Below, piece by piece: positions 1-64,000 of a DNA stretch of 64,000 nucleotides. The notes under the pieces are model-generated. The model searched no databases. It was not told the origin of the DNA and saw nothing but the letters and a program-made list of their open reading frames with translations. This DNA comes from Pseudomonas putida (lineage in GTDB: Bacteria > Pseudomonadota > Gammaproteobacteria > Pseudomonadales > Pseudomonadaceae). Location of the stretch: positions 248,001 through 312,000 of the forward strand of contig NZ_JANHLK010000002.1 in NCBI RefSeq assembly GCF_028682635.1, read 5' to 3'. How positions within the stretch are numbered: position 1 is the first letter of the stretch; each line of letters starts with the position of its first letter. The translations under genes and the position numbers were made by a program.

Positions 1-219
1 GTGCAGGTTGTGGGCTTTGGACCGGCCCGCGTAGGGCTGGTCGTAGCAGACCACATTGAACTGCGGGTGGAGATTCTTCACGGTTTGAGCAAACGACGCA
101 GTCGTGGCCATCGAGCCGTTGACCAGGATAATGGTCTTTTCTGCGGCGTCTGCGCGATAGAACTCCGTGTAAACCCGATACTGACCCTGTATATCCAACA
201 CAGCGATTTCTGGCCTCAT
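1..219 (-). CDS. phaG: PhaG, 3-hydroxyacyl-ACP thioesterase/transacylase (partial, N-terminal 73 residues)
   Basis: The reverse strand from an ATG at 219 stays open to the window edge, so the 3' part of the gene lies outside. The translation begins MRPEIAVLDIQGQYRVYTEF and carries the alpha/beta-hydrolase start (NGSMATTASF, then YDQPYAGRSK). I recognise this as Pseudomonas PhaG, which links fatty acid synthesis to medium-chain polyhydroxyalkanoate by converting 3-hydroxyacyl-ACP to a CoA precursor. RhlA, the rhamnolipid acyltransferase, is a paralogue, but the N-terminus matches PhaG more closely. An AGGAG Shine-Dalgarno lies about nine bases before the ATG. The catalytic Ser-Asp-His residues are beyond the edge. 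Confidence 0.88.
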   Translation of the reverse strand, partial: MRPEIAVLDIQGQYRVYTEFYRADAAEKTIILVNGSMATTASFAQTVKNLHPQFNVVCYDQPYAGRSKAHNLH

Positions 220-531
220 GTCATAAGACTCCTGGCAAGCGGGTATGCGCGCAAAAGAGATTGCACGAGCTTTGTGACAGGTAGGCATACGCCCTGGAAA
301 TTGTTAGCCCATGTCGATCCAATGCAGTCCGGTCGACGGGTATTGTTATTGGCGGGCAGTTTGCCGGGTGAGGCCGGAACCCAAGGGTCCCTACCGGCAA
401 AAAGTTTCTTAGATACAGCTTGTGACTCATCGGTCACATTTCGGCCGACGTCCTGATTCAAGCAGGGGTCACGTCATCGCGCAAGTGCCTTTGGCAAATT
501 GTTCGACAACTTCTGCTCAGCGGTAGGCTGC
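220..531. other. Intergenic region upstream of phaG, downstream of rsuA
   Basis: These 312 bases hold the leader and promoter of phaG, read leftward, and the 3' flank of rsuA. I see the phaG Shine-Dalgarno (complement of 225-233) but no convincing sigma-70 or sigma-54 hexamers, and no small gene I can support. Short open frames here have no ribosome-binding site or recognisable product. Confidence 0.5.
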
Positions 532-1224
532 TTAGATCAATTCGATCTCATCAACGCTCAGCGGGCGGTATTCACCCGGTTTCAACGCGTTGTCGAGCAC
601 CAGTGGGCCCATGGATTCGCGATGCAGGCGCAGCACCTTGTTGTCGAAGTGACCGAACATGCGCTTGACCTGGTGGTAGCGGCCTTCGACGATGCTCAGG
701 CGTGCGCATTTCGGCCCCAGCAGCTCCAGCCCGGCAGGTTGGGTGGTGAGGTCTTCGAAGGCGAAGTACAGCCCCTCGCGAAAGGTGATCGCGTATTCGG
801 GGCCGATGTCCTGCTCGGTTTCAACGTAGTAGACCTTCGCCAGTTTGGTCTGCGGCTGGGTCAGGCGTCGCGACCAACTGCCGTCGTTGGTGATGAGCAT
901 CAGCCCGGTGGTGTTGAAATCCAGGCGTCCGGCGATGTGCAGGTCATCTTTATCCGGCTCCGTGATCAGGTCCAGTACGGTGGGGTGCTGCGGGTCGCGG
1001 GTGGCGCTGACGCAGCCGGCGGGTTTGTTGAGCATGAAGTGGCGCGGCGGCTTGCCGGCTTGCAGCACTTCGTTGTCGACTTCGACGCGGCTGAATTCGC
1101 GCACGTCAGTGTGGGGATCGCTGACGGTCTTGCCGTCGATCCGGACGCGTTTTTCCACCAGCAACAGGCGCACCTGCTTGCGGTTGAAGCAGGGCAGGTT
1201 GCTGAGAAAACGGTCGACGCGCAT
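532..1224 (-). CDS. rsuA: 16S rRNA pseudouridine(516) synthase RsuA
   Basis: A 230-residue protein converts U516 of 16S rRNA to pseudouridine during small-subunit assembly. Residues 1 to about 48 form an S4-type RNA-binding domain (MRVDRFLSNLP, then RLLLVEKRVRIDG). The RsuA/RluB/E/F catalytic motif GRLDFNTTGL follows, with the expected nucleophile at Asp102. A C-terminal EGRYHQVKRMF motif is also typical. Length matches the family. It is read leftward from an ATG at 1224 and is followed by the long phaG leader. RluB/E/F paralogues share the motif, but the short form with an S4 domain fits RsuA. Confidence 0.92.
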   Translation of the reverse strand: MRVDRFLSNLPCFNRKQVRLLLVEKRVRIDGKTVSDPHTDVREFSRVEVDNEVLQAGKPPRHFMLNKPAGCVSATRDPQHPTVLDLITEPDKDDLHIAGRLDFNTTGLMLITNDGSWSRRLTQPQTKLAKVYYVETEQDIGPEYAITFREGLYFAFEDLTTQPAGLELLGPKCARLSIVEGRYHQVKRMFGHFDNKVLRLHRESMGPLVLDNALKPGEYRPLSVDEIELI

Positions 1225-1259
1225 GACGTGAGGATCAGTGAAGAAAGGGGGCGCGCATC

Positions 1260-1478
1260 TTACTTGATCGACGGCGGCGTTGCTTGCAACTGCGAGTCAA
1301 CCTTGGCGCAACGCGGACACAGGCAGGCTGTGTTGCGCAGTTCGGCGGGCAGCGCCTGGAGCACCGCCGGGTCGATGCTGACGCCGTAGCACCAGCAGGC
1401 CCGGTCAGCGGTTCGCGGGTCGGCCAGGGTGCAGTCGTTGGCTGCGCCGCAGGCGGGGCAGAGGTCAGGCTTTTTCAT
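1260..1478 (-). CDS. Small cysteine-rich CWC-type protein
   Basis: A 72-residue protein starting MKKPDLCPACGA has eight cysteines at about 7, 10, 16, 28, 30, 52, 54 and 57, including the CWCYGV signature of the cysteine-rich CWC family (function unknown). The pattern CxxC, CxC and CxCxxC suggests a metal-binding fold, most likely zinc. I chose the ATG at 1478 because upstream residues of a longer frame do not look like the family. It overlaps the 3' end of the diguanylate cyclase gene by 14 bases, so the two are probably translated from one message. Confidence 0.8.
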   Translation of the reverse strand: MKKPDLCPACGAANDCTLADPRTADRACWCYGVSIDPAVLQALPAELRNTACLCPRCAKVDSQLQATPPSIK

Positions 1479-2958
1479 AGGCAGGTTGAGGCAGTTCCAC
1501 GCAGATTCGGTTGCGGCCCGATTGTTTGGCCCGGTACATCGCATGATCGGCCCGGGACAGCAGGGTGTGCAAGGTGTCATCGGGCTGCAGGGTGGTCAGG
1601 CCGATGCTGACGGTCAGTTGCAGGCGGTGGCCATTGTACGCATAGGGCTGTCGCTCCACATGCTGGCGTATTTTCTCGGCGATCACCTGTCCGCCGTCAC
1701 CGTCGGTGTCCTTGAGCAGCACGATGAATTCTTCACCGCCCCAACGACAGACGATGTCGGAGTGGCGCAGGCAGCTTTCCAGGTCCCGGGCGAAGCCGAT
1801 CAGCACCTGATCGCCGGCCAGGTGGCCGTAGGTGTCGTTCAAGGCCTTGAAGTGGTCCAGGTCCAGCAGCAGCGCCGTCAGCGGCCTGGGTTCACGCTGG
1901 GCTTCTTGCATCGCTTGCGCGGCCAGCAGGTCGAAGCCGCGGCGGTTGGGCAGTTCCGTCAGGCTGTCGAGCGTGGCCTGGGTCTGGATCTGTCCCTGGT
2001 AGCGCTTGATCACGCGGTTGAGCAGGGCCAGCACGATCAGTGTGACGATCAGGCAAATCAGCAGGTTGAGGTACAGCGAGCGGCGGATGTCGCTGAGGTC
2101 GCCGTCTTCGCGCTTGTCGACGAACAGGTACCAGTTCAGCTCCGGGATGAAGCGCACGTTGAGGAAATGGCCCTGGCCCTGGCCGGAGTATTCGTAGCTG
2201 CCGCTGTGGGGCTTGGGCAGCTGGCTGAGCAGGTTTTTCATGCTGTCGAGCTCGGCCAGGGTCTGCCCGGCCAGGGCTCCTTGTGGCCCGCCCTCGGCCC
2301 CGGTGAGCACCAGGCGACCGAAGGTGTCGACGAAGTAGACGCTGCGCTGGTAGCGCTGCTGGTATTTGTCGATCAGCTTGATCACCGCATCCACCGTCAG
2401 CCCGACACCCGCGGCGCCGATGAAGCGGTTGTGGTAGTCGTAGACCTTGTAGTTGATGAAGACGGTCAGGTTGTCCTTGTTGGCGAGGTCTGGATCGACG
2501 TTGATCTCGTAGGGATCCTTCATGTCACGGACACGGAAGTACCAGGCATCCCGGGGTTCGGTGACCCTGACCTGCTTGAGCACACCCTTGGCGTGGTAGT
2601 AGGTGAGGCTCGCGTCGGAGACGAAAAACGCCGTGTAGGCACCGTAGTGGGTCATGACCTCGTCGAGGTAGCGGGTCATCTGCCCGGTGTCGCGTTCGCC
2701 ATTGACCACCCAGTCGCGCATGAAGGTGTCGCGGGACATCATCGAGGAAATCAGGATGGGCCGGACCAGGTCTTTCTGGATTTCCGAGTAGACGGTGTCC
2801 GATGTCAGCGGCAGCTCGGTGTTGACGATGTTGTCGCGGATCGACGCTCGCGAGGCGTAGTAACTGAGAAAGGAAGTGGCCAGGAAGCCTGCGCCCAGCA
2901 ACGCGACCAACGTGAGGACCAACGACCGTTGGGAATACAGCGGCGAACGAAGTGGCAT
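1465..2958 (-). CDS. Membrane diguanylate cyclase with periplasmic Cache sensor and GGDEF domain
   Basis: A 497-residue inner-membrane enzyme that should make cyclic di-GMP. A membrane segment at about 11-33 is followed by a large periplasmic region (about 35-290) of double-Cache type, including DAWYFRVRDMKDPYEINVDP and GAAGVGLTV, the usual small-ligand pocket. A second membrane helix lies at about 295-313 and the GGDEF domain at about 330-490. The active site is intact as GGEEF (407-411), and the inhibitory I-site RHSD (398-401) sits five residues before it. Active synthesis with product feedback is therefore likely. The ligand cannot be deduced. It lies downstream of the guanidine operon, separated by a REP palindrome. 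Confidence 0.9.
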   Translation of the reverse strand: MPLRSPLYSQRSLVLTLVALLGAGFLATSFLSYYASRASIRDNIVNTELPLTSDTVYSEIQKDLVRPILISSMMSRDTFMRDWVVNGERDTGQMTRYLDEVMTHYGAYTAFFVSDASLTYYHAKGVLKQVRVTEPRDAWYFRVRDMKDPYEINVDPDLANKDNLTVFINYKVYDYHNRFIGAAGVGLTVDAVIKLIDKYQQRYQRSVYFVDTFGRLVLTGAEGGPQGALAGQTLAELDSMKNLLSQLPKPHSGSYEYSGQGQGHFLNVRFIPELNWYLFVDKREDGDLSDIRRSLYLNLLICLIVTLIVLALLNRVIKRYQGQIQTQATLDSLTELPNRRGFDLLAAQAMQEAQREPRPLTALLLDLDHFKALNDTYGHLAGDQVLIGFARDLESCLRHSDIVCRWGGEEFIVLLKDTDGDGGQVIAEKIRQHVERQPYAYNGHRLQLTVSIGLTTLQPDDTLHTLLSRADHAMYRAKQSGRNRICVELPQPAYEKA

Positions 2959-3067
2959 GGCAGTTCCATTGTCAGCAATCCGATGGCAAGCATTCTAAGG
3001 GCTGGCGCGGGAAATAACTGCTCCATGTGCGTCGCGAATGGTCGTTCCCATGCATGACGCAAACAAT

Positions 3068-3141
3068 CCCTGTAGGAGCTGCCGCAGGCTGCGATCAAAA
3101 ACAAAGTCAAAAGATCGCAGCCTGCGGCAGCTCCTACAGGG
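3068..3141. repeat. Paired REP palindrome, type TGTAGGAGCTGCCGCAGGC
   Basis: The two inverted arms begin at 3068 and end at 3141, each carrying TGTAGGAGCTGCCGCAGGC plus TGCGATC, with about 16 bases between them. It lies between atzF (ends 3149) and the diguanylate cyclase gene. It probably acts as an mRNA-stabilising or terminating hairpin. The same sequence type recurs at 56983. Confidence 0.9.
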
Positions 3142-3148
3142 GGCGGGG

Positions 3149-4927
3149 TCAGGCTAGAGTTTTGAGGTAGGCGCGCCATCCGCCCAGATGGCTGATGTCC
3201 ACCGCGCCCTCCAACCCATAGGCCTCACAGATGAATCCGCTTTCCCAGCGACCATCCGCCAGCTGCACCTTGCCCAGCCCCAACGGTGCCGGGATGCCGG
3301 TGAGGAACGAGCCCAGTTCGCTGCTTGGCAATTCCCAGACTTCCACGGCAATCGCCACGCCGCCGTGCTTGACCCGAACCATGCCCGGACGCAACGGCGG
3401 GCCACCGGCCAACGCATGCAGCTGATAATCGGCCGAGCTGAACGTGGTTTCCACCAGGCGCGCGCCGCGCTGTTTCAGCTGCCAGTTCAACGCCAGGCCA
3501 TCCAGGTGCGCGCCACAGACCACCAGCCGCGCGCGGTCATGGCGCGCAACGGCGGTCGGTGCCGGGGCCGCCAGTCCTTGCTGGCGCTGCAATCCATCGG
3601 CCAGGCTCAACAGGTACTGATCGGTGAACGCCCGCCCGAACAGGGTCACGCCCCAGGGCAAGCCGTTGTCCATGAACGCGCTGGGCACCGCGACGGCGGC
3701 GTAGTCGAGCAGGTTCATGAAGTTGGTGTAGTAGCCCAGTTCGGAGTTGCGCTGTACCGGTTCGGCGTCGAGTTCTGCCAGGGTGACCGGGCGGCCAATG
3801 GACGGCGTGACCACGCAATCGAGACCTTGCAGGGCTTTGTCGCACAAGGCTTTCAGCGCTTGCAGCCGGTATTGGGCGCGGAAGGTCTGCACGCCCGTGA
3901 CGGCCGGGGCCTTGGCCAGTACGGCGCGAATGACAGGCAGTACGGCCTCGGGATTGTGTTCCATCAATTCGCCGGCCACGCTGTAGCGTTCGGCCACCCA
4001 AGGGCCTTCGTAGAGCAAACGCGCCGCTTCGAGAAAGGGCGACAGGTCCAATTCCACCGCTTCGCCACCCAGGGCCTTGAGTCGATCGATCGCATCGGAA
4101 AATAGCTGCGGGCCTTGAGCGCAGCCAAAAAATTCCAGGTCTTGCGCACGGGGCACACCGAAACGGAACCCACGCACTGCGCCGAACGCCGAGCCGTCAT
4201 TCCACAGCGGATTAGCGCGGCTGTACTTGTCCCGTGGATCGAGTTTGGCGGTCAATGCGAGCAACTGACTCGCTTCCCGGGCGGTCGCGGTAAAGGTCGT
4301 CACGCAATCGAGCGTGCGACAGGCCGGCACCACGCCCGCGGTGGAAATCAGGCCCTTGGTGGCTTTCATCCCCACCAGATTGTTCAACGCCGCCGGCACG
4401 CGCCCGGAGCCCGCGGTGTCGGTGCCCAGGGCAAAACTCGCCACACCGAGCGCCACCGCCAGGGAAGAACCGGCGCTGGAACCGCCCGACGGGTATTCCG
4501 GCAACACGCTATTGGGGCACGCGCCATAGGGCGAGCGCGTGCCGTTGAGGCCGGTGGCGAATTGATCGAGGTTGGTCTTGCCCAGCGGCACGGCGCCCAG
4601 GGCCAGCAGTTGCTCGACGATGGTCGCCGAACGTTGCGGCACGTAGGCAAATGCCGGGCAGGCCGCCGTGGTCGGGATGCCCGCCAGGTCGATGTTGTCC
4701 TTGATCGCGAACGGCACGCCGTACAAAGGCAGGCTGTCGATGTCGCGGCCGTCGAGGGCGGCGAGGTAGGGTTCCAGTTCTTCGGCGCTGAGCAGATGGA
4801 TGAACAGGTGATAGTCCGGGTTCAGTGCCGCTGCTTTATCGCGCAGGCTTGATAGCAGTTGACGAGGCGTGGTGCTGCCGTCGCGGTAGGCGTTGCGCAG
4901 GGCGTCGAGTTGCAGATTGATGTTCAT
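3149..4927 (-). CDS. atzF: Allophanate hydrolase AtzF
   Basis: A 592-residue cytoplasmic enzyme that hydrolyses allophanate to ammonium and CO2, the last step of the guanidine (or urea amidolyase) route. The amidase-signature catalytic Lys, cis-Ser and Ser appear as Lys76 (AIKDN), Ser150 (SGGSSAGSS) and Ser174 (DTAGSGR), with the family's usual spacing. A C-terminal domain (about 470-592) is the extra domain of full-length allophanate hydrolases, which have two active regions. The ATG at 4927 lies 24 bases downstream of the carboxylase stop, so it is the last gene of the operon that begins at 12918. Confidence 0.95.
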   Translation of the reverse strand: MNINLQLDALRNAYRDGSTTPRQLLSSLRDKAAALNPDYHLFIHLLSAEELEPYLAALDGRDIDSLPLYGVPFAIKDNIDLAGIPTTAACPAFAYVPQRSATIVEQLLALGAVPLGKTNLDQFATGLNGTRSPYGACPNSVLPEYPSGGSSAGSSLAVALGVASFALGTDTAGSGRVPAALNNLVGMKATKGLISTAGVVPACRTLDCVTTFTATAREASQLLALTAKLDPRDKYSRANPLWNDGSAFGAVRGFRFGVPRAQDLEFFGCAQGPQLFSDAIDRLKALGGEAVELDLSPFLEAARLLYEGPWVAERYSVAGELMEHNPEAVLPVIRAVLAKAPAVTGVQTFRAQYRLQALKALCDKALQGLDCVVTPSIGRPVTLAELDAEPVQRNSELGYYTNFMNLLDYAAVAVPSAFMDNGLPWGVTLFGRAFTDQYLLSLADGLQRQQGLAAPAPTAVARHDRARLVVCGAHLDGLALNWQLKQRGARLVETTFSSADYQLHALAGGPPLRPGMVRVKHGGVAIAVEVWELPSSELGSFLTGIPAPLGLGKVQLADGRWESGFICEAYGLEGAVDISHLGGWRAYLKTLA

Positions 4928-4951
4928 GCTATTCGTCCTTTCGAAAGGGGT

Positions 4952-7900
4952 TCAGTCGAGTTCCAGCACCACGACGCGTTGTCCGGCACGCACTGCCGAA
5001 CCCGGCTGCACGCGAATCTCGCGCACCACGCCGGCCATCGGCGCGAGCAGCGGGATTTCCATCTTCATCGACTCCAGGATCACCAGCACGTCACCGGCCT
5101 CGACGCGGCTGCCGGCCTGCACCTGGACTTGCCAGAGGTTGCCGGCGATGTGGCTGTCGACGCTCTGTTGACCGTTGGCCAGAGGGGCGTCTTCGCTCGC
5201 CTCTGGAACCAGCTCTTCGCTGTCGAAATGCGCCTGGCCGCTGGCGATCCAGCGCTCTCGTTCGGCGTTGAAGGCGCCTTGTTGTTGATCGCGAAAGGCC
5301 GCGATGGTCTCGGCTTCTTGCGCCAGAAACGCCTGGTAATCCGCCAGGTTCAGCTGACTGTGCTCGATGTTCAGATCGAAACGCCCGAGGGGGAAATTCC
5401 GGCGGATGCGCAGCAGTTCATCGGCGCTGACCGGGTAGAAACGGATCTGGTCGAAGAAGCGCAGCAGCCAGGGCTTACCATCGAACGCGGCGACTTCGCG
5501 ATAGCGATTCCACATCTGCAAAGTGCGTCCAACAAACTGATAACCGCCGGGGCCTTCCATGCCGTACACGCACATGTAGGCGCCACCGATGCCCACCGAA
5601 TTTTCCGCGGTCCAGGTGCGCGCCGGGTTGTACTTGGTGGTCACCAGGCGATGGCGCGGGTCGAGCGGAGTGGCGACCGGTGCGCCGAGGTAGACGTCAC
5701 CCAGGCCCATCACCAGGTAGCTGGCGTCGAACACCGTGCGTTGCACTTCATCGAGGTTCGGCAGGTCGTTGATGCGGCGGATGAACTCCAGGTTGCTCGG
5801 GCACCAGGGGGCGTCCTTGCGCACGGTGGTCATGTATTTTTCGATCGCCAACTGGCAGGCCGGGTCGTCCCAGGACAGCGGCAGGTGGACGATGCGCGAG
5901 GGCACCTGCAGGTCCTTGGCCGCGCACACGGCGTCCCATTCGCCGGCGACGATGCCGAGCAGGTCGGCGAGCGGAAGTTGCTCGGGTTGGTAGTGCACTT
6001 GCAGCGAGCGGATGCCCGGGGTCAGGTCGATTACACCGTGCAGGTGTTTGCTTTCCAGGGCTTGCATGAGGGCGTGGGCGCGAAAGCGCAGGACGAGGTC
6101 GAGTTCGGGGGCGCCGATTTCGAGAAGAAGATGAGTATCCCCCGACAGCCTCGCGACCAGTCGCGTATCCCCCTGGCCCAAATCCAGCACCACAGGCGAC
6201 ACAACCCCTTGTAGGAGCTGGCTTGCCAGCGAAGAAGTTGATGCGGTGTCTGTTAGGGCCTCTTCGCTGGCAAGCCAGCTCCTACAGGTTTCCCATTTGC
6301 AGGCGAGGGTGCGGGCGGTCTTGAGATCGACTGGGTGGAACTGCACCTTGTCCCCAGCCTTGAGCTGGCCCAGCTGCCAAAGATCCGCTTCGATCACCGT
6401 CACCGGGCACACGAAACCGCCCAGGCTTGGGCCGTCCGGCCCCAGGATCACCGGCATGTCACCGGTGAAATCCACAGCGCCGATGGCGTACGGATTGTCG
6501 TGGATATTCGAAGGGTGCAAACCGGCTTCACCACCGTCGGCACGCACCCACTCAGGCTTCGGCCCGATCAGGCGCACGCCGGTGCGGCTGGAGTTGAAGT
6601 GTACTTCCCACTGCGTGGCGAAGAAGGTGCCGATGTAGTTTTCGGTGAAGTATTCCGGTGCGCCGTGTGGGCCGTAGATCACGCGGATTTGCCGTACGGC
6701 GGGCAACTCTGCGATTTCAGGCAGTTGCGCACCGACGCTACGGTCGTTCAACGCCGGCAGATGCAACACATCACCCGCCCGTAAGGCACGACCGCCATGC
6801 CCACCAAACTGACCGAGGGTAAAGGTGCTTTTGCTCCCCAGATAATCCGGAACCTGCAAGCCACCGCGTACGCACAGATAGCTGCGCGCGCCAGCACCGG
6901 CGATCGTGCCGAGGCTCAAAGACGCACCGGACGGAACCAGTAGCGCGGTGTTCATCGGCACGGCTTCACCGTTCAGCGTCAACGGAATCATCGCACCGGT
7001 TACCGCCACCACCGCATCACAATTGAACCGCAGCAACGGCCCGCTCATGGTGATTTCCAGCGCTGCGGCGCCTTCGTCATTGCCCAGCAGGAGGTTGCCC
7101 AGGCGCAACGCACGGCTGTCCATCGGCCCCGATGGCGGCACGCCGACCGCCCAGTAGCCGAGGCGGCCGGGATAGTCCTGGACGCTGGTCTGGGTGCCGG
7201 CGCTGAGCACTTCGAAGGTGTTGGCCCGGTACTCCAGGCCTTCCAGGCAACGGGTCCACGGCTGGCCGCTGGCGAAGGGCGCATCGAGCAGAATCTGCCT
7301 CAGGTAGTCACGGTTGGTTTCCACCCCGTACAGCAGGCTGTCACCCAAGGCTTGATGCAGATCGGCAGCCGCTTGTTCGCGGGTCGATGCCCAGCTGATG
7401 ACCTTGGCGATCATCGGATCGAAGTAGGGCGGGATCTCGCAACCGGCCTCGACCCAGGTGTCGATGCGCAGCTGTTTGCCGTCGGCGACGGGAAAATCAA
7501 CGGCGGTCAGCAAGCCCGGACTCGGTTGAAAATCCCGTCCCGGATCCTCGGCATAAAGTCGGGCCTGAATCGCATGGCCGTCAGCTTTCAAACCTCGGCT
7601 CAACTCGCTCAACGGCGGCAGATCACCCGCGGCCAGTTGCACCATCCAGCGCACCAGGTCGACGCCCCAGACTTGCTCGGTGACGCCATGCTCCACCTGC
7701 AACCGGGTGTTCACTTCCAGGAAGTAGAAACGCTGGGCATCGCTGTCGAAGACGAACTCGACGGTGCCGGCGCTGCGGTAGTTCACCGCCTTGGCCAGCT
7801 TGATCGCCGCCGCGCACAGTTCATCGGCCATGCCCTCGGGCAGGTTCGGCGCCGGGGTTTCCTCGAGGACTTTCTGGTTGCGCCGCTGCACCGAACAGTC

Positions 7901-8578
7901 GCGCACGCCGAGGGCTATCACCTCTCCACGGCCGTCGCCAAATACCTGCACTTCCAGGTGCCGGGCGCGCTGGATGTACTTCTCGATGAACACGCCGGCG
8001 TCGCTGAAATTGTTCTGCCCGAGGCGCTTGACCGCCTCGAAGGATTCGCTCAATTCGGCCGCGCTGCGGCACACGCGCATGCCGATGCCGCCACCGCCGG
8101 CGGTGCTTTTGAGCATGACCGGGTAGCCGACTTGTTCGCCTGCGATCAAGGCGGCATCGAGGCTGTCGAGCAACTCGGTGCCTTCGAGCATCGGTACGCC
8201 GTGTTGTTTGGCCAGGGCGCGGGCGGTGTGCTTGAGGCCGAACACCCGCAGCTGTTCTGGCGTCGGGCCGATGAAGGCGATGTTGGCGGTTTCGCAGGCT
8301 TCGGCGAATGCGGCGTTTTCCGAGAGAAAGCCGTAGCCGGGGTGGATTGCGGTGGCGCCCGAGGCTTTGGCGATGGCGAGGATTTTTTCCACCGCGAGGT
8401 AGGTGCCAGCGGCCGCGCCTTCACCGAGGCAATGGGCCTCATCGGCTTGCAGGATGTGCAGGCTCGCGGCATCGGCTTCGGAATACACGGCAACACCTGC
8501 CACCTGCAGTTCGCGCAAGGTGCGCAGGATGCGGCAGGCGATGGCGCCACGGTTGGCAATCAGGACTTTTTCGAACAT
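4952..8578 (-). CDS. Biotin-dependent guanidine carboxylase (annotated family: urea carboxylase)
   Basis: A 1208-residue multidomain ligase. Residues 1-450 are the ATP-grasp biotin carboxylase (STAGGGGIGMRV; EVNTRLQVEHGVTE). About 455-760 is the AHS2/KipA half and about 795-1010 the AHS1/KipI half of the carboxyltransferase. The biotinyl domain ends the chain, with ESMKMEIP and biotinyl Lys1172. Its relatives carboxylate urea or guanidine. The guanidine riboswitch and paired DUF1989 genes in this operon favour guanidine, with carboxyguanidine as product. Asp578 (VPDYLGS) may match the residue reported to separate guanidine from urea enzymes. Residues 765-790 are encoded by an in-frame REP palindrome in the linker between the two carboxyltransferase halves. 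Confidence 0.88.
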   Translation of the reverse strand: MFEKVLIANRGAIACRILRTLRELQVAGVAVYSEADAASLHILQADEAHCLGEGAAAGTYLAVEKILAIAKASGATAIHPGYGFLSENAAFAEACETANIAFIGPTPEQLRVFGLKHTARALAKQHGVPMLEGTELLDSLDAALIAGEQVGYPVMLKSTAGGGGIGMRVCRSAAELSESFEAVKRLGQNNFSDAGVFIEKYIQRARHLEVQVFGDGRGEVIALGVRDCSVQRRNQKVLEETPAPNLPEGMADELCAAAIKLAKAVNYRSAGTVEFVFDSDAQRFYFLEVNTRLQVEHGVTEQVWGVDLVRWMVQLAAGDLPPLSELSRGLKADGHAIQARLYAEDPGRDFQPSPGLLTAVDFPVADGKQLRIDTWVEAGCEIPPYFDPMIAKVISWASTREQAAADLHQALGDSLLYGVETNRDYLRQILLDAPFASGQPWTRCLEGLEYRANTFEVLSAGTQTSVQDYPGRLGYWAVGVPPSGPMDSRALRLGNLLLGNDEGAAALEITMSGPLLRFNCDAVVAVTGAMIPLTLNGEAVPMNTALLVPSGASLSLGTIAGAGARSYLCVRGGLQVPDYLGSKSTFTLGQFGGHGGRALRAGDVLHLPALNDRSVGAQLPEIAELPAVRQIRVIYGPHGAPEYFTENYIGTFFATQWEVHFNSSRTGVRLIGPKPEWVRADGGEAGLHPSNIHDNPYAIGAVDFTGDMPVILGPDGPSLGGFVCPVTVIEADLWQLGQLKAGDKVQFHPVDLKTARTLACKWETCRSWLASEEALTDTASTSSLASQLLQGVVSPVVLDLGQGDTRLVARLSGDTHLLLEIGAPELDLVLRFRAHALMQALESKHLHGVIDLTPGIRSLQVHYQPEQLPLADLLGIVAGEWDAVCAAKDLQVPSRIVHLPLSWDDPACQLAIEKYMTTVRKDAPWCPSNLEFIRRINDLPNLDEVQRTVFDASYLVMGLGDVYLGAPVATPLDPRHRLVTTKYNPARTWTAENSVGIGGAYMCVYGMEGPGGYQFVGRTLQMWNRYREVAAFDGKPWLLRFFDQIRFYPVSADELLRIRRNFPLGRFDLNIEHSQLNLADYQAFLAQEAETIAAFRDQQQGAFNAERERWIASGQAHFDSEELVPEASEDAPLANGQQSVDSHIAGNLWQVQVQAGSRVEAGDVLVILESMKMEIPLLAPMAGVVREIRVQPGSAVRAGQRVVVLELD
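6210..6286. repeat. REP palindrome inserted in frame inside the carboxylase gene
   Basis: Arms TGTAGGAGCTGGCTTGCCAG and its complement flank a 77-base element that lies wholly within the reading frame of the carboxylase. It is the same REP type as those at 8681, 34104 and 61828, which are all intergenic. On the coding strand it is read as CRSWLASEEAL through SSLASQLLQ, with no stop codon, and joins the AHS2 and AHS1 domains. Confidence 0.93.
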
Positions 8579-8680
8579 GGCATAACCCCTGGAGGGGATG
8601 CGGGCCGTCCCGCAGTTTTTCGATGAGCGCCAGGGTCGTCCCCGACGGGAAAATCAACTTTCTTCAAACACCACCGCCCC

Positions 8681-8770
8681 CTGTAGGAGCTGGCTTGCCA
8701 GCGAAGGCGGAGTGTCAGTCACACCATTGTTGAATGTGCTGGCCCATTCGCTGGCGAGCCAGCTCCTACA
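8681..8770. repeat. Paired REP palindrome, type TGTAGGAGCTGGCTTGCCAG
   Basis: Inverted arms (left 8682-8708, right 8744-8770) carry GTAGGAGCTGGCTTGCCAGC, the right one with one GCAAG to GCGAG change. It occupies the 253-base gap between the second DUF1989 gene and the carboxylase gene, within the operon. It may set relative mRNA levels of the upstream transporter/deiminase genes and the downstream carboxylase. Confidence 0.88.
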
Positions 8771-8831
8771 AGGCACTGGCTTGAGCGGGCCTGGCACAGG
8801 GCAAACAACCAGCGGCGCAATTTCGGGAATT

Positions 8832-9485
8832 TCAGTTCCATACCAGCAGCTCCGCAGGGGTCGGGTTGTAGGCGTTGCACGGGTTGTTCAGTTGCGGGCA
8901 GTTGGAGATCAGCACGATCACGTCCATCTCGGCCCGCAGGTCGACGTATTTGCCCGGTGCGGAAATCCCGTCTTCGAAGGTCAGCCCGCCGTCAGCCGTG
9001 ACCGGTACGTTCATGAAGAAATTGATGTTCGGCCCGATGTCGCCTTTGCCCAGGCGCCCGTCATGCACGCAGGCGCGCAGGTAGTTGTCGCGGCAGCTGT
9101 GCATGTGGCGTTTTTCCAGGGCGTAGCGCACGGTGTTGCTCTCCTGCGCGCAGGCGCCGCCGAGGGTGTCGTGACGGCCGCAGGTGTCGGCGACGATGGT
9201 CAGCATCGGTTTGCCGAGGTTGGAATACAGCACGCTGCCGGTGGTGAGGTACACGCTGTTCTGGCGGCGCAGGGTGCGCTGCACGTCGTAGCGTTCCTTG
9301 GGATTGGCGACGCTGTAGAACAGGGTGTCGACCGCCTGGTTGCCTTCCAGGTCGAGGATGCGCAGGGTCTGGCCGGCCTTGACCTCCATCAGCCAGGGTT
9401 CGCCGGCGGGGATGGTGGCGCGGTAGACCGCGGTTTCGGGTTGCCTGCTCGTAGTAACGTCAGCGGTAGCGATAGCGAGTGACAT
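8832..9485 (-). CDS. DUF1989 protein (UAAP2), probable carboxyguanidine deiminase subunit
   Basis: A 217-residue protein of the family long called urea-amidolyase-associated protein 2. Family members act in pairs as carboxyguanidine deiminase, turning carboxyguanidine into allophanate and ammonium between the carboxylase and allophanate hydrolase. The conserved block [13 protein letters not shown] (100-112) holds Cys102, His105, Asp106 and Cys112, the probable metal or catalytic set. NINFFMNV (153-160) is another family motif. It lies 11 bases after its paralogue. This copy keeps the His that the partner lacks, which suggests it carries the active site. Which of CgdA or CgdB it corresponds to I cannot say. 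Confidence 0.85.
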
Positions 9486-9496
9486 GGCAGCGATCC

Positions 9497-10228
9497 TCAG
9501 GCGAACAGACGGTCGGTATTGATGAAGCCGCGCTCGTTTTCCGGGCGCGAGGTGCGGCAGTGTTCGGCGACGCTGGGGTCGGCGTTCATCCAGCTGAGCT
9601 TCAAGGGTTTAGGTGCGTATTCCGGCGACGGGTCCATCGGATGCTGCAGGGCGGTGAGCACCACCAGGGTGTCCATCGGCGCGTACAACTCGATGTAGTC
9701 GCCAGCCTTGGAGTTGCCCTCGACGAAGTGAAAGCGCCCGGCGTCGTCGACGTTCACCCGGCTGAACAGGTTGAGGGTCATCAGCAGGTCGGACAGCCCC
9801 AACCCCCACTTGCCCAACTCCACCAGCAGGTTGTCCGTGCCGTTGCGGAAGAAGCCGTTGCGCAGTTCCTGATAGCGGCCCTGGCCATATTTTTCCGCCA
9901 CTTCTTCAGCACAGAGCACGCCGCCAAGGCTATCGCTCCAGCCGCAGGTGTCGGCGGTGATGGCGGCCAGCACGCGGCCCATGTCCGAGTACAGGCAATG
10001 GCCGGCGGTGAGCTTGGCGGTGTGTTGGCATTTGAGGCTATCGGGCAGGTTCAGGCGTTCGGTTTTTTCGTTGGCGTTGAGCAACGTCAGGCTGACGTTG
10101 GCGCCGCCGCGCAGGTCGGTCAGCCGCAACAGCTGGCCGCGTTTGAGCACGAAGGAACGGTGGCCGCCGCCGGGCAGCATTTCTTCGGCGAAGGGCGGGA
10201 ACATTTGAGTCGAGTCGGTCATTTTCAT
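9497..10228 (-). CDS. DUF1989 protein (UAAP1), probable carboxyguanidine deiminase partner subunit
   Basis: A 243-residue paralogue of the next gene (urea-amidolyase-associated protein 1). The conserved block here reads [11 protein letters not shown] (93-103), so the family Cys-x2-His has become Cys-x2-Ser at residue 98 while Asp99 stays. That suggests a structural or substrate-binding partner in a heteromeric deiminase. It starts six bases after the ATPase gene stop. Two in-frame ATGs are possible (10228 and 10222). The GAGGA sequence is three bases before the first and nine before the second, so 10222 is a fair alternative. Confidence 0.84.
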
Positions 10229-10234
10229 ATTCCT

Positions 10235-11023
10235 CTAAGCGATACGAAGCGTGCTTGCCAGTTGCACGGGCAAGGCGTCGACGGCGGCACGGCAGGTGCG
10301 GCGGTCGCTGTTCAAAGGGATGTCGTAGGTGATGCGTGCGCCATAGGCACCTGGGGCGTGCGGGTCGAGGCGGACCTTGTCGAACACCAGCAGGCGAGTG
10401 CCGAGGCTGAAACCTTCGGACAGGTCATGGGTGACCATGAACACCGTCAGTCGGGTCTCGCGCCACAGCTCCAGCAGCAGGGCATGCATGTCTTTGCGGA
10501 TGCCCGGATCGAGGGCGCCGAAGGGTTCGTCGAGCAGCAACACCCGCGGCTTCATGATCAGCGCCTGAGCGATGGCGAGGCGTTGTTGCATGCCGCCGGA
10601 CAGTTGCGCCGGGTACTTGTCCAGCGAGTGACCGAGACCGACTTTGTGCAGCAGCACCGAAGCCTGTTCGCGAGCCTCTTTTTTAGCGCTGCCGAACAGG
10701 CGCCCGAGCAAAGGGGATCGCGGCAGTTCCAGGCCGAGGGCGACGTTGTCCAGCACGCTCAGGTGCGGGAACACCGAATAACGCTGGAACACCACGCCAC
10801 GGCTGGCGTCCGGCTCTGCTGCCAAGGGCTGGCCGTCGAGCAGGATTTCGCCGCGACTGGCTTTTTCCTGGCCGAGCAGCAGGCGCAGGAAGGTTGACTT
10901 GCCGCAACCGGAGGCGCCCACCAGGGTGCAGAACTCACCCTCGGCGACGCTCAGGTTCAGGCCTTCGAGCACCACCTGGTCGGCGTATTGCTGCCAGACG
11001 TTTTTCACCGTGATGAAACTCAT
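10235..11023 (-). CDS. ABC transporter ATP-binding protein, guanidine-type uptake system
   Basis: A 262-residue ATPase of the nitrate/sulfonate/taurine importer class. It shows Walker A GASGCGKST (36-44), the signature LSGGMQQR, Walker B VLLLDEPFGALD and a switch His (MVTHDL). It energises the import system together with the overlapping permease gene (the ATGA overlap at 11020-11023) and the binding protein at 11851. Placement behind a guanidine-I riboswitch implies guanidine or a close derivative as substrate. That is an inference from context only. Confidence 0.9.
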   Translation of the reverse strand: MSFITVKNVWQQYADQVVLEGLNLSVAEGEFCTLVGASGCGKSTFLRLLLGQEKASRGEILLDGQPLAAEPDASRGVVFQRYSVFPHLSVLDNVALGLELPRSPLLGRLFGSAKKEAREQASVLLHKVGLGHSLDKYPAQLSGGMQQRLAIAQALIMKPRVLLLDEPFGALDPGIRKDMHALLLELWRETRLTVFMVTHDLSEGFSLGTRLLVFDKVRLDPHAPGAYGARITYDIPLNSDRRTCRAAVDALPVQLASTLRIA

Positions 11024-11835
11024 GCCCGCGCTCCTTCATACCAAGGGAATGCACGCAGGGTCAGGCGCTTGAGGCCCCAATCCATCAGCCAGGCAAGCAG
11101 GGTGATCCACACCACGTACGGCAGGATCACGTCCATCGCCAGGTAGCGGCGCACCAGGAAAATCCGGTAGCCGAGGCCATCGGTGGAGGCGATGGCTTCG
11201 GCGGCGATCAGGAACAGCCACGCCGAACCCAGCATCAGGCGCAGCGAGATCAGCAGGCGTGGCAGCAATTGCGGCAGCACCACCCGCAGCATCAGGGTCC
11301 AGGTCGAGGCACCGAGGGTCTGGGCCTTGATCAGCAGTTCCACGGGAATTTCCCGGGCGCGCTGTTCCAGGTCGCGGGCCAGGGCCGGTGTGATGCCGAT
11401 CACGATCAGCATCACTTTCGACAACTCACCCAAACCGAAGACGATGAACAGGATCGGCAGGATCGCCAGCGGCGGCACCATCGACAGCACGGTCAGCAAG
11501 GGTGACAACGGCGCGCCGAACAACGGCAGCGTCCCGGCGGCGATGCCCAGGCACAGACCGGCCAGCGCGCTGATGCCCAGGCCGATGGCCAGGCGTCGCA
11601 GGCTGGACGCTGTGTCCTGCCAGAGCAGGTAGTCGCCAGTGCGGCTGTCGGCCACGAAGGCCAGGCGCTGCACCGCGTCGCTCATCTGTACGGCGCTGGG
11701 CAGCAGTTTGTCGTTGGGGTTATCCGCCAGGCGCTCCGCCGAGCCCATGAAGTAGGCGAACAGCAGCAGGGCGAAGGGCAGGATCACCAGCAACAGGCGG
11801 CTCGGGCGATCAGGGTGGCGATTGATCAGGCGCAT
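11020..11835 (-). CDS. ABC transporter permease, guanidine-type uptake system
   Basis: A 271-residue integral membrane permease of the BPD/TauC-SsuC type. There is an N-terminal membrane helix (LLLVILPFALLLFAYFM) and about five further helices. The cytoplasmic EAA-like loop (about 165-195, PVELLIKAQTLGASTWTLM) docks the ATPase. I chose the ATG at 11835 rather than the TTG two codons upstream, because AGAGGA lies eight bases before it. The stop overlaps the ATPase start by four bases, so the two are translationally coupled. Confidence 0.9.
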   Translation of the reverse strand: MRLINRHPDRPSRLLLVILPFALLLFAYFMGSAERLADNPNDKLLPSAVQMSDAVQRLAFVADSRTGDYLLWQDTASSLRRLAIGLGISALAGLCLGIAAGTLPLFGAPLSPLLTVLSMVPPLAILPILFIVFGLGELSKVMLIVIGITPALARDLEQRAREIPVELLIKAQTLGASTWTLMLRVVLPQLLPRLLISLRLMLGSAWLFLIAAEAIASTDGLGYRIFLVRRYLAMDVILPYVVWITLLAWLMDWGLKRLTLRAFPWYEGARA

Positions 11836-11850
11836 GGCCAAGTCCTCTGG

Positions 11851-12918
11851 TTACAACTTGGCGTCGGCAGCCATCTGCACGTAACTGGGGTCGAAGCGCA
11901 GCTTGAGGTTGCCCTTGTCGCCGCTGGTCACGCCGTTGGCGAAGGCCATGCCCACCGCGCTGGTGTCTTTGGCGCCTTCACCGAGCAAGCCGTGCTGGAA
12001 GGAAAACTCGGCCACCTTGCGCATGGTTTCCGGCAGTTGTTTGCTGGTGCTGAACGCCAGGGCTTCCTGCGGGGTGGCGAACAATTTGGTGGTGTCCAGT
12101 TGCGCCTGGAAACCGGCCAGGTCGGTGCCCGAGGCTTTGGCCATGTGCTCCAGTGCGGCCTTGCCCGCGGCGTTTTTCGCATTCATCAACTCGACCACTT
12201 CGAACCAGGCGCCGGTCAGCGCCTTGCCCAGGGCCGGGTTGTCCTTGAGGGTCTGGGAGTTGACCACCATCATGTCCATGATCTCGCCGGGGATCTGGCT
12301 GGAATTGAACACCTCGGTCACCCCGGGCTGGGCCTTGATGTCCGAAAGCATCGGGTTCCAGGTGGTGACGGCGCTGACCTGATCGGTGTTGAAAGCGGCG
12401 GAGATATCGGCGTCGGAGGTGTTGACCACTTTCAGGTCTTTCTCGGTGAGGTCCACCGAATCCAGGGCCCTGGCCAGCAGGTAGTGCGACACCGAAAGCT
12501 CGACCAGATTGACATCGGTGCCCTTGAGGTCGGCGACTTTCTTGCCTTCGCCCTTGAGCACGATGCCGTCGTTGCCGTTGGAGAAGTCGCTGACGATCAG
12601 CGCAGTGCTGTCGACGCCGCCAGCGGCCGGAATGGTCAGCGCATCCATGTTGGTCATGGTGCAGCCATCGAACTGGCCGGCGGTGTACTGGTTGATCGAT
12701 TCGACGTAGTCATTGAGCTGGACCACATCGATCTTGATGCCGTACTTCTTCGCCCACTTGTCGACGATGCCTTGGCTGCCGGCGTATTCCCAGGGCATCC
12801 AGCCGGCATAGATCGTCCAGCAGACGCTGAACTGGTCTTTCTGGGCGGCGGGGGACGAGAGGCTCACCAGGGCGGCGAAGGCAGCGGCGAGCAGGGCGGG
12901 TAAACGATGCTGGGACAT
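11851..12918 (-). CDS. ABC transporter periplasmic substrate-binding protein, guanidine-type uptake system
   Basis: A 355-residue binding protein of the NMT1/TauA type and first gene of the operon. A signal peptide (1 to about 24, LLAAAFAALVSLSSPAA) is followed by the mature domain with the motif CWTIYAGWMPWEYA, where the aromatic residues probably line the ligand pocket. Start ATG 12918 is set by GGAG seven bases upstream. A longer frame from a GTG at 12963 would read through the leader. That leader carries the guanidine-I riboswitch (12974-13074), whose aptamer can pair with this gene's Shine-Dalgarno. Uptake of guanidine is the expected role. Confidence 0.9.
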   Translation of the reverse strand: MSQHRLPALLAAAFAALVSLSSPAAQKDQFSVCWTIYAGWMPWEYAGSQGIVDKWAKKYGIKIDVVQLNDYVESINQYTAGQFDGCTMTNMDALTIPAAGGVDSTALIVSDFSNGNDGIVLKGEGKKVADLKGTDVNLVELSVSHYLLARALDSVDLTEKDLKVVNTSDADISAAFNTDQVSAVTTWNPMLSDIKAQPGVTEVFNSSQIPGEIMDMMVVNSQTLKDNPALGKALTGAWFEVVELMNAKNAAGKAALEHMAKASGTDLAGFQAQLDTTKLFATPQEALAFSTSKQLPETMRKVAEFSFQHGLLGEGAKDTSAVGMAFANGVTSGDKGNLKLRFDPSYVQMAADAKL

Positions 12919-12925
12919 GGTGGTT

Positions 12926-12934
12926 CTCCAGTTG
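12926..12934 (-). promoter_or_regulatory. Shine-Dalgarno region complementary to the riboswitch
   Basis: The message reads CAACTGGAG here, seven bases before the ATG at 12918. The same nine bases are perfectly complementary to CTCCAGTTG in the aptamer (13011-13019). Sequestering of the ribosome site when no ligand is bound is the simplest reading. Confidence 0.65.
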
Positions 12935-12973
12935 ATCAAGGGCGGACAGGAAGGCAGCGGCACCGCGAACGGT

Positions 12974-13074
12974 GGCTTGTCTCCCGGGCTTTTGTCCCGC
13001 CGTGTAACCTCAACTGGAGGTCGCCAACTCTCGGACCAGCCACTCGCGCTTGCGAGCCGGAACCCTAGTCAGCC
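12974..13074 (-). promoter_or_regulatory. Guanidine-I (ykkC) riboswitch aptamer
   Basis: On the minus strand the sequence shows, in order, the ykkC-class conserved blocks CTAGGGTTCCG (13068 downward), GGTCCGAGAG, and ACACGGCGGGACAAAAGCCC followed by GGGAGA. An outer GGCT/AGCC pairing closes the element. A short hairpin ACCTC-CAGTT-GAGGT (13007-13021) lies inside. A TTCG-capped hairpin (12961-12975) follows. There is no U-tract, so control is probably at translation. It precedes the transporter, carboxylase and allophanate hydrolase operon. This class binds guanidinium and usually turns genes on. Confidence 0.93.
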
Positions 13075-13415
13075 ATTGCAAATTGTGGTGCCGCGAACCT
13101 GTGTTGACTCCTGCACGCATTTGCTAAAGCGAGAGCCGTGCCAAGTCGGTTGAAGCGCTCTGGCATGCGGGATTGATCGACTGAAGTGCTAGCAAGGCTG
13201 CTTGCGCCTGCCTTGTGATGGTGCGTGGGTGCACCGCAATGGGACGTGCTGGCCAGCGTTAATAGATGAAAAACCTTTCATCGGCGAGATGTTTCAACGT
13301 GTTGCAGGAACGCACCAGATCTCAGATTCGAGGTCTGATCTATCGACAGTTGGAACATTTGGCTGTCGCCTGCCAGCGTCGCTGGTTTGGCTCATTCGCG
13401 GTCCAGGAGGCCGCT
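13075..13415. other. Divergent promoter region between guanidine operon and lipoprotein gene
   Basis: This stretch of 341 bases must hold the promoter of the riboswitch-led operon (leftward) and of the lipoprotein gene (rightward). I see no strong sigma-70 pair and no gene that I can support. The only feature I would rely on is the AGGAGG ribosome site at 13405-13410 just before the lipoprotein start. Confidence 0.4.
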
Positions 13416-13838
13416 ATGCATCGACAAATTCTTCTCATTGCCGTGTTGGGTTTGTTCCTGGGTGGTTGTGTGCCTTATTCCGATGGAGGAGCCGGTTACT
13501 ACAGGTCCGAGGTCTATACCTCGCCAGCGCCTTATTACGCCGGTGGAGGCTCCTATTATTCCAACGGCGGTGGTTATTACACACCACCACGCCGGTACTA
13601 CGCGCCGCCTGCCCGGTATTACCAGCCAACGCCGCGCTATTACCACCAGCCGCGGGTTTATCAACCGGCGCCACGCTATTACCAACCGGCACCTCGCTAT
13701 TACCAGGCTCGCCCAGACTACCGGGCACATGGTTGGGACGGCCGTAACCGCGGCGGCTGGAACAACGATAACCGGGGTGGACGCAACAACAAGCACGGTG
13801 GTCGAGGTGACCATAACGGTCGCGGCAACCACCGCTAG
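13416..13838 (+). CDS. Tyr/Pro-rich low-complexity lipoprotein
   Basis: A 140-residue predicted lipoprotein. The signal peptide MHRQILLIAVLGLFLGGC ends in the lipobox LGGC with Cys18. The mature chain is Tyr-, Pro- and Arg-rich, with six or so units of the form PRYYxP (RRYYAPPARYYQPTPRYY), then a Gly/Asn/Arg/His-rich tail ending in HNGRGNHR. An AGGAGG site lies five bases before the ATG. Similar Pseudomonas proteins are uncharacterised. The repeats suggest an extended envelope-associated chain, possibly RNA-, metal- or peptidoglycan-binding, but nothing in the sequence proves it. Confidence 0.82.
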   Translation: MHRQILLIAVLGLFLGGCVPYSDGGAGYYRSEVYTSPAPYYAGGGSYYSNGGGYYTPPRRYYAPPARYYQPTPRYYHQPRVYQPAPRYYQPAPRYYQARPDYRAHGWDGRNRGGWNNDNRGGRNNKHGGRGDHNGRGNHR

Positions 13839-13862
13839 TCTCATGCATTAACGCAATACCTT

Positions 13863-13950
13863 GTGGGAGCGGGCTTGCTCGCGAAGGCGGAGTGTCAGAC
13901 AACGGTAATGTCGACTGATACTCCGCCTTCGCGAGCAAGCCCGCTCCCAC
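13863..13950. repeat. Paired REP palindrome, type GTGGGAGCGGGCTTGCTCGC
   Basis: Two arms of 31 bases (13863-13893 and 13920-13950) are perfectly complementary and begin GTGGGAGCGGGCTTGCTCGC. It sits between the convergent lipoprotein and hydratase genes and may act as a shared transcript end. Confidence 0.9.
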
Positions 13951-13958
13951 ATTTAGTT

Positions 13959-15071
13959 TCAGTAATTCGACAGATCCGCCAGTGGATGACGCCCTTCCCA
14001 GACCTTGTGAAAGTGCGCCTCCACCACCGCATCCGGCACGTTGTTGACGTCCGGCCAGTGCCAGTGGGGTTTCTGGTCCTTGTCGAGCAACCGCGCGCGC
14101 ACGCCTTCGCTGAATTCGGGATGGCGACAGCAGTTGAGGCTCAGGGTGTATTCCATCTCGAAGACTTGCGCCAGCGACAGGTGGCGGGCGCGTTTGATCT
14201 GTTCCCATACCAGATGCGCGGTCAGCGGCGAGCCTTCGATCAGGTTGCGCGCCGCGCGGTTGAGCAGCGGGTCGGCGTGATCGCGCAGGGTGGCGATGGC
14301 CTTCCAGGCGCAACGCACATCACTGACATCCAGCAGTTCATCGATCTGCTGGCGGCGTGGCAGCCACTGGGCTTCGGGCATCTGCGCAACCGCCTCCTGC
14401 TGCAAGGCCTTGAGCAGGCTGTTGAGCTGCATCGGCGTCTGTTCCTGCCAGTTCAACTGCAGCAGGCCTTCGATCAGCTGTGGCTGTTGCTCATCGAGCA
14501 GGAAACGATCAGCCAGGTCCAGATCGATCGCATCGCGACCGTTCATGTGGGCACCGGTCAAGCCGAGAAACAATCCGAGCTTGCCGGGCAAGCGTGACAG
14601 GAACCAACTGGCGCCGACGTCCGGGTACAGGCCGATGGTGATCTCCGGCATGGCCAGCCGGCTGCTCGGCGTGACAATCCGGATGCTCGCCCCCTGCAAG
14701 AGCCCCATGCCGCCGCCGAGCACATAACCGTGCCCCCAGCAGATCAACGGTTTGGGATAGGTATGCAGGCTGAAGTCCAGCCGATACTCCGCGGCGAAGA
14801 AGTTGGCGGCCAGGGGTGGCACTTCGCCCGGATGGGCACGACAGGCCTCGACCAGACTGCGCACTTCACCGCCGGCGCAGAAGGCCTTGATGCCTTTGCC
14901 GCGCAGTAGGACGCAAACGATTTGCGGTTCCTTGGCCCAGGCGTCCAACCTGTCGCGCAGGGCGTTGATCATCGGCAGGGACAGGGCGTTCAACGATTGC
15001 TCGGCATCCAGGGTGGCAATGCCGATACGGGCGCCGTCAGTGCCGGTGAGTTCTTCGAAGTGCAGATTCAT
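13959..15071 (-). CDS. Enoyl-CoA hydratase/isomerase family protein (3-hydroxyisobutyryl-CoA hydrolase type)
   Basis: A 370-residue crotonase-fold protein of the ECH_2 type. The oxyanion-hole segment reads FCAGGEVRSL and the second conserved loop GYVLGGGMGL. The downstream PEITIGLYPDVGASWFLSRL matches 3-hydroxyisobutyryl-CoA hydrolases of valine catabolism more than plain hydratases (about 260 residues), as does the long C-terminal extension. It is a lone gene between two convergent or divergent neighbours, so context does not decide the substrate. Confidence 0.85.
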   Translation of the reverse strand: MNLHFEELTGTDGARIGIATLDAEQSLNALSLPMINALRDRLDAWAKEPQIVCVLLRGKGIKAFCAGGEVRSLVEACRAHPGEVPPLAANFFAAEYRLDFSLHTYPKPLICWGHGYVLGGGMGLLQGASIRIVTPSSRLAMPEITIGLYPDVGASWFLSRLPGKLGLFLGLTGAHMNGRDAIDLDLADRFLLDEQQPQLIEGLLQLNWQEQTPMQLNSLLKALQQEAVAQMPEAQWLPRRQQIDELLDVSDVRCAWKAIATLRDHADPLLNRAARNLIEGSPLTAHLVWEQIKRARHLSLAQVFEMEYTLSLNCCRHPEFSEGVRARLLDKDQKPHWHWPDVNNVPDAVVEAHFHKVWEGRHPLADLSNY

Positions 15072-15204
15072 CGGTGACCTCGCTGGGGAATTTGAGGGGT
15101 AAGTATGATCGCTGTGTGGGAAAGTGCCGGATCTGCGTCAGATCAATTGACAAGCGTGATGGGCTTTCCTAGGGTTCGCCCCATTGTTTTTGCCGGATGT
15201 AACC

Positions 15205-15897
15205 ATGACTGCTGACGACCGTATCAAACTCGAACCGAGCTGGAAGGAGGCACTGCGTGCCGAATTCGACCAGCCCTACATGGCAGAGTTGCGAAAATTC
15301 CTCCAGGACGAGCGGGCGGCGGGCAAGGAAATCTATCCGCCGGGCCCGATGATCTTCAACGCGCTCAATTCCACGCCGCTGGACAAGGTCAAGGTGGTCA
15401 TTCTCGGCCAGGACCCCTATCACGGCCCGGGCCAGGCCCACGGCCTGTGCTTCTCGGTGCAACCGGGCGTGCCGGCGCCGCCATCGCTGGTCAATATCTA
15501 TAAAGAGTTGAAGCGCGACCTGAACATCGACATCCCCAGCCACGGCTACCTGCAAAGCTGGGCCGAGCAGGGCGTGTTGATGCTCAATACCACCATGACC
15601 GTGGAGCGTGCCAACGCCAATGCGCACAAGGACAAGGGCTGGCAGTTTTTCACCGACCGGATCATTGAAGTGGTCAGCCAGCAGCAACCGCACCTGGTGT
15701 TCATGCTGTGGGGCGCCCATGCCCAGAGCAAACAGAAGCTGATCGATGCCACCAAGCACCTGGTGCTGACCTCGGTGCACCCGTCACCGCTGTCGGCCTA
15801 TCGAGGTTTTCTCGGGTGCGGGCACTTCAGCCGGACCAACAAGTTTCTGGAGCAGAATGGCGAGACGCCAATCGAGTGGCGATTGCCGCCGATTTGA
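15205..15897 (+). CDS. ung: Uracil-DNA glycosylase
   Basis: A 230-residue family 1 enzyme that cuts uracil from DNA in base-excision repair. The water-activating motif GQDPYHG has Asp70. The uracil-binding and minor-groove loop motifs are present (LLMLNTT-like [10 protein letters not shown], and [11 protein letters not shown]). The length matches the family. I placed the start at ATG 15205 ([13 protein letters not shown]) rather than the earlier TTG at 15184. It is divergent from the crotonase gene and followed by a REP. Confidence 0.97.
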
Positions 15898-15903
15898 AAA
15901 AAG

Positions 15904-15980
15904 CATCGCCAGCAGGCTGGCTCCCACACTGGATCTTCAGTGTTCACACAATCAAGGTGGGAGCCAGCCTGCTGGCGATG
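15904..15980. repeat. Paired REP palindrome, type CATCGCCAGCAGGCTGGCTC
   Basis: Inverted arms CATCGCCAGCAGGCTGGCTC...CCCAC at both ends (15904-15928 and 15956-15980). It fills most of the gap between convergent ung and the AbrB-family gene. The type recurs at 22496, 51582 and 52724. Confidence 0.9.
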
Positions 15981-15995
15981 AATTCAACGCGGTCT

Positions 15996-17030
15996 TTACT
16001 CTGGATTGCGGTTCCAGTACTTGAACAACGGCTCCGCCAGAAACAACACAAACAACAACCGCATCACCTGCATCGCCGTCACCAATGGCACCGACAATTG
16101 CAAGGTTTCCGCCGTCAGGCTCATCTCGGCGATCCCGCCGGGCATCATGCCCAGCGTCAGCGAACGCAAATCCAGGTGGGTCAGCGCACTCAAGCCCAGC
16201 GCCGCCGCCGTGGCGATCAGCATGGTCAGCACCGTACCGATCAACGTCCGCCCCATGAACGATGGCGCACGCCGGAAAAACTGCCGATTGAAGTGGCAGC
16301 CCAGGCCGCTGCCGATCAGCCATTGGCCGATCTGGCTGCCGCCGTTGGGCAAGCCGATGTGCAGGTCCCAACCGATGCTCACCGCTGCGCTCACCAGCAA
16401 GGGGCCGAACAACCAGGGATTGGGTTGGCGCAGGCGTTCCCAGATCCAGGCCGCCAGCGCCCCCGCCGGAAACAACAACGCCAACCAGTACCAATCGATG
16501 CTGCCCGCGTGGGAAATCGGCGCACCGTCGCCCAACAGATACTTGAACGCCGCCGGTACGCACAGCACCACCACCAGCACCCGCAGGCTTTGCCCGGCAG
16601 CCACCCGACTGAGTACCGCGCCATTGCGCGCGCCGAGGTTGACCATCTCCCCGGAGCCGCCGGGCATGCTGGAAAAAAATGCCGTGGCGCGATCTTCGCC
16701 GGTACGGCGCATCAACCACACCCCGACCACCGCCGACAGGCTGGTGACCAGGGCGCCGAAGAAGATCAGGCCGAAATGACTCAGTACTTGCTCCATCACC
16801 ACCGGGGTAAAGTGCAGGCCGATGCCGATGCCGACGATCCACTGGCCACACTTGCGCCCGCCAGGGATTTCCGCCAGTTGCCAGGGTGTCAGGCAGCGCA
16901 CGAGGATGATCGCCAGCAACGAGCCGACCATCCACGGCAAAGGCCAGCCGACCTGGCTGGCGAGGAAACCGCCCAGCAGGCCGACCAGCGGGGTTCCCCA
17001 CCAGAGTTTGAAGGGAGACCTATCGGACAT
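15996..17030 (-). CDS. AbrB-family integral membrane protein linked to the tct operon
   Basis: A 344-residue polytopic protein with about ten hydrophobic helices and the duplicated AbrB/ammonia-monooxygenase-associated fold. The phrases GALVTSLSAVVGVWLMRR and a Gly/Pro-rich SSMPGGSGEMVNLG occur midway, and a matching GMMPGGIAEMSLTAE comes near the C-terminus. These PGG-E repeats mark the two halves. It overlaps the end of tctA by 11 bases, so it belongs to the tctCBA message. A transport or accessory role alongside the tricarboxylate carrier is likely but unproved. Confidence 0.82.
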   Translation of the reverse strand: MSDRSPFKLWWGTPLVGLLGGFLASQVGWPLPWMVGSLLAIILVRCLTPWQLAEIPGGRKCGQWIVGIGIGLHFTPVVMEQVLSHFGLIFFGALVTSLSAVVGVWLMRRTGEDRATAFFSSMPGGSGEMVNLGARNGAVLSRVAAGQSLRVLVVVLCVPAAFKYLLGDGAPISHAGSIDWYWLALLFPAGALAAWIWERLRQPNPWLFGPLLVSAAVSIGWDLHIGLPNGGSQIGQWLIGSGLGCHFNRQFFRRAPSFMGRTLIGTVLTMLIATAAALGLSALTHLDLRSLTLGMMPGGIAEMSLTAETLQLSVPLVTAMQVMRLLFVLFLAEPLFKYWNRNPE

Positions 17031-18537
17031 CGGCGATAACGCGTTGCGCGGCCGCGCGTTTGCGCCAGATGCGGATGATCGGCATCAACAGCATGATCGC
17101 CGTCAGGACCCAGCAACCGAACGTGATCGGGCTCGACCAGAGGATGTCCAGCGCACCGTTGGAAATCGACAGGGCGCGGCGCAGGTTCTGTTCCATCAGG
17201 CCGCCGAGGATGAACCCCAGCAAGACTGGCGACAGCGGGAAGTCCAGCTTGCGCAGGATGTAACCGAAGATGCCGATGCCGATCATCAGGAACAGGTCGA
17301 AGGTGGTGGCGTGCACCGCGTAGACGCCGATCCCGGTAATGATCGCGATCACTGGCACCAGCGCCCAGTTCGGCACGGCGAGGATACGGGTGAAGATGCG
17401 GATCATCGGGATGTTGAGGATCACCAGCATCACGTTGGCGATGAACAACGACGCGATCAGGCCCCAGACGATGTCCGGTTGCTGTTGGAACAGCAGCGGC
17501 CCTGGCGTGATGTTGTACAGCGACAGGGCACCGATCATCACCGCCGTGGTACCCGAGCCCGGAACGCCGAGGGTCAGCATCGGCACCAGCGCACCGCAGG
17601 CCGCGCCGCCGATGGCGGTTTCCGGGGCCGCGAGGCCGCGCATGTCACCCTGGCCGAAGGTGCCCTTGGCGCCCGCCATGCGTTTTTCGGTCATGTAGGC
17701 CACGGCGCTGGCCAGGGTTGCACCGGCACCGGGCAACACGCCCATGATGAAACCCAGTACGCCGCAACGGATGTTCACCACGAACACCGATGCCGCTTCC
17801 TTGAAGTTGAACATCATGCGCCCGGTGGCTTTCACCGCTTCCTGGCCGTGGTGGGTTTTCTCCAGCAGCAGGAGGATCTCGCTGATGGAGAACAGGCCCA
17901 GCACCAGCACGACGAACTGGATGCCGTCGGTCAGGTGGATGTTGTCCCCGGTGAAGCGGTACACGCCGCTGTTGGCGTCGATGCCGACCGTCGACAGGAA
18001 GAGGCCGATCAGCGCCGCGATGAAGGTTTTCAACGGTCGATCACCGGCCATGCCGCCAAGGCAGACAATCGCGAACACCATCAGCACGAAGTATTCCGCG
18101 GGGCCGAAGGCGATCGCCCATTTCGCCAGCAGCGGGGCGAACAGCACCATGCCGCAGGTGGCGATGAAGGCACCGATGAACGAGCTCCACGCCGACAGCG
18201 ACAACGCCACACCGGCCAAGCCTTTGCGGGCCATCGGGTAGCCGTCGAGGGTGGTCATCACGGTGGAGGCTTCGCCCGGAATGTTCAGCAGGATCGAGCT
18301 GATCCGCCCGCCATATTCGCAACCCAGGTACACCGCCGCCAGCAGGATCAGCGCCGACTCAGGTGGCAGGCCGAGGGCGAATGCGATGGGGATCAGCAGC
18401 GCCACGCCGTTGATCGGCCCCAGGCCCGGCAACAGGCCGACCACGGTGCCGATCAGGGTGCCGCACAAGGCGGTCACCAGGTTGTACGGGCTCAGCGCGA
18501 CGCCGAAGCCCTGACCCAAATAGCCAAGAGTATCCAT
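17020..18537 (-). CDS. tctA: Tripartite tricarboxylate transporter large permease TctA
   Basis: A 505-residue membrane protein with about 11-12 helices, the large subunit of a binding-protein-dependent secondary carrier (TTT family) for citrate or related acids. Family motifs include GLLPGLGPINGVALLIP near residue 40 and GVLPGAGATLASAVAYMTEK near 260, plus LTLGVPGSGTTAVMIGAL. It starts one base after the tctB stop. There is no OpdH-type porin gene beside it. The TctC protein and divergent TctDE regulators support a function in tricarboxylate uptake. Confidence 0.95.
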   Translation of the reverse strand: MDTLGYLGQGFGVALSPYNLVTALCGTLIGTVVGLLPGLGPINGVALLIPIAFALGLPPESALILLAAVYLGCEYGGRISSILLNIPGEASTVMTTLDGYPMARKGLAGVALSLSAWSSFIGAFIATCGMVLFAPLLAKWAIAFGPAEYFVLMVFAIVCLGGMAGDRPLKTFIAALIGLFLSTVGIDANSGVYRFTGDNIHLTDGIQFVVLVLGLFSISEILLLLEKTHHGQEAVKATGRMMFNFKEAASVFVVNIRCGVLGFIMGVLPGAGATLASAVAYMTEKRMAGAKGTFGQGDMRGLAAPETAIGGAACGALVPMLTLGVPGSGTTAVMIGALSLYNITPGPLLFQQQPDIVWGLIASLFIANVMLVILNIPMIRIFTRILAVPNWALVPVIAIITGIGVYAVHATTFDLFLMIGIGIFGYILRKLDFPLSPVLLGFILGGLMEQNLRRALSISNGALDILWSSPITFGCWVLTAIMLLMPIIRIWRKRAAAQRVIADVR

Positions 18538-18538
18538 A

Positions 18539-18997
18539 TCAGTTCTCCAGAACGTCGAGCACGCCCAGGGGCAGCGGCACGTCCATCAACTTGTCGAACA
18601 GCAGGTAGAGGCCGACGGCCATCAGACTGATGATCACGCTGCTTGGCACCCAGCGACCGCCGTACAGACGGGCCATGGGCACGCCGATCAGGATGCTGGC
18701 GACGATGAACCCCAGGGGTTCGAAAGTGCCGGCGAACACCAGCAACAGCACCACACAGATACCGATCTTGGTCAGGGTTTCGCGATCCAGCGGCGGCTCG
18801 TCATCACTGTGCTTGATCGGTGCCGGACGGAACACCATGTACAACAGCGCCGAGCCCATCAGGCCCAGCATCAACAGCGGAAAGGCCCGAGGCCCCACCG
18901 GTTCGTAGGAAAAAGCCGCTTGATACGGCCAGGCCATCAGCGCCAGGCCGACACAGGCCAGCAACAGCACCGAAGCAAAAATGCGTTGTAAGAGCAT
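18539..18997 (-). CDS. tctB: Tripartite tricarboxylate transporter small permease TctB
   Basis: A 152-residue protein with four hydrophobic helices (ASVLLLACVGLALMAWP, LLMLGLMGSALLYMVF, ICVVLLLVFAGTF and IISLMAVGLYLLFD), the small membrane subunit of the TTT carrier. The ATG at 18997 follows a GGGGAACTCC leader. It lies between tctC and tctA on one message. Sequence in this subunit is poorly conserved, so identity rests on size, helices and position. Confidence 0.9.
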   Translation of the reverse strand: MLLQRIFASVLLLACVGLALMAWPYQAAFSYEPVGPRAFPLLMLGLMGSALLYMVFRPAPIKHSDDEPPLDRETLTKIGICVVLLLVFAGTFEPLGFIVASILIGVPMARLYGGRWVPSSVIISLMAVGLYLLFDKLMDVPLPLGVLDVLEN

Positions 18998-19055
18998 GGG
19001 GAACTCCTGTGCCGCGGCTCCGCCAGACGGAGCCGCAGCCGCTAGACAGAGACGA

Positions 19056-20033
19056 TCACTGGATCAGGCCGAACTCTTTGGCCAGCACTTTGTAGTCCGC
19101 TACCTGCTTTTTCACGTAGGTGTCCAGCTCCTGGCCGGTCATGGCGAACGGGAACAGTTCACGCTGATCGCGCAGCTTGGCGAACTCGGGCGAGGCCAGC
19201 AGTTTGTCGAAGGAATCTTTCCACCAGGCGTAGTCTTCATCGCTGACTTTTGGCCCGAGGTAGAAACCGCGCACCACTGGCCAGACGATGTCGTAGCCTT
19301 GCTCGCGGGCGGTCGGAATGTCTTTCATTTCCGGCTCGTCCAGGCGCTTGTCGGAGAACACTGCCAGCAGGCGCATGTCGCCGCTCTGGATGTGCGGCAT
19401 GGAGTCGGAGATGTCGGTGCTGCCGACCTGGATGTGGCCGCCGAGCAGGGCGGTGGCGATTTCACCGCCGCCTTCGAGGGCGACGTAACGCAGGTCACGC
19501 GGGTTGATCCCGGCGGCCTTGGCGATCAGGGCTGTCTGCATCCAGTCCTGGCTGCCGACGGTGCCGCCGGAACCGATCACCACTTTGCTCGGATCTTTTT
19601 TCAGCGCCTGCACCAGATCGTCGAGGTTCTTGTAGGGCGAATCGCTTTTCACCGCGATGGCGCCGTAGCTGGTGCCGACGGCGGCCAGCCAGCGCACGTT
19701 GGTTTCATCGAAACGACCGAACTTGCCCTGGGCCAGGTTCAGCAGCGAACCGCTGGACCAGGCCACCAGCGTGCCGGCATCGGCCGGGCGCTGGGCGACC
19801 ACTGCGTTGTAGGCCACCGCGCCGACACCGCCGGGCATGTAGGTCACGCGCATCGGCTTGGTCAGCAGCTTTTCGTTGACCAGTGCGCTCTGCGCCAGTT
19901 TGCAGGTCAGGTCGAAACCGCCGCCGGGCGAGGCCGGGGCGATGCATTCCGGGCGCTTGGGCTCAGCCATCAGTTGGCCGGCAAACAGCATGACGCTGGC
20001 GGCGAGGGCGAAACGGCGCAGTGATCCATTCAT
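19056..20033 (-). CDS. tctC: Tricarboxylate-binding periplasmic protein TctC
   Basis: A 325-residue Bug-family receptor. A signal peptide (1-23, ending in GQLMA) precedes the mature chain EPKRPECIAPASPGGGFDLT, where the Pro/Gly-rich loop binds carboxylates. YMPGGVGAVAYNAVV and SGGTVGSQDWM are family blocks. I chose the ATG at 20033, because GGAGA lies upstream and a longer frame would spoil the signal peptide. It is first in tctCBA and divergent from tctDE, about 390 bases away. Confidence 0.94.
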   Translation of the reverse strand: MNGSLRRFALAASVMLFAGQLMAEPKRPECIAPASPGGGFDLTCKLAQSALVNEKLLTKPMRVTYMPGGVGAVAYNAVVAQRPADAGTLVAWSSGSLLNLAQGKFGRFDETNVRWLAAVGTSYGAIAVKSDSPYKNLDDLVQALKKDPSKVVIGSGGTVGSQDWMQTALIAKAAGINPRDLRYVALEGGGEIATALLGGHIQVGSTDISDSMPHIQSGDMRLLAVFSDKRLDEPEMKDIPTAREQGYDIVWPVVRGFYLGPKVSDEDYAWWKDSFDKLLASPEFAKLRDQRELFPFAMTGQELDTYVKKQVADYKVLAKEFGLIQ

Positions 20034-20423
20034 TGTTGTCTCCACGGGAGTTGTTGTTTTTGGGGATGTTTCAGATGCGGCGGTTTCGCTTCGCGCAGCC
20101 GATGACGGCGCCGGCAAGCGTAAACGATGGGGAGCGGGAAAAGGGGCGGGGCGGGCAAATCTGGCGCTGGGTGGACAGCATGGCGAAGTACCTCGTTATT
20201 GTTCTTATTGGCGAAAACGCATCGAGGCGTTTTTCGGGAGCTACATTTCAAAGCAGGATCGATGGCTGCGATCGAAACCATCCGTAACTCGACTCTAACG
20301 GTCGAACCTTTCGCTAACCTTTCATCGGGGTTTCAAGGTTTTTCGGGCTTCACAGAGGTGAATGCCGCTGTAAACTCCGCGCCAAACAATGGCGTCGACC
20401 ATCCCTGAACGAGGTAATGATCC
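20034..20423. other. Divergent control region between tctC and tctD
   Basis: 390 bases separate the two starts. It contains the direct repeat listed at 20305-20323 and several T- and C-rich runs. An adenine/thymine-richer stretch at 20190-20220 may hold the tctC promoter. I do not see a gene here. Confidence 0.5.
20305..20323. promoter_or_regulatory. Candidate TctD-binding direct repeat
   Basis: AACCTTTC occurs at 20305-20312 and again at 20316-20323, an exact repeat with an 11-base period (one helical turn). OmpR-type regulators such as TctD typically bind such tandem half-sites. It lies about 100 bases upstream of tctD in the divergent region. Confidence 0.45.
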
Positions 20424-21095
20424 ATGCGTGTCCTGCTCGTCGAAGACCATCTGCAGCTCGCCGAAAGCGTCGCCCAGGCGCTCAAGAGCACCGGCTTGAC
20501 CGTGGATGTGCTGCACGACGGTGTCGCGGCCGACCTGGCGCTGGGCAGCGAGGAATACGCCATGGCGATTCTCGACGTCGGCCTGCCGCGCATGGATGGT
20601 TTCGAGGTGCTGGCGCGCCTGCGTGCCCGCGGCAAGAACCTTCCGGTGTTGATGCTCACCGCCCGCAGCGACGTCAAGGATCGGGTCCATGGCCTGAACC
20701 TGGGCGCCGACGATTACCTGGCCAAGCCTTTCGAGCTCACCGAACTCGAAGCCCGGGTCAAGGCCTTGCTGCGCCGCAGCGTGTTGGGAGGAGAGCGTCT
20801 GCAGCGCTGTGGTGTGCTGGCCTACGACCTGGAGACGCGGCGCTTCACTCTCGGTGAGGAGTTGCTGACCCTGACCTCCCGCGAGCAGGCGGTACTCGAA
20901 GCCCTGATCGCCCGTCCCGGCCGGGTGATGAGCAAGGAACAACTGGCCTCGCAGGTCTTCGGCCTGGACGAGGAGGCCAGTCCCGACGCCATCGAAATCT
21001 ACGTACATCGCTTGCGCAAGAAACTCGACGGCCACCCGGTAGCCATCGTCACGTTCCGCGGTCTCGGTTATCTGCTGGAAAGTCGTGATGCATAA
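20424..21095 (+). CDS. tctD: OmpR-family response regulator TctD
   Basis: A 223-residue two-component regulator. The receiver domain (1 to about 118) holds the acidic pocket (ED at 7-8), phospho-acceptor Asp51, Thr79 and Lys101. A winged-helix DNA-binding domain fills about 125-220, with SREQAVLEALIARPGRV and the recognition region SPDAIEIYVHRLRKKL. It should switch on tctCBA, which diverges from it, in response to tricarboxylates. Its stop overlaps the kinase start. GAGGTAATGATCC before the ATG supplies the ribosome site. Confidence 0.93.
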   Translation: MRVLLVEDHLQLAESVAQALKSTGLTVDVLHDGVAADLALGSEEYAMAILDVGLPRMDGFEVLARLRARGKNLPVLMLTARSDVKDRVHGLNLGADDYLAKPFELTELEARVKALLRRSVLGGERLQRCGVLAYDLETRRFTLGEELLTLTSREQAVLEALIARPGRVMSKEQLASQVFGLDEEASPDAIEIYVHRLRKKLDGHPVAIVTFRGLGYLLESRDA

Positions 21096-22476
21096 GGCCA
21101 GCAGCCTGCGTTGGCGGTTGCTGTGGAACCTGGCGCTGTTGCTGGTGGTATTGATGCTGGCCAGTGGCTTGAGCGCTTACTGGAACGGGCGCGAAGCGGC
21201 CGACACGGCCTATGACCGGACGTTGCTGGCCTCGGCGCGGACCATCGCCGCCGGCCTGTCCGAGCGTGATGGCAGCCTTAGCCTGGACGTGCCTTATGTG
21301 GCCCTCGACACGTTCGCCTACGACAGTGCGGGGCGGATTTTCTACCTGGTCAACGACATCAACCAGAAGCTGATTTCCGGCTACGAAAACCTGCCGGCCC
21401 CGCCACCCGGTACGCCGCGAACCGACGACTACCCTGCGCTGGCGCGTTTTTACAATGCGACTTACCAGGGGCAGAACGTGCGCGTGGTCAGCCTGCTCAA
21501 GGCGGTCAGCGAGCCGAACATGAACGGCATGGCGGAAATTCGCGTGGCGGAGACCGATGAGGCCCGCGTCAGCATGGCCCGCAGTCTGGCCGGCGATACT
21601 TTGCTGCGCCTGGGCATGCTGGCGATCGGGGCCTTGATGATCGTGTGGTTTGCGGTCAGTGCGGCGCTGCGTCCGCTGGAGCGTTTGCGCACCGCGGTGG
21701 AGGAGCGTCAGCCCGATGACCTGCGGCCGTTGCCCCTGGTCGAAGTGCAGCGCGAACTGTGGCCACTGGTGCGCGCACTCAATCATTTCACCGAGCGCCT
21801 GCGCGGGCAGTTCGAGAAACAGGCGCAATTCATCGCCGATGCCGCCCACGAACTGCGCACGCCGTTGGCGGCACTCAAGGCCCGGCTGGAATTGGGCTTG
21901 CGCTCGAGCGATGCGCAAACCTGGCGCAGTACGCTGGAAACCGCCGCCCAGGGCACGGATCGCCTGACCCACCTGGCCAATCAACTGCTCTCGCTGGCCC
22001 GGGTGGAAAACGGTGCCAGGGCGATTGCCGAGGGCGGCGCGCAATTGCTCGACCTCAGTCAGTTGGCGCGTGAGCTGGGCATGGCCATGGCGCCGCTGGC
22101 CCACAAGCGCGGCGTGGCCCTGGCGCTGGAAGCGGACGAGCCGGTCTGGTTGCGCGGCGAACCGACGCTGCTCAACGAACTGTTGAGCAACCTGGTGGAT
22201 AACGCCCTGGCCCATACGCCTGCGGGTGGCAACGTGATCTTGCGGGTGTCGGCCCCGGCGGTGCTGGAGGTCGAGGATGATGGGCCGGGGATTCCCCTTG
22301 ATGAGCGGGATCGGGTGTTTGAACGGTTCTACCGGCGCAATCAGCAGGTGGCGGGGTCAGGGTTGGGGTTGGCGATTGTTGGCGAAATTTGTCGTGCGCA
22401 CCTGGCGCAGATCAGCCTGCATGATGGGGAGAAGGCGGGGTTGAAGGTGCGGGTGAGTTTTATGGCAGGGGAATGA
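21088..22476 (+). CDS. tctE: Sensor histidine kinase TctE
   Basis: A 462-residue membrane kinase paired with TctD. A helix at about 11-30, a periplasmic sensor of about 140 residues, a second helix (LLRLGMLAIGALMIVWFAVS) and a HAMP-like stretch precede the H-box DAAHELRTPLAAL with His254. The ATPase domain has N-box ELLSNLVDNALAHT and G-boxes DDGPGIP and GSGLGLAIV. I chose the ATG at 21088. A GTG three bases earlier is in frame. It overlaps tctD by eight bases. Confidence 0.93.
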   Translation: MHKASSLRWRLLWNLALLLVVLMLASGLSAYWNGREAADTAYDRTLLASARTIAAGLSERDGSLSLDVPYVALDTFAYDSAGRIFYLVNDINQKLISGYENLPAPPPGTPRTDDYPALARFYNATYQGQNVRVVSLLKAVSEPNMNGMAEIRVAETDEARVSMARSLAGDTLLRLGMLAIGALMIVWFAVSAALRPLERLRTAVEERQPDDLRPLPLVEVQRELWPLVRALNHFTERLRGQFEKQAQFIADAAHELRTPLAALKARLELGLRSSDAQTWRSTLETAAQGTDRLTHLANQLLSLARVENGARAIAEGGAQLLDLSQLARELGMAMAPLAHKRGVALALEADEPVWLRGEPTLLNELLSNLVDNALAHTPAGGNVILRVSAPAVLEVEDDGPGIPLDERDRVFERFYRRNQQVAGSGLGLAIVGEICRAHLAQISLHDGEKAGLKVRVSFMAGE

Positions 22477-22495
22477 TGGGGCCTGTTCTGGCCAT

Positions 22496-22570
22496 ATCGC
22501 CAGCAGGCTGGCTCCCACAAGGATCTGTGGCGTTACATAAATCCCTGTGGGAGCCAGCCTGCTGGCGATG
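22496..22570. repeat. Paired REP palindrome, type ATCGCCAGCAGGCTGGCTCC
   Basis: Complementary arms TATCGCCAGCAGGCTGGCTC and its inverse bound the element. It sits between the convergent tctE and HDOD genes. Confidence 0.9.
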
Positions 22571-22593
22571 GGCGCGACGCGGTCTTCAATCAA

Positions 22594-23415
22594 TCAATAA
22601 AACATCAACCGAGTCTCTTCCAGGTCAGCACACATCGCCTTGTTCTCCGGATCAATCCCCAGCTTGACGAAGGCCGGTACGCCAAAGGGGTCGATGCGCG
22701 CAATCGGGTGGTCAGTGCCTTTGTGGCAGTACAGGCTGGCCACCTGGACCAAGTCGACATAATCGACTCGCGCGGACTGTCGCTTGAAGTCGAGATAGAG
22801 CTGCGGCACCTGCACCAATTTTTCCGGAAACTCCCAGACCCGCAGCAGTTTATCGCCGAGCATTGGATGAATGCGGTCGATCACATGGTTGAGGCTGACC
22901 GGATCGGCCAGCAGTTCATAGTGATCTTCGGCGTACGTCAGGATCGGCAAGACCCCGATCTGGTGCACCAGCCCGCCAAGGGCCGCCTGATCGGGCTTGA
23001 GCTGGGTGTAGTTGCGGCACAGCGCATAGCTGACGCCGGCAATTTCCAGGCTTTTGCGCCAGACATCGCGCATTTTCTGTTCAACCACCGCGGAGCGGGC
23101 ATGGAAAATCTGTTCCATGACCAGGCCGATGGCCAGGTTGCTGCTGTAATTGATGCCCAGGCGCGTGATCGCCGTGTGCAGATCGGTGACTTCCTGCGCC
23201 GCGCGCAGCAGTGGGCTGTTGACCACTTTGATCAGGCGTGCTGAAAGCGCGGCATCGCGGCCAATCACTTTGCTCAGGCTACCGATACTGATTTCCGGGT
23301 CTTCAGCGGCCTTGCGAATCTGCAAGGCCACTTCCGGTAACGTTGGCAGAACCAGGTCATCGTTATCGATGGCCTCAACCAAATCCTGTTGGACCTTTTC
23401 CGCCAGCTCACTCAT
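22594..23415 (-). CDS. HDOD-domain signalling protein
   Basis: A 273-residue cytoplasmic protein made almost entirely of one HDOD domain, with LPTLPEVALQIRKAAEDPE, DAALSARLIKVVNSPLLR and LGGLVHQIGVLPIL. HDOD is an HD-like fold in which the metal-binding His-Asp of true phosphohydrolases is not conserved, and it is generally taken as a signalling scaffold. No output domain is attached. Family members act in stress, motility or virulence control, but the partner here is unknown. Confidence 0.85.
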   Translation of the reverse strand: MSELAEKVQQDLVEAIDNDDLVLPTLPEVALQIRKAAEDPEISIGSLSKVIGRDAALSARLIKVVNSPLLRAAQEVTDLHTAITRLGINYSSNLAIGLVMEQIFHARSAVVEQKMRDVWRKSLEIAGVSYALCRNYTQLKPDQAALGGLVHQIGVLPILTYAEDHYELLADPVSLNHVIDRIHPMLGDKLLRVWEFPEKLVQVPQLYLDFKRQSARVDYVDLVQVASLYCHKGTDHPIARIDPFGVPAFVKLGIDPENKAMCADLEETRLMFY

Positions 23416-23450
23416 TACGCTTCTCTAGGTGTTGCAAAAAAGTACCGCGG

Positions 23451-24392
23451 TTAACGCTGGATTTCGCGATCGCGGTCCAGTTCATACGGCAGGTCGAGCA
23501 AATTCAGGGCCGGGCCGTCGAGTGCGCCCAGATGAATGTCGCCGCCTTCTGCAGCTTCGGCTTGCAACACGGCCAACAGTTCAATCTGATTGGCGGCATT
23601 GGCGGCCAGCACCACTTCACCGATCGAGCTGCCGTGACTCGGGGCAAAGAGCTGGGTGCCGGGCTCTGGCAGTTCGCCGCCAGCCAGTTGCAGGCGATAC
23701 AAGCGGCGCTTGAGTTTGCCGAGGTACTGCATGCGCGCGACGATTTCCTGGCCGGTGTAGCAGCCTTTCTTGAAGCTCACGCCGCCGACCGCTTGCAGAT
23801 TGAGCATCTGCGGGATGAACAGCTCGCGGGTACTTGGCATCACCTGGCCGATACCGGCACGGACCTGGCCCAGCAACCATTGATTGAGTTCACCTTCAGG
23901 CAGCAGGGCGGACAGCTTGCCCTTGATGCCATCGGCCTGATCGGCGGCAACCCAGAGTTCGGCGCGTTCGGGCGAGACGCGAATGGCGATCAAACCGTCA
24001 TGGCGCACCAGGCTGTCGGTCTCTGCCGGCAGTTCCAGGCCGAGGCTTTTCAATGCCTCATCGCCCTGCTCGACGCCGAAGCGAACCCAGGCAGCGCTTT
24101 CATCGGTCAGTTTGGACTTGGAAAACACCGCGTACTTCTTCAGGTCCGCCAATTGCGGTTCGAGCAACTCGCTGGCCATGGCCAGGAGTACGCCATCACC
24201 TTCGAGCAGGATGCGAAAGCTCGACTGCATCCGGCCTTTCTGCGTGCAGCGCGCGCCGAGGCTGGCCCGGTTGTCGCTCAGGTAATTGAGGTTGCAGGTC
24301 AGTTGGCCTTGCAGGAACTTGCCGGCGTCCGCGCCGCGGACCGCCAGGACACCTTCATGAGACAACGTGCAGAAAAAAGCGGAATCGGCCAT
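23451..24392 (-). CDS. ygfZ: YgfZ tRNA-modifying/folate-binding protein
   Basis: A 313-residue protein related to the aminomethyltransferase fold. The diagnostic motif KKGCYTGQEIVAR lies at 208-220, with Cys211 and the TGQE tetrad. In E. coli, YgfZ uses folate and helps iron-sulfur enzymes such as MiaB. The 3-aa-conserved N-terminal block GADAGKFLQGQLTCNL also fits. It is divergent from sdhE, the classic arrangement in gammaproteobacteria. Confidence 0.94.
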   Translation of the reverse strand: MADSAFFCTLSHEGVLAVRGADAGKFLQGQLTCNLNYLSDNRASLGARCTQKGRMQSSFRILLEGDGVLLAMASELLEPQLADLKKYAVFSKSKLTDESAAWVRFGVEQGDEALKSLGLELPAETDSLVRHDGLIAIRVSPERAELWVAADQADGIKGKLSALLPEGELNQWLLGQVRAGIGQVMPSTRELFIPQMLNLQAVGGVSFKKGCYTGQEIVARMQYLGKLKRRLYRLQLAGGELPEPGTQLFAPSHGSSIGEVVLAANAANQIELLAVLQAEAAEGGDIHLGALDGPALNLLDLPYELDRDREIQR

Positions 24393-24540
24393 GGGTCATC
24401 GCAGGGTAAAGAGTCTGGCAGACATGATAAGGGGCTGCCCCTGAAATGGGTAGTTCACAAAGGATCGTCGTGCCCGACCAAAGCCGACTGTTCGATGGGG
24501 CGCGGGGCTGTATACTTGCGGCCTATTTGAGGAGCGCTCC

Positions 24541-24795
24541 ATGGTCGAAGATGTTGAACTGAATCGCCTCTACTGGCACAGCCGCCGCGGCATGCTTGAG
24601 CTTGACGTGTTGCTGGTGCCGTTTGTGAAAGAGGTTTATCCGCACCTCAACGAAGTGGATCGCGCCTGCTACGTCAGGCTGCTCGAATGCGAAGATCAGG
24701 ACATGTTCGGCTGGTTCATGGAGCGCGCCGAATCGGAAGATCCGGAACTTCAGCGCATGGTTCGCATGATCCTGGATCGTGTCCAGCCCAAGTAA
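24541..24795 (+). CDS. sdhE: SdhE FAD assembly factor of succinate dehydrogenase
   Basis: An 84-residue cytoplasmic helper that promotes covalent FAD attachment to succinate dehydrogenase and fumarate reductase flavoprotein subunits. The signature RRGMLELD (15-22, with the RGM core) is intact. An AGGAGCGCTCC leader lies before the ATG at 24541. The stop falls within the next gene's first codons. Confidence 0.95.
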
Positions 24796-25231
24796 CGGGT
24801 TCGAATGCCGCTGGCATGCCTCACGGCAGTTGCTGGCGGCGTACCTTTTGGCCCAGGCGTTCGCGCTGGGTTCCTTGTTCCTGCTCGCCATACCGCTCTG
24901 GGCCAGTCTGCCCGGTGCCTTGTGCTGTCTGTTGCACGGCGCCTGGGCGTTGCCTCGCCAGATTCTACTGACCCACCCACAGGCTTTTCGCGGCTTGCGT
25001 CGTGACGCCGATGGCTGGCAGCTGTGGAGTCAGGCGAAGGGGTGGCAGCCGGTGCAGTTGCGCCCGGACAGCCTGGCGTTGCCGTTGATCGTGGTGCTGC
25101 GCTTTCGTCTGCGCGGTGAGCGGCGGGTCAGGACAATCTGCGTGCCCCGGGACTCGCAGGCGGCGGATCTGCACCGACGCCTGCGGGTGCGGCTCAAGTT
25201 CACTCGGCGTAGGTGGGCGGCACCAGAATAG
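24779..25231 (+). CDS. YgfX-type membrane protein (toxin-like CptA family)
   Basis: A 150-residue protein with two closely spaced N-terminal membrane helices ([19 protein letters not shown], about 18-36, then [14 protein letters not shown]) and a basic cytoplasmic tail. It begins at a GTG inside sdhE, overlapping it by 17 bases, and ends overlapping nadB's 3' end by 32 bases. Position beside sdhE and the two-helix layout match YgfX/CptA, described as acting on cytoskeletal proteins in E. coli. Its sequence is divergent, so I treat the function as tentative. Confidence 0.75.
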
Positions 25232-26816
25232 TGTCCATGGCGACAGGTAGCATGTTCGGGTAGTCGAGGGTGTAGTGCAGGCCGCGACTCTCCTTGCGCT
25301 CCATGGCTGACAGGATCATCAGCTCGGCCACTTGGGCCAGGTTGCGCAATTCGATCAAGTCCCTGCTGACTTTGTAGTTGCTGTAGAACTCGTCGATTTC
25401 GTCGAGCAACAGGCGCACCCGGTGCTGGGCCCGTTGCAGGCGCTTGTTGGTGCGAACGATTCCGACGTAGTCCCACATGAAGCGGCGCAATTCGTCCCAG
25501 TTGTGCGCAATGATCACGTCTTCATCGGAATCGGTCACCTGGCTGGCGTCCCAAGCCGGGAGGGCGACAGGGGCCGATACCTGTGGCAATTGCTCCAGGA
25601 TGTCCGCCGCCGCCGAGCGCGCGTAGACAAAGCACTCCAGCAACGAGTTGCTGGCCATGCGGTTGGCACCGTGCAGGCCGGTGAAGCTGGTTTCGCCAAT
25701 CGCGTACAGCCCTGGCACGTCTGTGCGACCTTGCTGGTCGACCATCACGCCGCCGCAGGTGTAGTGCGCCGCGGGCACCACCGGGATCGGCTGTTTGGTG
25801 ATGTCGATGGAAAATTCGAGGCAGCGTTCGTATACCGTCGGGAAGTGCGTCTTGATGAAATCTTCGGACTTGTGGCTGATGTCCAGATAGACGCAGTCGA
25901 CACCGAGCCGCTTCATCTCATGGTCGATGGCCCGGGCGACGATGTCCCGTGGCGCCAGTTCTGCGCGGGGGTCGAAGCGCTGCATGAAGCGTTCGCCATT
26001 GGGCAGCTTCAGGTGCGCACCTTCTCCGCGCAGGGCTTCGGTGATCAGGAAACTCTTGGCTTGCGGGTGATACAGGCAGGTGGGGTGGAACTGATTGAAT
26101 TCCAGGTTCGCCACCCGGCAGCCCGAGCGCCAGGCCATGGCGATGCCATCACCGCAGGCGCCATCGGGGTTGCTGGTATAGAGGTAGACCTTGGCGGCGC
26201 CGCCGGAGGCGAGGATCACGAAACGGGCGCCGTAGGTGTCGACTTCCCCGGTGCCACGATTGAGCACGTAGGCACCCAGGCAGCGATCACCTTCAAGGCC
26301 CAGGCGCTTTTCGGTAATCAGGTCGACCGCGACCCGCTGTTCCAGCAACTCGATGTTGGGCCGTTGCTGGGCCTGGGTGAGCAGCGTCCTGAAAATCGCG
26401 GCGCCGGTGGCATCGGCGGCATGGATGATGCGCCGATGGCTGTGACCGCCTTCACGGGTGAGGTGAAACTCGAATCCACCGTCTTCCGTGCCGGACTGTT
26501 CGTCGCGGGTGAACGGCACGCCCTGGTCGATCAGCCATTGAATCGCTTCCCGGCTGTGCTCGACGGTAAAACGCACGGCATCTTCGTGACACAACCCGCC
26601 ACCGGCGTTGAGGGTGTCGTCGACGTGCGACTCGACGGTGTCGGTGTCATCCAGTACGGCGGCGACCCCTCCCTGGGCCCAGAACGTCGAGCCATTGGCG
26701 AGGTCGCCTTTGCTCAATACGGCAATGCGCAAGTGACCGGGCAAGGTCAGCGCAAGGCTCAAGCCGGCAGCACCGCTGCCAATTACCAGGACATCGTGTT
26801 GAAACTGTTGGCTCAT
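25200..26816 (-). CDS. nadB: L-aspartate oxidase NadB
   Basis: A 538-residue flavoenzyme that oxidises L-aspartate to iminoaspartate at the start of NAD synthesis. The dinucleotide-binding fingerprint [11 protein letters not shown] is near residue 13, [12 protein letters not shown] at 43-54, and the [13 protein letters not shown] segment ([13 protein letters not shown]) near the FAD. Arg/His catalytic segments [12 protein letters not shown] and [12 protein letters not shown] are present. I placed the start at ATG 26816; a longer frame from 26891 would not fit the family. Divergent from algU. Confidence 0.96.
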
Positions 26817-27056
26817 TTCAGGATTCCGCTCAAAGCGACCCGGGTCGGGGTAGGCGCCAGACATCTGGACAGGCATGCCCGGCAACCGCACAGCCCACTA
26901 GTATATAGAGGGGGGGAGCGGCACAATAGCCGAGCCGATATGGCATTGTGAAATTACTGTGACGGAAATCTGCCGACGCTTCGTCGGATGTTTTTTCCAC
27001 CGGTTCGGCGACAAGCGAACTGTATCGTGGATTTAACACTCTTTTTCGCTTCAGGG

Positions 27057-27087
27057 TTGCACAATGTCGATTCTGTGCAGCTATAAA
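27057..27087 (+). promoter_or_regulatory. Sigma-70-type promoter candidate for algU
   Basis: TTGCAC (27057-27062) and TATAAA (27082-27087) with a 19-base spacer. The spacer is longer than the ideal 17, so this is a weak call. Confidence 0.35.
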
Positions 27088-27093
27088 TATTTG

Positions 27094-27121
27094 GAACTTT
27101 TGCCAAAGGCCCAAGATCAAT
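27094..27121 (+). promoter_or_regulatory. Distal AlgU-type promoter candidate
   Basis: GAACTT (27094-27099), a 17-base spacer, then TCAAT (27117-27121). The spacer sequence resembles that of the proximal promoter (TTGCCAAAGGCCCAAG versus TTGCGAAAAGCCCGAG). The -10 deviates from TCTGA. Confidence 0.55.
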
Positions 27122-27287
27122 AGACGGTTGCCTGAATCAAGGGACAGTGTCGGTTTCATCGCAGGATCGCGGTTGGATCCCTGGCGGTCAGACCGATGAC
27201 AAGATTATTCGCGCAGCCGGGGAATCTCGAGCTGCGTTTTTCGTGCGTGCCGAATCAGAGCCCGCAGGAAACTTGCCTGGAGGGGGA

Positions 27288-27315
27288 GAACTTTTGCGAA
27301 AAGCCCGAGTCTATG
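27288..27315 (+). promoter_or_regulatory. Proximal AlgU-dependent autoregulated promoter
   Basis: GAACTT (27288-27293), a 17-base spacer and TCTAT (27311-27315) match the AlgU/RpoE consensus GAACTT-N16/17-TCTGA in four of five -10 positions. It is 60 bases upstream of the algU start. Confidence 0.8.
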
Positions 27316-27373
27316 TTTGCAAGCCCGGTCGTTTAGTAATGCAAGCCTCCTCCGAGCTTATCGAGGAGTGTTC

Positions 27374-27955
27374 ATGCTAACCCAGGAAGAGGATCAGCAG
27401 CTGGTCGAACGCGTTCAGCGCGGCGACAAGCGTGCATTCGATCTGCTAGTGCTGAAATATCAGCACAAAATTCTCGGGTTGATCGTGCGTTTCGTGCACG
27501 ACACCCATGAAGCCCAGGATGTAGCGCAGGAAGCCTTCATCAAGGCCTACCGCGCACTTGGTAATTTTCGCGGAGACAGCGCGTTTTATACGTGGCTTTA
27601 CCGCATCGCCATCAACACGGCGAAGAACTATCTGGTTTCACGCGGCCGTCGGCCGCCGGATAGCGATGTCAGTTCCGAGGATGCAGAGTTCTACGATGGC
27701 GATCATGGCCTCAAGGATCTCGAGTCGCCAGAACGGGCTTTGCTGCGGGATGAGATCGAAGGCACCGTCCATCGAACCATTCAGCAACTGCCAGAAGATT
27801 TGCGTACGGCTTTAACTTTACGTGAATTCGATGGTCTGAGTTACGAGGACATTGCGAGCGTCATGCAATGTCCGGTGGGTACCGTGCGCTCCCGGATCTT
27901 CCGCGCCCGGGAGGCCATCGATAAAGCCCTGCAGCCTTTGTTGCAGGAAAACTAA
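27374..27955 (+). CDS. algU: ECF sigma factor AlgU (RpoE, sigma-22)
   Basis: A 193-residue extracytoplasmic sigma factor. Region 2 covers about 20-90 (KYQHKILGLIVRFVHD, then DVAQEAFIKAYRAL) and region 4 about 130-185 with the helix-turn-helix DGLSYEDIASVMQCPVGTVR. The start MLTQEEDQQL at 27374 follows GAGGAG. It controls envelope-stress and alginate genes and is held by MucA. It is first gene of algU-mucA-mucB-mucD, and drives its own transcription from the promoter at 27288. Confidence 0.97.
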   Translation: MLTQEEDQQLVERVQRGDKRAFDLLVLKYQHKILGLIVRFVHDTHEAQDVAQEAFIKAYRALGNFRGDSAFYTWLYRIAINTAKNYLVSRGRRPPDSDVSSEDAEFYDGDHGLKDLESPERALLRDEIEGTVHRTIQQLPEDLRTALTLREFDGLSYEDIASVMQCPVGTVRSRIFRAREAIDKALQPLLQEN

Positions 27956-27986
27956 AGACAGCGGCGACAGCCAAGAGAGGAACGCC

Positions 27987-28574
27987 ATGAGTCGTGAAGC
28001 CCTGCAGGAATCGCTGTCCGCAGTGATGGATAACGAAGCGGACGAATTGGAATTGCGTCGGGTACTCAGTGCCTGTGACGATGTTGAAACCCGTGAAACC
28101 TGGGCTCGTTATCAGATCGCTCGGGCAGTGATGCACAAGGACCTGCTGCTTCCACGCCTGGACATTGCCGCGGCTGTTTCTGCTGCATTGGCCGACGAAG
28201 CCGTACCGGCAAAAGCCACCCGTGGTCCATGGCGCAGCCTGGGTCGTCTGGCCGTTGCCGCATCGGTAACCCTGGCGGTGCTGGCAGGTGTTCGTCTGTA
28301 CAACCAGGACGAGATCGCAGGCGTCGAGTTGGCGCAGCAATCCACCCAACCTGGCCTGGCGGTTCCACAAGTCAAGGGCCCGGCTGTTCTGGCAGGCTAC
28401 AATGAGAGTTCAGAAGCCACTGGTCCCATGGCCAATGGTGTGTTGCAAGGTCAGCCAGGCTGGAACGATCAACGTTTGCCAGGCTACTTGCGCCAACATG
28501 CTCAACAGGCTGCACTGAAAGGTACCGAGAGCGCTCTGCCTTACGCGCGTGCAGCAAGCCTGGAAAACCGTTAA
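27987..28574 (+). CDS. mucA: Anti-sigma factor MucA
   Basis: A 195-residue inner-membrane protein. The cytoplasmic N-terminus (1 to about 85) matches the AlgU-binding RseA-type domain (REALQESLSAVMDNEADELE). One helix at about 87-105 (RLAVAASVTLAVLAGVRLY) is followed by a periplasmic tail for MucB. The gene is full length, with no mucoidy-type truncation. Start ATG 27987 lies 31 bases after the algU stop with AGAGAGGAACG upstream. MucA is cut by regulated proteolysis on envelope stress. Confidence 0.95.
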   Translation: MSREALQESLSAVMDNEADELELRRVLSACDDVETRETWARYQIARAVMHKDLLLPRLDIAAAVSAALADEAVPAKATRGPWRSLGRLAVAASVTLAVLAGVRLYNQDEIAGVELAQQSTQPGLAVPQVKGPAVLAGYNESSEATGPMANGVLQGQPGWNDQRLPGYLRQHAQQAALKGTESALPYARAASLENR

Positions 28575-28582
28575 GGAGGATC

Positions 28583-29542
28583 ATGCGCGCCATACCTCTA
28601 CTTACGCTTTTGCTCAGTGGCTGGTTCGTTGTTCCAGCCCACGCCGATCAGGCTCAAGATTGGTTGACCCGTCTGGGCCAGGCCGAGCAGAAGCAAAGCT
28701 TCCAAGGTACTTTTGTCTACGAGCGTAACGGTAGTTTCTCTACCCACAACATCTGGCACCGCGTCCAGGATGGCAAGGTCCGCGAGCGTTTGATCCAGCT
28801 CGACGGCTCCGCTCAGGAGGTCGTACGCATTGATGGGCATACTCAATGCGTCAGCGGCAACCTGATGGCAGGGCTGGGGGATACCTCCAACTCCACCGCT
28901 CGTGCACTCGATCCACAAAAGCTCAAGAATTGGTATGACCTTGCTGTCATCGGCAAGTCGCGCGTGGCCGGTCGCCCGGCAGTGATTGTTTCCCTGACAC
29001 CCCGTGACCAGCATCGTTACGGTTTTGAACTGCATCTCGATCAGGAAACCGGCCTGCCCCTGAAGTCATTGCTGATTGATGACAAGGGCCGTCTGCTCGA
29101 GCGCTTCCAGTTCACTCGACTCGATCCCGCCACGGTTCCCACCGACAGTGACCTGCAACCGGGCGCTGACTGCAAGGCGGTCAAGCTCGACAGCGACAAG
29201 GCTTCGGCGGTCAAGGACGCCCGGGTCTGGCATTCGGACTGGTTGCCACCGGGTTTTGAACTGACCAGCAGTACGACCCGCAAGGATCCAGAGACCAAGG
29301 CCCAGGTCAACAGCCTGCTGTATGACGATGGTCTGGCGCGGTTTTCAGTGTTCCTCGAGCCCTTGAGCGGTGCAGGTACCACCGACACCCGTACGCAACT
29401 GGGCCCAACCGCCGCCGTCTCCCGGCGCTTGAGCACGCCGCAAGGCGAGATGATGGTGACTGTGGTGGGTGAGATCCCGATCGGCACCGCTGAACGGATC
29501 GCCTTGTCCATGCGCACCGACGCTACTGCAACCCAGCAGTGA
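28583..29542 (+). CDS. mucB: Periplasmic regulator MucB (RseB)
   Basis: A 319-residue secreted protein with a signal peptide (MRAIPLLTLLLSGWFVVPAHA). The N-terminal lipid-sensing domain (GTFVYERNGSFSTHNIWHRV) and a C-terminal domain with the motif HSDWLPPGFELTSSTTRKD match MucB/RseB. It binds the periplasmic tail of MucA and shields it from proteases, with lipopolysaccharide intermediates relieving the block. An AAGGAGG site lies three to nine bases before the ATG. Eight bases after the mucA stop. Confidence 0.95.
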   Translation: MRAIPLLTLLLSGWFVVPAHADQAQDWLTRLGQAEQKQSFQGTFVYERNGSFSTHNIWHRVQDGKVRERLIQLDGSAQEVVRIDGHTQCVSGNLMAGLGDTSNSTARALDPQKLKNWYDLAVIGKSRVAGRPAVIVSLTPRDQHRYGFELHLDQETGLPLKSLLIDDKGRLLERFQFTRLDPATVPTDSDLQPGADCKAVKLDSDKASAVKDARVWHSDWLPPGFELTSSTTRKDPETKAQVNSLLYDDGLARFSVFLEPLSGAGTTDTRTQLGPTAAVSRRLSTPQGEMMVTVVGEIPIGTAERIALSMRTDATATQQ

Positions 29543-29603
29543 CTTGAAATCGAAATGTTTAGTGAGCATTTCAATTTGCAAATCCCCCCAATATTTTTTA
29601 TAG

Positions 29604-29637
29604 GTCAGAGCCCCTCGGCTCTGGCCTTGTTTGTTGT
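29604..29637 (+). terminator. Weak terminator or attenuator between mucB and mucD
   Basis: Stem CAGAGCC/GGCTCTG (29606-29612 and 29617-29623) with loop CCTC-type bases, followed by GCCTTGTTTGTTG. The T-run is broken, so termination would be partial. It may lower mucD relative to algU-mucAB. Confidence 0.5.
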
Positions 29638-29720
29638 TCCCGGAACAAAAATACCGGCGTATCTTTCCCGGTGTTCCTTGCTCCATATCGCTTAACCATG
29701 CTCGTCGTAACGGGAGCCGT

Positions 29721-31151
29721 ATGTCGATACCACGCTTGAAGTCTTACCTCTCCATTTTTGCCACCGTGCTGGTGCTCGGTCAGGCGGCCGCTGTCCAGGC
29801 GGTCGAACTGCCTGATTTCACGCAACTGGTCGAACAGGCATCGCCTGCGGTGGTGAACATCAGTACCACGCAAAAATTGCCTGACCGCAGAGTCAACCAG
29901 CAGATGCCTGACCTCGAAGGCTTGCCGCCGATGCTGCGCGAGTTTTTCGAACGTGGCATGCCGCCACAGCAACCTCGATCCCCCCGTGGCGACCGCCAGC
30001 GCGAGGCGCAATCCCTGGGTTCGGGTTTCATCATTTCGCCTGATGGCTACATCCTGACCAACAATCATGTGATCGCCGATGCCGACGAAATCCTCGTGCG
30101 TCTGTCCGACCGCAGTGAAATGAAGGCCAAGCTGATCGGCACCGATCCGCGCTCCGACGTGGCGCTGTTGAAAATCGAAGGCAAGGATCTTCCGGTCCTG
30201 AAGCTGGGCAAATCCCAGGATCTGAAAGCCGGGCAATGGGTCGTGGCCATCGGCTCGCCGTTCGGTTTTGACCATACCGTGACCCAGGGCATCGTCAGTG
30301 CCGTCGGCCGCAGCCTGCCGAATGAAAACTACGTGCCGTTCATCCAGACCGACGTGCCGATCAACCCGGGTAACTCGGGTGGGCCGCTGTTCAACCTCAA
30401 CGGTGAGGTAGTCGGTATCAACTCGCAGATCTACACCCGTTCCGGTGGTTTCATGGGCGTATCGTTCGCGATCCCTATCGACGTGGCCATGGACGTTTCC
30501 AATCAGCTCAAAAGCGGTGGCAAGGTCAGTCGCGGCTGGTTGGGTGTGGTAATCCAGGAAGTGAACAAGGACCTGGCCGAATCGTTCGGCCTGGAAAAAC
30601 CAGCCGGTGCGCTGGTCGCGCAGATCCAGGATGACGGCCCGGCTGCCAAGGGCGGGCTGCTGGTAGGCGACGTGATCCTGACCATGAACGGTCAGCCGAT
30701 CATCATGTCCGCCGATCTGCCACACCTGGTGGGCGCATTGAAGGCCGGCTCCAAGGCCAATCTGGAAGTGATCCGCGAAGGCAAGCGCAAGAATGTCGAG
30801 CTGACGGTTGGCGCTATCCCGGAAGAAGGCAAGGAGCTTGATGACCTGCCGCAGTCGAGCATCGAGCGCAGCAGCAACCGCCTTGGCGTCTCGGTAGTCG
30901 AACTGACGGACGAGCAGAAGAAAACCTACGACCTCAAGGGTGGCGTGCTGATCAAGGAAGTTCAGGACGGTCCTGCGTCGATGATCGGCCTGCAGCCGGG
31001 CGATATCATCACTCACCTGAACAATCAGGCGATCGGTTCGGCCAAGGAGTTCACGGACATTGCCAAGGCGTTGCCAAAGAACCGTTCGGTATCGATGCGT
31101 GTACTGCGCCAGAACCGCGCGAGCTTCATCACCTTCAAGCTGGCTGAATAA
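29721..31151 (+). CDS. mucD: Periplasmic serine protease MucD (DegP/HtrA type)
   Basis: A 476-residue chaperone-protease. A signal peptide (1-27, ending VQA) leads into a trypsin-fold domain with the triad His116 (TNNHVI), Asp146 (RSDVALL) and Ser219 (GNSGGP). Two PDZ domains follow at about 265-350 and 385-470. It degrades misfolded envelope proteins and dampens AlgU. In P. aeruginosa mucC lies between mucB and mucD; here there is only 178 bases, so mucC is absent. The start at 29721 (MSIPRLKSYLSIFATVLVL) follows GGGAGCC. Confidence 0.96.
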   Translation: MSIPRLKSYLSIFATVLVLGQAAAVQAVELPDFTQLVEQASPAVVNISTTQKLPDRRVNQQMPDLEGLPPMLREFFERGMPPQQPRSPRGDRQREAQSLGSGFIISPDGYILTNNHVIADADEILVRLSDRSEMKAKLIGTDPRSDVALLKIEGKDLPVLKLGKSQDLKAGQWVVAIGSPFGFDHTVTQGIVSAVGRSLPNENYVPFIQTDVPINPGNSGGPLFNLNGEVVGINSQIYTRSGGFMGVSFAIPIDVAMDVSNQLKSGGKVSRGWLGVVIQEVNKDLAESFGLEKPAGALVAQIQDDGPAAKGGLLVGDVILTMNGQPIIMSADLPHLVGALKAGSKANLEVIREGKRKNVELTVGAIPEEGKELDDLPQSSIERSSNRLGVSVVELTDEQKKTYDLKGGVLIKEVQDGPASMIGLQPGDIITHLNNQAIGSAKEFTDIAKALPKNRSVSMRVLRQNRASFITFKLAE

Positions 31152-31167
31152 CCCGCCTGTTGGTTGA

Positions 31168-31201
31168 ATAAAAAACCGCCTCGAATGAGGCGGTTTTTTT
31201 T
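31168..31201. terminator. Bidirectional rho-independent terminator after mucD
   Basis: Stem CCGCCTC-GAAT-GAGGCGG (31176-31182 and 31187-31193) flanked by A-tract on the left and eight T's on the right. It serves mucD rightward and the convergent M48 protease gene leftward. Confidence 0.95.
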
Positions 31202-31214
31202 GTCGCTGGAAACG

Positions 31215-32648
31215 TCAGCCCATCATGTCCTTGATCATGCGTTCCTGCTCCATCAGCTCGCGCTGGCGGGCATCGATTCGCGACGACAGCGGGAAATTGC
31301 TGCCGGCCTTGCGCTTGGCAAAATCCAGTTGCTGGATGGCCTGGCGATAATCGCCCACCAGTGCGAAATACTCGGCGCGCGCCTGGTGCAGGCCGATGAT
31401 GTTGCCCGACAGGCCGCGGGTTTCGGCTACCTGGTACCACACGTCCGGATCGTCCGGGCGCGATTTGAGCAGGCCTTCGAGGGCCTTTTCGGCATCGGCG
31501 GCGCGGTTCTGTTTCAGCAGCAGGTCGACGCGAACCTGATTCAGCGGGTAATTGCCGGGGTATTGCGTCAGCAGGCGGTCAACCCTGGACTGTGCATCCG
31601 GCAGGCGATTGTTGGTGATGTCCAGATCGACCTGGGCGAGGTTGTAGATGATCTCGTTCGGCGCCTTGGCCAGCAACTGCTTGAGGTTTTCCCGTGCTTC
31701 GTTCAGCTGTCCGCCCTTGATCTGGGCGATCGCCAGACCATAGCGCGCCACATCGCTTTTCGGGTTTTCATCCAGCAGGGCGCGGAAGCGCTTGGCGCCC
31801 AGGCCTGGGGTTTCTTCATAGATCAGCTGGACCCGGGCACGAATCAACTGATAACGCAGGGTGTCTTCGATGCCGCCCTGCGGGGCCTGCTCGGCGCGGT
31901 TGCGGGTGTCGGCGATACGCGATTCGGTCACCGGGTGAGTCAGCAGGAATTCCGGCGGCTTGGCGTCGAAGCGGTACTGACGCCCCAGGCGTTCGAACAT
32001 GGTAGGCATGGAGCGGGGGTCGTAGCCTGCCTTTTCCAGATTGAGGATACCGATGCGATCGGCTTCCTGTTCGTTCTGGCGCGAGAATCGCCGTTGTTCC
32101 TGGATGGCTGCCGCCTGTGTCCCTGCAATCGCCGCAATACCGGCATCGCCGGCACCTGCCGCGGCAATCACGATACCGGCCAGCAGCGCGGCCATCATCG
32201 GTACCTGCATGCGCTGTTGGGCCTCGACGCCACGGGCGAAGTGGCGCTGCGACAAGTGAGCCAGTTCGTGGGCCAGTACCGAGGCATACTCGCCTTCGGT
32301 CTGCGCATTGAGGAACAGGCCGCCGTTGACCCCGACAATCCCGCCGGGCGCCGCGAACGCGTTGAGCTGCGGGCTGTTGATCAGGATGAATTCCAGGCGC
32401 CGGTCATTGACCTGGCTGGTCTCCACCAGGCGGTAGACGCTGGACTCGACGTAGTCCTTGAGCTGCGGGTCATTGAGCTGAGCTACCTGGCTGCGCAACA
32501 GGGCAAGCCAGGCGCGACCCAACTGATACTCCTGTTGCGGCGAGACGATGGCAGAACTGGCGTCGCCGAGTGACGGCAGGTCGTCGGCGAAGCCCGGTGA
32601 GGCAAGCAGGCAAGCGAGCGTCAGCAGGGTAGGGCGCAAAAAAGTCAT
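31215..32648 (-). CDS. M48-family metalloprotease with TPRs (BepA type)
   Basis: A 477-residue periplasmic protein. Signal peptide (1-21, ending PGFA), then the M48 domain with zinc motif HELAH (127-131) and the Glu of the third ligand near 189 (NEQEADRIG). The C-terminal half is TPR repeats (about 300-440), as in E. coli BepA, which helps outer-membrane protein assembly and degrades stalled LptD. It ends at the shared terminator of mucD, an operon it is convergent with. ATG 32648 was chosen over one seven codons earlier because the signal peptide starts cleanly there. Confidence 0.88.
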   Translation of the reverse strand: MTFLRPTLLTLACLLASPGFADDLPSLGDASSAIVSPQQEYQLGRAWLALLRSQVAQLNDPQLKDYVESSVYRLVETSQVNDRRLEFILINSPQLNAFAAPGGIVGVNGGLFLNAQTEGEYASVLAHELAHLSQRHFARGVEAQQRMQVPMMAALLAGIVIAAAGAGDAGIAAIAGTQAAAIQEQRRFSRQNEQEADRIGILNLEKAGYDPRSMPTMFERLGRQYRFDAKPPEFLLTHPVTESRIADTRNRAEQAPQGGIEDTLRYQLIRARVQLIYEETPGLGAKRFRALLDENPKSDVARYGLAIAQIKGGQLNEARENLKQLLAKAPNEIIYNLAQVDLDITNNRLPDAQSRVDRLLTQYPGNYPLNQVRVDLLLKQNRAADAEKALEGLLKSRPDDPDVWYQVAETRGLSGNIIGLHQARAEYFALVGDYRQAIQQLDFAKRKAGSNFPLSSRIDARQRELMEQERMIKDMMG

Positions 32649-32746
32649 GCACAAAGCCTTAGTCGACAAAGAGCTTACTGTAGCCGGACACCAGCCCTGC
32701 GACCAGATATTCTAGGCAACTCAGCCACCTGACCCGGAGTGATGCA

Positions 32747-32986
32747 ATGATCGACGCTGTAGCCCATGACGTTGAACTGGACGCCAGTGGCCTGAATTGT
32801 CCCTTGCCGTTGCTCAAGGCCAAGATGGAACTCAATAAGATGTCCAGTGGTACGGTGCTCAAGGTCATCGCCACCGATGCAGGCTCGCAGCGTGATTTCC
32901 GCACCTTTGCCCGATTGGCCGGTCATACGCTGCTGCGTGAAGAAGATGAAGCGGGCATTTACCGTTACTGGTTGAAAAAAGCCTGA
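32747..32986 (+). CDS. TusA-family sulfur carrier
   Basis: A 79-residue protein with the SirA/TusA fold. The CPxP motif reads NCPLPLLKAKMEL with Cys18, the persulfide-carrying residue. The RDFRTFARLAGHTLL segment is also family-like. TusA carries sulfur for tRNA thiolation and other uses. This copy is next to a permease gene, not tusBCD, so the relay partner is uncertain. It may be the housekeeping TusA or a paralogue. Confidence 0.85.
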   Translation: MIDAVAHDVELDASGLNCPLPLLKAKMELNKMSSGTVLKVIATDAGSQRDFRTFARLAGHTLLREEDEAGIYRYWLKKA

Positions 32987-33017
32987 AACCAGCTGCGTTC
33001 GTTACTAAGGATTATTG

Positions 33018-34088
33018 ATGTTCAAAGTGTTGCGCGACTGGATTCAGCGCTACTTCTCCGACGAAGAAGCCGTGGTACTGGCGGTCCTGTTGTTCCTGGC
33101 GTTCACCGCGGTGCTGACCCTGGGCGGCATGCTGGCGCCGGTGCTGGCCGGGATGGTGCTGGCCTACCTGATGCAGGGTCTGGTGGTGAGCCTGGAGCGC
33201 CTGCGGGTGCCGGGTGGCGTCGCGGTGGGGTTGGTCTTCGCGCTGTTCATGGGGCTGCTGCTGGTGTTCATCGTGGTCGTGGTGCCGTTGCTCTGGCACC
33301 AACTGATCACCCTGTTCAACGAATTGCCCGGCATGCTCGCCAAGTGGCAGACGCTGTTGCTGCTGTTGCCGGAGCGTTATCCGCACCTGGTGTCCGACGA
33401 GCAGGTGCTGCAGGCCATTGAAGTGGCGCGGGGCGAGATCGGCAAGTTCGGTCAATGGGCGCTGACGTTTTCGCTGTCGAGCCTGCCGTTGCTGGTCAAT
33501 ATCATGATCTACCTGGTACTGGTGCCGATCCTGGTGTTCTTCTTTCTCAAGGACCGGCAAATGATCGGCGAGTGGGTGCGCGGCTACCTGCCCCGTGAGC
33601 GGGCGCTGATCACCCGTGTCGCCCATGAAATGAACCGGCAGATCGCCAACTACATTCGTGGCAAGGTCATCGAGATTTTCATTTGCGGCGGGGTGACCTA
33701 CATCGCCTTTGTCGTCCTGGAACTCAATTATGCGGCGCTGCTGGCCTTGCTGGTGGGCATTTCGGTGGTCGTGCCCTACGTCGGGGCGGTGGTGGTGACC
33801 GTGCCGGTGTTCCTGATTGCGCTGTTCCAGTGGGGCTGGAGCGATCAGTTCATCTATCTGATGGCGGTCTACGGGATCATCCAGACCCTGGACGGCAACG
33901 TGCTGGTACCACTGTTGTTCTCGGAAGCGGTGAACCTGCATCCGGTGGCGATCATCTGCGCGGTGTTGTTGTTTGGCGGGTTGTGGGGCTTCTGGGGAGT
34001 GTTCTTTGCGATTCCCCTGGCGACGCTGTTCAAGGCCGTGCTGGATGCCTGGCCGCGTAAAGAGCCGGTGGTGGCGCCGTTGCTTTGA
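33018..34088 (+). CDS. PerM/AI-2E-family transporter
   Basis: A 356-residue polytopic protein with about eight membrane helices. The family blocks IYLVLVPILVFFFLKDRQMI and GRVIEIFICGGVTYIAF-type (RGKVIEIFICGGVTYIAF) are present, and the pattern VPYVGAVVVTVPVFLIALFQ is near residue 255. The AI-2E family includes the quorum-signal exporter TqsA and many housekeeping permeases. This copy's substrate cannot be told. Start ATG 33018, 31 bases after the TusA-like gene, in one message. Confidence 0.85.
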   Translation: MFKVLRDWIQRYFSDEEAVVLAVLLFLAFTAVLTLGGMLAPVLAGMVLAYLMQGLVVSLERLRVPGGVAVGLVFALFMGLLLVFIVVVVPLLWHQLITLFNELPGMLAKWQTLLLLLPERYPHLVSDEQVLQAIEVARGEIGKFGQWALTFSLSSLPLLVNIMIYLVLVPILVFFFLKDRQMIGEWVRGYLPRERALITRVAHEMNRQIANYIRGKVIEIFICGGVTYIAFVVLELNYAALLALLVGISVVVPYVGAVVVTVPVFLIALFQWGWSDQFIYLMAVYGIIQTLDGNVLVPLLFSEAVNLHPVAIICAVLLFGGLWGFWGVFFAIPLATLFKAVLDAWPRKEPVVAPLL

Positions 34089-34103
34089 ATGCTGGCTCTG
34101 AGG

Positions 34104-34175
34104 GCCTCTTCGCTGGCAAGCCAGCTCCTACAATGGTCGCGCGTACCTTGTAGGAGCTGGCTTGCCAGCGAAGGC
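34104..34175. repeat. Paired REP palindrome, type GTAGGAGCTGGCTTGCCAGC
   Basis: Inverted arms GCCTTCGCTGGCAAGCCAGC-type around a short spacer, between the convergent permease and bcp genes. Same REP type as in the carboxylase gene. Confidence 0.9.
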
Positions 34176-34197
34176 GTCAGAACAGACACCCAATTAA

Positions 34198-34671
34198 TCA
34201 GGCTTGGTTAAGGGTCTGGGCGGCCGCCAGAACCGCATCCACATGCCCCGGCACCTTCACGCCACGCCATTGCTGACGCAACACACCGTCCTTGTCGATG
34301 AGGAACGTGCTGCGATCCACGCCCATGTATTCCTTGCCATAGAGCTTTTTCAGCTTGATCACATCAAACAGCTGGCAGAGCGCTTCTTCCTTGTCGCTGA
34401 TCAGCTCGAAGGTGAAGGCCTGCTTGGCCTTGAAGTTCTCGTGAGACTTGAGGCTGTCGCGGGACACGCCGAACACTTCGGTGTTGGCCGCCTTGAAAGC
34501 GTCCAGCTGGTCGCGAAAACCCTGGCCCTGGGTGGTGCAGCCCGGTGTGCTGTCCTTGGGGTAGAAGTAGATGACTACCTGCTTGCCCTTGAGGTCGGCG
34601 AGGCGCACGGTTTGCCCGCTGGTGGCGGGTGCTTCGAAGTCGGCAACCGGTTGGTCGAGTGCAACGGCCAT
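34198..34671 (-). CDS. bcp: Thiol peroxidase Bcp (peroxiredoxin)
   Basis: A 157-residue AhpC/TSA-fold enzyme that reduces hydrogen and organic peroxides. The peroxidatic Cys45 is in STPGCTTQG, with the supporting Thr and Arg. The residue where E. coli BCP has its resolving Cys50 is a Gln here (TTQGQ), so it may work as a one-Cys or other-partner form. It shares a message with the upstream GcvR-like gene, ten bases apart. Confidence 0.92.
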   Translation of the reverse strand: MAVALDQPVADFEAPATSGQTVRLADLKGKQVVIYFYPKDSTPGCTTQGQGFRDQLDAFKAANTEVFGVSRDSLKSHENFKAKQAFTFELISDKEEALCQLFDVIKLKKLYGKEYMGVDRSTFLIDKDGVLRQQWRGVKVPGHVDAVLAAAQTLNQA

Positions 34672-34681
34672 GAATGCTTCC

Positions 34682-35242
34682 TTACATTGGGTTCTGTGGA
34701 CGCCACGGTTCGATCAGGGCGTCGAGGTTCAGCGCGTCGGCGAAGTCCAGGAACTGGTCACGCAACCAGCTGATCTGCACACCGGCCGGCAAGGTCACGG
34801 TAAACGTGGCATTGAGCATGGTGCCGCCGGTCTGCGGGGCCTGGTAGGTGTCACAGGTCAGGTTTTCCAGTTCGACGTTGTGGTCCATGAAGAACTGGCA
34901 CAGCTCGTTGATGATGTCCGAGCGGTAGGCCGAGCTGACATAGGCTACATAGGGTAGGGCCTGGGGACGGTTCTCCAGGGCGGCGCTGCGCACCACGTTG
35001 ACGGTGAAGGCGTGGCGTTTTGCCAGGGTCGGCAGGCTGCCCTCCAGGCGAGCCAGGGCGTCCCAGCTGCCGGAGATTTCGAGGACCAGCGCACTGCACT
35101 CGCCATGACGCGTCAGGCGGGAGGTGACCACGGCGCAGCGATTTTCATGGCTGGCGCGGCACAGGACGTTAGTCAGCTCCATGGGGTTGGCGCCGAGGGC
35201 ACTGATGACAAGGAATTGTTCGCGAACTGTGGGGGTGGACAT
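34682..35242 (-). CDS. GcvR-like ACT-domain regulator
   Basis: A 186-residue cytoplasmic protein with two tandem ACT domains (about 8-85 and 95-170), beginning REQFLVISALGANPMELTNV. The second contains VASAAR-type GVDLENLTCDTYQAP. In E. coli GcvR binds and blocks GcvA in the glycine-cleavage system. This homologue is divergent from dapA and first in an operon with bcp. Whether it acts on a GcvA-type partner here is unknown; it could sense an amino acid and act otherwise. Confidence 0.82.
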   Translation of the reverse strand: MSTPTVREQFLVISALGANPMELTNVLCRASHENRCAVVTSRLTRHGECSALVLEISGSWDALARLEGSLPTLAKRHAFTVNVVRSAALENRPQALPYVAYVSSAYRSDIINELCQFFMDHNVELENLTCDTYQAPQTGGTMLNATFTVTLPAGVQISWLRDQFLDFADALNLDALIEPWRPQNPM

Positions 35243-35572
35243 GCAGCATTCCTAAAGCGATGAGCGGTCGGTACTTCTATCGGCTGGTTTTGCCGGGAGC
35301 GAGCCTGCGCATGCGAACTCCCAAAGCTTCGGGCACAAGGTCGCAACGTGGCTCCAGAGTAGCAGGAGCGGGGGTGGCAACCCTGGATCGGGGGCTTGGG
35401 ATGTCGAAAGTGGAGGCGCAAACCCGAAATACGAGCTTAGCAGTATCGATCAAAGTCTGAAGGGTAGCGAAAAGCGGCGCCAAGGGGAATGGCGGCAGCG
35501 CAGTACTTCGCTTGTACAAGCATCTTGGCGCCAGTACCATTACGGCTCTCTTTTTCCGGCAGGAGCGGTTGC
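35243..35572. other. Divergent region between gcvR-like gene and dapA
   Basis: 330 bases without a gene I can support. It includes a nested palindrome upstream of dapA (35476-35532). The left part is GC-rich with no clear promoter pair; a GGAGCGG sequence before dapA is its ribosome site. Confidence 0.5.
35476..35532. promoter_or_regulatory. Nested inverted repeats in the dapA leader
   Basis: GGCGCCAAG at 35476-35484 is complementary to CTTGGCGCC at 35524-35532, and a perfect 12-base palindrome GCTTGTACAAGC lies at 35510-35521 between them. It may form an RNA structure or be an operator. It ends about 40 bases before the dapA start. Confidence 0.4.
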
Positions 35573-36451
35573 ATGATTGCGGGCAGTATGGTGGCACTGG
35601 TCACACCCATGGATGCACAAGGTCGTCTCGACTGGGACAGCCTGAGCAAACTGGTGGACTTTCACCTGCAAAACGGCACCCACGCCATCGTGGCGGTCGG
35701 CACTACAGGTGAATCGGCCACCCTTGATGTGAGCGAACACATCGAAGTGATCCGTCGCGTAGTCAAGCAGGTCAACGGTCGCATTCCGGTCATCGCCGGT
35801 ACCGGCGCCAACTCGACTCGCGAGGCGATCGAGCTGACCACCAATGCGAAGACCGCCGGCGCCGACGCTTGCCTGCTGGTCACACCGTACTACAACAAGC
35901 CGACCCAGGAAGGCCTGTACCAGCACTTCAAGGCGATCGCCGAAGCCGTCGATATCCCGCAGATCCTCTACAACGTGCCAGGCCGCACCGCCTGCGACAT
36001 GCTGGCCGAGACCGTGATCCGCCTGTCGAGCGTCAAGAACATCATCGGGATCAAGGAAGCCACGGGCGACCTGCAGCGCGCCAAGGCCATCATCGACGGC
36101 GTCGACAGCAACTTCCTGGTCATTTCCGGTGACGATGCCACCGCGGTCGAGCTGATCCTGCTGGGCGGCAAGGGCAATATTTCGGTGACCGCCAACGTCG
36201 CCCCGCGTGACATGGCCGACCTGTGCATTGCCGCGCTGAACGGCGAAGCCGAGAAGGCGCGCGCCATTCACCAAAAACTGATGCCACTCAATAAAACCCT
36301 GTTTATCGAGTCCAATCCAATTCCCGTGAAATGGGCGCTGCACGAGATGGGCCTGATGCCGGACGGAATCCGTCTGCCGCTCACCTGGCTCAGCGCCGAA
36401 TGTCACGAACCGCTGCGGCAGGCCATGCGCCAGTCCGGCGTCCTGGTTTAA
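35573..36451 (+). CDS. dapA: 4-hydroxy-tetrahydrodipicolinate synthase DapA
   Basis: A 292-residue (beta/alpha)8 enzyme condensing pyruvate with aspartate semialdehyde, first step of lysine and diaminopimelate synthesis. Schiff-base Lys161 is in GIKEATG; Tyr133 is in YNVPGRT; the Thr pair is in VGTTGES. The start at 35573 (MIAGSMVALVTPM) fits the family. It begins the dapA-bamC-MBL-purC block, a standard Pseudomonas order. Confidence 0.97.
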   Translation: MIAGSMVALVTPMDAQGRLDWDSLSKLVDFHLQNGTHAIVAVGTTGESATLDVSEHIEVIRRVVKQVNGRIPVIAGTGANSTREAIELTTNAKTAGADACLLVTPYYNKPTQEGLYQHFKAIAEAVDIPQILYNVPGRTACDMLAETVIRLSSVKNIIGIKEATGDLQRAKAIIDGVDSNFLVISGDDATAVELILLGGKGNISVTANVAPRDMADLCIAALNGEAEKARAIHQKLMPLNKTLFIESNPIPVKWALHEMGLMPDGIRLPLTWLSAECHEPLRQAMRQSGVLV

Positions 36452-36468
36452 TTGAGGAAGTACAACGC

Positions 36469-37584
36469 ATGAAGCGAATGGCCGGACTCTCCGCGCTTGC
36501 CTTGATCATCTCCAGCACCAGTGGCTGTGGATGGCTGTGGGGCCCGGATGGTTATTTCCGTGACCGTGGTAGCGACTACCTGGAAGCGCAACAGACCGCA
36601 CCGATGCAACTGCCACCGGATATCACCACCGCCAAGCGTCTGGATCCGCTGTTGCCGATTCCGCGCAACGTCGCCGATGACACCGCCAAGGGCGAATACA
36701 TCGTGCCTCGTCCGCAGCCATTGACCGCTGCCGCCGACGCCAGTGCCTACTCGCTGCAAAAGAGCGGCGATACGCGCTCGATCCTGGCGCAGAACCCGCC
36801 AGCGGAAGCCTGGCCCGTGGCCGTACAGTTCTTCCAGGACAACGGTTTCCGCCTGGACGAACAGCGCCCTCAGACTGGCGAATTCACCACCACCTGGCAG
36901 CGTTCCGACGAACTGTCCGCAGCCATGGCCAAGCGCCTGAGCGCAGCCGGCGTCGCCTCTGACAGCGAAATCCGTGCCCGGGTACGTATCGAGCCGGGTG
37001 TGCAGCGCAATACCAGTGAGATCTACGTGGTCACCGCCGAGCGTCCTGCCGGCAGCACGGCCGACGTCGCTTTCACCAACCGTTCGGTCAACACTGGCCT
37101 GGACGCGGCACTGGTCGACGACATGCTGGCGAGCATGAGCCGCATCTCCGAGAAGGGCGGTTCGGTCTCCATGCTGGCTTCTCGCGATTTCGACGCGCCA
37201 AGCCGCATCAGCCTGAGCGAAGACGGCAGCGGCAACCCGGTGCTGAACGTCGGCACCGACCTGGATCGTGCCTGGTCGAGCGTCGGCCGTGCGCTGGAGC
37301 AGGGCGAATGGCGTGTTGAAGACATCAACCGCAGCCTGGGCCTGTACTACATCAACCTCGCTGAAAAAGCCGAGAAGAAAGACGACAAGCCCGGGTTCTT
37401 CAGCAGCCTGTTCGGCAGTGCGCCGAGCAAGGAAGAAGTCGAGTCCCGTGCCGAGCGTTATCAGGTTCGCCTGAGCAAGGTCGGCGAAAGTGTCCAGGTC
37501 ACCGTCGAGAAAAACATCAACACCGTGGCGCCGGCTGACGTGGCGCGCAAAGTGTTGAGCGTGATTCAGGACAATCTGGGCTGA
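36469..37584 (+). CDS. bamC: Outer-membrane assembly lipoprotein BamC (NlpB)
   Basis: A 371-residue lipoprotein of the BAM complex. The signal MKRMAGLSALALIISSTSGC has its lipid-anchor Cys20. Two BamC-type domains follow (about 95-215 and 240-360), the first starting at AWPVAVQFFQDNGF. It begins 17 bases after the dapA stop with GAGGAAG upstream. Confidence 0.93.
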   Translation: MKRMAGLSALALIISSTSGCGWLWGPDGYFRDRGSDYLEAQQTAPMQLPPDITTAKRLDPLLPIPRNVADDTAKGEYIVPRPQPLTAAADASAYSLQKSGDTRSILAQNPPAEAWPVAVQFFQDNGFRLDEQRPQTGEFTTTWQRSDELSAAMAKRLSAAGVASDSEIRARVRIEPGVQRNTSEIYVVTAERPAGSTADVAFTNRSVNTGLDAALVDDMLASMSRISEKGGSVSMLASRDFDAPSRISLSEDGSGNPVLNVGTDLDRAWSSVGRALEQGEWRVEDINRSLGLYYINLAEKAEKKDDKPGFFSSLFGSAPSKEEVESRAERYQVRLSKVGESVQVTVEKNINTVAPADVARKVLSVIQDNLG

Positions 37585-37588
37585 TCAC

Positions 37589-38347
37589 ATGCGTTTTGCC
37601 GTTCTCGGCAGCGGTAGCCAAGGGAATGGCACGCTGATAGCCAGCGCTGATACGTACGTGCTGGTGGATTGTGGTTTCTCCCTGCGGGAAACCGAAAAAC
37701 GCTTGCTGCGCCTGGGTGTGAACCCTGCGCAGCTGAGCGCGATACTCGTGACCCACGAACATGCCGACCACGTGCATGGCGTGGGTTTGCTGTCTCGGCG
37801 CTACAATCTGCCTGTCTACCTCAGTCGCGGCACCCTGCGCGGGATGCGCAAACCGGTCGAACCCGCGGGCTTCCTGGCCGGTGGCGAACAACTGCAGATC
37901 GGCAACCTGAGCATTGGTGTCATTGCCGTGGCCCACGATGCGCAGGAGCCGACGCAATACGTGTTCAGTGACGGTGAGCGGCGCTTCGGCCTGTTGACCG
38001 ACCTGGGCTCGTATTGCGACAAGGTGCTGGAAGGCTATCGCGACCTCGATGCATTGATGATCGAGGCCAACCATTGCCGGGACATGCTGGCTCGCGGTCA
38101 TTACCCCTACTTTCTCAAGCAGCGGGTGGGCGGTGAGCTGGGACATTTGAACAACCATCAGGCGGCATTCCTGGTGTCCGAGTTGGGCTGGAAAGACCTG
38201 CAACACCTGGTCCTGGCCCATCTGAGCAGCAAGAACAACCTGCCGCGGCTGGCCCGGCAATGTTTTGTCGACACCCTCGGGTGCGACCCGGACTGGCTGC
38301 AACTGGCCGATCAAGATTCAGGGCTCGACTGGCGACACATCGCCTAG
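37589..38347 (+). CDS. MBL-fold metallo-hydrolase (YycJ/VicX type)
   Basis: A 252-residue metallo-beta-lactamase-fold protein. The metal-binding block THEHADHVHG has His56, His58, Asp60 and His61. Other ligands follow in AVAHDAQEP and EANH. The GSGSQGN start resembles YycJ/VicX and RNA-processing hydrolases. It overlaps neither neighbour but begins four bases after bamC and 28 before purC. It probably acts on phosphodiester bonds; the substrate is unknown. Confidence 0.88.
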   Translation: MRFAVLGSGSQGNGTLIASADTYVLVDCGFSLRETEKRLLRLGVNPAQLSAILVTHEHADHVHGVGLLSRRYNLPVYLSRGTLRGMRKPVEPAGFLAGGEQLQIGNLSIGVIAVAHDAQEPTQYVFSDGERRFGLLTDLGSYCDKVLEGYRDLDALMIEANHCRDMLARGHYPYFLKQRVGGELGHLNNHQAAFLVSELGWKDLQHLVLAHLSSKNNLPRLARQCFVDTLGCDPDWLQLADQDSGLDWRHIA

Positions 38348-38375
38348 CCCACCTACTTAGCAAGCGGAGCCCATC

Positions 38376-39089
38376 ATGGAAAAACGTGAAGAACTCTACC
38401 GCGGCAAAGCCAAATCGGTTTACAAGACCGACGACGCCAACCGCTTGATCCTGCTGTTTCGCAACGACACTTCGGCGTTCGACGGCAAGCGCATCGAACA
38501 GCTCGACCGCAAAGGCATGGTGAACAACAAGTTCAACGCCTTCATCATGCAGAAACTCGAAGAAGCCGGCGTACCGACCCAATTCGACAAACTGCTGGGC
38601 GACAACGAATGCCTGGTGAAGAAGCTCGACATGATCCCGGTCGAGTGCGTCGTGCGTAACTACGCCGCCGGCAGCCTGGTCAAGCGCCTGGGCGTTGAAG
38701 AAGGCATGAAGCTCAACCCTTACACCTTCGAACTGTTCCTGAAGGACGACGCCAAGGGCGACCCGTTCATCAACGAATCCCACGTCGTGGCCTTCGGTTG
38801 GGGCACTGCCGAGCAACTGGCGCGCATGAAGGAACTGTCGCTCAAGGTCAACGAAGTCCTGAGCAAACTGTTCGACGACGCCGGCCTGCTGCTGGTCGAC
38901 TTCAAACTGGAATTCGGCGTGTTCCACGACGGCTCCATCGTCCTGGGCGACGAATTCAGCCCGGACGGCTGCCGCCTGTGGGACAAGGCCACCAAGAAGA
39001 AAATGGACAAGGACCGCTTCCGCCAGGGCCTCGGTGACGTCATCGAAGCCTACGAAGAAGTCGCCAATCGTCTGGGTGTACCGCTTTAA
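38376..39089 (+). CDS. purC: SAICAR synthase PurC
   Basis: A 237-residue ATP-dependent ligase of purine synthesis. It joins aspartate to CAIR. Family blocks [23 protein letters not shown] and [19 protein letters not shown] are intact. The length is typical of the bacterial monofunctional form. Last of the dapA block and just before tRNA-Ser. Confidence 0.97.
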
Positions 39090-39135
39090 TCGACGCAAGC
39101 ATCTGATAGCACAGAAAAAATTTTCGAAAGAGGGT

Positions 39136-39163
39136 TTGCTTTCGGCAAAAGTGTTGTTATGAT
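39136..39163 (+). promoter_or_regulatory. tRNA-Ser promoter
   Basis: TTGCTT (39136-39141), a 16-base spacer, then TATGAT (39158-39163), followed by a GC-rich discriminator GCGCGCC, as expected for a growth-rate-controlled stable RNA promoter. Confidence 0.7.
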
Positions 39164-39173
39164 GCGCGCCGTT

Positions 39174-39263
39174 GGAGAGATGCCAGAGTGGCCGAATGGG
39201 ACGGATTCGAAATCCGTTGTACCTTCACCGGTACCTAGGGTTCGAATCCCTATCTCTCCGCCA
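39174..39263 (+). tRNA. tRNA-Ser (anticodon CGA)
   Basis: A 90-base class II tRNA. The acceptor arms GGAGAGA (39174-39180) and TCTCTCC (39253-39259) pair, followed by G and an encoded CCA (39261-39263). The anticodon stem ACGGA/TCCGT encloses TTCGAAA with CGA at 39208-39210. The T-arm GGTTCGAATCC and a long variable arm fit serine. It reads UCG codons. Confidence 0.97.
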
Positions 39264-39271
39264 TTACATGG

Positions 39272-39308
39272 AAAAAGCCCCGTAGCTGAAAAGTTACGGG
39301 GCTTTTTT
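39272..39308 (+). terminator. Rho-independent terminator of tRNA-Ser
   Basis: GCCCCGTA pairs with TACGGGGC around a loop of about ten bases, and six T's follow the stem. Confidence 0.93.
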
Positions 39309-39360
39309 GTTTGCGCAAAAAACTGTCAGGTTTTTATTCGCACGGGGTGCGCAGGACGAA

Positions 39361-39573
39361 TCAGTTACCCATGGTGGCGTGGGTGATGATTTCGTTCTCG
39401 ACCAGCAGGTTGATCCGTGCAGGGTTGTAGTCCTTGGTCATGATGAACCCGTTGCCCCGCGGTCGTACTGCCAGGCCGGTCTTGTTGGCGAGTTCTTCGC
39501 GTAGCTCCTCGGTGTATTGCCGGCCGATGTACTGATTGGCAGTGTCCAGGTGTTGTTTCAAATCCATGGTCAT
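39361..39573 (-). CDS. Small protein of the peptidase-inhibitor I78 type
   Basis: A 70-residue cytoplasmic-looking protein. Residues about 12-70 match the I78 inhibitor pattern (YIGRQYTEELREEL, then VRPRGNGFIMTKDYNPARIN). Unlike secreted members it lacks a signal peptide, so its protease target may be internal. The start at 39573 has AAGGAAG seven bases upstream; a second ATG is two codons downstream. It ends just after the tRNA terminator and is convergent with it. Confidence 0.75.
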   Translation of the reverse strand: MTMDLKQHLDTANQYIGRQYTEELREELANKTGLAVRPRGNGFIMTKDYNPARINLLVENEIITHATMGN

Positions 39574-39892
39574 GAATTGCTTCCTTGCGATAATTGAAAT
39601 AGGTGTGTGTGTTCCCGTCATCCGCGTGGGATGACGTAGCGGATTGTGGAATAACTGTGTTTGTTTATCACCCGTTGGACTGTATCGCGATGTTTGGCTT
39701 CTATGTTCGCAGGGCGGGGAAGTTGATGTTAATTGTTTTTGCGAAAGACCCTGTTTCAAATGTCTCCAGTAAACTTTGAGAGCAGGATTTATAATTGATG
39801 GTAGTGGGCAGTGAGGAGATTGTTGCGCACAAAGCTGCAGAATATTCCTACGCAATATCTAATGATTTCCTACAATTACAAAGAGGTCAAAT
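39574..39892. other. AT-richer divergent region
   Basis: 319 bases between two small genes with a visibly lower GC content. A hairpin CGTCATCC-GCGTG-GGATGACG (39616-39636) lies near the left gene. I see no further gene. It probably contains the promoters for both. Confidence 0.5.
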
Positions 39893-40321
39893 ATGCTCAG
39901 GAGCATTGCCGCTGCCATCCTGGTTGTTTCCGCTCCCGCGTGGGCTGCCCAGGCCCCTGCGTCCTTTACCGGTACCGATTATAGTGGGCGCTATGAATGT
40001 ATTGGCAAGGACAGCCATATTGGGGGATTTAAAGGGGTGGTCGACATGACACTCAATGCCGAACAGAGTACCGGGAAGTATGGCGCTTATAACTTTGTAC
40101 TGACGCTGGAGGACAAGTCCAGGTATGACGGATTCGCTGCCGGCACGTCCGACTCGCTGGCCATTTATTTTGCGCATACCGATCCGTCATTGAAGGATTA
40201 TGGAGTCGGTGTTGCACAGGTTGTTTCAACGCCGGAGGGGAAAGTGTCGTTCACCAAGTATTATTATGGTCCTGAATACAGTGGCGGCGGTCACGGTATG
40301 GAGCATTGCGTTAAAAGCTGA
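39893..40321 (+). CDS. Secreted hypothetical protein
   Basis: A 142-residue protein with a clean signal peptide (MLRSIAAAILVVSAPAWA). The mature part is a single compact domain, FTGTDYSGRYECIGKD to HGMEHCVKS, with two cysteines that may form a disulfide. I do not recognise the family. AGAGG lies ten bases before the ATG. It is AT-richer than its surroundings. Confidence 0.75.
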   Translation: MLRSIAAAILVVSAPAWAAQAPASFTGTDYSGRYECIGKDSHIGGFKGVVDMTLNAEQSTGKYGAYNFVLTLEDKSRYDGFAAGTSDSLAIYFAHTDPSLKDYGVGVAQVVSTPEGKVSFTKYYYGPEYSGGGHGMEHCVKS

Positions 40322-40340
40322 ATTGATCGAGCAAGTCGGT

Positions 40341-40365
40341 GAAGCTGCTCGTCAAGAGCAGCTTC
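40341..40365. terminator. Strong hairpin between convergent small genes
   Basis: Ten-base stem GAAGCTGCTC/GAGCAGCTTC around GTCAA. There is no T-tract on either side, so termination is not certain. Confidence 0.5.
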
Positions 40366-40382
40366 CTGTTGCCCGGGCAGTC

Positions 40383-40589
40383 TTACGGCTGCGAGTGGCC
40401 CAGTTTTCTCTTGATCAAGTCGTAGACGTCCTTGTGGGTTGAGTTGTGCAGGGATTTGTCCTGGCAGGCCGATGCCAGGAAGTTTTTCACTTCGTCCCTG
40501 GCGTGAGGATAAAGCCCGGCGACGTAGTCGGCTTCATGCGCTTGGGTGCAGTTGAAGTGCTTGTCGTCTTTCGCTTTGTCTCTAGCCAT
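40383..40589 (-). CDS. Small conserved-looking hypothetical protein
   Basis: A 68-residue polar protein (MARDKAKDDKHFNCTQAHE) rich in Lys, Asp and His with a single domain-like helix pattern. Start ATG 40589 has AGGAG just upstream on its strand (complement of 40595-40602). No signal peptide and no membrane helix. I do not recognise it; homologues in other Pseudomonas may exist. Confidence 0.65.
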   Translation of the reverse strand: MARDKAKDDKHFNCTQAHEADYVAGLYPHARDEVKNFLASACQDKSLHNSTHKDVYDLIKRKLGHSQP

Positions 40590-40797
40590 TGAAACTCTCC
40601 TGTTGTGTTCGAAGGTTATAGGTCCGGGCCGGTTTTGCCCGAAGCCCCCTGAGCTTAGGGGCGCGAGGCTGTACCGCCAGGGGTGCGACGAAATCAGGAA
40701 GGGGCTGTAGGACCCGTCGCGTGAGCCTGTTGGCATTAAACACAAATCACTTGAGGCATTCGTTCAGTCGCATAGACGCCGATTGTTACATCTCCCT

Positions 40798-40813
40798 AAA
40801 CTGTCGATAGTTT
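40798..40813. promoter_or_regulatory. LysR-type operator candidate
   Basis: The inverted repeat AAACT-GTCGAT-AGTTT lies 20 bases upstream of the LysR-family gene start, a place where such regulators often bind to control themselves. Confidence 0.4.
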
Positions 40814-40832
40814 TACAGCGCGGGGTCAATGG

Positions 40833-41759
40833 ATGAATCGCAACGAACTACGCAAGGCCGACATCAACCTGATGGTGGTGTTTGAAACGCTGATGCTCGA
40901 ACGCAATGTCACCAAGGTGGCGAAGAAGCTGTTTCTCGGTCAGCCGACCATCAGTTCGGCGCTCAATCGCTTGCGTACCATGTTCAACGATCCGTTGTTC
41001 ATCCGCGTCGGGCATCGCATGGAGCCGACGGCGCGGGCTGAAGAGATCTTTCGGCATCTGTCGCCGGCGCTGGATTCGTTGTCGGTGGCGTTGAGCCTGA
41101 CCCATGATTTCGACCCGAGCAGCAGCACCATGACCTTTCGCATCGGGATGTCGGACGATGTCGAGTTCGGCCTGTTGCCGCCGTTGCTGCGGGCGCTGCG
41201 CCAGGAAGCGCCGAAGGTGGTGTTCGTGGTGCAGAATGTCGACTACTGGCGCATTCCCGACTTGCTGGCGTCTGGCGACATCACGGTTGGCGTCACCCAG
41301 ACCCGCGGCCTGCCAGCCAACGCCAAGCGCAAGTTGTTGCGGCACATCCGTCCCAGCGTTTTACGCGCCGACGCCAGCGATACACCGCTGACGCTCGATG
41401 AGTACTGCTCGCGCCCCCATGTGTTGGTGTCGCATATCGCCAACGTCAGTGGTTTCGCTGACGAGTGGCTGTCAGCAATCGGCCGCACGCGCCAGGTGGT
41501 GCTCTCGGTGCCGCAATACAGTTCGTTGCCAGCCTTGCTCGCCGGGACCGACCTGATTGCCAGCCTACCGGATTACACGGCAGAGGCCATGGCGGCGTCC
41601 GGTCAGGTGTTCATGGAACCGTTTCCGTTCAGTACGCCGACCCTCGAGTTGTCCATGGTCTGGCTCAGCCATGTCGACAGCGACCCTGCCGAGCGCTGGT
41701 TGCGCTCACGACTCGAAGCGTTCATGGGCGAGCGAAATCTGTTGTCGCTGCCCCATTGA
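40833..41759 (+). CDS. LysR-family transcriptional regulator
   Basis: A 308-residue regulator. The N-terminal helix-turn-helix (ADINLMVVFETLMLERNVTK, then KLFLGQPTISSALNRLRTMF) and the effector domain (about 90-300) are complete. The NodD/TrpI-like subfamily fits the ADINLMVVFE start. The isomerase gene follows 52 bases later and may be regulated with it. Confidence 0.9.
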   Translation: MNRNELRKADINLMVVFETLMLERNVTKVAKKLFLGQPTISSALNRLRTMFNDPLFIRVGHRMEPTARAEEIFRHLSPALDSLSVALSLTHDFDPSSSTMTFRIGMSDDVEFGLLPPLLRALRQEAPKVVFVVQNVDYWRIPDLLASGDITVGVTQTRGLPANAKRKLLRHIRPSVLRADASDTPLTLDEYCSRPHVLVSHIANVSGFADEWLSAIGRTRQVVLSVPQYSSLPALLAGTDLIASLPDYTAEAMAASGQVFMEPFPFSTPTLELSMVWLSHVDSDPAERWLRSRLEAFMGERNLLSLPH

Positions 41760-41811
41760 CCAAGGCAGCGCTATGCTATGAACTTTTCCACCAACCTACA
41801 GGAGTTACGCC

Positions 41812-42177
41812 ATGCCTCACCTGCACCTGGAATACACCGCCAACCTGCCTGATCTGAACGCTGACGTGGCGTTGATGCGTATGAACAATGTGCTGGTGGG
41901 CTCCGGTCAATTCGGTGCCGAATTCGACATCAAGAGTCGCGCGGTGAAGCTCCAGACGTTCAAGGTCGGCACGGCATTGGCCGAGCGGGCGTTTGTGCAT
42001 GTGAAACTGGCCGTGCTGAGCGGTCGCTCCGCGGAGATCAAGAAGCAGCTGTCCGACAGCCTGCTGGCCGTGGTCAAGGATCTGTGCGAATGGCCGACGG
42101 GAGTGGAGGTGCAGTTGTGCGTGGAGATTCTCGACATCGATCGCGAATCCTATGCCAAGACTACCGTCGGCGTCTGA
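41812..42177 (+). CDS. 5-carboxymethyl-2-hydroxymuconate delta-isomerase family (HpaF-like)
   Basis: A 121-residue tautomerase-fold protein. The catalytic Pro2 directly follows Met1 (MPHLHLEYTANL), as in HpaF of 4-hydroxyphenylacetate degradation. No other hpa genes lie in the window, so this copy's pathway is uncertain. An AGGAG lies seven bases before the ATG. Convergent with the next gene, with three bases between stops. Confidence 0.85.
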   Translation: MPHLHLEYTANLPDLNADVALMRMNNVLVGSGQFGAEFDIKSRAVKLQTFKVGTALAERAFVHVKLAVLSGRSAEIKKQLSDSLLAVVKDLCEWPTGVEVQLCVEILDIDRESYAKTTVGV

Positions 42178-42180
42178 GTT

Positions 42181-43116
42181 TCAGGCCGTGTCCAGTTCGG
42201 CGCAGGCCGCGATCACTTGCTCACGTAACCAGATGTTCGCGCTGTCCTGATCGGCGCCCTGGCTCCACTGCATGTCGAGGGTGAAACCCGGCAGGCCATT
42301 GGGCGCTTCACGGCGCTCGAAGACGGTGTCATCGGCCAGCAATTGCTGGATGCGCCGGGGCAGGGTGAGGATGAAGTCGGTGCCGCTGATCATCTTCAGG
42401 GCTGCGCCGTAGCTGTTGGCCCGTGCGACGATCTGGCGTTGGCGGGTTTGTTGCGCCAACCAGCCGTCGACCATGTTGCTGGTGGAGGTCCAGGGCGTCG
42501 GGAACACATGACGGCGCTCGATGAAGGTTTGCAGGCTCAGGCGTGGTTGCGACGGGGTGGCGCCTTTGTCGAAGACGCAGACGAAATCGTCTTCCAGCAG
42601 TGTGCGCACCTTGAAGTCGGCGTGGCTTCGATGAAAGTCCGGACCGAAACCTATCGCCAGATCCAGGCTGCCATCACGCAGTGCCTGGGCCGGGATGTCG
42701 GTCTCGAGCTTATGCACATTGACCACCACCGCAAGCTCGGCGCACGCGAAGCGCTTCAACAGGCGCGGCAGCACCAGTTGCTCGAAGTATTCCGGAGCGC
42801 AGAGGTTGAAAATCGTTGGTTGTTGGGTGGGGTCGAACTTTGAGGCACTGGCGTGGCACAGGTTGATGCTGTCGAGGATCTTCAGCACGTGGGGGTACAT
42901 GCCGTCGGTCTTGTAGGTGGGGCGCATCCCGGTGCGGGTATTGATGAACAATTCGTCGTCAAACACTGCGCGCAGTTTTTTCAGGCAGTAGCTCACGGTG
43001 GACTGGCTGACGCACAGCGTCTCGGAAACGCCGGAGACGCTGTTTTGCTCGTACACGGCGACGAACACCATCAAGTCCTGCATGTCGAGCTTTCGTAGCA
43101 CGTTGCTGTTCAGCAT
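42181..43116 (-). CDS. LysR-family transcriptional regulator
   Basis: A 311-residue regulator of the same NodD/TrpI-like group as the gene at 40833. HTH: VFVAVYEQNSVSGVSETL and SQSTVSYCLKKLRAVFDDEL. The effector domain is complete. It lies downstream of the MFS gene with an 82-base gap on the same strand. Candidate targets are that gene or the isomerase gene. Confidence 0.88.
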   Translation of the reverse strand: MLNSNVLRKLDMQDLMVFVAVYEQNSVSGVSETLCVSQSTVSYCLKKLRAVFDDELFINTRTGMRPTYKTDGMYPHVLKILDSINLCHASASKFDPTQQPTIFNLCAPEYFEQLVLPRLLKRFACAELAVVVNVHKLETDIPAQALRDGSLDLAIGFGPDFHRSHADFKVRTLLEDDFVCVFDKGATPSQPRLSLQTFIERRHVFPTPWTSTSNMVDGWLAQQTRQRQIVARANSYGAALKMISGTDFILTLPRRIQQLLADDTVFERREAPNGLPGFTLDMQWSQGADQDSANIWLREQVIAACAELDTA

Positions 43117-43198
43117 CCTTTCTGGCTCATGTGCAAACTTGAGCGAATGATCCTAGCGCAATGAAGGCAACAGGAGAATGTACTGCAAGCATTCGGAG

Positions 43199-44377
43199 TC
43201 AGTGCATGTGCCTGGCGTAATGCCGTGGGTCGAAGCGCAAGGCCATCAGGATCATCAGCGCCATGACCCCGGTGAGTGACCACCAGGCCCATTCGAAACT
43301 GCCGAGCCGGTCACGGATCATCCCGGCCGCCAGCGGCGAGAGACCTGCGATCAGGTAGCCGATGCCTTGCACGAATGCCGTGAGCCCACCCGCTTGCCGA
43401 GGCTCGTCCAGGTGATCCAGCGACACGATCAGGCTCATCGGGAACAGCCCGCCGATTCCCAGCCCCAACAGGCACGGCCACAGGAGGCCGAGGTTTCCCG
43501 GGCTGAGAATCAACCCGCAAAAACCGACCATGATCAGCGCCAGCAACACCACCAGCACGAGGCGTCGATCACGGCTGCGGTTGGCAATGGCCGGAACCAG
43601 CAGGCCGGACAACACCTCCATGGCGGTCAGGAAGCCAAGCAACAATCCGGCATCCTGTTCGCTCCAGCCCTTTTCCACGTAGTACGGCGCCAACCAGGCC
43701 AGCACGCAGGTGTAGGACGCCGTGCCCAGGCCGAAAAACGCCGCGAGCATCCAGGCGCGAGGATGGCTGAAGAAGGAGCGGTGGCTGGTTGAACCCGGCG
43801 TCGGTGCCCCCACGCGTTGACTGCACCAGAACAGCAGCGCGAGCACGGCCAGCACCGCCCAGATGGCCAGGCCCATGCGCCAACTGCCTGTGTGGAGCAT
43901 CACCAGGGGGGAGAAAGAGGCGGCAATGGCGGCACCACCCATGATCGACGTGACGTAGAGCCCCATGCACAAGGCCACGTTGTCGCTAAAGCGGGATTTG
44001 ATCAGCGTCGGCATCAGCGCCTGGATCAGCGCGATACCGATGCCGGCCAATACGGCACTGAGGATCAGTTCCAGCGCCGAATCGAGGAACAATCGCGATG
44101 CAGTGGCCAGGCCGATGACCAGCAGCGACAACACCACCGTGCGGCGCTCGCCAAGGCGTTGGCTGATCGCCAGTCCAAAGAACATCGCCAGCCCCATGGT
44201 CATGACCGGCAGCAGGGTCAGCAGCGAGGCGAGACTGAAACTGAGCGGGATGTCGCCGCGAATCGCCGACAGCAAAGGACCGACTGCAGCCATGGAGGGC
44301 CGCAGATTCAGGGCGACCAGCAGGATGCTGGCCATCAACCACAGGGCAGGGCGAGAAGTAGCGCGAATGTTTTCCAT
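43199..44377 (-). CDS. MFS transporter, CynX/NimT type
   Basis: A 392-residue carrier with twelve helices. The start (RPALWLMASILLVALNLRPS) with the Asn-Leu-Arg-Pro motif of the cyanate/2-nitroimidazole exporter group is intact, followed by the conserved loop RLGERRTVVL at about 70. The substrate is unknown. The ATG at 44377 lacks a strong ribosome site. Confidence 0.85.
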   Translation of the reverse strand: MENIRATSRPALWLMASILLVALNLRPSMAAVGPLLSAIRGDIPLSFSLASLLTLLPVMTMGLAMFFGLAISQRLGERRTVVLSLLVIGLATASRLFLDSALELILSAVLAGIGIALIQALMPTLIKSRFSDNVALCMGLYVTSIMGGAAIAASFSPLVMLHTGSWRMGLAIWAVLAVLALLFWCSQRVGAPTPGSTSHRSFFSHPRAWMLAAFFGLGTASYTCVLAWLAPYYVEKGWSEQDAGLLLGFLTAMEVLSGLLVPAIANRSRDRRLVLVVLLALIMVGFCGLILSPGNLGLLWPCLLGLGIGGLFPMSLIVSLDHLDEPRQAGGLTAFVQGIGYLIAGLSPLAAGMIRDRLGSFEWAWWSLTGVMALMILMALRFDPRHYARHMH

Positions 44378-44513
44378 GATCGGACCTTGATGAATCAGGG
44401 GCCGATTAGGCGCGAGTGATTCGCAGGCGGCAAATCAGAAAATCCCGGGCCTTATCGGGAAATTAAATACTGCTGCGATGAGACCTCTTCAGATGTTCGG
44501 ACCTTAGCTCTTG

Positions 44514-44531
44514 CTGAACCGAAACTGAACC
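44514..44531. promoter_or_regulatory. Direct repeat CTGAACC upstream of the transferase gene
   Basis: CTGAACC at 44514-44520 and 44525-44531 with an 11-base period. Such spacing fits an OmpR-family regulator binding as a dimer. Confidence 0.4.
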
Positions 44532-44582
44532 ATTCTCAAATAAGCGGAAAGTTTCATCGAGTGTAGGAGAGGCAACTAATCG

Positions 44583-44598
44583 TTGGCTTCTTTTTCAC
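44583..44598 (+). promoter_or_regulatory. Candidate ColR-binding site
   Basis: The segment ends in CTTTTTCAC (44590-44598), the conserved half of the ColR site as I recall it, and the preceding seven bases TTGGCTT fit the rest with one mismatch (G for A). It lies about 100 bases upstream of the transferase start. ColR controls lipid A modification genes in Pseudomonas. Confidence 0.5.
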
Positions 44599-44696
44599 GA
44601 AAAATTGATGGTCGGCTACCTACAGTTAGTGTCGCCGCGATAAATGAAATTTTCACATTTGTTGACGGCACTTCTTTTCAGGAACAGCCGAAAATC

Positions 44697-46346
44697 ATGT
44701 TGAAGATTAAAGCCGTGCACCCGGAATGGGTGACACTGATTGCTAGCGCCTTTTTACTGACCGCCTTCAATGTTGTCTTGTGGCAGCACCTCTTCGATAT
44801 CACCACGGCTGACGGTAAAGGCATCGTCCTGCGCGTGGCGTTCGGGGCGATGATCCTTGCGGCCTTCAACATTGTCCTGACCTTGCTGGCTTTCCGGCCG
44901 GTGCTCAAACCCCTGCTTACCCTGCTGTTCATGATCAGTGCCGGCGTCGCTTATTTCATGGGCCAATACGGTGTCCTGATCGACATTGGCATGTTGCGCA
45001 ACTTCGCTCAAACCAATGCCACGGAAGTGCGCGACTTATTGTCTTTGAAGTTGCTGGCTTATATTGTTTTTCTTGGTGTGCTGCCGTCCTGGTTGTTGTG
45101 GAAAACGCCGGTTAATTACCGCCGCTGGCATCGGGAGTTATTAAGCAAGGCACTGGTGACTGTTGCCTCGGCGGCGGTCATTGGTGGTGTTGCACTGGTT
45201 AACTATCAGGGCCTGTCTTCATTGTTTCGCAATCACCACGAACTGCGCCTGATGGTGGTTCCGAGCAACTATATTGGTGCCTCCGCCGGTTACTTGCGCG
45301 AGCAGGTCGCCTCGGCACGCCAGCCCTTTGTCAAAGTCGGTGAAGATGCCCGGCGCGATTCTGCCTGGCAATCCCATGCTCGCAAGTCGCTGACGGTCCT
45401 GGTGGTGGGGGAGAGTGCCCGGGCAGAGAACTTCGGCATTCTGGGCTACAACCGCGACACCACACCGATGCTGGGTAAGGAAGCCGGGCTCATCGCCTTT
45501 ACCGACGTGAAGTCATGCGGCACTGAAACAGCGGTGTCGGTGCCCTGCATGTTTTCCAACATGGGACGCAAGGATTACAACGCGAGCAAGGCCAGGAACG
45601 AAGAAGGCCTGCTGGATGTGCTCAAGCGTGCCGGTCTCGACGTGATCTGGCGTGACAACCAGTCTGGCTGCAAGGGGACTTGCGATCGGGTCACCCTCGA
45701 CGACCTCAGCAACCTGAAAAACCCGGTGTTGTGCGCCAACAGTGAATGCCGCGATGAAATCCTCCTGCAAGGCCTGCAGCATTTTATCGACACCCTGGAT
45801 AAGGACACGGTACTGGTACTACACCAGATGGGCAGTCACGGTCCGGAGTACTACAAACGTTATCCAAAGGAATTCGAACGCTTTACTCCGGTTTGCAAGA
45901 GCAATGCACTGAACAACTGCAGCCGCGAAAGCATCATCAACGGCTACGACAACACCCTGGTGTACACCGACCATGTGTTGTCGACCCTGATCGATCTGCT
46001 GCGCAGCAACCAGGACAAAGTCGATACCGCGATGCTGTATCTGTCGGACCACGGCGAATCCCTGGGCGAATACAACCTGTTCCTGCATGGCACGCCTTAC
46101 ATGCTTGCACCGGATCAACAGAAACATGTGGCGATGCTGGCCTGGTTCTCCGACAGCTATCAGAAGTCGTTCTCGGTGGACACCCATTGCCTGCAACTGA
46201 GTCGTGAAAAGCCCTTGAGCCAGGACAACCTGTTCCATTCGATGCTGGGGCTGCTGGAGGTCAACAGCCAAGTTTATAACCAGGACCTGGATATGTTTGC
46301 CGGGTGCCGCAGAGCCGCAATCGATGGCGTGCTGGCCAAGGGGTGA
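44697..46346 (+). CDS. Lipid A phosphoethanolamine transferase (EptA type)
   Basis: A 549-residue inner-membrane enzyme. Five N-terminal helices (about 1-170) are followed by a periplasmic sulfatase-like domain. The metal and nucleophile motif VVGESARAENFGILGYNRDT (240 region) and CGTETAVSVPCMF (274-286), with the catalytic Thr, are intact. A later LYLSDHGESLGEYNLFLHG provides the metal His and Asp. It adds phosphoethanolamine to lipid A or core phosphates, which lowers polymyxin binding. Start ATG 44697 has only a weak CAGGAA site. Confidence 0.92.
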   Translation: MLKIKAVHPEWVTLIASAFLLTAFNVVLWQHLFDITTADGKGIVLRVAFGAMILAAFNIVLTLLAFRPVLKPLLTLLFMISAGVAYFMGQYGVLIDIGMLRNFAQTNATEVRDLLSLKLLAYIVFLGVLPSWLLWKTPVNYRRWHRELLSKALVTVASAAVIGGVALVNYQGLSSLFRNHHELRLMVVPSNYIGASAGYLREQVASARQPFVKVGEDARRDSAWQSHARKSLTVLVVGESARAENFGILGYNRDTTPMLGKEAGLIAFTDVKSCGTETAVSVPCMFSNMGRKDYNASKARNEEGLLDVLKRAGLDVIWRDNQSGCKGTCDRVTLDDLSNLKNPVLCANSECRDEILLQGLQHFIDTLDKDTVLVLHQMGSHGPEYYKRYPKEFERFTPVCKSNALNNCSRESIINGYDNTLVYTDHVLSTLIDLLRSNQDKVDTAMLYLSDHGESLGEYNLFLHGTPYMLAPDQQKHVAMLAWFSDSYQKSFSVDTHCLQLSREKPLSQDNLFHSMLGLLEVNSQVYNQDLDMFAGCRRAAIDGVLAKG

Positions 46347-46499
46347 GAGTTTAGATGGCTGGGAAAGGTCGGTTAGGCCTTGTTTGCCGGACTATTCTTA
46401 CGATCAGGAAGGCATTTTCGCTAAAGCTCTTGTTCAGTGAATGCGCGGAAATCGTCGAGGGCGATATATACTGCGCGCCATTCTTCAAGGGAGAGCCGT

Positions 46500-47633
46500 G
46501 TGGCCATCGATATTCACTGGATTCGCGACAACGATAGCCTCGGTCGGTTTTGCACCGAGTGGCAGCAGCTGCCGTTCGTTGCCCTCGACACCGAATTCAT
46601 GCGGGTCGACACCTTCTATCCGATCGCAGGCCTGCTGCAGGTCGGCGATGGCGAACGTGCCTACCTGATCGATCCGCTGACCATCGACAACTGGCAGCCA
46701 TTGGCCGCCTTGCTGGAAAATCCGGCGGTGGTCAAGGTTGTCCATGCGTGCAGCGAAGACCTCGAAGTCCTGCTGCGCCTGACCGGTAGCCTGCCGGCGC
46801 CGCTGTTCGATACCCAACTGGCCGCCGCTTACCTGAACCTGGGTTTCTCCATGGGCTATTCGCGGCTGGTGCAGGAAGTGCTGGGCATCGACCTGCCCAA
46901 GGGCGAAACCCGTTCCGACTGGCTGCAACGTCCGCTTTCCGAAACCCAGATCAGCTATGCCGCCGAAGACGCCGTGCACCTGGCGGAAGTCTTCGTCAAG
47001 TTGCGCCCGCAACTCTCGGACGACAAATACGCCTGGGTCCTGGAAGACGGAGCGGAGCTGGTGGCCAACCTGCGCCGCGAGATCGACCCGTACGAGGTCT
47101 ATCGCGACGCCAAGCTGGCCTGGAAGCTGTCCCGCGCGCAACTCGCCGTGTTGCGTGAGCTGTGCGCCTGGCGCGAGCAGGAGGCGCGTGCCCGCGACCT
47201 GCCGCGCAACCGCATCATCCGCGAGCATTCGCTGTGGCCGTTGGCGCGCACCCAGCCGGACAACCTCGGTGCACTGGCGAAAATCGAAGACATGCACCCG
47301 CGTACCGTGCGTCAGGACGGCGAGTTTCTGCTTGATCTGATCAAGCGCTCTGGCAGTGTGTCGCCGGAGCAATGGCCGCCCGCCGTGCCTGAACCGTTGC
47401 CGGTGGACGCCGCCGCGCTGCTCAAGCGGCTCAAGGCCATCGGCCAGGCCGAGGGCGAACGCCTGAACATCGCGCCTGAGGTGATGCTGCGCAAGAAAAC
47501 CCTGGAAGCGCTGCTCAAGAGCGGCTTCCCCAATGGTCCCTACCAATTGCCTGATTCATTGCGTGGCTGGCGCCGCGAATTGATGGGCCAGGCGCTGCTC
47601 GACAGCCTGGCCACCGCCGGAGAACAGCCTTGA
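46500..47633 (+). CDS. rnd: Ribonuclease D
   Basis: A 377-residue 3'-to-5' exoribonuclease for tRNA and stable RNA maturation. DEDD residues appear in [12 protein letters not shown] (Asp/Glu), [11 protein letters not shown] (Asp) and [10 protein letters not shown] (Asp), and an HRDC domain fills about 210-290. Start is a GTG at 46500 ([11 protein letters not shown]) with AAGGGAGA upstream, matching the length of Pseudomonas Rnd. The stop overlaps ycgL. Confidence 0.95.
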
Positions 47634-47923
47634 AACGTATTTGCTCGATCTACCGTAGTTCGAAGAAAAACGAGATGTACCTCTATGTGCTCAAGAGCGA
47701 TGCCCTGGAGCGTGTACCGGAACCCTTGATGGCCGCCTTCGGCAAAGCTATCCACGCGTTCGACCTGGTGTTGAGCCCCGAGCGCAAATTGTCGCGCGAG
47801 GACATCACCGTCGTGCTGGATAACCTCGAAAAGCAGGGCTACCACCTGCAAATGCCGCCGGCGGAAGAGGAATACATCGAACACTTGCCGGAAGAATTGC
47901 TGCGACGCAACGATCCCATGTGA
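47630..47923 (+). CDS. YcgL-domain protein
   Basis: A 97-residue protein beginning [19 protein letters not shown], the YcgL/UPF0745 signature. Function unknown. The start is a TTG whose last two bases overlap the rnd stop (TTGA at 47630-47633), so translation is probably coupled to rnd. Next-gene context (2-hydroxyacid dehydrogenase) gives no clue. Confidence 0.9.
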
Positions 47924-48044
47924 TCGACAGACGGGCTTCGGTTCGAAGCCTTGATCAACACTGGAATGATTTTGGCGATGGCCGCACGGACGGAGCAGGA
48001 CTCTGTCGGCGGCCGTCTGCACTGTTTTTCGAAAGGTTTGAAGC

Positions 48045-48977
48045 ATGCGCGTCCTGATTGCTGAACACGACCACCCGGTGTACGCCCGACTGTTGCAAGA
48101 GACGGCGCCTGATGTGGAAGTACTGACCAGCGGCGATTCCGCCGAACTGGCACGCCTGGCGGCCGATTGCCCGGTCTGGCTCGGCCAGCCCGACTTGCTG
48201 GCGACCCTGCTGCGTCAGGGCCATCAGCCGCAATGGCTGCAGTCGACCTGGGCGGGCATCACGCCGCTGCTGGCCGACGGCTTGCCTCGGCACTATCGCC
48301 TGACCCGCGCGGTGGGGATTTTCGGTCAGGTCATGGCCGAATACGTGCTCACCTACATGCTCGGCCACGAACGTGAAGTGCTGGCGCGGCTGGTCAGCCA
48401 GGTCGAGCGCAAATGGGACAGTCGTCATGGCCAGAGCCTGGCGGGGCGCAAGGTATTGATCGTCGGCACCGGTGATATCGGGCAGACGGTGGCGCAGTTC
48501 CTCGTGCCTTTTGGTGTGCAGTTGTATGGCATCGCCAGTGAGGCCCGTGAGCAGGCCCCCTTTATCGAAGTCGGTTCGCTGGCGGATCTGCCACGCTTGG
48601 TCGGTGAAGTGGATTATGTGGTCAACCTGCTGCCAAATACACCGAACACCCACGATATCTACGATGCGGCGCTGTTCAAGCAGTTCAAGCCGAGCGGCTT
48701 GTTCATCAACGTCGGGCGCGGTGTGGCGGTGGTGGATGCGGATCTGGTGGAAGCCTTGAAGGAAGGCCATCTGGTGGGCGCCGTGATCGACGTCTGTCGC
48801 CAGGAGCCGCTGCCGCAACGTCATCCGTTCTGGACGGCCTTTGGCCTGCTGCTGACGGGCCACAGCTCGGCGCCCACCTCACCGTCGCTGATGGTGGAGC
48901 TGTTTGTCGCGAACCTGCGGGCGTATCAGGCGGGTGAAGCGTTGCGCGGGGAAGTGGATTTCAATCGCGGATACTGA
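48045..48977 (+). CDS. D-2-hydroxyacid dehydrogenase
   Basis: A 310-residue NAD(P)-dependent dehydrogenase. The nucleotide-binding motif VLIVGTGDIGQTVAQFL is at about 145, and the catalytic Arg (FINVGRGVAVVD), Glu (CRQEPLPQ) and His (LLTGHSSAPT) are in place. Family members reduce glyoxylate, hydroxypyruvate or similar; GhrA-like is most likely given the length, but I cannot settle it. Confidence 0.87.
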   Translation: MRVLIAEHDHPVYARLLQETAPDVEVLTSGDSAELARLAADCPVWLGQPDLLATLLRQGHQPQWLQSTWAGITPLLADGLPRHYRLTRAVGIFGQVMAEYVLTYMLGHEREVLARLVSQVERKWDSRHGQSLAGRKVLIVGTGDIGQTVAQFLVPFGVQLYGIASEAREQAPFIEVGSLADLPRLVGEVDYVVNLLPNTPNTHDIYDAALFKQFKPSGLFINVGRGVAVVDADLVEALKEGHLVGAVIDVCRQEPLPQRHPFWTAFGLLLTGHSSAPTSPSLMVELFVANLRAYQAGEALRGEVDFNRGY

Positions 48978-48990
48978 GTTGACGCTAAAC

Positions 48991-49084
48991 CTGTAGGAGC
49001 CGAGCTTGCTCGCGAAGAGGCCATCACATTCAACATCATCGTTGACTGTGACACCGCTATCGCGAGCAAGCTCGGCTCCTACAG
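48991..49084. repeat. Paired REP palindrome, type TGTAGGAGCCGAGCTTGCTC
   Basis: Arms CTGTAGGAGCCGAGCTTGCT and AGCAAGCTCGGCTCCTACAG are complementary, around a spacer of about 45 bases. It is between the convergent dehydrogenase and nitroreductase genes, and differs in its inner bases from the other types. Confidence 0.9.
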
Positions 49085-49101
49085 TAGATATGCGTTGTGG
49101 C

Positions 49102-49695
49102 TTAGAGGGTGAAGTCGCCTTCAGCCGCCAACTCGCTCAGCGGACGCCGCGGGCTCGGCTCTTCACGCGCCTGCAGGTAATCCGCCAGCGTCGCTTTATC
49201 CCCCAATTTGCCCACGGCCACGGCCGCATGCAGGGCGTAGCCTTCAGGAATGTTCAGCTCCTTGCGGGTCAGTTCCTGATCGAAACCGGCCATGCCGTGG
49301 GTGTGCCAGCCGCTGATGCTGGCTTGCAGCGCCAGGTGGCCCCAGGCGGAACCGGTGTCGAAGGTGTGCCACAGCGCCGGGGTCTCTTCGCTGGCGCCAG
49401 GCGCGGTGAAGGTGGTTTTCGAGATCACGATCACCAGTGCCGAGGCGTGTTGCGCCCAGCTGCGGTTGAATTCATTCAGCAGGCCCAGGTAACGCTCCCA
49501 GTTCGGCGTATCGCGACGCGCATAGAGAAACCGCCAAGGCTGCGAGTTGTACGCCGACGGTGCCCAGCGCGCGGCTTCGAAGAAGCTCAGCAGGGTTTCT
49601 TCAGGAATGCTTTCGCCGGTGAAGGCGCGGGGCGACCAGCGATCGGTGAACTGAGGGTGAATGACATAATCGGCAACGCGTGGGTTGGCACTCAT
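49102..49695 (-). CDS. Nitroreductase-family protein
   Basis: A 197-residue FMN-dependent flavoprotein fold. Family blocks RWSPRAFTGESIPEE (FMN loop), ARWAPSAYNSQPW and the C-terminal WHTHGMAGFDQEL are present. It may reduce nitro compounds or quinones with NAD(P)H. Start ATG 49695 (MSANPRVADY); a TTG precedes it. Substrate is unknown. Confidence 0.85.
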   Translation of the reverse strand: MSANPRVADYVIHPQFTDRWSPRAFTGESIPEETLLSFFEAARWAPSAYNSQPWRFLYARRDTPNWERYLGLLNEFNRSWAQHASALVIVISKTTFTAPGASEETPALWHTFDTGSAWGHLALQASISGWHTHGMAGFDQELTRKELNIPEGYALHAAVAVGKLGDKATLADYLQAREEPSPRRPLSELAAEGDFTL

Positions 49696-49859
49696 CAAGA
49701 GATTCCTGGCTACGTTTGAAAGTGGGAGCGACGCAAAACCCTACTTGGCGGCGCGATAACTGACAAGCGTGTTCTACCGGCAGTCGCCAATGCTTGGCCC
49801 GCGGGGCTGCGGGCACTAGACTGGCGGCCTTTTCACCACCTGATGTCGATGCTCGAACC

Positions 49860-50309
49860 ATGGCCGCCAAAGTAGAACCGTTCTGGATACGCAAAACCCT
49901 CGATCAACTTGATCAGCAGGAATGGGAATCGCTGTGCGACGGCTGTGGCCTGTGCTGCCTGCAAAAGCTCGAGGACGAAGACGACAACAGCGTCTATTAC
50001 ACGCGCATCGCTTGCAAACTGCTGGACCTGAAAACCTGCCAGTGCAGCGATTACCCCAACCGTCGCGCCTCGGTGCCGGATTGCATCCAGCTCACACCGG
50101 GCAAGGCCGACGAGTTCAAATGGCTGCCACCGACCTGTGGCTATCGCCTGGTCAGCGAGGGCAAGGACCTGCCGCTGTGGCATCACCTGGTGTGCGGTGA
50201 TCGCGACGCGGTGCACCACGAACGTATTTCCCAGTCCGGGCGCATGCTCGCCGAAGGCAGCGTGGCCGAAGAGGATTGGGAAGACCATCTGATTTTCCGC
50301 GCAGGTTAA
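49860..50309 (+). CDS. YcgN-type cysteine-cluster protein (UPF0260)
   Basis: A 149-residue cytoplasmic protein. The cluster [17 protein letters not shown] and further Cys residues ([37 protein letters not shown]) form the family's probable iron-sulfur or zinc-binding set. The family is conserved in gammaproteobacteria but uncharacterised. The start at 49860 gives the usual length. Confidence 0.9.
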
Positions 50310-50345
50310 GCGCAGCGCAGTTCAAGATTTCACGAAGGAGTGTGT

Positions 50346-51575
50346 ATGGCTGTGGGATGGCGGCGGGCGCTGGTCGTTGGGTTGTGCGCCCTGAGCGCGC
50401 CCGTGTGGGCGGCGAAGAAAGTCGATCTGGATTACCACGTGCGCCTGTTGCCGCAAAGCGACCAGGCTGAAGTACGCCTGACCCTGGCCCAGGGCGCGGC
50501 GGTCCGCAGCCTGGATTTCGACCTCGGCGACGGCAGTCACTACAGCGATTTCAAGGCCGACGGCCAATGGCAGCTGACCGAGGGCAAGCCGGCCCGCGGC
50601 GTGTGGCGCCCGGCGGCCGAAAAGGCCAGCCTGACCTGGCGGGTAAAGATCAGTCACGGGCGCAAGAGCGGCAGCTTCGACACCCGCATGACCCCGACCT
50701 GGGCACTGATGCGCGGTGACGATCTGGTGCCGCCAGCCAGGCTCGATCAGCAGGACGGCATCGAGCTGGTTTCACGCCTTGAATTCGAGTTGCCCACTGG
50801 CTGGCAAAGCGTCGAAACCGCCTGGCCGCGCATCGGCAAGAACAAGTTCCGCATCGATAACGTTTCCCGGCTGTTCGACCGGCCCACAGGCTGGATGCTC
50901 GCCGGGCATCTCGGCAGCCGTCGCACCCGCTTGGGCGAAACCGAAGTCACCGTCGCTTCACCGCGTGGCCAGGGCATGCGGCGCATGGATGTGCTGACGC
51001 TGCTGACGTTTGTCTGGCCCCAGGTACAGGCGGTGTTTCCTCGTCACCCGACCAAGTTGCTGATTGTCGGCGCCAACGATCCGATGTGGCGCGGCAGCCT
51101 GTCGGCGCACGAATCGATCTACCTGAATAGTCGCCTGCCGCTGGTCAGCGAAAGCGGGACCAGCCCGGTTGTGCGCGAGTTGGCCCAGGTGTTCGGGCGA
51201 ATCAACGATCAGCAGCGCAGCGACTGGATCAGTGAAGGTTTTGCCGAATACTACGCCATCGAACTGGTGCGCCGGGCCGGTGGCATGAGTGATGAGCGGT
51301 ATGAGGGCTTGCACGGGAAGCTGGTCAAGGACAGCCAGAAAGTCACCAGCTTGCGCGGCGAGCAGATCAGTGCGGCGCAGGTGGCCAAGGCGGTGTTGTT
51401 GCTACAGGAACTGGATCGCGAGATTCGCCTGAAGACGCGCAACAAGCGTTCGCTGGATGATGTGCTGCGCGGGGCGATGCATCTGGGGAGCATTGATACC
51501 AAGGAATTCGTACAGCTCAGTGAGAGCGTGCTTGGTGAGTCTTCCAAGGTCCTGGACACCGGGTTGCTTCAGTAA
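50346..51575 (+). CDS. Secreted protein resembling a degenerate zinc metallopeptidase
   Basis: A 409-residue exported protein with a signal peptide (1-23, ending PVWA). The region at about 270-305 reads SPVVRELAQVFGRI and DWISEGFAEYYAIELV. In gluzincin peptidases this would be HExxH and the second Glu motif, WxxEGFAEY. Here Arg277-Glu278-x-x-Gln281 replaces both zinc His, while Glu297 is kept. It is probably a non-catalytic relative used for binding. AAGGAG lies upstream of ATG 50346. Function unknown. Confidence 0.75.
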   Translation: MAVGWRRALVVGLCALSAPVWAAKKVDLDYHVRLLPQSDQAEVRLTLAQGAAVRSLDFDLGDGSHYSDFKADGQWQLTEGKPARGVWRPAAEKASLTWRVKISHGRKSGSFDTRMTPTWALMRGDDLVPPARLDQQDGIELVSRLEFELPTGWQSVETAWPRIGKNKFRIDNVSRLFDRPTGWMLAGHLGSRRTRLGETEVTVASPRGQGMRRMDVLTLLTFVWPQVQAVFPRHPTKLLIVGANDPMWRGSLSAHESIYLNSRLPLVSESGTSPVVRELAQVFGRINDQQRSDWISEGFAEYYAIELVRRAGGMSDERYEGLHGKLVKDSQKVTSLRGEQISAAQVAKAVLLLQELDREIRLKTRNKRSLDDVLRGAMHLGSIDTKEFVQLSESVLGESSKVLDTGLLQ

Positions 51576-51581
51576 CACCGC

Positions 51582-51676
51582 CATCGCCAGCAGGCTGGCT
51601 CCCACAGTGATCTTCGCTGTTCACACAATCTGCGCAACAAAGAAGATCCCCTGTGGGAGCCAGCCTGCTGGCGATG
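51582..51676. repeat. Paired REP palindrome, type CATCGCCAGCAGGCTGGCTC
   Basis: Complementary arms (51582-51607 and 51652-51676) around a spacer of about 45 bases, between the convergent secreted-protein and DUF2892-like genes. Confidence 0.9.
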
Positions 51677-51705
51677 AGGCCATAAGCCTTAGCGCAAATT
51701 CCCGA

Positions 51706-52083
51706 TCAAACCCCGGTTTTAGGCGACTTCAAGGAATCGTTGCCGGTGACGGTCGCGGTGTTGGTCGCTGCCTCGGCATTGGCTTTCAGCCGGTTCAACT
51801 CTTCGCCCGCGCGCTGAATCTTCGCCCGCACGTTGTTCATGTCCTGGCGGCTTTTTTCCAGCAGGCTTTTCGCCGAGCTGTGGCCGGTGATGCCGCGGGC
51901 CAGGGCCACGCCGCCGATGGCCACCTGAATCAGGCCGAACAGGCCGCCACGACGCAAGCCCTTGCCGACCATGACCACGCCACCCGCCAATGAACCGATG
52001 CGTTCCCAGCCATGGACATTCTGCTCGGAAGGGGTCTGGAACGGGGTGGATTCGATGCGCTCTACGCGTTTGAGTTCGCTCAT
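51706..52083 (-). CDS. Small membrane protein, DUF2892-like
   Basis: A 125-residue protein. Residues about 25-60 (WERIGSLAGGVVMVGKGLRR and LFGLIQVAIGGVALARG) form two short glycine-rich helices, with a coiled-coil-prone tail (SLLEKSRQDMNNVRAKIQRA). Function unknown. ATG 52083 chosen for its clean frame; a longer version extends upstream. Confidence 0.7.
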   Translation of the reverse strand: MSELKRVERIESTPFQTPSEQNVHGWERIGSLAGGVVMVGKGLRRGGLFGLIQVAIGGVALARGITGHSSAKSLLEKSRQDMNNVRAKIQRAGEELNRLKANAEAATNTATVTGNDSLKSPKTGV

Positions 52084-52163
52084 GATCTGACTCCAGGCTT
52101 GAGTAGTGGATAGATAAGCTGACTGCCGGAGCAGGCCACTTGTTCCATCGGATGTGCGGCGAT

Positions 52164-52634
52164 TCAGCGGAATTTCGGCCCCGAGCGAGTGTTGAGGCCC
52201 TTGGCCATGCGGTCGTAGAGCACGACGTTGACCGTGGCAGCGAGGTTCATGCAGCCGGTGGTCGGGATGTAGACCACGTCTTCGCACCAGTCACGGATCT
52301 CTTTATCCAGCGAGCCGTCTTCCGGGCCGAAGATGTAGAGCGCGCGGTCCGGGTGGGTGTACTCCGGCAACGGGCGGGCGCCGTCGACCAGTTCCACGGC
52401 AACGGGAACACAGTTGAGGGGCAGGATTTTCTTCAGGTCGTCGATGCCGATCAGCGGGATGTCGTAGTGGACGCGCTTGGTATCGGTGACGAAGTCGGCG
52501 GCGCGTTCATAACGTTTGCCGGTGTAGAACACCGACGCCACGCCGTAACAGCCAGCGGCGCGCATCACCGAACCGACGTTCTCCGGTGATTTGGGGTTAT
52601 ACAAACCAATGCAGCTGTACCGTTTGTCTGCCAC
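52164..52634 (-). CDS. SpoU-type RNA methyltransferase (TrmH family)
   Basis: A 156-residue SPOUT-fold 2'-O-methyltransferase. Motif 1 is LYNPKSPENVGSVMRAAGCYG, motif 2 is YIFGPEDGSLDKE, and motif 3 is MNLAATVNVVLYDRMAKG, which carries the deep-trefoil-knot SAM pocket. The start is GTG at 52634. A TrmL-type tRNA wobble methylase is possible, but the sequence is not specific enough to call. RNA target unknown. Confidence 0.87.
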   Translation of the reverse strand: MADKRYSCIGLYNPKSPENVGSVMRAAGCYGVASVFYTGKRYERAADFVTDTKRVHYDIPLIGIDDLKKILPLNCVPVAVELVDGARPLPEYTHPDRALYIFGPEDGSLDKEIRDWCEDVVYIPTTGCMNLAATVNVVLYDRMAKGLNTRSGPKFR

Positions 52635-52723
52635 GAGCGAAGCGCCTTTCAGGAAAAAGCGCGATTATACGGGGATTGAGGAGCTGCGGTCAGATTGGAG
52701 ATTGACGGTGCAGGCGCGGCCGC

Positions 52724-52801
52724 CATCGCCAGCAGGCTGGCTCCCACAGGGGATTTTCAGTGCACCAGAGATCCAGTGTGGGAGCCAGCCTGCTGGCGAT
52801 G
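52724..52801. repeat. Paired REP palindrome, type CATCGCCAGCAGGCTGGCTC
   Basis: Complementary arms around a spacer of about 28 bases, between the methyltransferase gene's start side and the yajD stop. Confidence 0.9.
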
Positions 52802-52823
52802 AGGCCGGGTCAGGCGGTGAAGA

Positions 52824-53195
52824 TCATTCGTCCTTCTTCATTAACCCCGCCAACGCCGCAAACGGGTTGTGCGTCGCCTTGGCGATTTTTGGCGTGCTCA
52901 GCGAGCCCTCGCCGAAATACTGCTGGTCGGTATAACGCGAGTGTTCGTTATCGTGGCAGTACAGGCACAACAATTCCCAGTTCGAACCGTCCTGGGGGTT
53001 GTTGTCGTGGTTGTGGTCGCGGTGGTGCACGGTCAGTTCGCTCAGGCGCTTGCCGGAAAATTCACGGGCGCAGCGGCCGCACACGTGCGGGTACATCTTC
53101 AGGGCCTTGTCGCGATAGCCCATTTCCTTGTCGCGCTGGTTATCGGCCAGGATGCGGTCCAGCTTCGAAGTGTTGGTCGGGGTGGACGAACTCAT
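52824..53195 (-). CDS. yajD: HNH-domain nuclease YajD
   Basis: A 123-residue protein with an HNH/endonuclease VII-type domain. Cys-ligand pairs CGRCAREF and CLYCHDNEH bracket LTVHHRDHNHDNNPQDGSNW, which contains the metal-binding His. YajD of E. coli is similar in length and residues. Role in the cell is unknown. Confidence 0.87.
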   Translation of the reverse strand: MSSSTPTNTSKLDRILADNQRDKEMGYRDKALKMYPHVCGRCAREFSGKRLSELTVHHRDHNHDNNPQDGSNWELLCLYCHDNEHSRYTDQQYFGEGSLSTPKIAKATHNPFAALAGLMKKDE

Positions 53196-53243
53196 GGGTT
53201 CACCTTTGTTGAATGACTAATGACGGTATACACGCAGTTTAGC

Positions 53244-53930
53244 TCAGCCCTTGAGCTTCTCGGCAATCCAGATGGTGTGGCGGGTGCCCTTGTTGCCGTG
53301 GGCGAAGACCTGCACTTCCTCGGCCTTGAAACCGGCTTTCTTCAGTTTGTCGGAAAACTGCCGGTCTGCGCTGGCCGACCAGACCGCCAGCACGCCTTTT
53401 GGTCGCAGGGCCTTGGCGCAGGCGCTCAGGCCGCCGGCGGAGTAGAGCCAGCTGTTGGCTCTCTGGGTCAGGCCTTCGGGGCCGTTGTCGACGTCGAGCA
53501 TGATCGCGTCGAAACCTTGCGGCTCTGCCTGCAGGACCTTGGCCACGTCTTCCAGGCGGATCACCGTGCGCGGGTCTTGCAGCGGGTTGCCGGCTTTCTC
53601 GCCCAGCGGCCCGCGGTTCCACTCCACGACGCCGGGCACCAGTTCGGCGACCACCACTTCAGCGCTCTTGCCCAGGTGCTTGAGCGCCGAGGCGAGGGTG
53701 AAGCCCATGCCCAGGCCACCGATCAACACCCGCGAGTTCGGTCTTCCTGCGACCTTGCGGCAGGGGATCTCGGCCAGGGCATCCTCGGAGCCGTGCATGC
53801 GCGTATTCATCAATTGTCCGCCGTCACCACCCTGGATCTTGATGACGAAATCCTCGCCGTACTCGAACAGGCACAGGGCACCGCCGTTCTCGGGAATAGG
53901 GGCGGTATCGAGCAGAACAAAACGTTTCAT
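53244..53930 (-). CDS. Spermidine-synthase-like methyltransferase-fold protein
   Basis: A 228-residue Rossmann-fold protein. VLIGGLGMGFTLASALKHLG is the nucleotide-type glycine loop, and DAIMLDVDNGPEGL is an acidic motif similar to polyamine aminopropyltransferases. The usual N-terminal beta domain of true spermidine synthases is missing, so it may be a related protein of unknown substrate. Start ATG 53930. Confidence 0.75.
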   Translation of the reverse strand: MKRFVLLDTAPIPENGGALCLFEYGEDFVIKIQGGDGGQLMNTRMHGSEDALAEIPCRKVAGRPNSRVLIGGLGMGFTLASALKHLGKSAEVVVAELVPGVVEWNRGPLGEKAGNPLQDPRTVIRLEDVAKVLQAEPQGFDAIMLDVDNGPEGLTQRANSWLYSAGGLSACAKALRPKGVLAVWSASADRQFSDKLKKAGFKAEEVQVFAHGNKGTRHTIWIAEKLKG

Positions 53931-54025
53931 GGGGCTCACTTGAGGAAAAATGGCAGCACAGGGGAAGGCAAACCGGCGCAGTTGGGAGTAGCCTGCAATC
54001 GACCACAAGGCCAACGGAGCCATTG

Positions 54026-54316
54026 ATGAAGCGCACCATTCTAACGGCCATTGCCCTGACCGCGCTCTCGATAACTGCAGTGCAGGCCCAGCAGTTGCAG
54101 ACCATGCCGATCAGTCCCGCGCCAATGCCCGGTTCGCCGGGCACCGCAACGCCCACGCCGTATCCGCAGATCAGCCCGGCACCCCTGCCGAAAGTAGGCC
54201 CGGGCAGTGGCGGGCCACCCTTGGTGCCGATCGAGATGCCGAGCCCGCCGACCAAGGACCAGCCGGTGCCGGGGATCGAGCAGAACCCGCCGAAGGTCAA
54301 GTCGCCCGGCGGTTAG
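54026..54316 (+). CDS. Short secreted Pro-rich protein
   Basis: A 96-residue protein. Signal peptide MKRTILTAIALTALSITAVQA, then a low-complexity Pro/Gly/Ser chain (PAPMPGSPGTATPTPYPQ). Envelope-associated tether or linker is plausible. It ends four bases into the end of the convergent CNB gene. Confidence 0.7.
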   Translation: MKRTILTAIALTALSITAVQAQQLQTMPISPAPMPGSPGTATPTPYPQISPAPLPKVGPGSGGPPLVPIEMPSPPTKDQPVPGIEQNPPKVKSPGG

Positions 54317-54786
54317 ACGTGCTGCGACAGCAGTTGCCCATCGGCCATGCGCAAGCGTTTGGAGAGCGAGACGGCGAGGGCGCGGATGATCTTGGCGGCG
54401 ATTTTCGGTGCCTCGTTGAGCATCTTTTCCAGCGAATCCTTGCCCAGGTTGAGTAACTGGCAGTTGCTCGCCGCCACGCAACTGGCCGAACGGCGTTCGC
54501 CGTCGAGTACGGCCATTTCGCCGAACGAGCGACCGCTGCGCAGGGTCGCGATGGTCACCTGCTGGCCGTCGCTGGTGGTCTTCTGCACCGCCACCTGGCC
54601 GGTATGGATGATGCACATGAAGCTGCCGGCATCGCCCTCGTGGAAGATTTCTTCGCCCTGGACAATGGTGCTGAGGCTGAAATAGCCCGAAGCCGCGGCG
54701 AATTCCGCCGGCAGCAGTTGGTTGAACAGGCCGCAGTCCATCAGCCAGTTGCGGATTTCGTTGTTCAATAAGGTGGGTTCTGACAT
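54313..54786 (-). CDS. Cyclic-nucleotide-binding-domain protein
   Basis: A 157-residue protein that is a single CRP-type cNMP-binding domain (about 20-135) with the phosphate-binding cassette RSFGEMAVLDGERRSASCVA, including Glu and Arg. No DNA-binding domain follows. It could be a regulatory subunit or sensor. ATG 54786 was chosen because the domain starts cleanly; a longer frame is possible upstream. Confidence 0.85.
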   Translation of the reverse strand: MSEPTLLNNEIRNWLMDCGLFNQLLPAEFAAASGYFSLSTIVQGEEIFHEGDAGSFMCIIHTGQVAVQKTTSDGQQVTIATLRSGRSFGEMAVLDGERRSASCVAASNCQLLNLGKDSLEKMLNEAPKIAAKIIRALAVSLSKRLRMADGQLLSQHV

Positions 54787-54887
54787 GTCGTGCGGTCTTT
54801 TTTGTTGTACGGAACCCTGTGGGAGCGGGCAGTGTTGTATCGGCTTGCGGTGTCCGGCATTAAGACCGGAGCACCGCGCCAAGTTCC

Positions 54888-56942
54888 TCAGGCAACACCC
54901 AATACCTTGAACAAAAATGCATATTCGAGCGCTACGTCACGCAATCCCTGATAGCGACCGCTCATCCCGCCATGCCCCGCGCCCAGTTCGGTCTTGAGCA
55001 GCAGCGGGTTGGTGTCGGTCTTGGTGGCGCGTAATTTCGCCACCCATTTGGCCGCTTCCCAATACTGCACACGGCTGTCGTTGTAGCCGGCGATCACCAG
55101 GGTCGGCGGATAAGCCTGGGCGCTGACGTTTTCGTACGGCGCGTAGGCCTTGATCCGATCGTGCACGTCCGGCTCTTCAGGGTTGCCCCACTCGTCGTAT
55201 TCGGTGACGGTCAATGGCAGCTCCGGGTCGAGCATGGTGTTGAGCACATCGACGAACGGTACCTCGGCTATCGCGGCGCCAAACAGCTCCGGTCGCTGGT
55301 TAAGCACCGCCCCGATCAACAGGCCGCCGGCACTGCCGCCGCTGATCGCCAGTTGTGGCGCGGTGGTCAGGCCATTGGCGATCAGGTGTTCGGCGCAGGC
55401 GATGAAGTCGCTGAAGGTGTTCTGCTTGTGCTCCTGCTTGCCGGCGCGATACCAGGCTTCGCCCAGTTCACCGCCGCCGCGCACGTGAGCGATGGCGAAC
55501 GCCATGCCGCGATCGAGCAGGCTCAGGCGCGCGTGGGAGAACCACGGGTCGAGGCTTTCGCCATAGGCGCCATAGCCATACAGGTAAAGCGGAACCGGCT
55601 TGCCGAGTGCTTCGCGCTTGACCACCAGGCTGATCGGCACTTGCGTGCCATCGGGCGCCGTGGCCCACAGGCGCTGGCTGACGTAGGCGTCGGCGTCGAA
55701 CGGGCCCAGCACCGGGGTTTGCTTGAGCACCTGCTGCGCACCGCTGACCAGTTCCAGTTGGCGGATCTGCGCCGGACGGTTCAACGCTTCGTAGCGCAGG
55801 CGAATCCGCTCGCTGACGAATTCCAGGCTGTTCTGCACGTGCAGGCTGTAGGCCGCGTCCGGCAGTTGCACCCGATAGCTCGGCAGGTCCTGGGGGTGAA
55901 CTTCGATCACCGGCAAGCCGCCGACCCGCAGGCTCAGGGTCATGGCCCCGGCGTTCAGGCTCATGCCATCGATCATCACCGTGTCGCTGTGAGGGATCAG
56001 GTTCTGCCAGTCGGCTTCGGTCGGCGCCACGCCGCTGTCGACGGCGGTGTACAGGGCAAAATTGATGCCGTCGCGATTGGTGCGGATGAACCAGGTCCAT
56101 TGGCCGTCGAGCGCGCCGTGGTCAAGGTCATACTCATGGTTTTCCTGGCGCGGCGCGACGCAGGTAAAGGGCCGTTGCGGGTGATTGGCATCCAGCACCC
56201 AGACTTCGCTGGTGGTCTTGCTGCCCACCGACAGCAGCAATTGCTGTTCGGAGCTCGATCGGTAGCAGTGCATGAAGAAGCGGCCGTCGGTTTCATGGAA
56301 CACTTCTTCGGCCGCCGTGCCGTCCAGGCGATAGCGCAACAGTTTGTGCGGGCGATGGGTGTCGTCCAGCTCACCGAAAAACAGGGTCAGGCTGTCGTTG
56401 GCCCAGGTCATGCTGCCGTCGCAGTCCTGGAACTCCAGCTCACTGACGCGACCGTCGGACAATTCCTTCACGAACAGCGTATAGATCTCGTCGCCCGTGG
56501 AATCGATGCTGTAGGCCAGGCGCTGGTGATCGGGGCTGATGCTGAACGCGCCGAGGGAAAAGAAGCCGCCCTGGGCCAGTTCATTCGGGTCCAGCAGCAG
56601 TTGCTCCCGGCTTTCATCAAGGACCAGGCTGTCGTCGGCCGGACGCGGGCAGCGGTAGTGACGGGCGTATTCGTCACCGGCCGTGGTGCGCGTGTAATAC
56701 AGGTAGGGTCCCCACGGCGAGGGCAGGGACAGGTCGGTTTCGAGAATCCGGCCCTTGATCTCCTCGAACAGGGTTTCGCGCAACCCGGCCTGATCGGCGG
56801 TTTGCGCCTCCTGATAACTGTTTTCAGCCTTGAGGTAGTCGAGCACCGCTGCGCTGTCGCGCTCCTGCAGCCAGGCGTACGGGTCGGATCCTTCGGCCTT
56901 GCGGGCAATCGGGGCGTCGGAAACGTTGGCGGATAGGGGCAT
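54888..56942 (-). CDS. Oligopeptidase B (S9 prolyl oligopeptidase family)
   Basis: A 684-residue serine peptidase that cuts after basic residues in short peptides. An N-terminal seven-bladed propeller (about 70-400) is followed by an alpha/beta-hydrolase domain with Ser in GGSAGGLLIG, Asp in NDSRVQYWE and His in GAGHGGMSG. The VPFVDVLNTMLDPELPLT segment favours oligopeptidase B rather than prolyl oligopeptidase. The gene is divergent from the intron-containing operon, with a REP between. Confidence 0.92.
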   Translation of the reverse strand: MPLSANVSDAPIARKAEGSDPYAWLQERDSAAVLDYLKAENSYQEAQTADQAGLRETLFEEIKGRILETDLSLPSPWGPYLYYTRTTAGDEYARHYRCPRPADDSLVLDESREQLLLDPNELAQGGFFSLGAFSISPDHQRLAYSIDSTGDEIYTLFVKELSDGRVSELEFQDCDGSMTWANDSLTLFFGELDDTHRPHKLLRYRLDGTAAEEVFHETDGRFFMHCYRSSSEQQLLLSVGSKTTSEVWVLDANHPQRPFTCVAPRQENHEYDLDHGALDGQWTWFIRTNRDGINFALYTAVDSGVAPTEADWQNLIPHSDTVMIDGMSLNAGAMTLSLRVGGLPVIEVHPQDLPSYRVQLPDAAYSLHVQNSLEFVSERIRLRYEALNRPAQIRQLELVSGAQQVLKQTPVLGPFDADAYVSQRLWATAPDGTQVPISLVVKREALGKPVPLYLYGYGAYGESLDPWFSHARLSLLDRGMAFAIAHVRGGGELGEAWYRAGKQEHKQNTFSDFIACAEHLIANGLTTAPQLAISGGSAGGLLIGAVLNQRPELFGAAIAEVPFVDVLNTMLDPELPLTVTEYDEWGNPEEPDVHDRIKAYAPYENVSAQAYPPTLVIAGYNDSRVQYWEAAKWVAKLRATKTDTNPLLLKTELGAGHGGMSGRYQGLRDVALEYAFLFKVLGVA

Positions 56943-56982
56943 GAAGGTCTCTCGAACAAGATACTGAATAGGGGGGGCGCAA

Positions 56983-57064
56983 CCTGTAGGAGCTGCCGCA
57001 GGCTGCGATCTTTTGATCTTGTTTTTTCAAGATCAAAAGATCGCAGCCTGCGGCAGCTCCTACA
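56983..57064. repeat. REP element with a perfect 37-base-pair stem
   Basis: Arms 56985-57021 and 57028-57064 are exactly complementary over 37 bases, around a loop of six T's. It is type TGTAGGAGCTGCCGCAGGC extended by GATCTTTTGATCTTG. It is the longest perfect hairpin in the window and lies 45 bases before the intron. Confidence 0.93.
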
Positions 57065-57094
57065 TGAAAGAGCCTGATGGACGAAAAGCCGTTA

Positions 57095-57108
57095 TCATAA
57101 GCGCCTCT
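57095..57108 (+). promoter_or_regulatory. Intron-binding sites IBS2 and IBS1 in the 5' exon
   Basis: IBS2 TCATAA (57095-57100) is complementary to EBS2 TTATGA (57727-57732). IBS1 GCCTCT (57103-57108) is complementary to EBS1 AGAGGC (57790-57795). Both abut the intron start at 57109 in the expected order. Confidence 0.85.
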
Positions 57109-58177
57109 GTGCGACACGCGTAGCGTGTCTCCAAGACTTCGAGGTGTAGAGTCATCTTGAAGGGCTTCCGAAAGGAAGCCAAGAGCTTGGGTACCCAACC
57201 CCAAGAAACAAAACCCTCCCAGAAGTCCAATGCCTTCAAGGACTTGCCGCAGCGGCGGTGGCAAACTCAAGGTCGATTAGCGCTCGGTAGCTCGACCGCA
57301 GTACCAGATTTTCCGGTACTGGAGTGCCTACTACACATCAGCCCTGTTCAGGGCTAAACCCATGCGGGAGAGAATCCCCGCTGGGGTTCCCTCCTGCTTT
57401 TGAAACAGGAGGTAACAATTTCTTTGGGCATGCTGCCTCGGCAGTCCCTGCTCACATCAAACCGGAGACATGAGCGAAAGCTCTGTCTGTCATTGTCCAT
57501 CTACCTTGCTCGCAAGGTGGCAGCGGACTCGTTGTGCGACCAACGATAGCCTAGGAAGACATGCGTCACTGATAACGGTGAGGTGTGAAGCTCTTCTCAC
57601 AATGTAGTCCCCGTCAGGGTGTGCTTTTGCCGCGAGGTAAAGCATAGATACTCGGAGCAGTGCCGGGTTGAGACGCTAGGCTGGTTGGTATGGGTAACGT
57701 AAGTGAACTGCTGATAAACGCCGTAATTATGAACAAGCCAAAACTGCTGTCAGGCTTGAGCCAAAAGGCACGTGGTCGGATACCTCTGTAGAGGCTTGAG
57801 GTACGTCGTCATAGGACCATCGGTGAAAAGGCAGGCCCTAAACCAATCGTGTGATAGGCAGGGAACGTGGTAAGCCCGTATGGCCGCCTTCGGGCAGGTG
57901 AACCGCAAGGGGATCTGTTGGCTGTGCGGGTATGGGATCGCAGAGAAAGCGAAAGCCGGGCTGTAATGGCTCGGATAGGGGTTGGGACATTACCTCACGG
58001 GAAACCGGGCAGACTTCTGCGTGGTCTTTCGTCGCATGAACTCTGACTGAACCTGTCTCAATGATCTTAGAGACCCGCAGTATTGGGCCTCCTACTAATC
58101 CAACCCTGACGGGAGCGTCCATTCCCGTCAGGGGATGCGTACGTCTTCTGCTCGGGGAAACTTGAGAGGAAGGCAGC
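57109..58177 (+). ncRNA. Group II intron RNA, domains I-III
   Basis: About 1070 bases with no open frame that I can support. It contains EBS2 (57727-57732) and EBS1 (57790-57795) and many GNRA/receptor-like stems. This is the catalytic scaffold, not a coding region. Confidence 0.85.
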
Positions 58178-59875
58178 ATGATAGAGCACAGCCAAATGGC
58201 CGTGTCTGCGCTTTCCGGCACTCCGCAACAATGGCATGACATCGATTGGTGTCGTGTTCAGCGGAATGTTCGGGCAATGCAGGTGCGGATTGCGAAGGCT
58301 TGTCGGGAAGGCAAATGGCGCAGGGTGAAAGCCCTGCAACGGATGCTGACCCGCTCTCGATCGGCCAGATACTTGGCCGTACGGCGAGTCACTGAAAACC
58401 AGGGTAAGCGCACGGCGGGAGTCGACCGCGTGCTCTGGGATACACCCGACGCAAAATGGAAAGCGGCAAATGGGTTGAAGCGTCACGGATATAAACCACG
58501 ACCTTTACGGCGTGTGTTCATTCCGAAGTCGAATGGGAAGGAACGCCCTTTGGGTATCCCAACCATGACTGACAGGGCTATGCAGGCGCTGTATTTGCTA
58601 GCTCTGGCACCCATTGCAGAAACCAAGGGCGATCCGAACAGCTACGGCTTCAGGATCGAACGCTCTACGGCGGATGCGATGGGACAGTTGTTTGTTTGCC
58701 TGTCCAAGAAGGTTTCGGCCCAATGGATACTGGAGGCGGACATACAAGGCTGCTTTGATCACATTAATCATGACTGGATGCTCGACAACGTCCCTACGGA
58801 CAAAGCGATTCTTCGGAAATGGTTGAAGGCTGGCGTGATTCATAAAGGCCAGCTACAGGCAACGGATGCTGGTACGCCACAAGGCGGGATTATCTCGCCT
58901 ACCTTGGCAAATATGGCGCTCGATGGTCTGGAAACACAGCTCAAGCAGTATCTGGGCGTGACAAGGGCCAGAAAGCTGAAGATCAACGTGGTGCGGTATG
59001 CGGATGATTTTGTGATTACTGGAAACTCGAAAGAGGTACTGGAAAGCGAAATCAGACCTTGGGTGGAGCAATTCCTGGCAGTACGCGGGTTGCAGTTATC
59101 CCCTGAGAAAACACATATCGTCCATACCGATCAAGGCTTCGACTTTCTGGGTTGGAATTTCCGTAAGTACGACGGGAAGCTTCTGATCAAACCGAGTAAG
59201 AAGAACGTCAAGGCGTTCTATCACAAGGTGAAGGAGGTCATCGACGCCAACAAGATGGCGAAGCAGGAGTATTTGATTCGATTGCTCAATCCCATCTTGA
59301 AAGGCTGGGCGCTGTATCACCAGCCTGTAGTAGCCAAGCAGGCCTACAGCCGCATGGATAATTTGTTGTTTTATGCTCTATGGCGTTGGGCAAAGCGGCG
59401 GCACCCGAACAAGTCACTGCAATGGATCGGGAAGAAGTATTTCCGAACTCAAGGAAGCAGAAGTTGGGTGTTTGCCACCACGATGTTGGAGGAAAACGGG
59501 ACAAAAAAGGAGGTCGCTCTGTATTCGCTTGCGAGTACACCGATCGAACGACACAGGAAGGTTAGTGGGGAGTACAACCCCTTCGACCCTTCCATGGAAG
59601 AAATGGGCGAGAAGCTGCGGACGGCACAGATGCTGAAAAAGCTGAAGTATCGCAAACAGATTCTCAGTCTCTATCAAAGCCAGAAAGGACTGTGTCTGAT
59701 GTGCAAACAACCGATTACGAAGGAAACGGGATGGCATGACCATCACATTATCCACCGCACTCATGGCGGTAGAGACACCCTGGATAACCGGGTACTATTG
59801 CATCCTATTTGTCACCAACAGCTTCACAGCCGTGGATTGACAGTGAACAAACCGGCTCCGCAAGGGGCTTTCTAA
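58178..59875 (+). CDS. ltrA: Group II intron reverse transcriptase/maturase with HNH endonuclease
   Basis: A 565-residue intron-encoded protein. The reverse transcriptase domain fills about 60-330. Its catalytic core reads VVRYADDFVITG (YADD), and GTPQGGIISPTLANMALDGL is motif RT4-like. Maturase domain X is about 345-440, and the C-terminal HNH endonuclease about 490-550 (CLMCKQPI; WHDHHIIHRTHGG; HPICHQQLH). It helps the intron RNA fold, splice and insert into DNA. Start ATG 58178 follows GAGAGGAAGGC. All catalytic residues are present. Confidence 0.95.
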   Translation: MIEHSQMAVSALSGTPQQWHDIDWCRVQRNVRAMQVRIAKACREGKWRRVKALQRMLTRSRSARYLAVRRVTENQGKRTAGVDRVLWDTPDAKWKAANGLKRHGYKPRPLRRVFIPKSNGKERPLGIPTMTDRAMQALYLLALAPIAETKGDPNSYGFRIERSTADAMGQLFVCLSKKVSAQWILEADIQGCFDHINHDWMLDNVPTDKAILRKWLKAGVIHKGQLQATDAGTPQGGIISPTLANMALDGLETQLKQYLGVTRARKLKINVVRYADDFVITGNSKEVLESEIRPWVEQFLAVRGLQLSPEKTHIVHTDQGFDFLGWNFRKYDGKLLIKPSKKNVKAFYHKVKEVIDANKMAKQEYLIRLLNPILKGWALYHQPVVAKQAYSRMDNLLFYALWRWAKRRHPNKSLQWIGKKYFRTQGSRSWVFATTMLEENGTKKEVALYSLASTPIERHRKVSGEYNPFDPSMEEMGEKLRTAQMLKKLKYRKQILSLYQSQKGLCLMCKQPITKETGWHDHHIIHRTHGGRDTLDNRVLLHPICHQQLHSRGLTVNKPAPQGAF

Positions 59876-59881
59876 AGACTT

Positions 59882-59915
59882 GAGCCGTATGCGTTGAAAG
59901 GCGCACGTACGGTTC
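59882..59915 (+). ncRNA. Group II intron domain V
   Basis: A 34-base hairpin with GAGCCGTA pairing TACGGTTC and a GAAA tetraloop. It contains the catalytic AGC triad (59883-59885). This is the most conserved part of group II introns. Confidence 0.93.
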
Positions 59916-59970
59916 TTAGGGGGAGGCAGGCCAGTAATGGCCTGTCTCTACCCGACTTGCCTGCCTTGCC

Positions 59971-60468
59971 ATGGACACCATGACCGAGAACGACTATCTG
60001 ATCGCTTGGGGCCTCTACGCCTTTGCCGCTTTGGGCTGCCTGCTGGTGTGGATGCGCATCACCCGCTGGATGTGGCGCTGGCTGCGCGAGCCCCTGCGTT
60101 TACTGGTGGCGGTACTGCTGTTCAGCCCGACCATCATCGACCCGGTGAAGGAAAAAGTGGCCCCGGCCCTTGCCATCACGGCCCTTGACCTGTTGTTCAA
60201 GGTCGGCAACAACGCATGGCGGGCGATTTCCGACCTGTTCATGTACGGCATGATCGCTTTTGGCATCTACCTGGTGTTCGCCGGGGCGCGTTTTATCCTC
60301 GAACGTGGCGCCAGGGCCCGCAAGGAACAGGCCGCCGCCGCCCAGGCTGCTCTTCGTGCCGACGAACCGGAAGAGGATCACCCCTTCGGCGGTGCCGGCG
60401 ATGATCGTTACGGTCGTCCGCCTGTGCCGGGCAATCCCCAGCGGATGCGCGTCGAACCCCGTCTGTAA
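59971..60468 (+). CDS. Integral membrane protein of unknown function
   Basis: A 165-residue protein with three membrane helices (LIAWGLYAFAALGCLLVWMR, then LRLLVAVLLFSPTII, and LFMYGMIAFGIYLVFAGARF) and a charged C-terminal tail. I do not recognise the family. Two start codons are possible (59971 and 59980); neither has a clear ribosome site. It is first in an operon with the amidotransferase and DUF2937 genes. The intron lies just upstream, in its leader. Confidence 0.75.
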   Translation: MDTMTENDYLIAWGLYAFAALGCLLVWMRITRWMWRWLREPLRLLVAVLLFSPTIIDPVKEKVAPALAITALDLLFKVGNNAWRAISDLFMYGMIAFGIYLVFAGARFILERGARARKEQAAAAQAALRADEPEEDHPFGGAGDDRYGRPPVPGNPQRMRVEPRL

Positions 60469-60500
60469 CCGTGCCCCTGCCATGAAGCGAGAGTCCAAGC

Positions 60501-61277
60501 ATGTGTGAGTTATTGGGCATGAGCGCCAATGTCCCGACCGATATCGTGTTCAGCTTCACCGGGCTGATGCAGCGTGGTGGGCGTACCGGGCCGCACCGTG
60601 ACGGTTGGGGCATCGCTTTTTACGAAGGCCGGGGTTTGCGCCTGTTCCAGGACCCGGCGGCGAGCTGCGAGTCGGAAGTGGCGAACCTGGTGCAGCGCTA
60701 CCCGATCAAGAGCGAAGTGGTGATCGGGCATATCCGGCAGGCCAACGTCGGCAAGGTCTGCCTGTCCAACACCCATCCCTTCGTGCGCGAGTTGTGGGGG
60801 CGTAACTGGTGCTTCGCCCATAATGGCCAGTTGGCGGATTTTCAACCCACGACCAGCTTCTACCGCCCCGTTGGCGATACCGACAGCGAGGCGGCGTTCT
60901 GTGACTTGCTCAACCGCGTGCGGGCAGCGTTTCCGGAGCCGGTGGAGGTCGAGGAACTGCTGCCGGACCTGGTCGCCGCCTGCGCCGAATACCGCAGCAA
61001 GGGTGTTTTCAACTGCCTGCTCAGCGATGGCGACTGGCTGTTCTGCTATTGCTCGACCAAGCTGGCGCAGATCACCCGTCGTGCCCCGTTCGGCCCGGCG
61101 CGCCTGAAGGACGTCGATGTGATCGTCGACTTCCAGGCCGAAACCACGCCCAACGATGTGGTCACGGTGATCGCCACCGAACCCCTGACCGAAAATGAAA
61201 CCTGGACCCGCTACGAGCCAGGCCAATGGAGCCTGTGGCGACGCGGCGAATGCGTCAGCCAGGGCAGGACCGAATAA
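60501..61277 (+). CDS. Class II glutamine amidotransferase (YafJ type)
   Basis: A 258-residue Ntn-hydrolase with nucleophile Cys2 ([19 protein letters not shown]). [19 protein letters not shown] and [10 protein letters not shown] are the glutamine-binding and oxyanion motifs. No partner synthetase domain is attached. Family members include YafJ and EgtC-like amidotransferases. The substrate is unknown. It lies 32 bases after the membrane protein gene. Confidence 0.87.
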
Positions 61278-61289
61278 GGATCATCCCCC

Positions 61290-61832
61290 ATGTTGCTCAG
61301 TTATCTACGGCTGGTGTTGTTCGCGGCGGGCCTGTTGATCGGTGTCCAGGTGCCGGGGTTCATCAATGATTACGCCAAGCGGGTCGAAGCCCACCTGATC
61401 GAAGCGCAGGCCGGGTTGAGCGGGTTCCAGAACACCGCCAATCAATTCTTCAAGGGCGACATGCAGGCCCTGGTCGCCCACTATCGTGCCAGTGAAGACC
61501 CGATCTTTCGCAGCGACGCCGACAGCCTGGGCAACCTGCTGAGCCGCCAGGTGGCGTTGGACAAGCAATTCCAGGCGATGCAAGGGCCGTGGTACATCCG
61601 CTTCCTGCAAGTGGTGCTGGCCGCTGATCCGGACATTCGCAAGGAAACCTGGAATGGCTACAGCTACCAGATCCTGCTGACCCCGGAGGCGATGATCTGG
61701 GGCATGAGCGGGGCGTTGCTGCTGTCATTCGGGATCGAGTGCCTGTTCCGCCTGATCGATTGGGTGGTGTTGGGCGGCAAGCGTCTGCGCCAGAGCCGGC
61801 CGATCGAAGAGCGGGATTTGCGCGGGTTGTAG
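61290..61832 (+). CDS. DUF2937-family membrane protein
   Basis: A 180-residue protein with an N-terminal membrane helix (LRLVLFAAGLLIGVQVPGF), a soluble central part with coiled-coil tendency, and a C-terminal helix (MIWGMSGALLLSFGIECLF). It matches DUF2937, unknown function. Its TAG stop (61830-61832) is the TAG of the REP's GTAGGAGC, so the palindrome supplies the end of the gene. Confidence 0.85.
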   Translation: MLLSYLRLVLFAAGLLIGVQVPGFINDYAKRVEAHLIEAQAGLSGFQNTANQFFKGDMQALVAHYRASEDPIFRSDADSLGNLLSRQVALDKQFQAMQGPWYIRFLQVVLAADPDIRKETWNGYSYQILLTPEAMIWGMSGALLLSFGIECLFRLIDWVVLGGKRLRQSRPIEERDLRGL

Positions 61833-61906
61833 GAGCTGGCTTGCCAGCGAATCAAGTGATGCGGTGTGTCAGGCATTGCGCCTTCGCTGGCAAGCCAGCT
61901 CCTACA
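61828..61906. repeat. Paired REP palindrome, type TGTAGGAGCTGGCTTGCCAG
   Basis: Arms TGTAGGAGCTGGCTTGCCAG (61828-61847) and the complement ending at 61906. It begins inside the last codon and stop of the DUF2937 gene and ends two bases before the LysR gene's stop. It is the same type as the element within the carboxylase gene. Confidence 0.92.
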
Positions 61907-61908
61907 GG

Positions 61909-62823
61909 TCAACGTTGCAAAACGATGTAATTCTCCCCCACCCGGCGCGCATAGCCCTCCAGCACCTGCTGACACAACGCCACAATCTCCTCGACCCATT
62001 CCACGCCCACCCGCCACGACACCACCACTTGCAGGTCCGGTGGTCGCTGGTCGATGTCCAGCAAGGTCAATTCACCCCGCGCCAGTTCCTCGGCCACCAG
62101 CACCGGTGGCAATGCGCCGATGCCAAAGCCGTCGCGCAGCAGGCGGGTGATCGCCGAGACCGAGTTCACGCAGTTCAGCCGAGGCGCGATGACGCCGTTG
62201 GCCTGCATCAGCGCGAGCACTTCCTGATGGGGATGGGAGTTTTTCGAGTAGGTAATGATCCGCTCATTGGCCAGGTCGGCGATGCCTGAGTAGTCGCGGT
62301 TGTAGAGTGAATTGCTGGCGACGATCCAGCCCATGGGGTGGCTGGCCAGTTCCAGGCTGCGCACGCTTTCCTGGCGCAGCAGGTCGGTTTGCAGGATCAC
62401 GTCGAGAAAGCCTTTTTGCAGCTGATCGCAGAGGTTCAGCGAGGTATCGGCCACCAGTTCGATTTCCACCAGCGGGTAGTGATCGGTCATCTGCGCCACC
62501 AACGGGCTCAGCCAGGTGTGGATCACCGTGTCCATCACGCCGATGCGCACGCGACCGGCCTTGCAGGAGCGGGTCTCGATCGACTGTTTGAGCGCTTGCA
62601 TGGTGTCCATCATCTGCTCGGCGTATTCGAGCACTTTCAAGCCTTCCGGCGTCAGGCTCACGCCCCGTGAGTCGCGCAGGAACAGCTTCACCCCAAGCTC
62701 GCCTTCGAGCACGGCGATGCGGCTGGAAATCGACGCCTGGGTGGTGAAGAGCTTGTCGGCGGTGAGGCGGAAACTCTTGAGCCGGGCGACCCAGACGAAG
62801 GTCTCGAGAAACTTCAGGTTCAT
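61909..62823 (-). CDS. LysR-family transcriptional regulator of the adjacent MFS gene
   Basis: A 304-residue regulator. HTH: MNLKFLETFVWVARLKSFRL with TTQASISSRIAVLEGELGVK. The effector-binding domain fills about 90-300. It is divergent from the MFS transporter gene, and a strong inverted repeat lies between them (62865-62891), so the MFS gene is a probable target. Confidence 0.9.
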   Translation of the reverse strand: MNLKFLETFVWVARLKSFRLTADKLFTTQASISSRIAVLEGELGVKLFLRDSRGVSLTPEGLKVLEYAEQMMDTMQALKQSIETRSCKAGRVRIGVMDTVIHTWLSPLVAQMTDHYPLVEIELVADTSLNLCDQLQKGFLDVILQTDLLRQESVRSLELASHPMGWIVASNSLYNRDYSGIADLANERIITYSKNSHPHQEVLALMQANGVIAPRLNCVNSVSAITRLLRDGFGIGALPPVLVAEELARGELTLLDIDQRPPDLQVVVSWRVGVEWVEEIVALCQQVLEGYARRVGENYIVLQR

Positions 62824-62864
62824 GTGATCAAGTTTTTCTTATGGCTAGGGCAGGTTTTTATTAG

Positions 62865-62891
62865 TTGGACGCAGAGCGCTGGCGCGTCCAA
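62865..62891. promoter_or_regulatory. LysR-type operator in the divergent promoter
   Basis: TTGGACGC (62865-62872) and GCGTCCAA (62884-62891) are perfect inverted repeats around 11 bases. The spacing and the T...A ends fit a LysR-type recognition site. It is 42 bases upstream of the regulator start and 80 upstream of the MFS start. Confidence 0.65.
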
Positions 62892-62970
62892 AAATCGACA
62901 CATCCGGTTCCCACGATAGGCGTCGTCGGGGCTCAGAACAATACCAATAAAATCAGCGCGGAGATTTGCC

Positions 62971-64000
62971 ATGAGTGCGCCCGACACCACCGCCATTCCG
63001 AAAGCCACGGCTCGCCCGGGACCTTTCGACTGGTATCGCAACATCAATCAGCAGGAACGCCGCACCTTCTGGAGCTGCAAGATCGGCTATGGCCTCGATG
63101 GCATGGACACCCAGATGCTCAGCTTCGTGGTGCCAACGCTGATCGCCATGTGGGGCATCACCACCGGCCAGGCCGGGCTGATTCACACCAGCACGCTGAT
63201 CGCCTCGGCCATCGGTGGCTGGGTGGCGGGGATTCTCTCCGACCGTATCGGTCGGGTGCGCACCTTGCAACTGACGGTACTGTGGTTTGCCTTCTTCACC
63301 TTCCTCTGCGGTTTCGCCCAAAACTACGAACAACTGCTGATTGCACGGACCCTGATGGGCTTCGGTTTCGGCGGCGAGTGGACCGCCGGCGCGGTGCTGA
63401 TCGGCGAAGTGATTCGTGCCCAGGACCGCGGCAAGGCCGTTGGCATGGTGCAATCGGGCTGGGCGCTGGGTTGGGGCCTGACCGCGATCCTGTACGCGCT
63501 GCTGTTCTCGATCATGCCGCCGGAAGACGCCTGGCGCGCGCTGTTCATCCTCGGCATCGTGCCGGCGATTTTCGTGATCTTCGTCCGCCGCCTGGTCAAG
63601 GACCCGGAAATCTACCGCGAAGCCAAAGCCAAACAGGAACCCAGCAACCCGTCGAAGTTCTACGAGATCTTCGCGCCCGGCATGCTCTTCACCACGATTC
63701 GCGCTTCGTTGCTGACCACCGGTGCATTAGGTGGCTACTACGCCATCACCTCCTGGCTGCCGACCTTCCTGAAGAACGAACGCGGCCTGAGCGTACTCGG
63801 CACCGGCGGTTATCTGGCGATGGTGATCGTCGGTTCCTACGTCGGCTATGTCATCAGCGCCTATCTGACCGACATCCTCGGCCGCAAGAAGAACTTCATC
63901 CTGTTCGCCGTCGGCTCCTTCACCATTGTGCTGCTGTACACGCAAATGCCGGTGAGCAATGGTGTGATGCTGTGGCTGGGCTTTCCGCTGGGCTTCTTTG
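62971..64000 (+). CDS. MFS transporter, truncated by the window edge
   Basis: 343 codons of an open frame from an ATG at 62971 reach the end of the window without a stop. The N-terminus (PFDWYRNINQQERRTFWSCK) and first helices resemble MFS carriers of the sugar/organic-acid group. Conserved loops GILSDRIGRVRTL (after helix 2) and LTDILGRKKNF (after helix 8) are present. The likely substrate is an organic or aromatic acid; the sequence does not decide. Under control of the divergent LysR gene is likely. The remaining C-terminal helices lie outside. Confidence 0.9.
   Translation, partial: MSAPDTTAIPKATARPGPFDWYRNINQQERRTFWSCKIGYGLDGMDTQMLSFVVPTLIAMWGITTGQAGLIHTSTLIASAIGGWVAGILSDRIGRVRTLQLTVLWFAFFTFLCGFAQNYEQLLIARTLMGFGFGGEWTAGAVLIGEVIRAQDRGKAVGMVQSGWALGWGLTAILYALLFSIMPPEDAWRALFILGIVPAIFVIFVRRLVKDPEIYREAKAKQEPSNPSKFYEIFAPGMLFTTIRASLLTTGALGGYYAITSWLPTFLKNERGLSVLGTGGYLAMVIVGSYVGYVISAYLTDILGRKKNFILFAVGSFTIVLLYTQMPVSNGVMLWLGFPLGFF

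Follow-up and report, generated by a model that had tools for sequence, protein, structure and literature searches.

The REP doublet in the urea carboxylase gene

The window, that is the whole stretch of 64,000 nt of Pseudomonas putida DNA analyzed here (its own genome is labeled G000), carries the urea carboxylase gene uca on the minus strand (4952-8578). The 1208-aa open reading frame matches TIGR02712 over residues 2-1206 with 1903.5 bits (cut-off 1303.85). Beside uca lie the genes for allophanate hydrolase (3149-4927) and for the urea-amidolyase associated proteins UAAP2 (8832-9485) and UAAP1 (9497-10228). A domain search placed the CT_A_B (AHS2) domain at residues 478-749 (6332-7147, minus strand) and the CT_C_D (AHS1) domain at residues 810-1029 (5492-6151, minus strand). 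The structures 3va7 and 5i8i of the PDB align over nearly the whole protein, the alignment with 3va7 being poor at the linker between the two domains. A structure prediction for residues 450-1125, made with 23 close sequences, was too poor for use (mean pLDDT 50.8, pTM 0.39).

The linker contains a REP doublet (REPIN) at 6210-6286 (no strand assigned), which encodes residues 765-790 in frame. This 77-bp element was recognized as an inverted repeat and by its match to class PF3. Its two arms of 26 nt are 100% complementary and are separated by 25 nt; in mRNA sense the 3′ arm lies at 6210-6235 (plus strand) and the 5′ arm at 6261-6286 (minus strand). The PF3 class sequence GTAGGAGCYGGCTTGCCRGCGAA, with the 5′ GTAG/GTGG tetranucleotide, is matched exactly in both arms (class table of PMC3686654). 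The loop sequence AGACACCGCATCAACTTC (6234-6251, minus strand) is present in a single copy in the genome of the window when ≤1 mismatch is allowed (G000:C49:254234-254251). The uca reading frame runs across the element with neither stop nor frameshift. A preliminary description made from the window alone had proposed a full 77-base REP pair, in frame at residues 765-790 between the AHS2 and AHS1 halves of an otherwise complete carboxylase; the inverted repeat, the PF3 arms, the flanking domains, and the 1208-aa frame with its TIGR02712 match over residues 2-1206 bear out both parts of this proposal.

Two inverted REPs able to make one hairpin define a REPIN, and this is what was found at 6210-6286. 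The strict definition of a REP demands a place outside coding sequence, but the element lies inside uca. The RNA of 6190-6306 (minus strand) folds with −65.4 kcal/mol (z −6.86), and none of 200 shuffled sequences was equally stable. The PF3 arm core occurs 553 times in G000 with ≤1 mismatch and 491 times exactly (the two uca arms counted in), and the reversed pattern gave no match in either search. With 553 core copies against none in the control, the element belongs to a repeat family and does not owe its likeness to chance. Exact PF3 matches numbered 50, both uca arms included, in an 864-kb sample of the 6.76-Mb genome. Among the 142 REP clusters of that sample, uca alone had a strong coding signal on both sides by a codon score of our own. 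A second intragenic candidate in the sample (C24:38384) scored 0.06, against 0.22 for uca, and was rejected, as it looks like an antisense open reading frame. Rfam returned sub-threshold matches only (seven miRNA hairpin models and one isrG), which were taken as chance.

Two further REP doublets lie in the neighborhood, one 5′ of uca (8683-8769, no strand assigned), which served as the intergenic comparison site, and one 3′ of the allophanate hydrolase gene (3072-3137, no strand assigned). The pair of genes thus has REP doublets on both sides and, with the coding one, there are three in this stretch.

Occupancy of the linker across Pseudomonas

Two sets of loci were compared. The search of 199 genomes of the genus gave, among the matches listed, 109 orthologous loci with at least 79% identity. 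The second set, with named genomes from GTDB, consisted of the best 80 of 548 related stretches and leans to close relatives. After removal of 22 named loci identical to the genus set around the linker, 167 distinct uca loci were retained; the paralogue L110 (56% identity) was excluded. The palindrome types T1-T12 were defined by us from the linkers themselves, and the cores of T1-T7 were then counted in genomes.

A typed palindrome was present in 141 of the 167 linkers, a remnant in 3, and none in 23. In the less selected genus set alone, the corresponding numbers were 85, 3, and 21 of 109. As a control on typing, T1-T11 were assigned to 135 of the 167 real linkers, to none of the 167 in each of five runs with codon-shuffled linkers, and to none of 167 upstream uca pieces of equal length. 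In 190 loci, duplicates included, the linkers (26,963 bp) had 232 strict REP heads and the rest of uca (661,200 bp) had one; strict heads were used since loose 8-9-mers also matched conserved coding words outside the linker (212 matches). Exact matches to published PF classes, 12 in all, were found in 83 of the 167 linkers.

The linker was open and in frame in 166 of the 167 loci, the exception being L107. At that locus (genome G176) a 146-nt linker with a stop separates open frames of 818 and 471 aa; the gene may be naturally split or a pseudogene, or the break may be an error of sequencing. Linker length ranged from 11 to 309 aa, with a median of 28 aa without and 47 aa with a REP. The preliminary description had expected an insertion that leaves a clean gap of 70-80 bases in close strains; this expectation failed, as nearly all close relatives carry a linker REP, and the REPs belong to many classes. 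The outcome it had set against insertion, linkers of one length with unrelated sequence in all orthologues, was likewise absent, given the range of 11-309 aa and the REP-type sequence in most loci.

Loci devoid of a REP are spread over several lineages, with 10 presence/absence changes on the uca tree against a shuffle mean of 22. Unrelated palindrome families (T5, T6, and T10-T12) occupy the same place of the linker in distant lineages. In-frame tandem arrays were found in L106 (genome G094; 14 typed arms in the longest linker, 309 residues), L102 (G155; 5 arms), and L104 (G192; 4 arms). In another lineage, L075, L079, L081, and L105 have a different palindrome family (CCCTCTCCC...GGGAGAGGG) at the same linker.

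Of 87 loci, 60 had typed REP cores at the intergenic site 5′ of uca, a site that also switches REP type between species. Its type was identical to that of the linker in 36 of the 60 (14 expected; none of 5000 shuffles as high). In the same 87 loci, 59 of 63 coding elements vs. 17 of 63 intergenic elements had a length divisible by three (Fisher p 3e-15), suggesting that the coding copy is an ordinary REP site filtered for frame.

Type turnover, arms and loops

Type changes were counted on a FastTree phylogeny of uca itself, a tree that recombination between species could distort. In the near group (L001-L040 and L111-L162 with types T1-T4 or T8), 78 loci gave 41 changes, when compared to a shuffle mean of 44.8 and a minimum of 37, so that neighbors share a type little above chance. 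Phylogenetic signal was present in the wider set of 167 loci (86 changes vs. 118 in shuffles, minimum 108), and in a wider set of 119 loci the count was also below every shuffle (59 vs. 74.6, minimum 65).

The linker type was then compared with the REP population of the host in 80 of the 109 genus-set genomes, hand-picked after the linkers had been seen. An exact core was absent from 26 of the 80, which leaves 56 genome-type pairs in 54 genomes. Among the seven exact cores, the type of the genome's own linker ranked first in 38 pairs, second in 13, third in 4, and fourth in 1. None of 20,000 permutations, in a test that ignores relatedness, gave a host-match score as high, and the same result, again with relatedness ignored, was obtained with the 31 near-group pairs alone. 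The match has exceptions: G009 (1371 T1 copies), G071 (207 copies), and G143 (141 T2 copies) are rich in REPs and have none in uca, G032 has 271 T2 copies yet only a remnant in its linker, and the linker type of G154 is nearly absent from the rest of its genome.

The two arms of a linker element agree with each other. Of 98 linkers with two arms, 85 had both arms of one type, where 15.5 were expected and 28 was the maximum in 2000 shuffles. Of 126 5′ heads (190 loci including duplicates and arrays), 121 shared one codon phase and 5 had a second; the second phase was found in distant lineages. When 71 genomic doublets were read in sense, 41 were open in the uca frame and 50 in another.

The loops behave differently from the arms in part of the material. 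Over 80 genomes, the loop AGACACCGCATCAACTTC (≤1 mismatch) had 13 matches. Ten lay in uca, where the loop is single-copy in those ten genomes and stands under T1 as well as T4 arms; the three others were in G039 (two) and G178 (one). Compared with sampled genomic doublet loops of its own genome, the uca loop of G125 had a best match of 0.59 (fraction no better, 0.03 of 39) and that of G019 a best match of 0.55 (0.00 of 34); in both genomes the loop is an outlier, and the arms are of the commonest genomic type. The loop of G000 is a mild outlier (0.72; 0.12 of 72), and that of G100, of the 87-nt class, is none (0.79; 0.33 of 33), so that some elements may be whole replacements.

Distance correlations were computed for 60 elements, those of 75 or 87 nt in length. 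In the 75-nt class, loop distances were unrelated to those of the gene flanks (r 0.07, a value reached in 1028 of 5000 permutations), and arm distances showed a weak relation to them (r 0.155, reached in 115 of 5000). Loops and arms were correlated with each other (r 0.27; 0 of 5000), which is compatible with some exchange of whole elements. In the 87-nt class the loops followed the flanks (r 0.53), whereas the arms did not (r 0.03). Among the 33 elements of 75 nt, 10 had the loop in the opposite orientation to the window's element, between like arms; such inversions could be a product of recombination between inverted arms. Taken together, the agreement of the arms, the fixed phase, the uca-private loop, and the outlier loops favor change in place within the near group.

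Origin of the linker elements and known palindromic repeats

We consider it probable (at about 0.6) that the uca linker is an old, tolerated in-frame REP slot, occupied in most loci, and that its arms were likely rewritten in place to the REPs of the host. For the most part the hairpin ends correspond to repeats that are common in their own genome, likely because they were overwritten where they stand. The slot was probably colonized more than once, since unrelated palindrome families and a second phase are found in distant lineages. Within the near group, other genomic REPs would be copied non-reciprocally into the arms, with the element staying put, and the route may be gene conversion or a RAYT-assisted process; conversion is the likely reading of the sequence endpoints compared. 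Selection would mainly discard frame-breaking copies, because nearly all coding elements, but a minority of the intergenic ones, have lengths divisible by three. The 26 encoded residues may then be a tolerated spacer with no required sequence.

A stronger form of this proposal, to which we give slightly less than an even chance, is that REPs have a lasting docking slot inside the gene, at the linker, and that the ruling REP class of the genome overwrites the encoded peptide in frame, one arm at a time. If so, one coding sequence would undergo concerted evolution with hundreds of repeats that do not code for protein, and would record shifts in REP/RAYT specificity.

The foremost alternative, which we regard as unlikely when compared to rewriting in place, is repeated fresh insertion: RAYT-driven REPINs would land again and again in a permissive linker, old copies would be deleted, and those that keep the frame would survive. 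Several of the above results are what this process would leave, namely the unrelated families T5, T6, and T10-T12 at one place in distant lineages, the second phase in 5 of 126 heads, the tandem arrays with 14 (L106) and 5 (L102) typed arms, partial remnants such as those of L084 and L088, the resemblance of the 87-nt loop of G100 to its genomic loops, and the loop-arm correlation of the 75-nt class. In the near group, however, the phase is fixed, although another frame is equally open; moreover, the 75-nt loop is almost confined to uca and stands under different arm types.

Also judged from sequence features, it is improbable that the hairpin was selected for a job, either ribosome pausing between the carboxyltransferase halves or mRNA stability, with arms that co-vary to keep the stem. 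The very stable stem, the 85 of 98 linkers with same-type arms, and the occupancy of 141 of 167 loci would agree with such selection. A necessary job is nevertheless unlikely, because 23 of the 167 loci have no hairpin at all; an inverted-repeat score of at least 12 was reached in only 72 of the 109 genus loci, the stems of L006, L010, and L013 are interrupted, and the adjoining intergenic site changes type too, so that no uca-specific job is needed. The hairpin may still have a modest effect. In L006, L010, and L013, a segment around TCGAATCGT, recognized by eye, is nested in one REP arm, in either orientation and in frame. Finally, an old coding sequence with a chance likeness to REPs, or an assembly error, has a negligible probability in view of the exact PF3 arms, the hundreds of genomic copies with none in controls, and the recurrence of the feature across many independent assemblies, some of them in a single contig.

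GTAG-type REPs of fluorescent pseudomonads have been sorted into classes PF1-PF22 (in the part of PMC3686654 that deals with the classes). According to passages of PMC3686654 and PMC3116915, such REPs and REPINs share with the uca element the GTRG head, the palindromic core, the arrangement as an inverted doublet, the hundreds of copies, and a RAYT-type gene with REPs of the same class on its flanks. These passages treat them as extragenic or non-coding, whereas the uca doublet is read through in conserved coding sequence. Evolution of REPs by gene conversion is posed as a question in the title of a 1988 review (in the reference list of PMC3116915).

Intragenic REPs have been described in parts of PMC3733652 (2013), where units within open reading frames encode 20-30 residues and flexible linkers are proposed as tolerant places. 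Such units are counted there within the GTAG super-family, so that location does not define the group. In recB of two Xanthomonas species, different REPs lie at about the same site (PMC3733652, same parts). That site concerns two species; in contrast, 141 of the 167 loci have an occupied uca linker, and the class turnover there is matched to the host. The word urea is absent from the main text of PMC3733652, the part covered here, its gene-listing supplement standing apart.

The Rickettsia palindromic elements (RPE), as presented in passages of PMC2229807, are like the uca element in being palindromic repeats in frame within protein genes. Ogata and co-workers (2000) found them in 19 reading frames, and one such enzyme was active with its insert (cited in those passages). 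They are set apart by description, with 105-146 bp and in another bacterial group vs. 77 bp for the PF3 element, and the RPE passages of PMC2229807 make no mention of class switching at one site, unlike what was observed at the uca linker.

A literature search combining urea carboxylase, palindromic, and Pseudomonas gave nothing on the subject by title and start of abstract. Among the matches listed for REPs, REPINs, coding palindromes, and gene conversion there was no report of such an in-gene REP slot, although supplements may list single cases. Intragenic REPs and the tolerance of linkers are thus known; for a slot shared by many species with host-matched class turnover we found no report. 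The linker offers a natural experiment on the spread and homogenization of REPs, with one place occupied in most species, changes confined by the reading frame to steps of three bases, and a gene that gives its own tree, and gene conversion vs. transposition of REPs becomes directly testable. It also points to an enzyme in which a population of repeats, and apparently not the needs of the enzyme, determines the linker sequence.

The REP classes beside orthologous RAYT genes differ between related strains, and orthogroup IV holds nine of these classes, PF8-PF16 (RAYT part of PMC3686654); such genes are therefore a ready source of changing REP populations in the host. In G000, a Y1_Tnp match (G000:C68:32901-33224; L232) marks a RAYT-type gene among 30 exact PF3 matches, so that a likely mobilizer of the PF3 class is present in this genome. 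The PF3 array at L232 has a period of ∼110 bp, and the arms within each doublet differ (CCGG vs. CTGG types). A second Y1_Tnp match (G000:C55:85124-85441; L233) has an internal TAA and is possibly a decayed RAYT.
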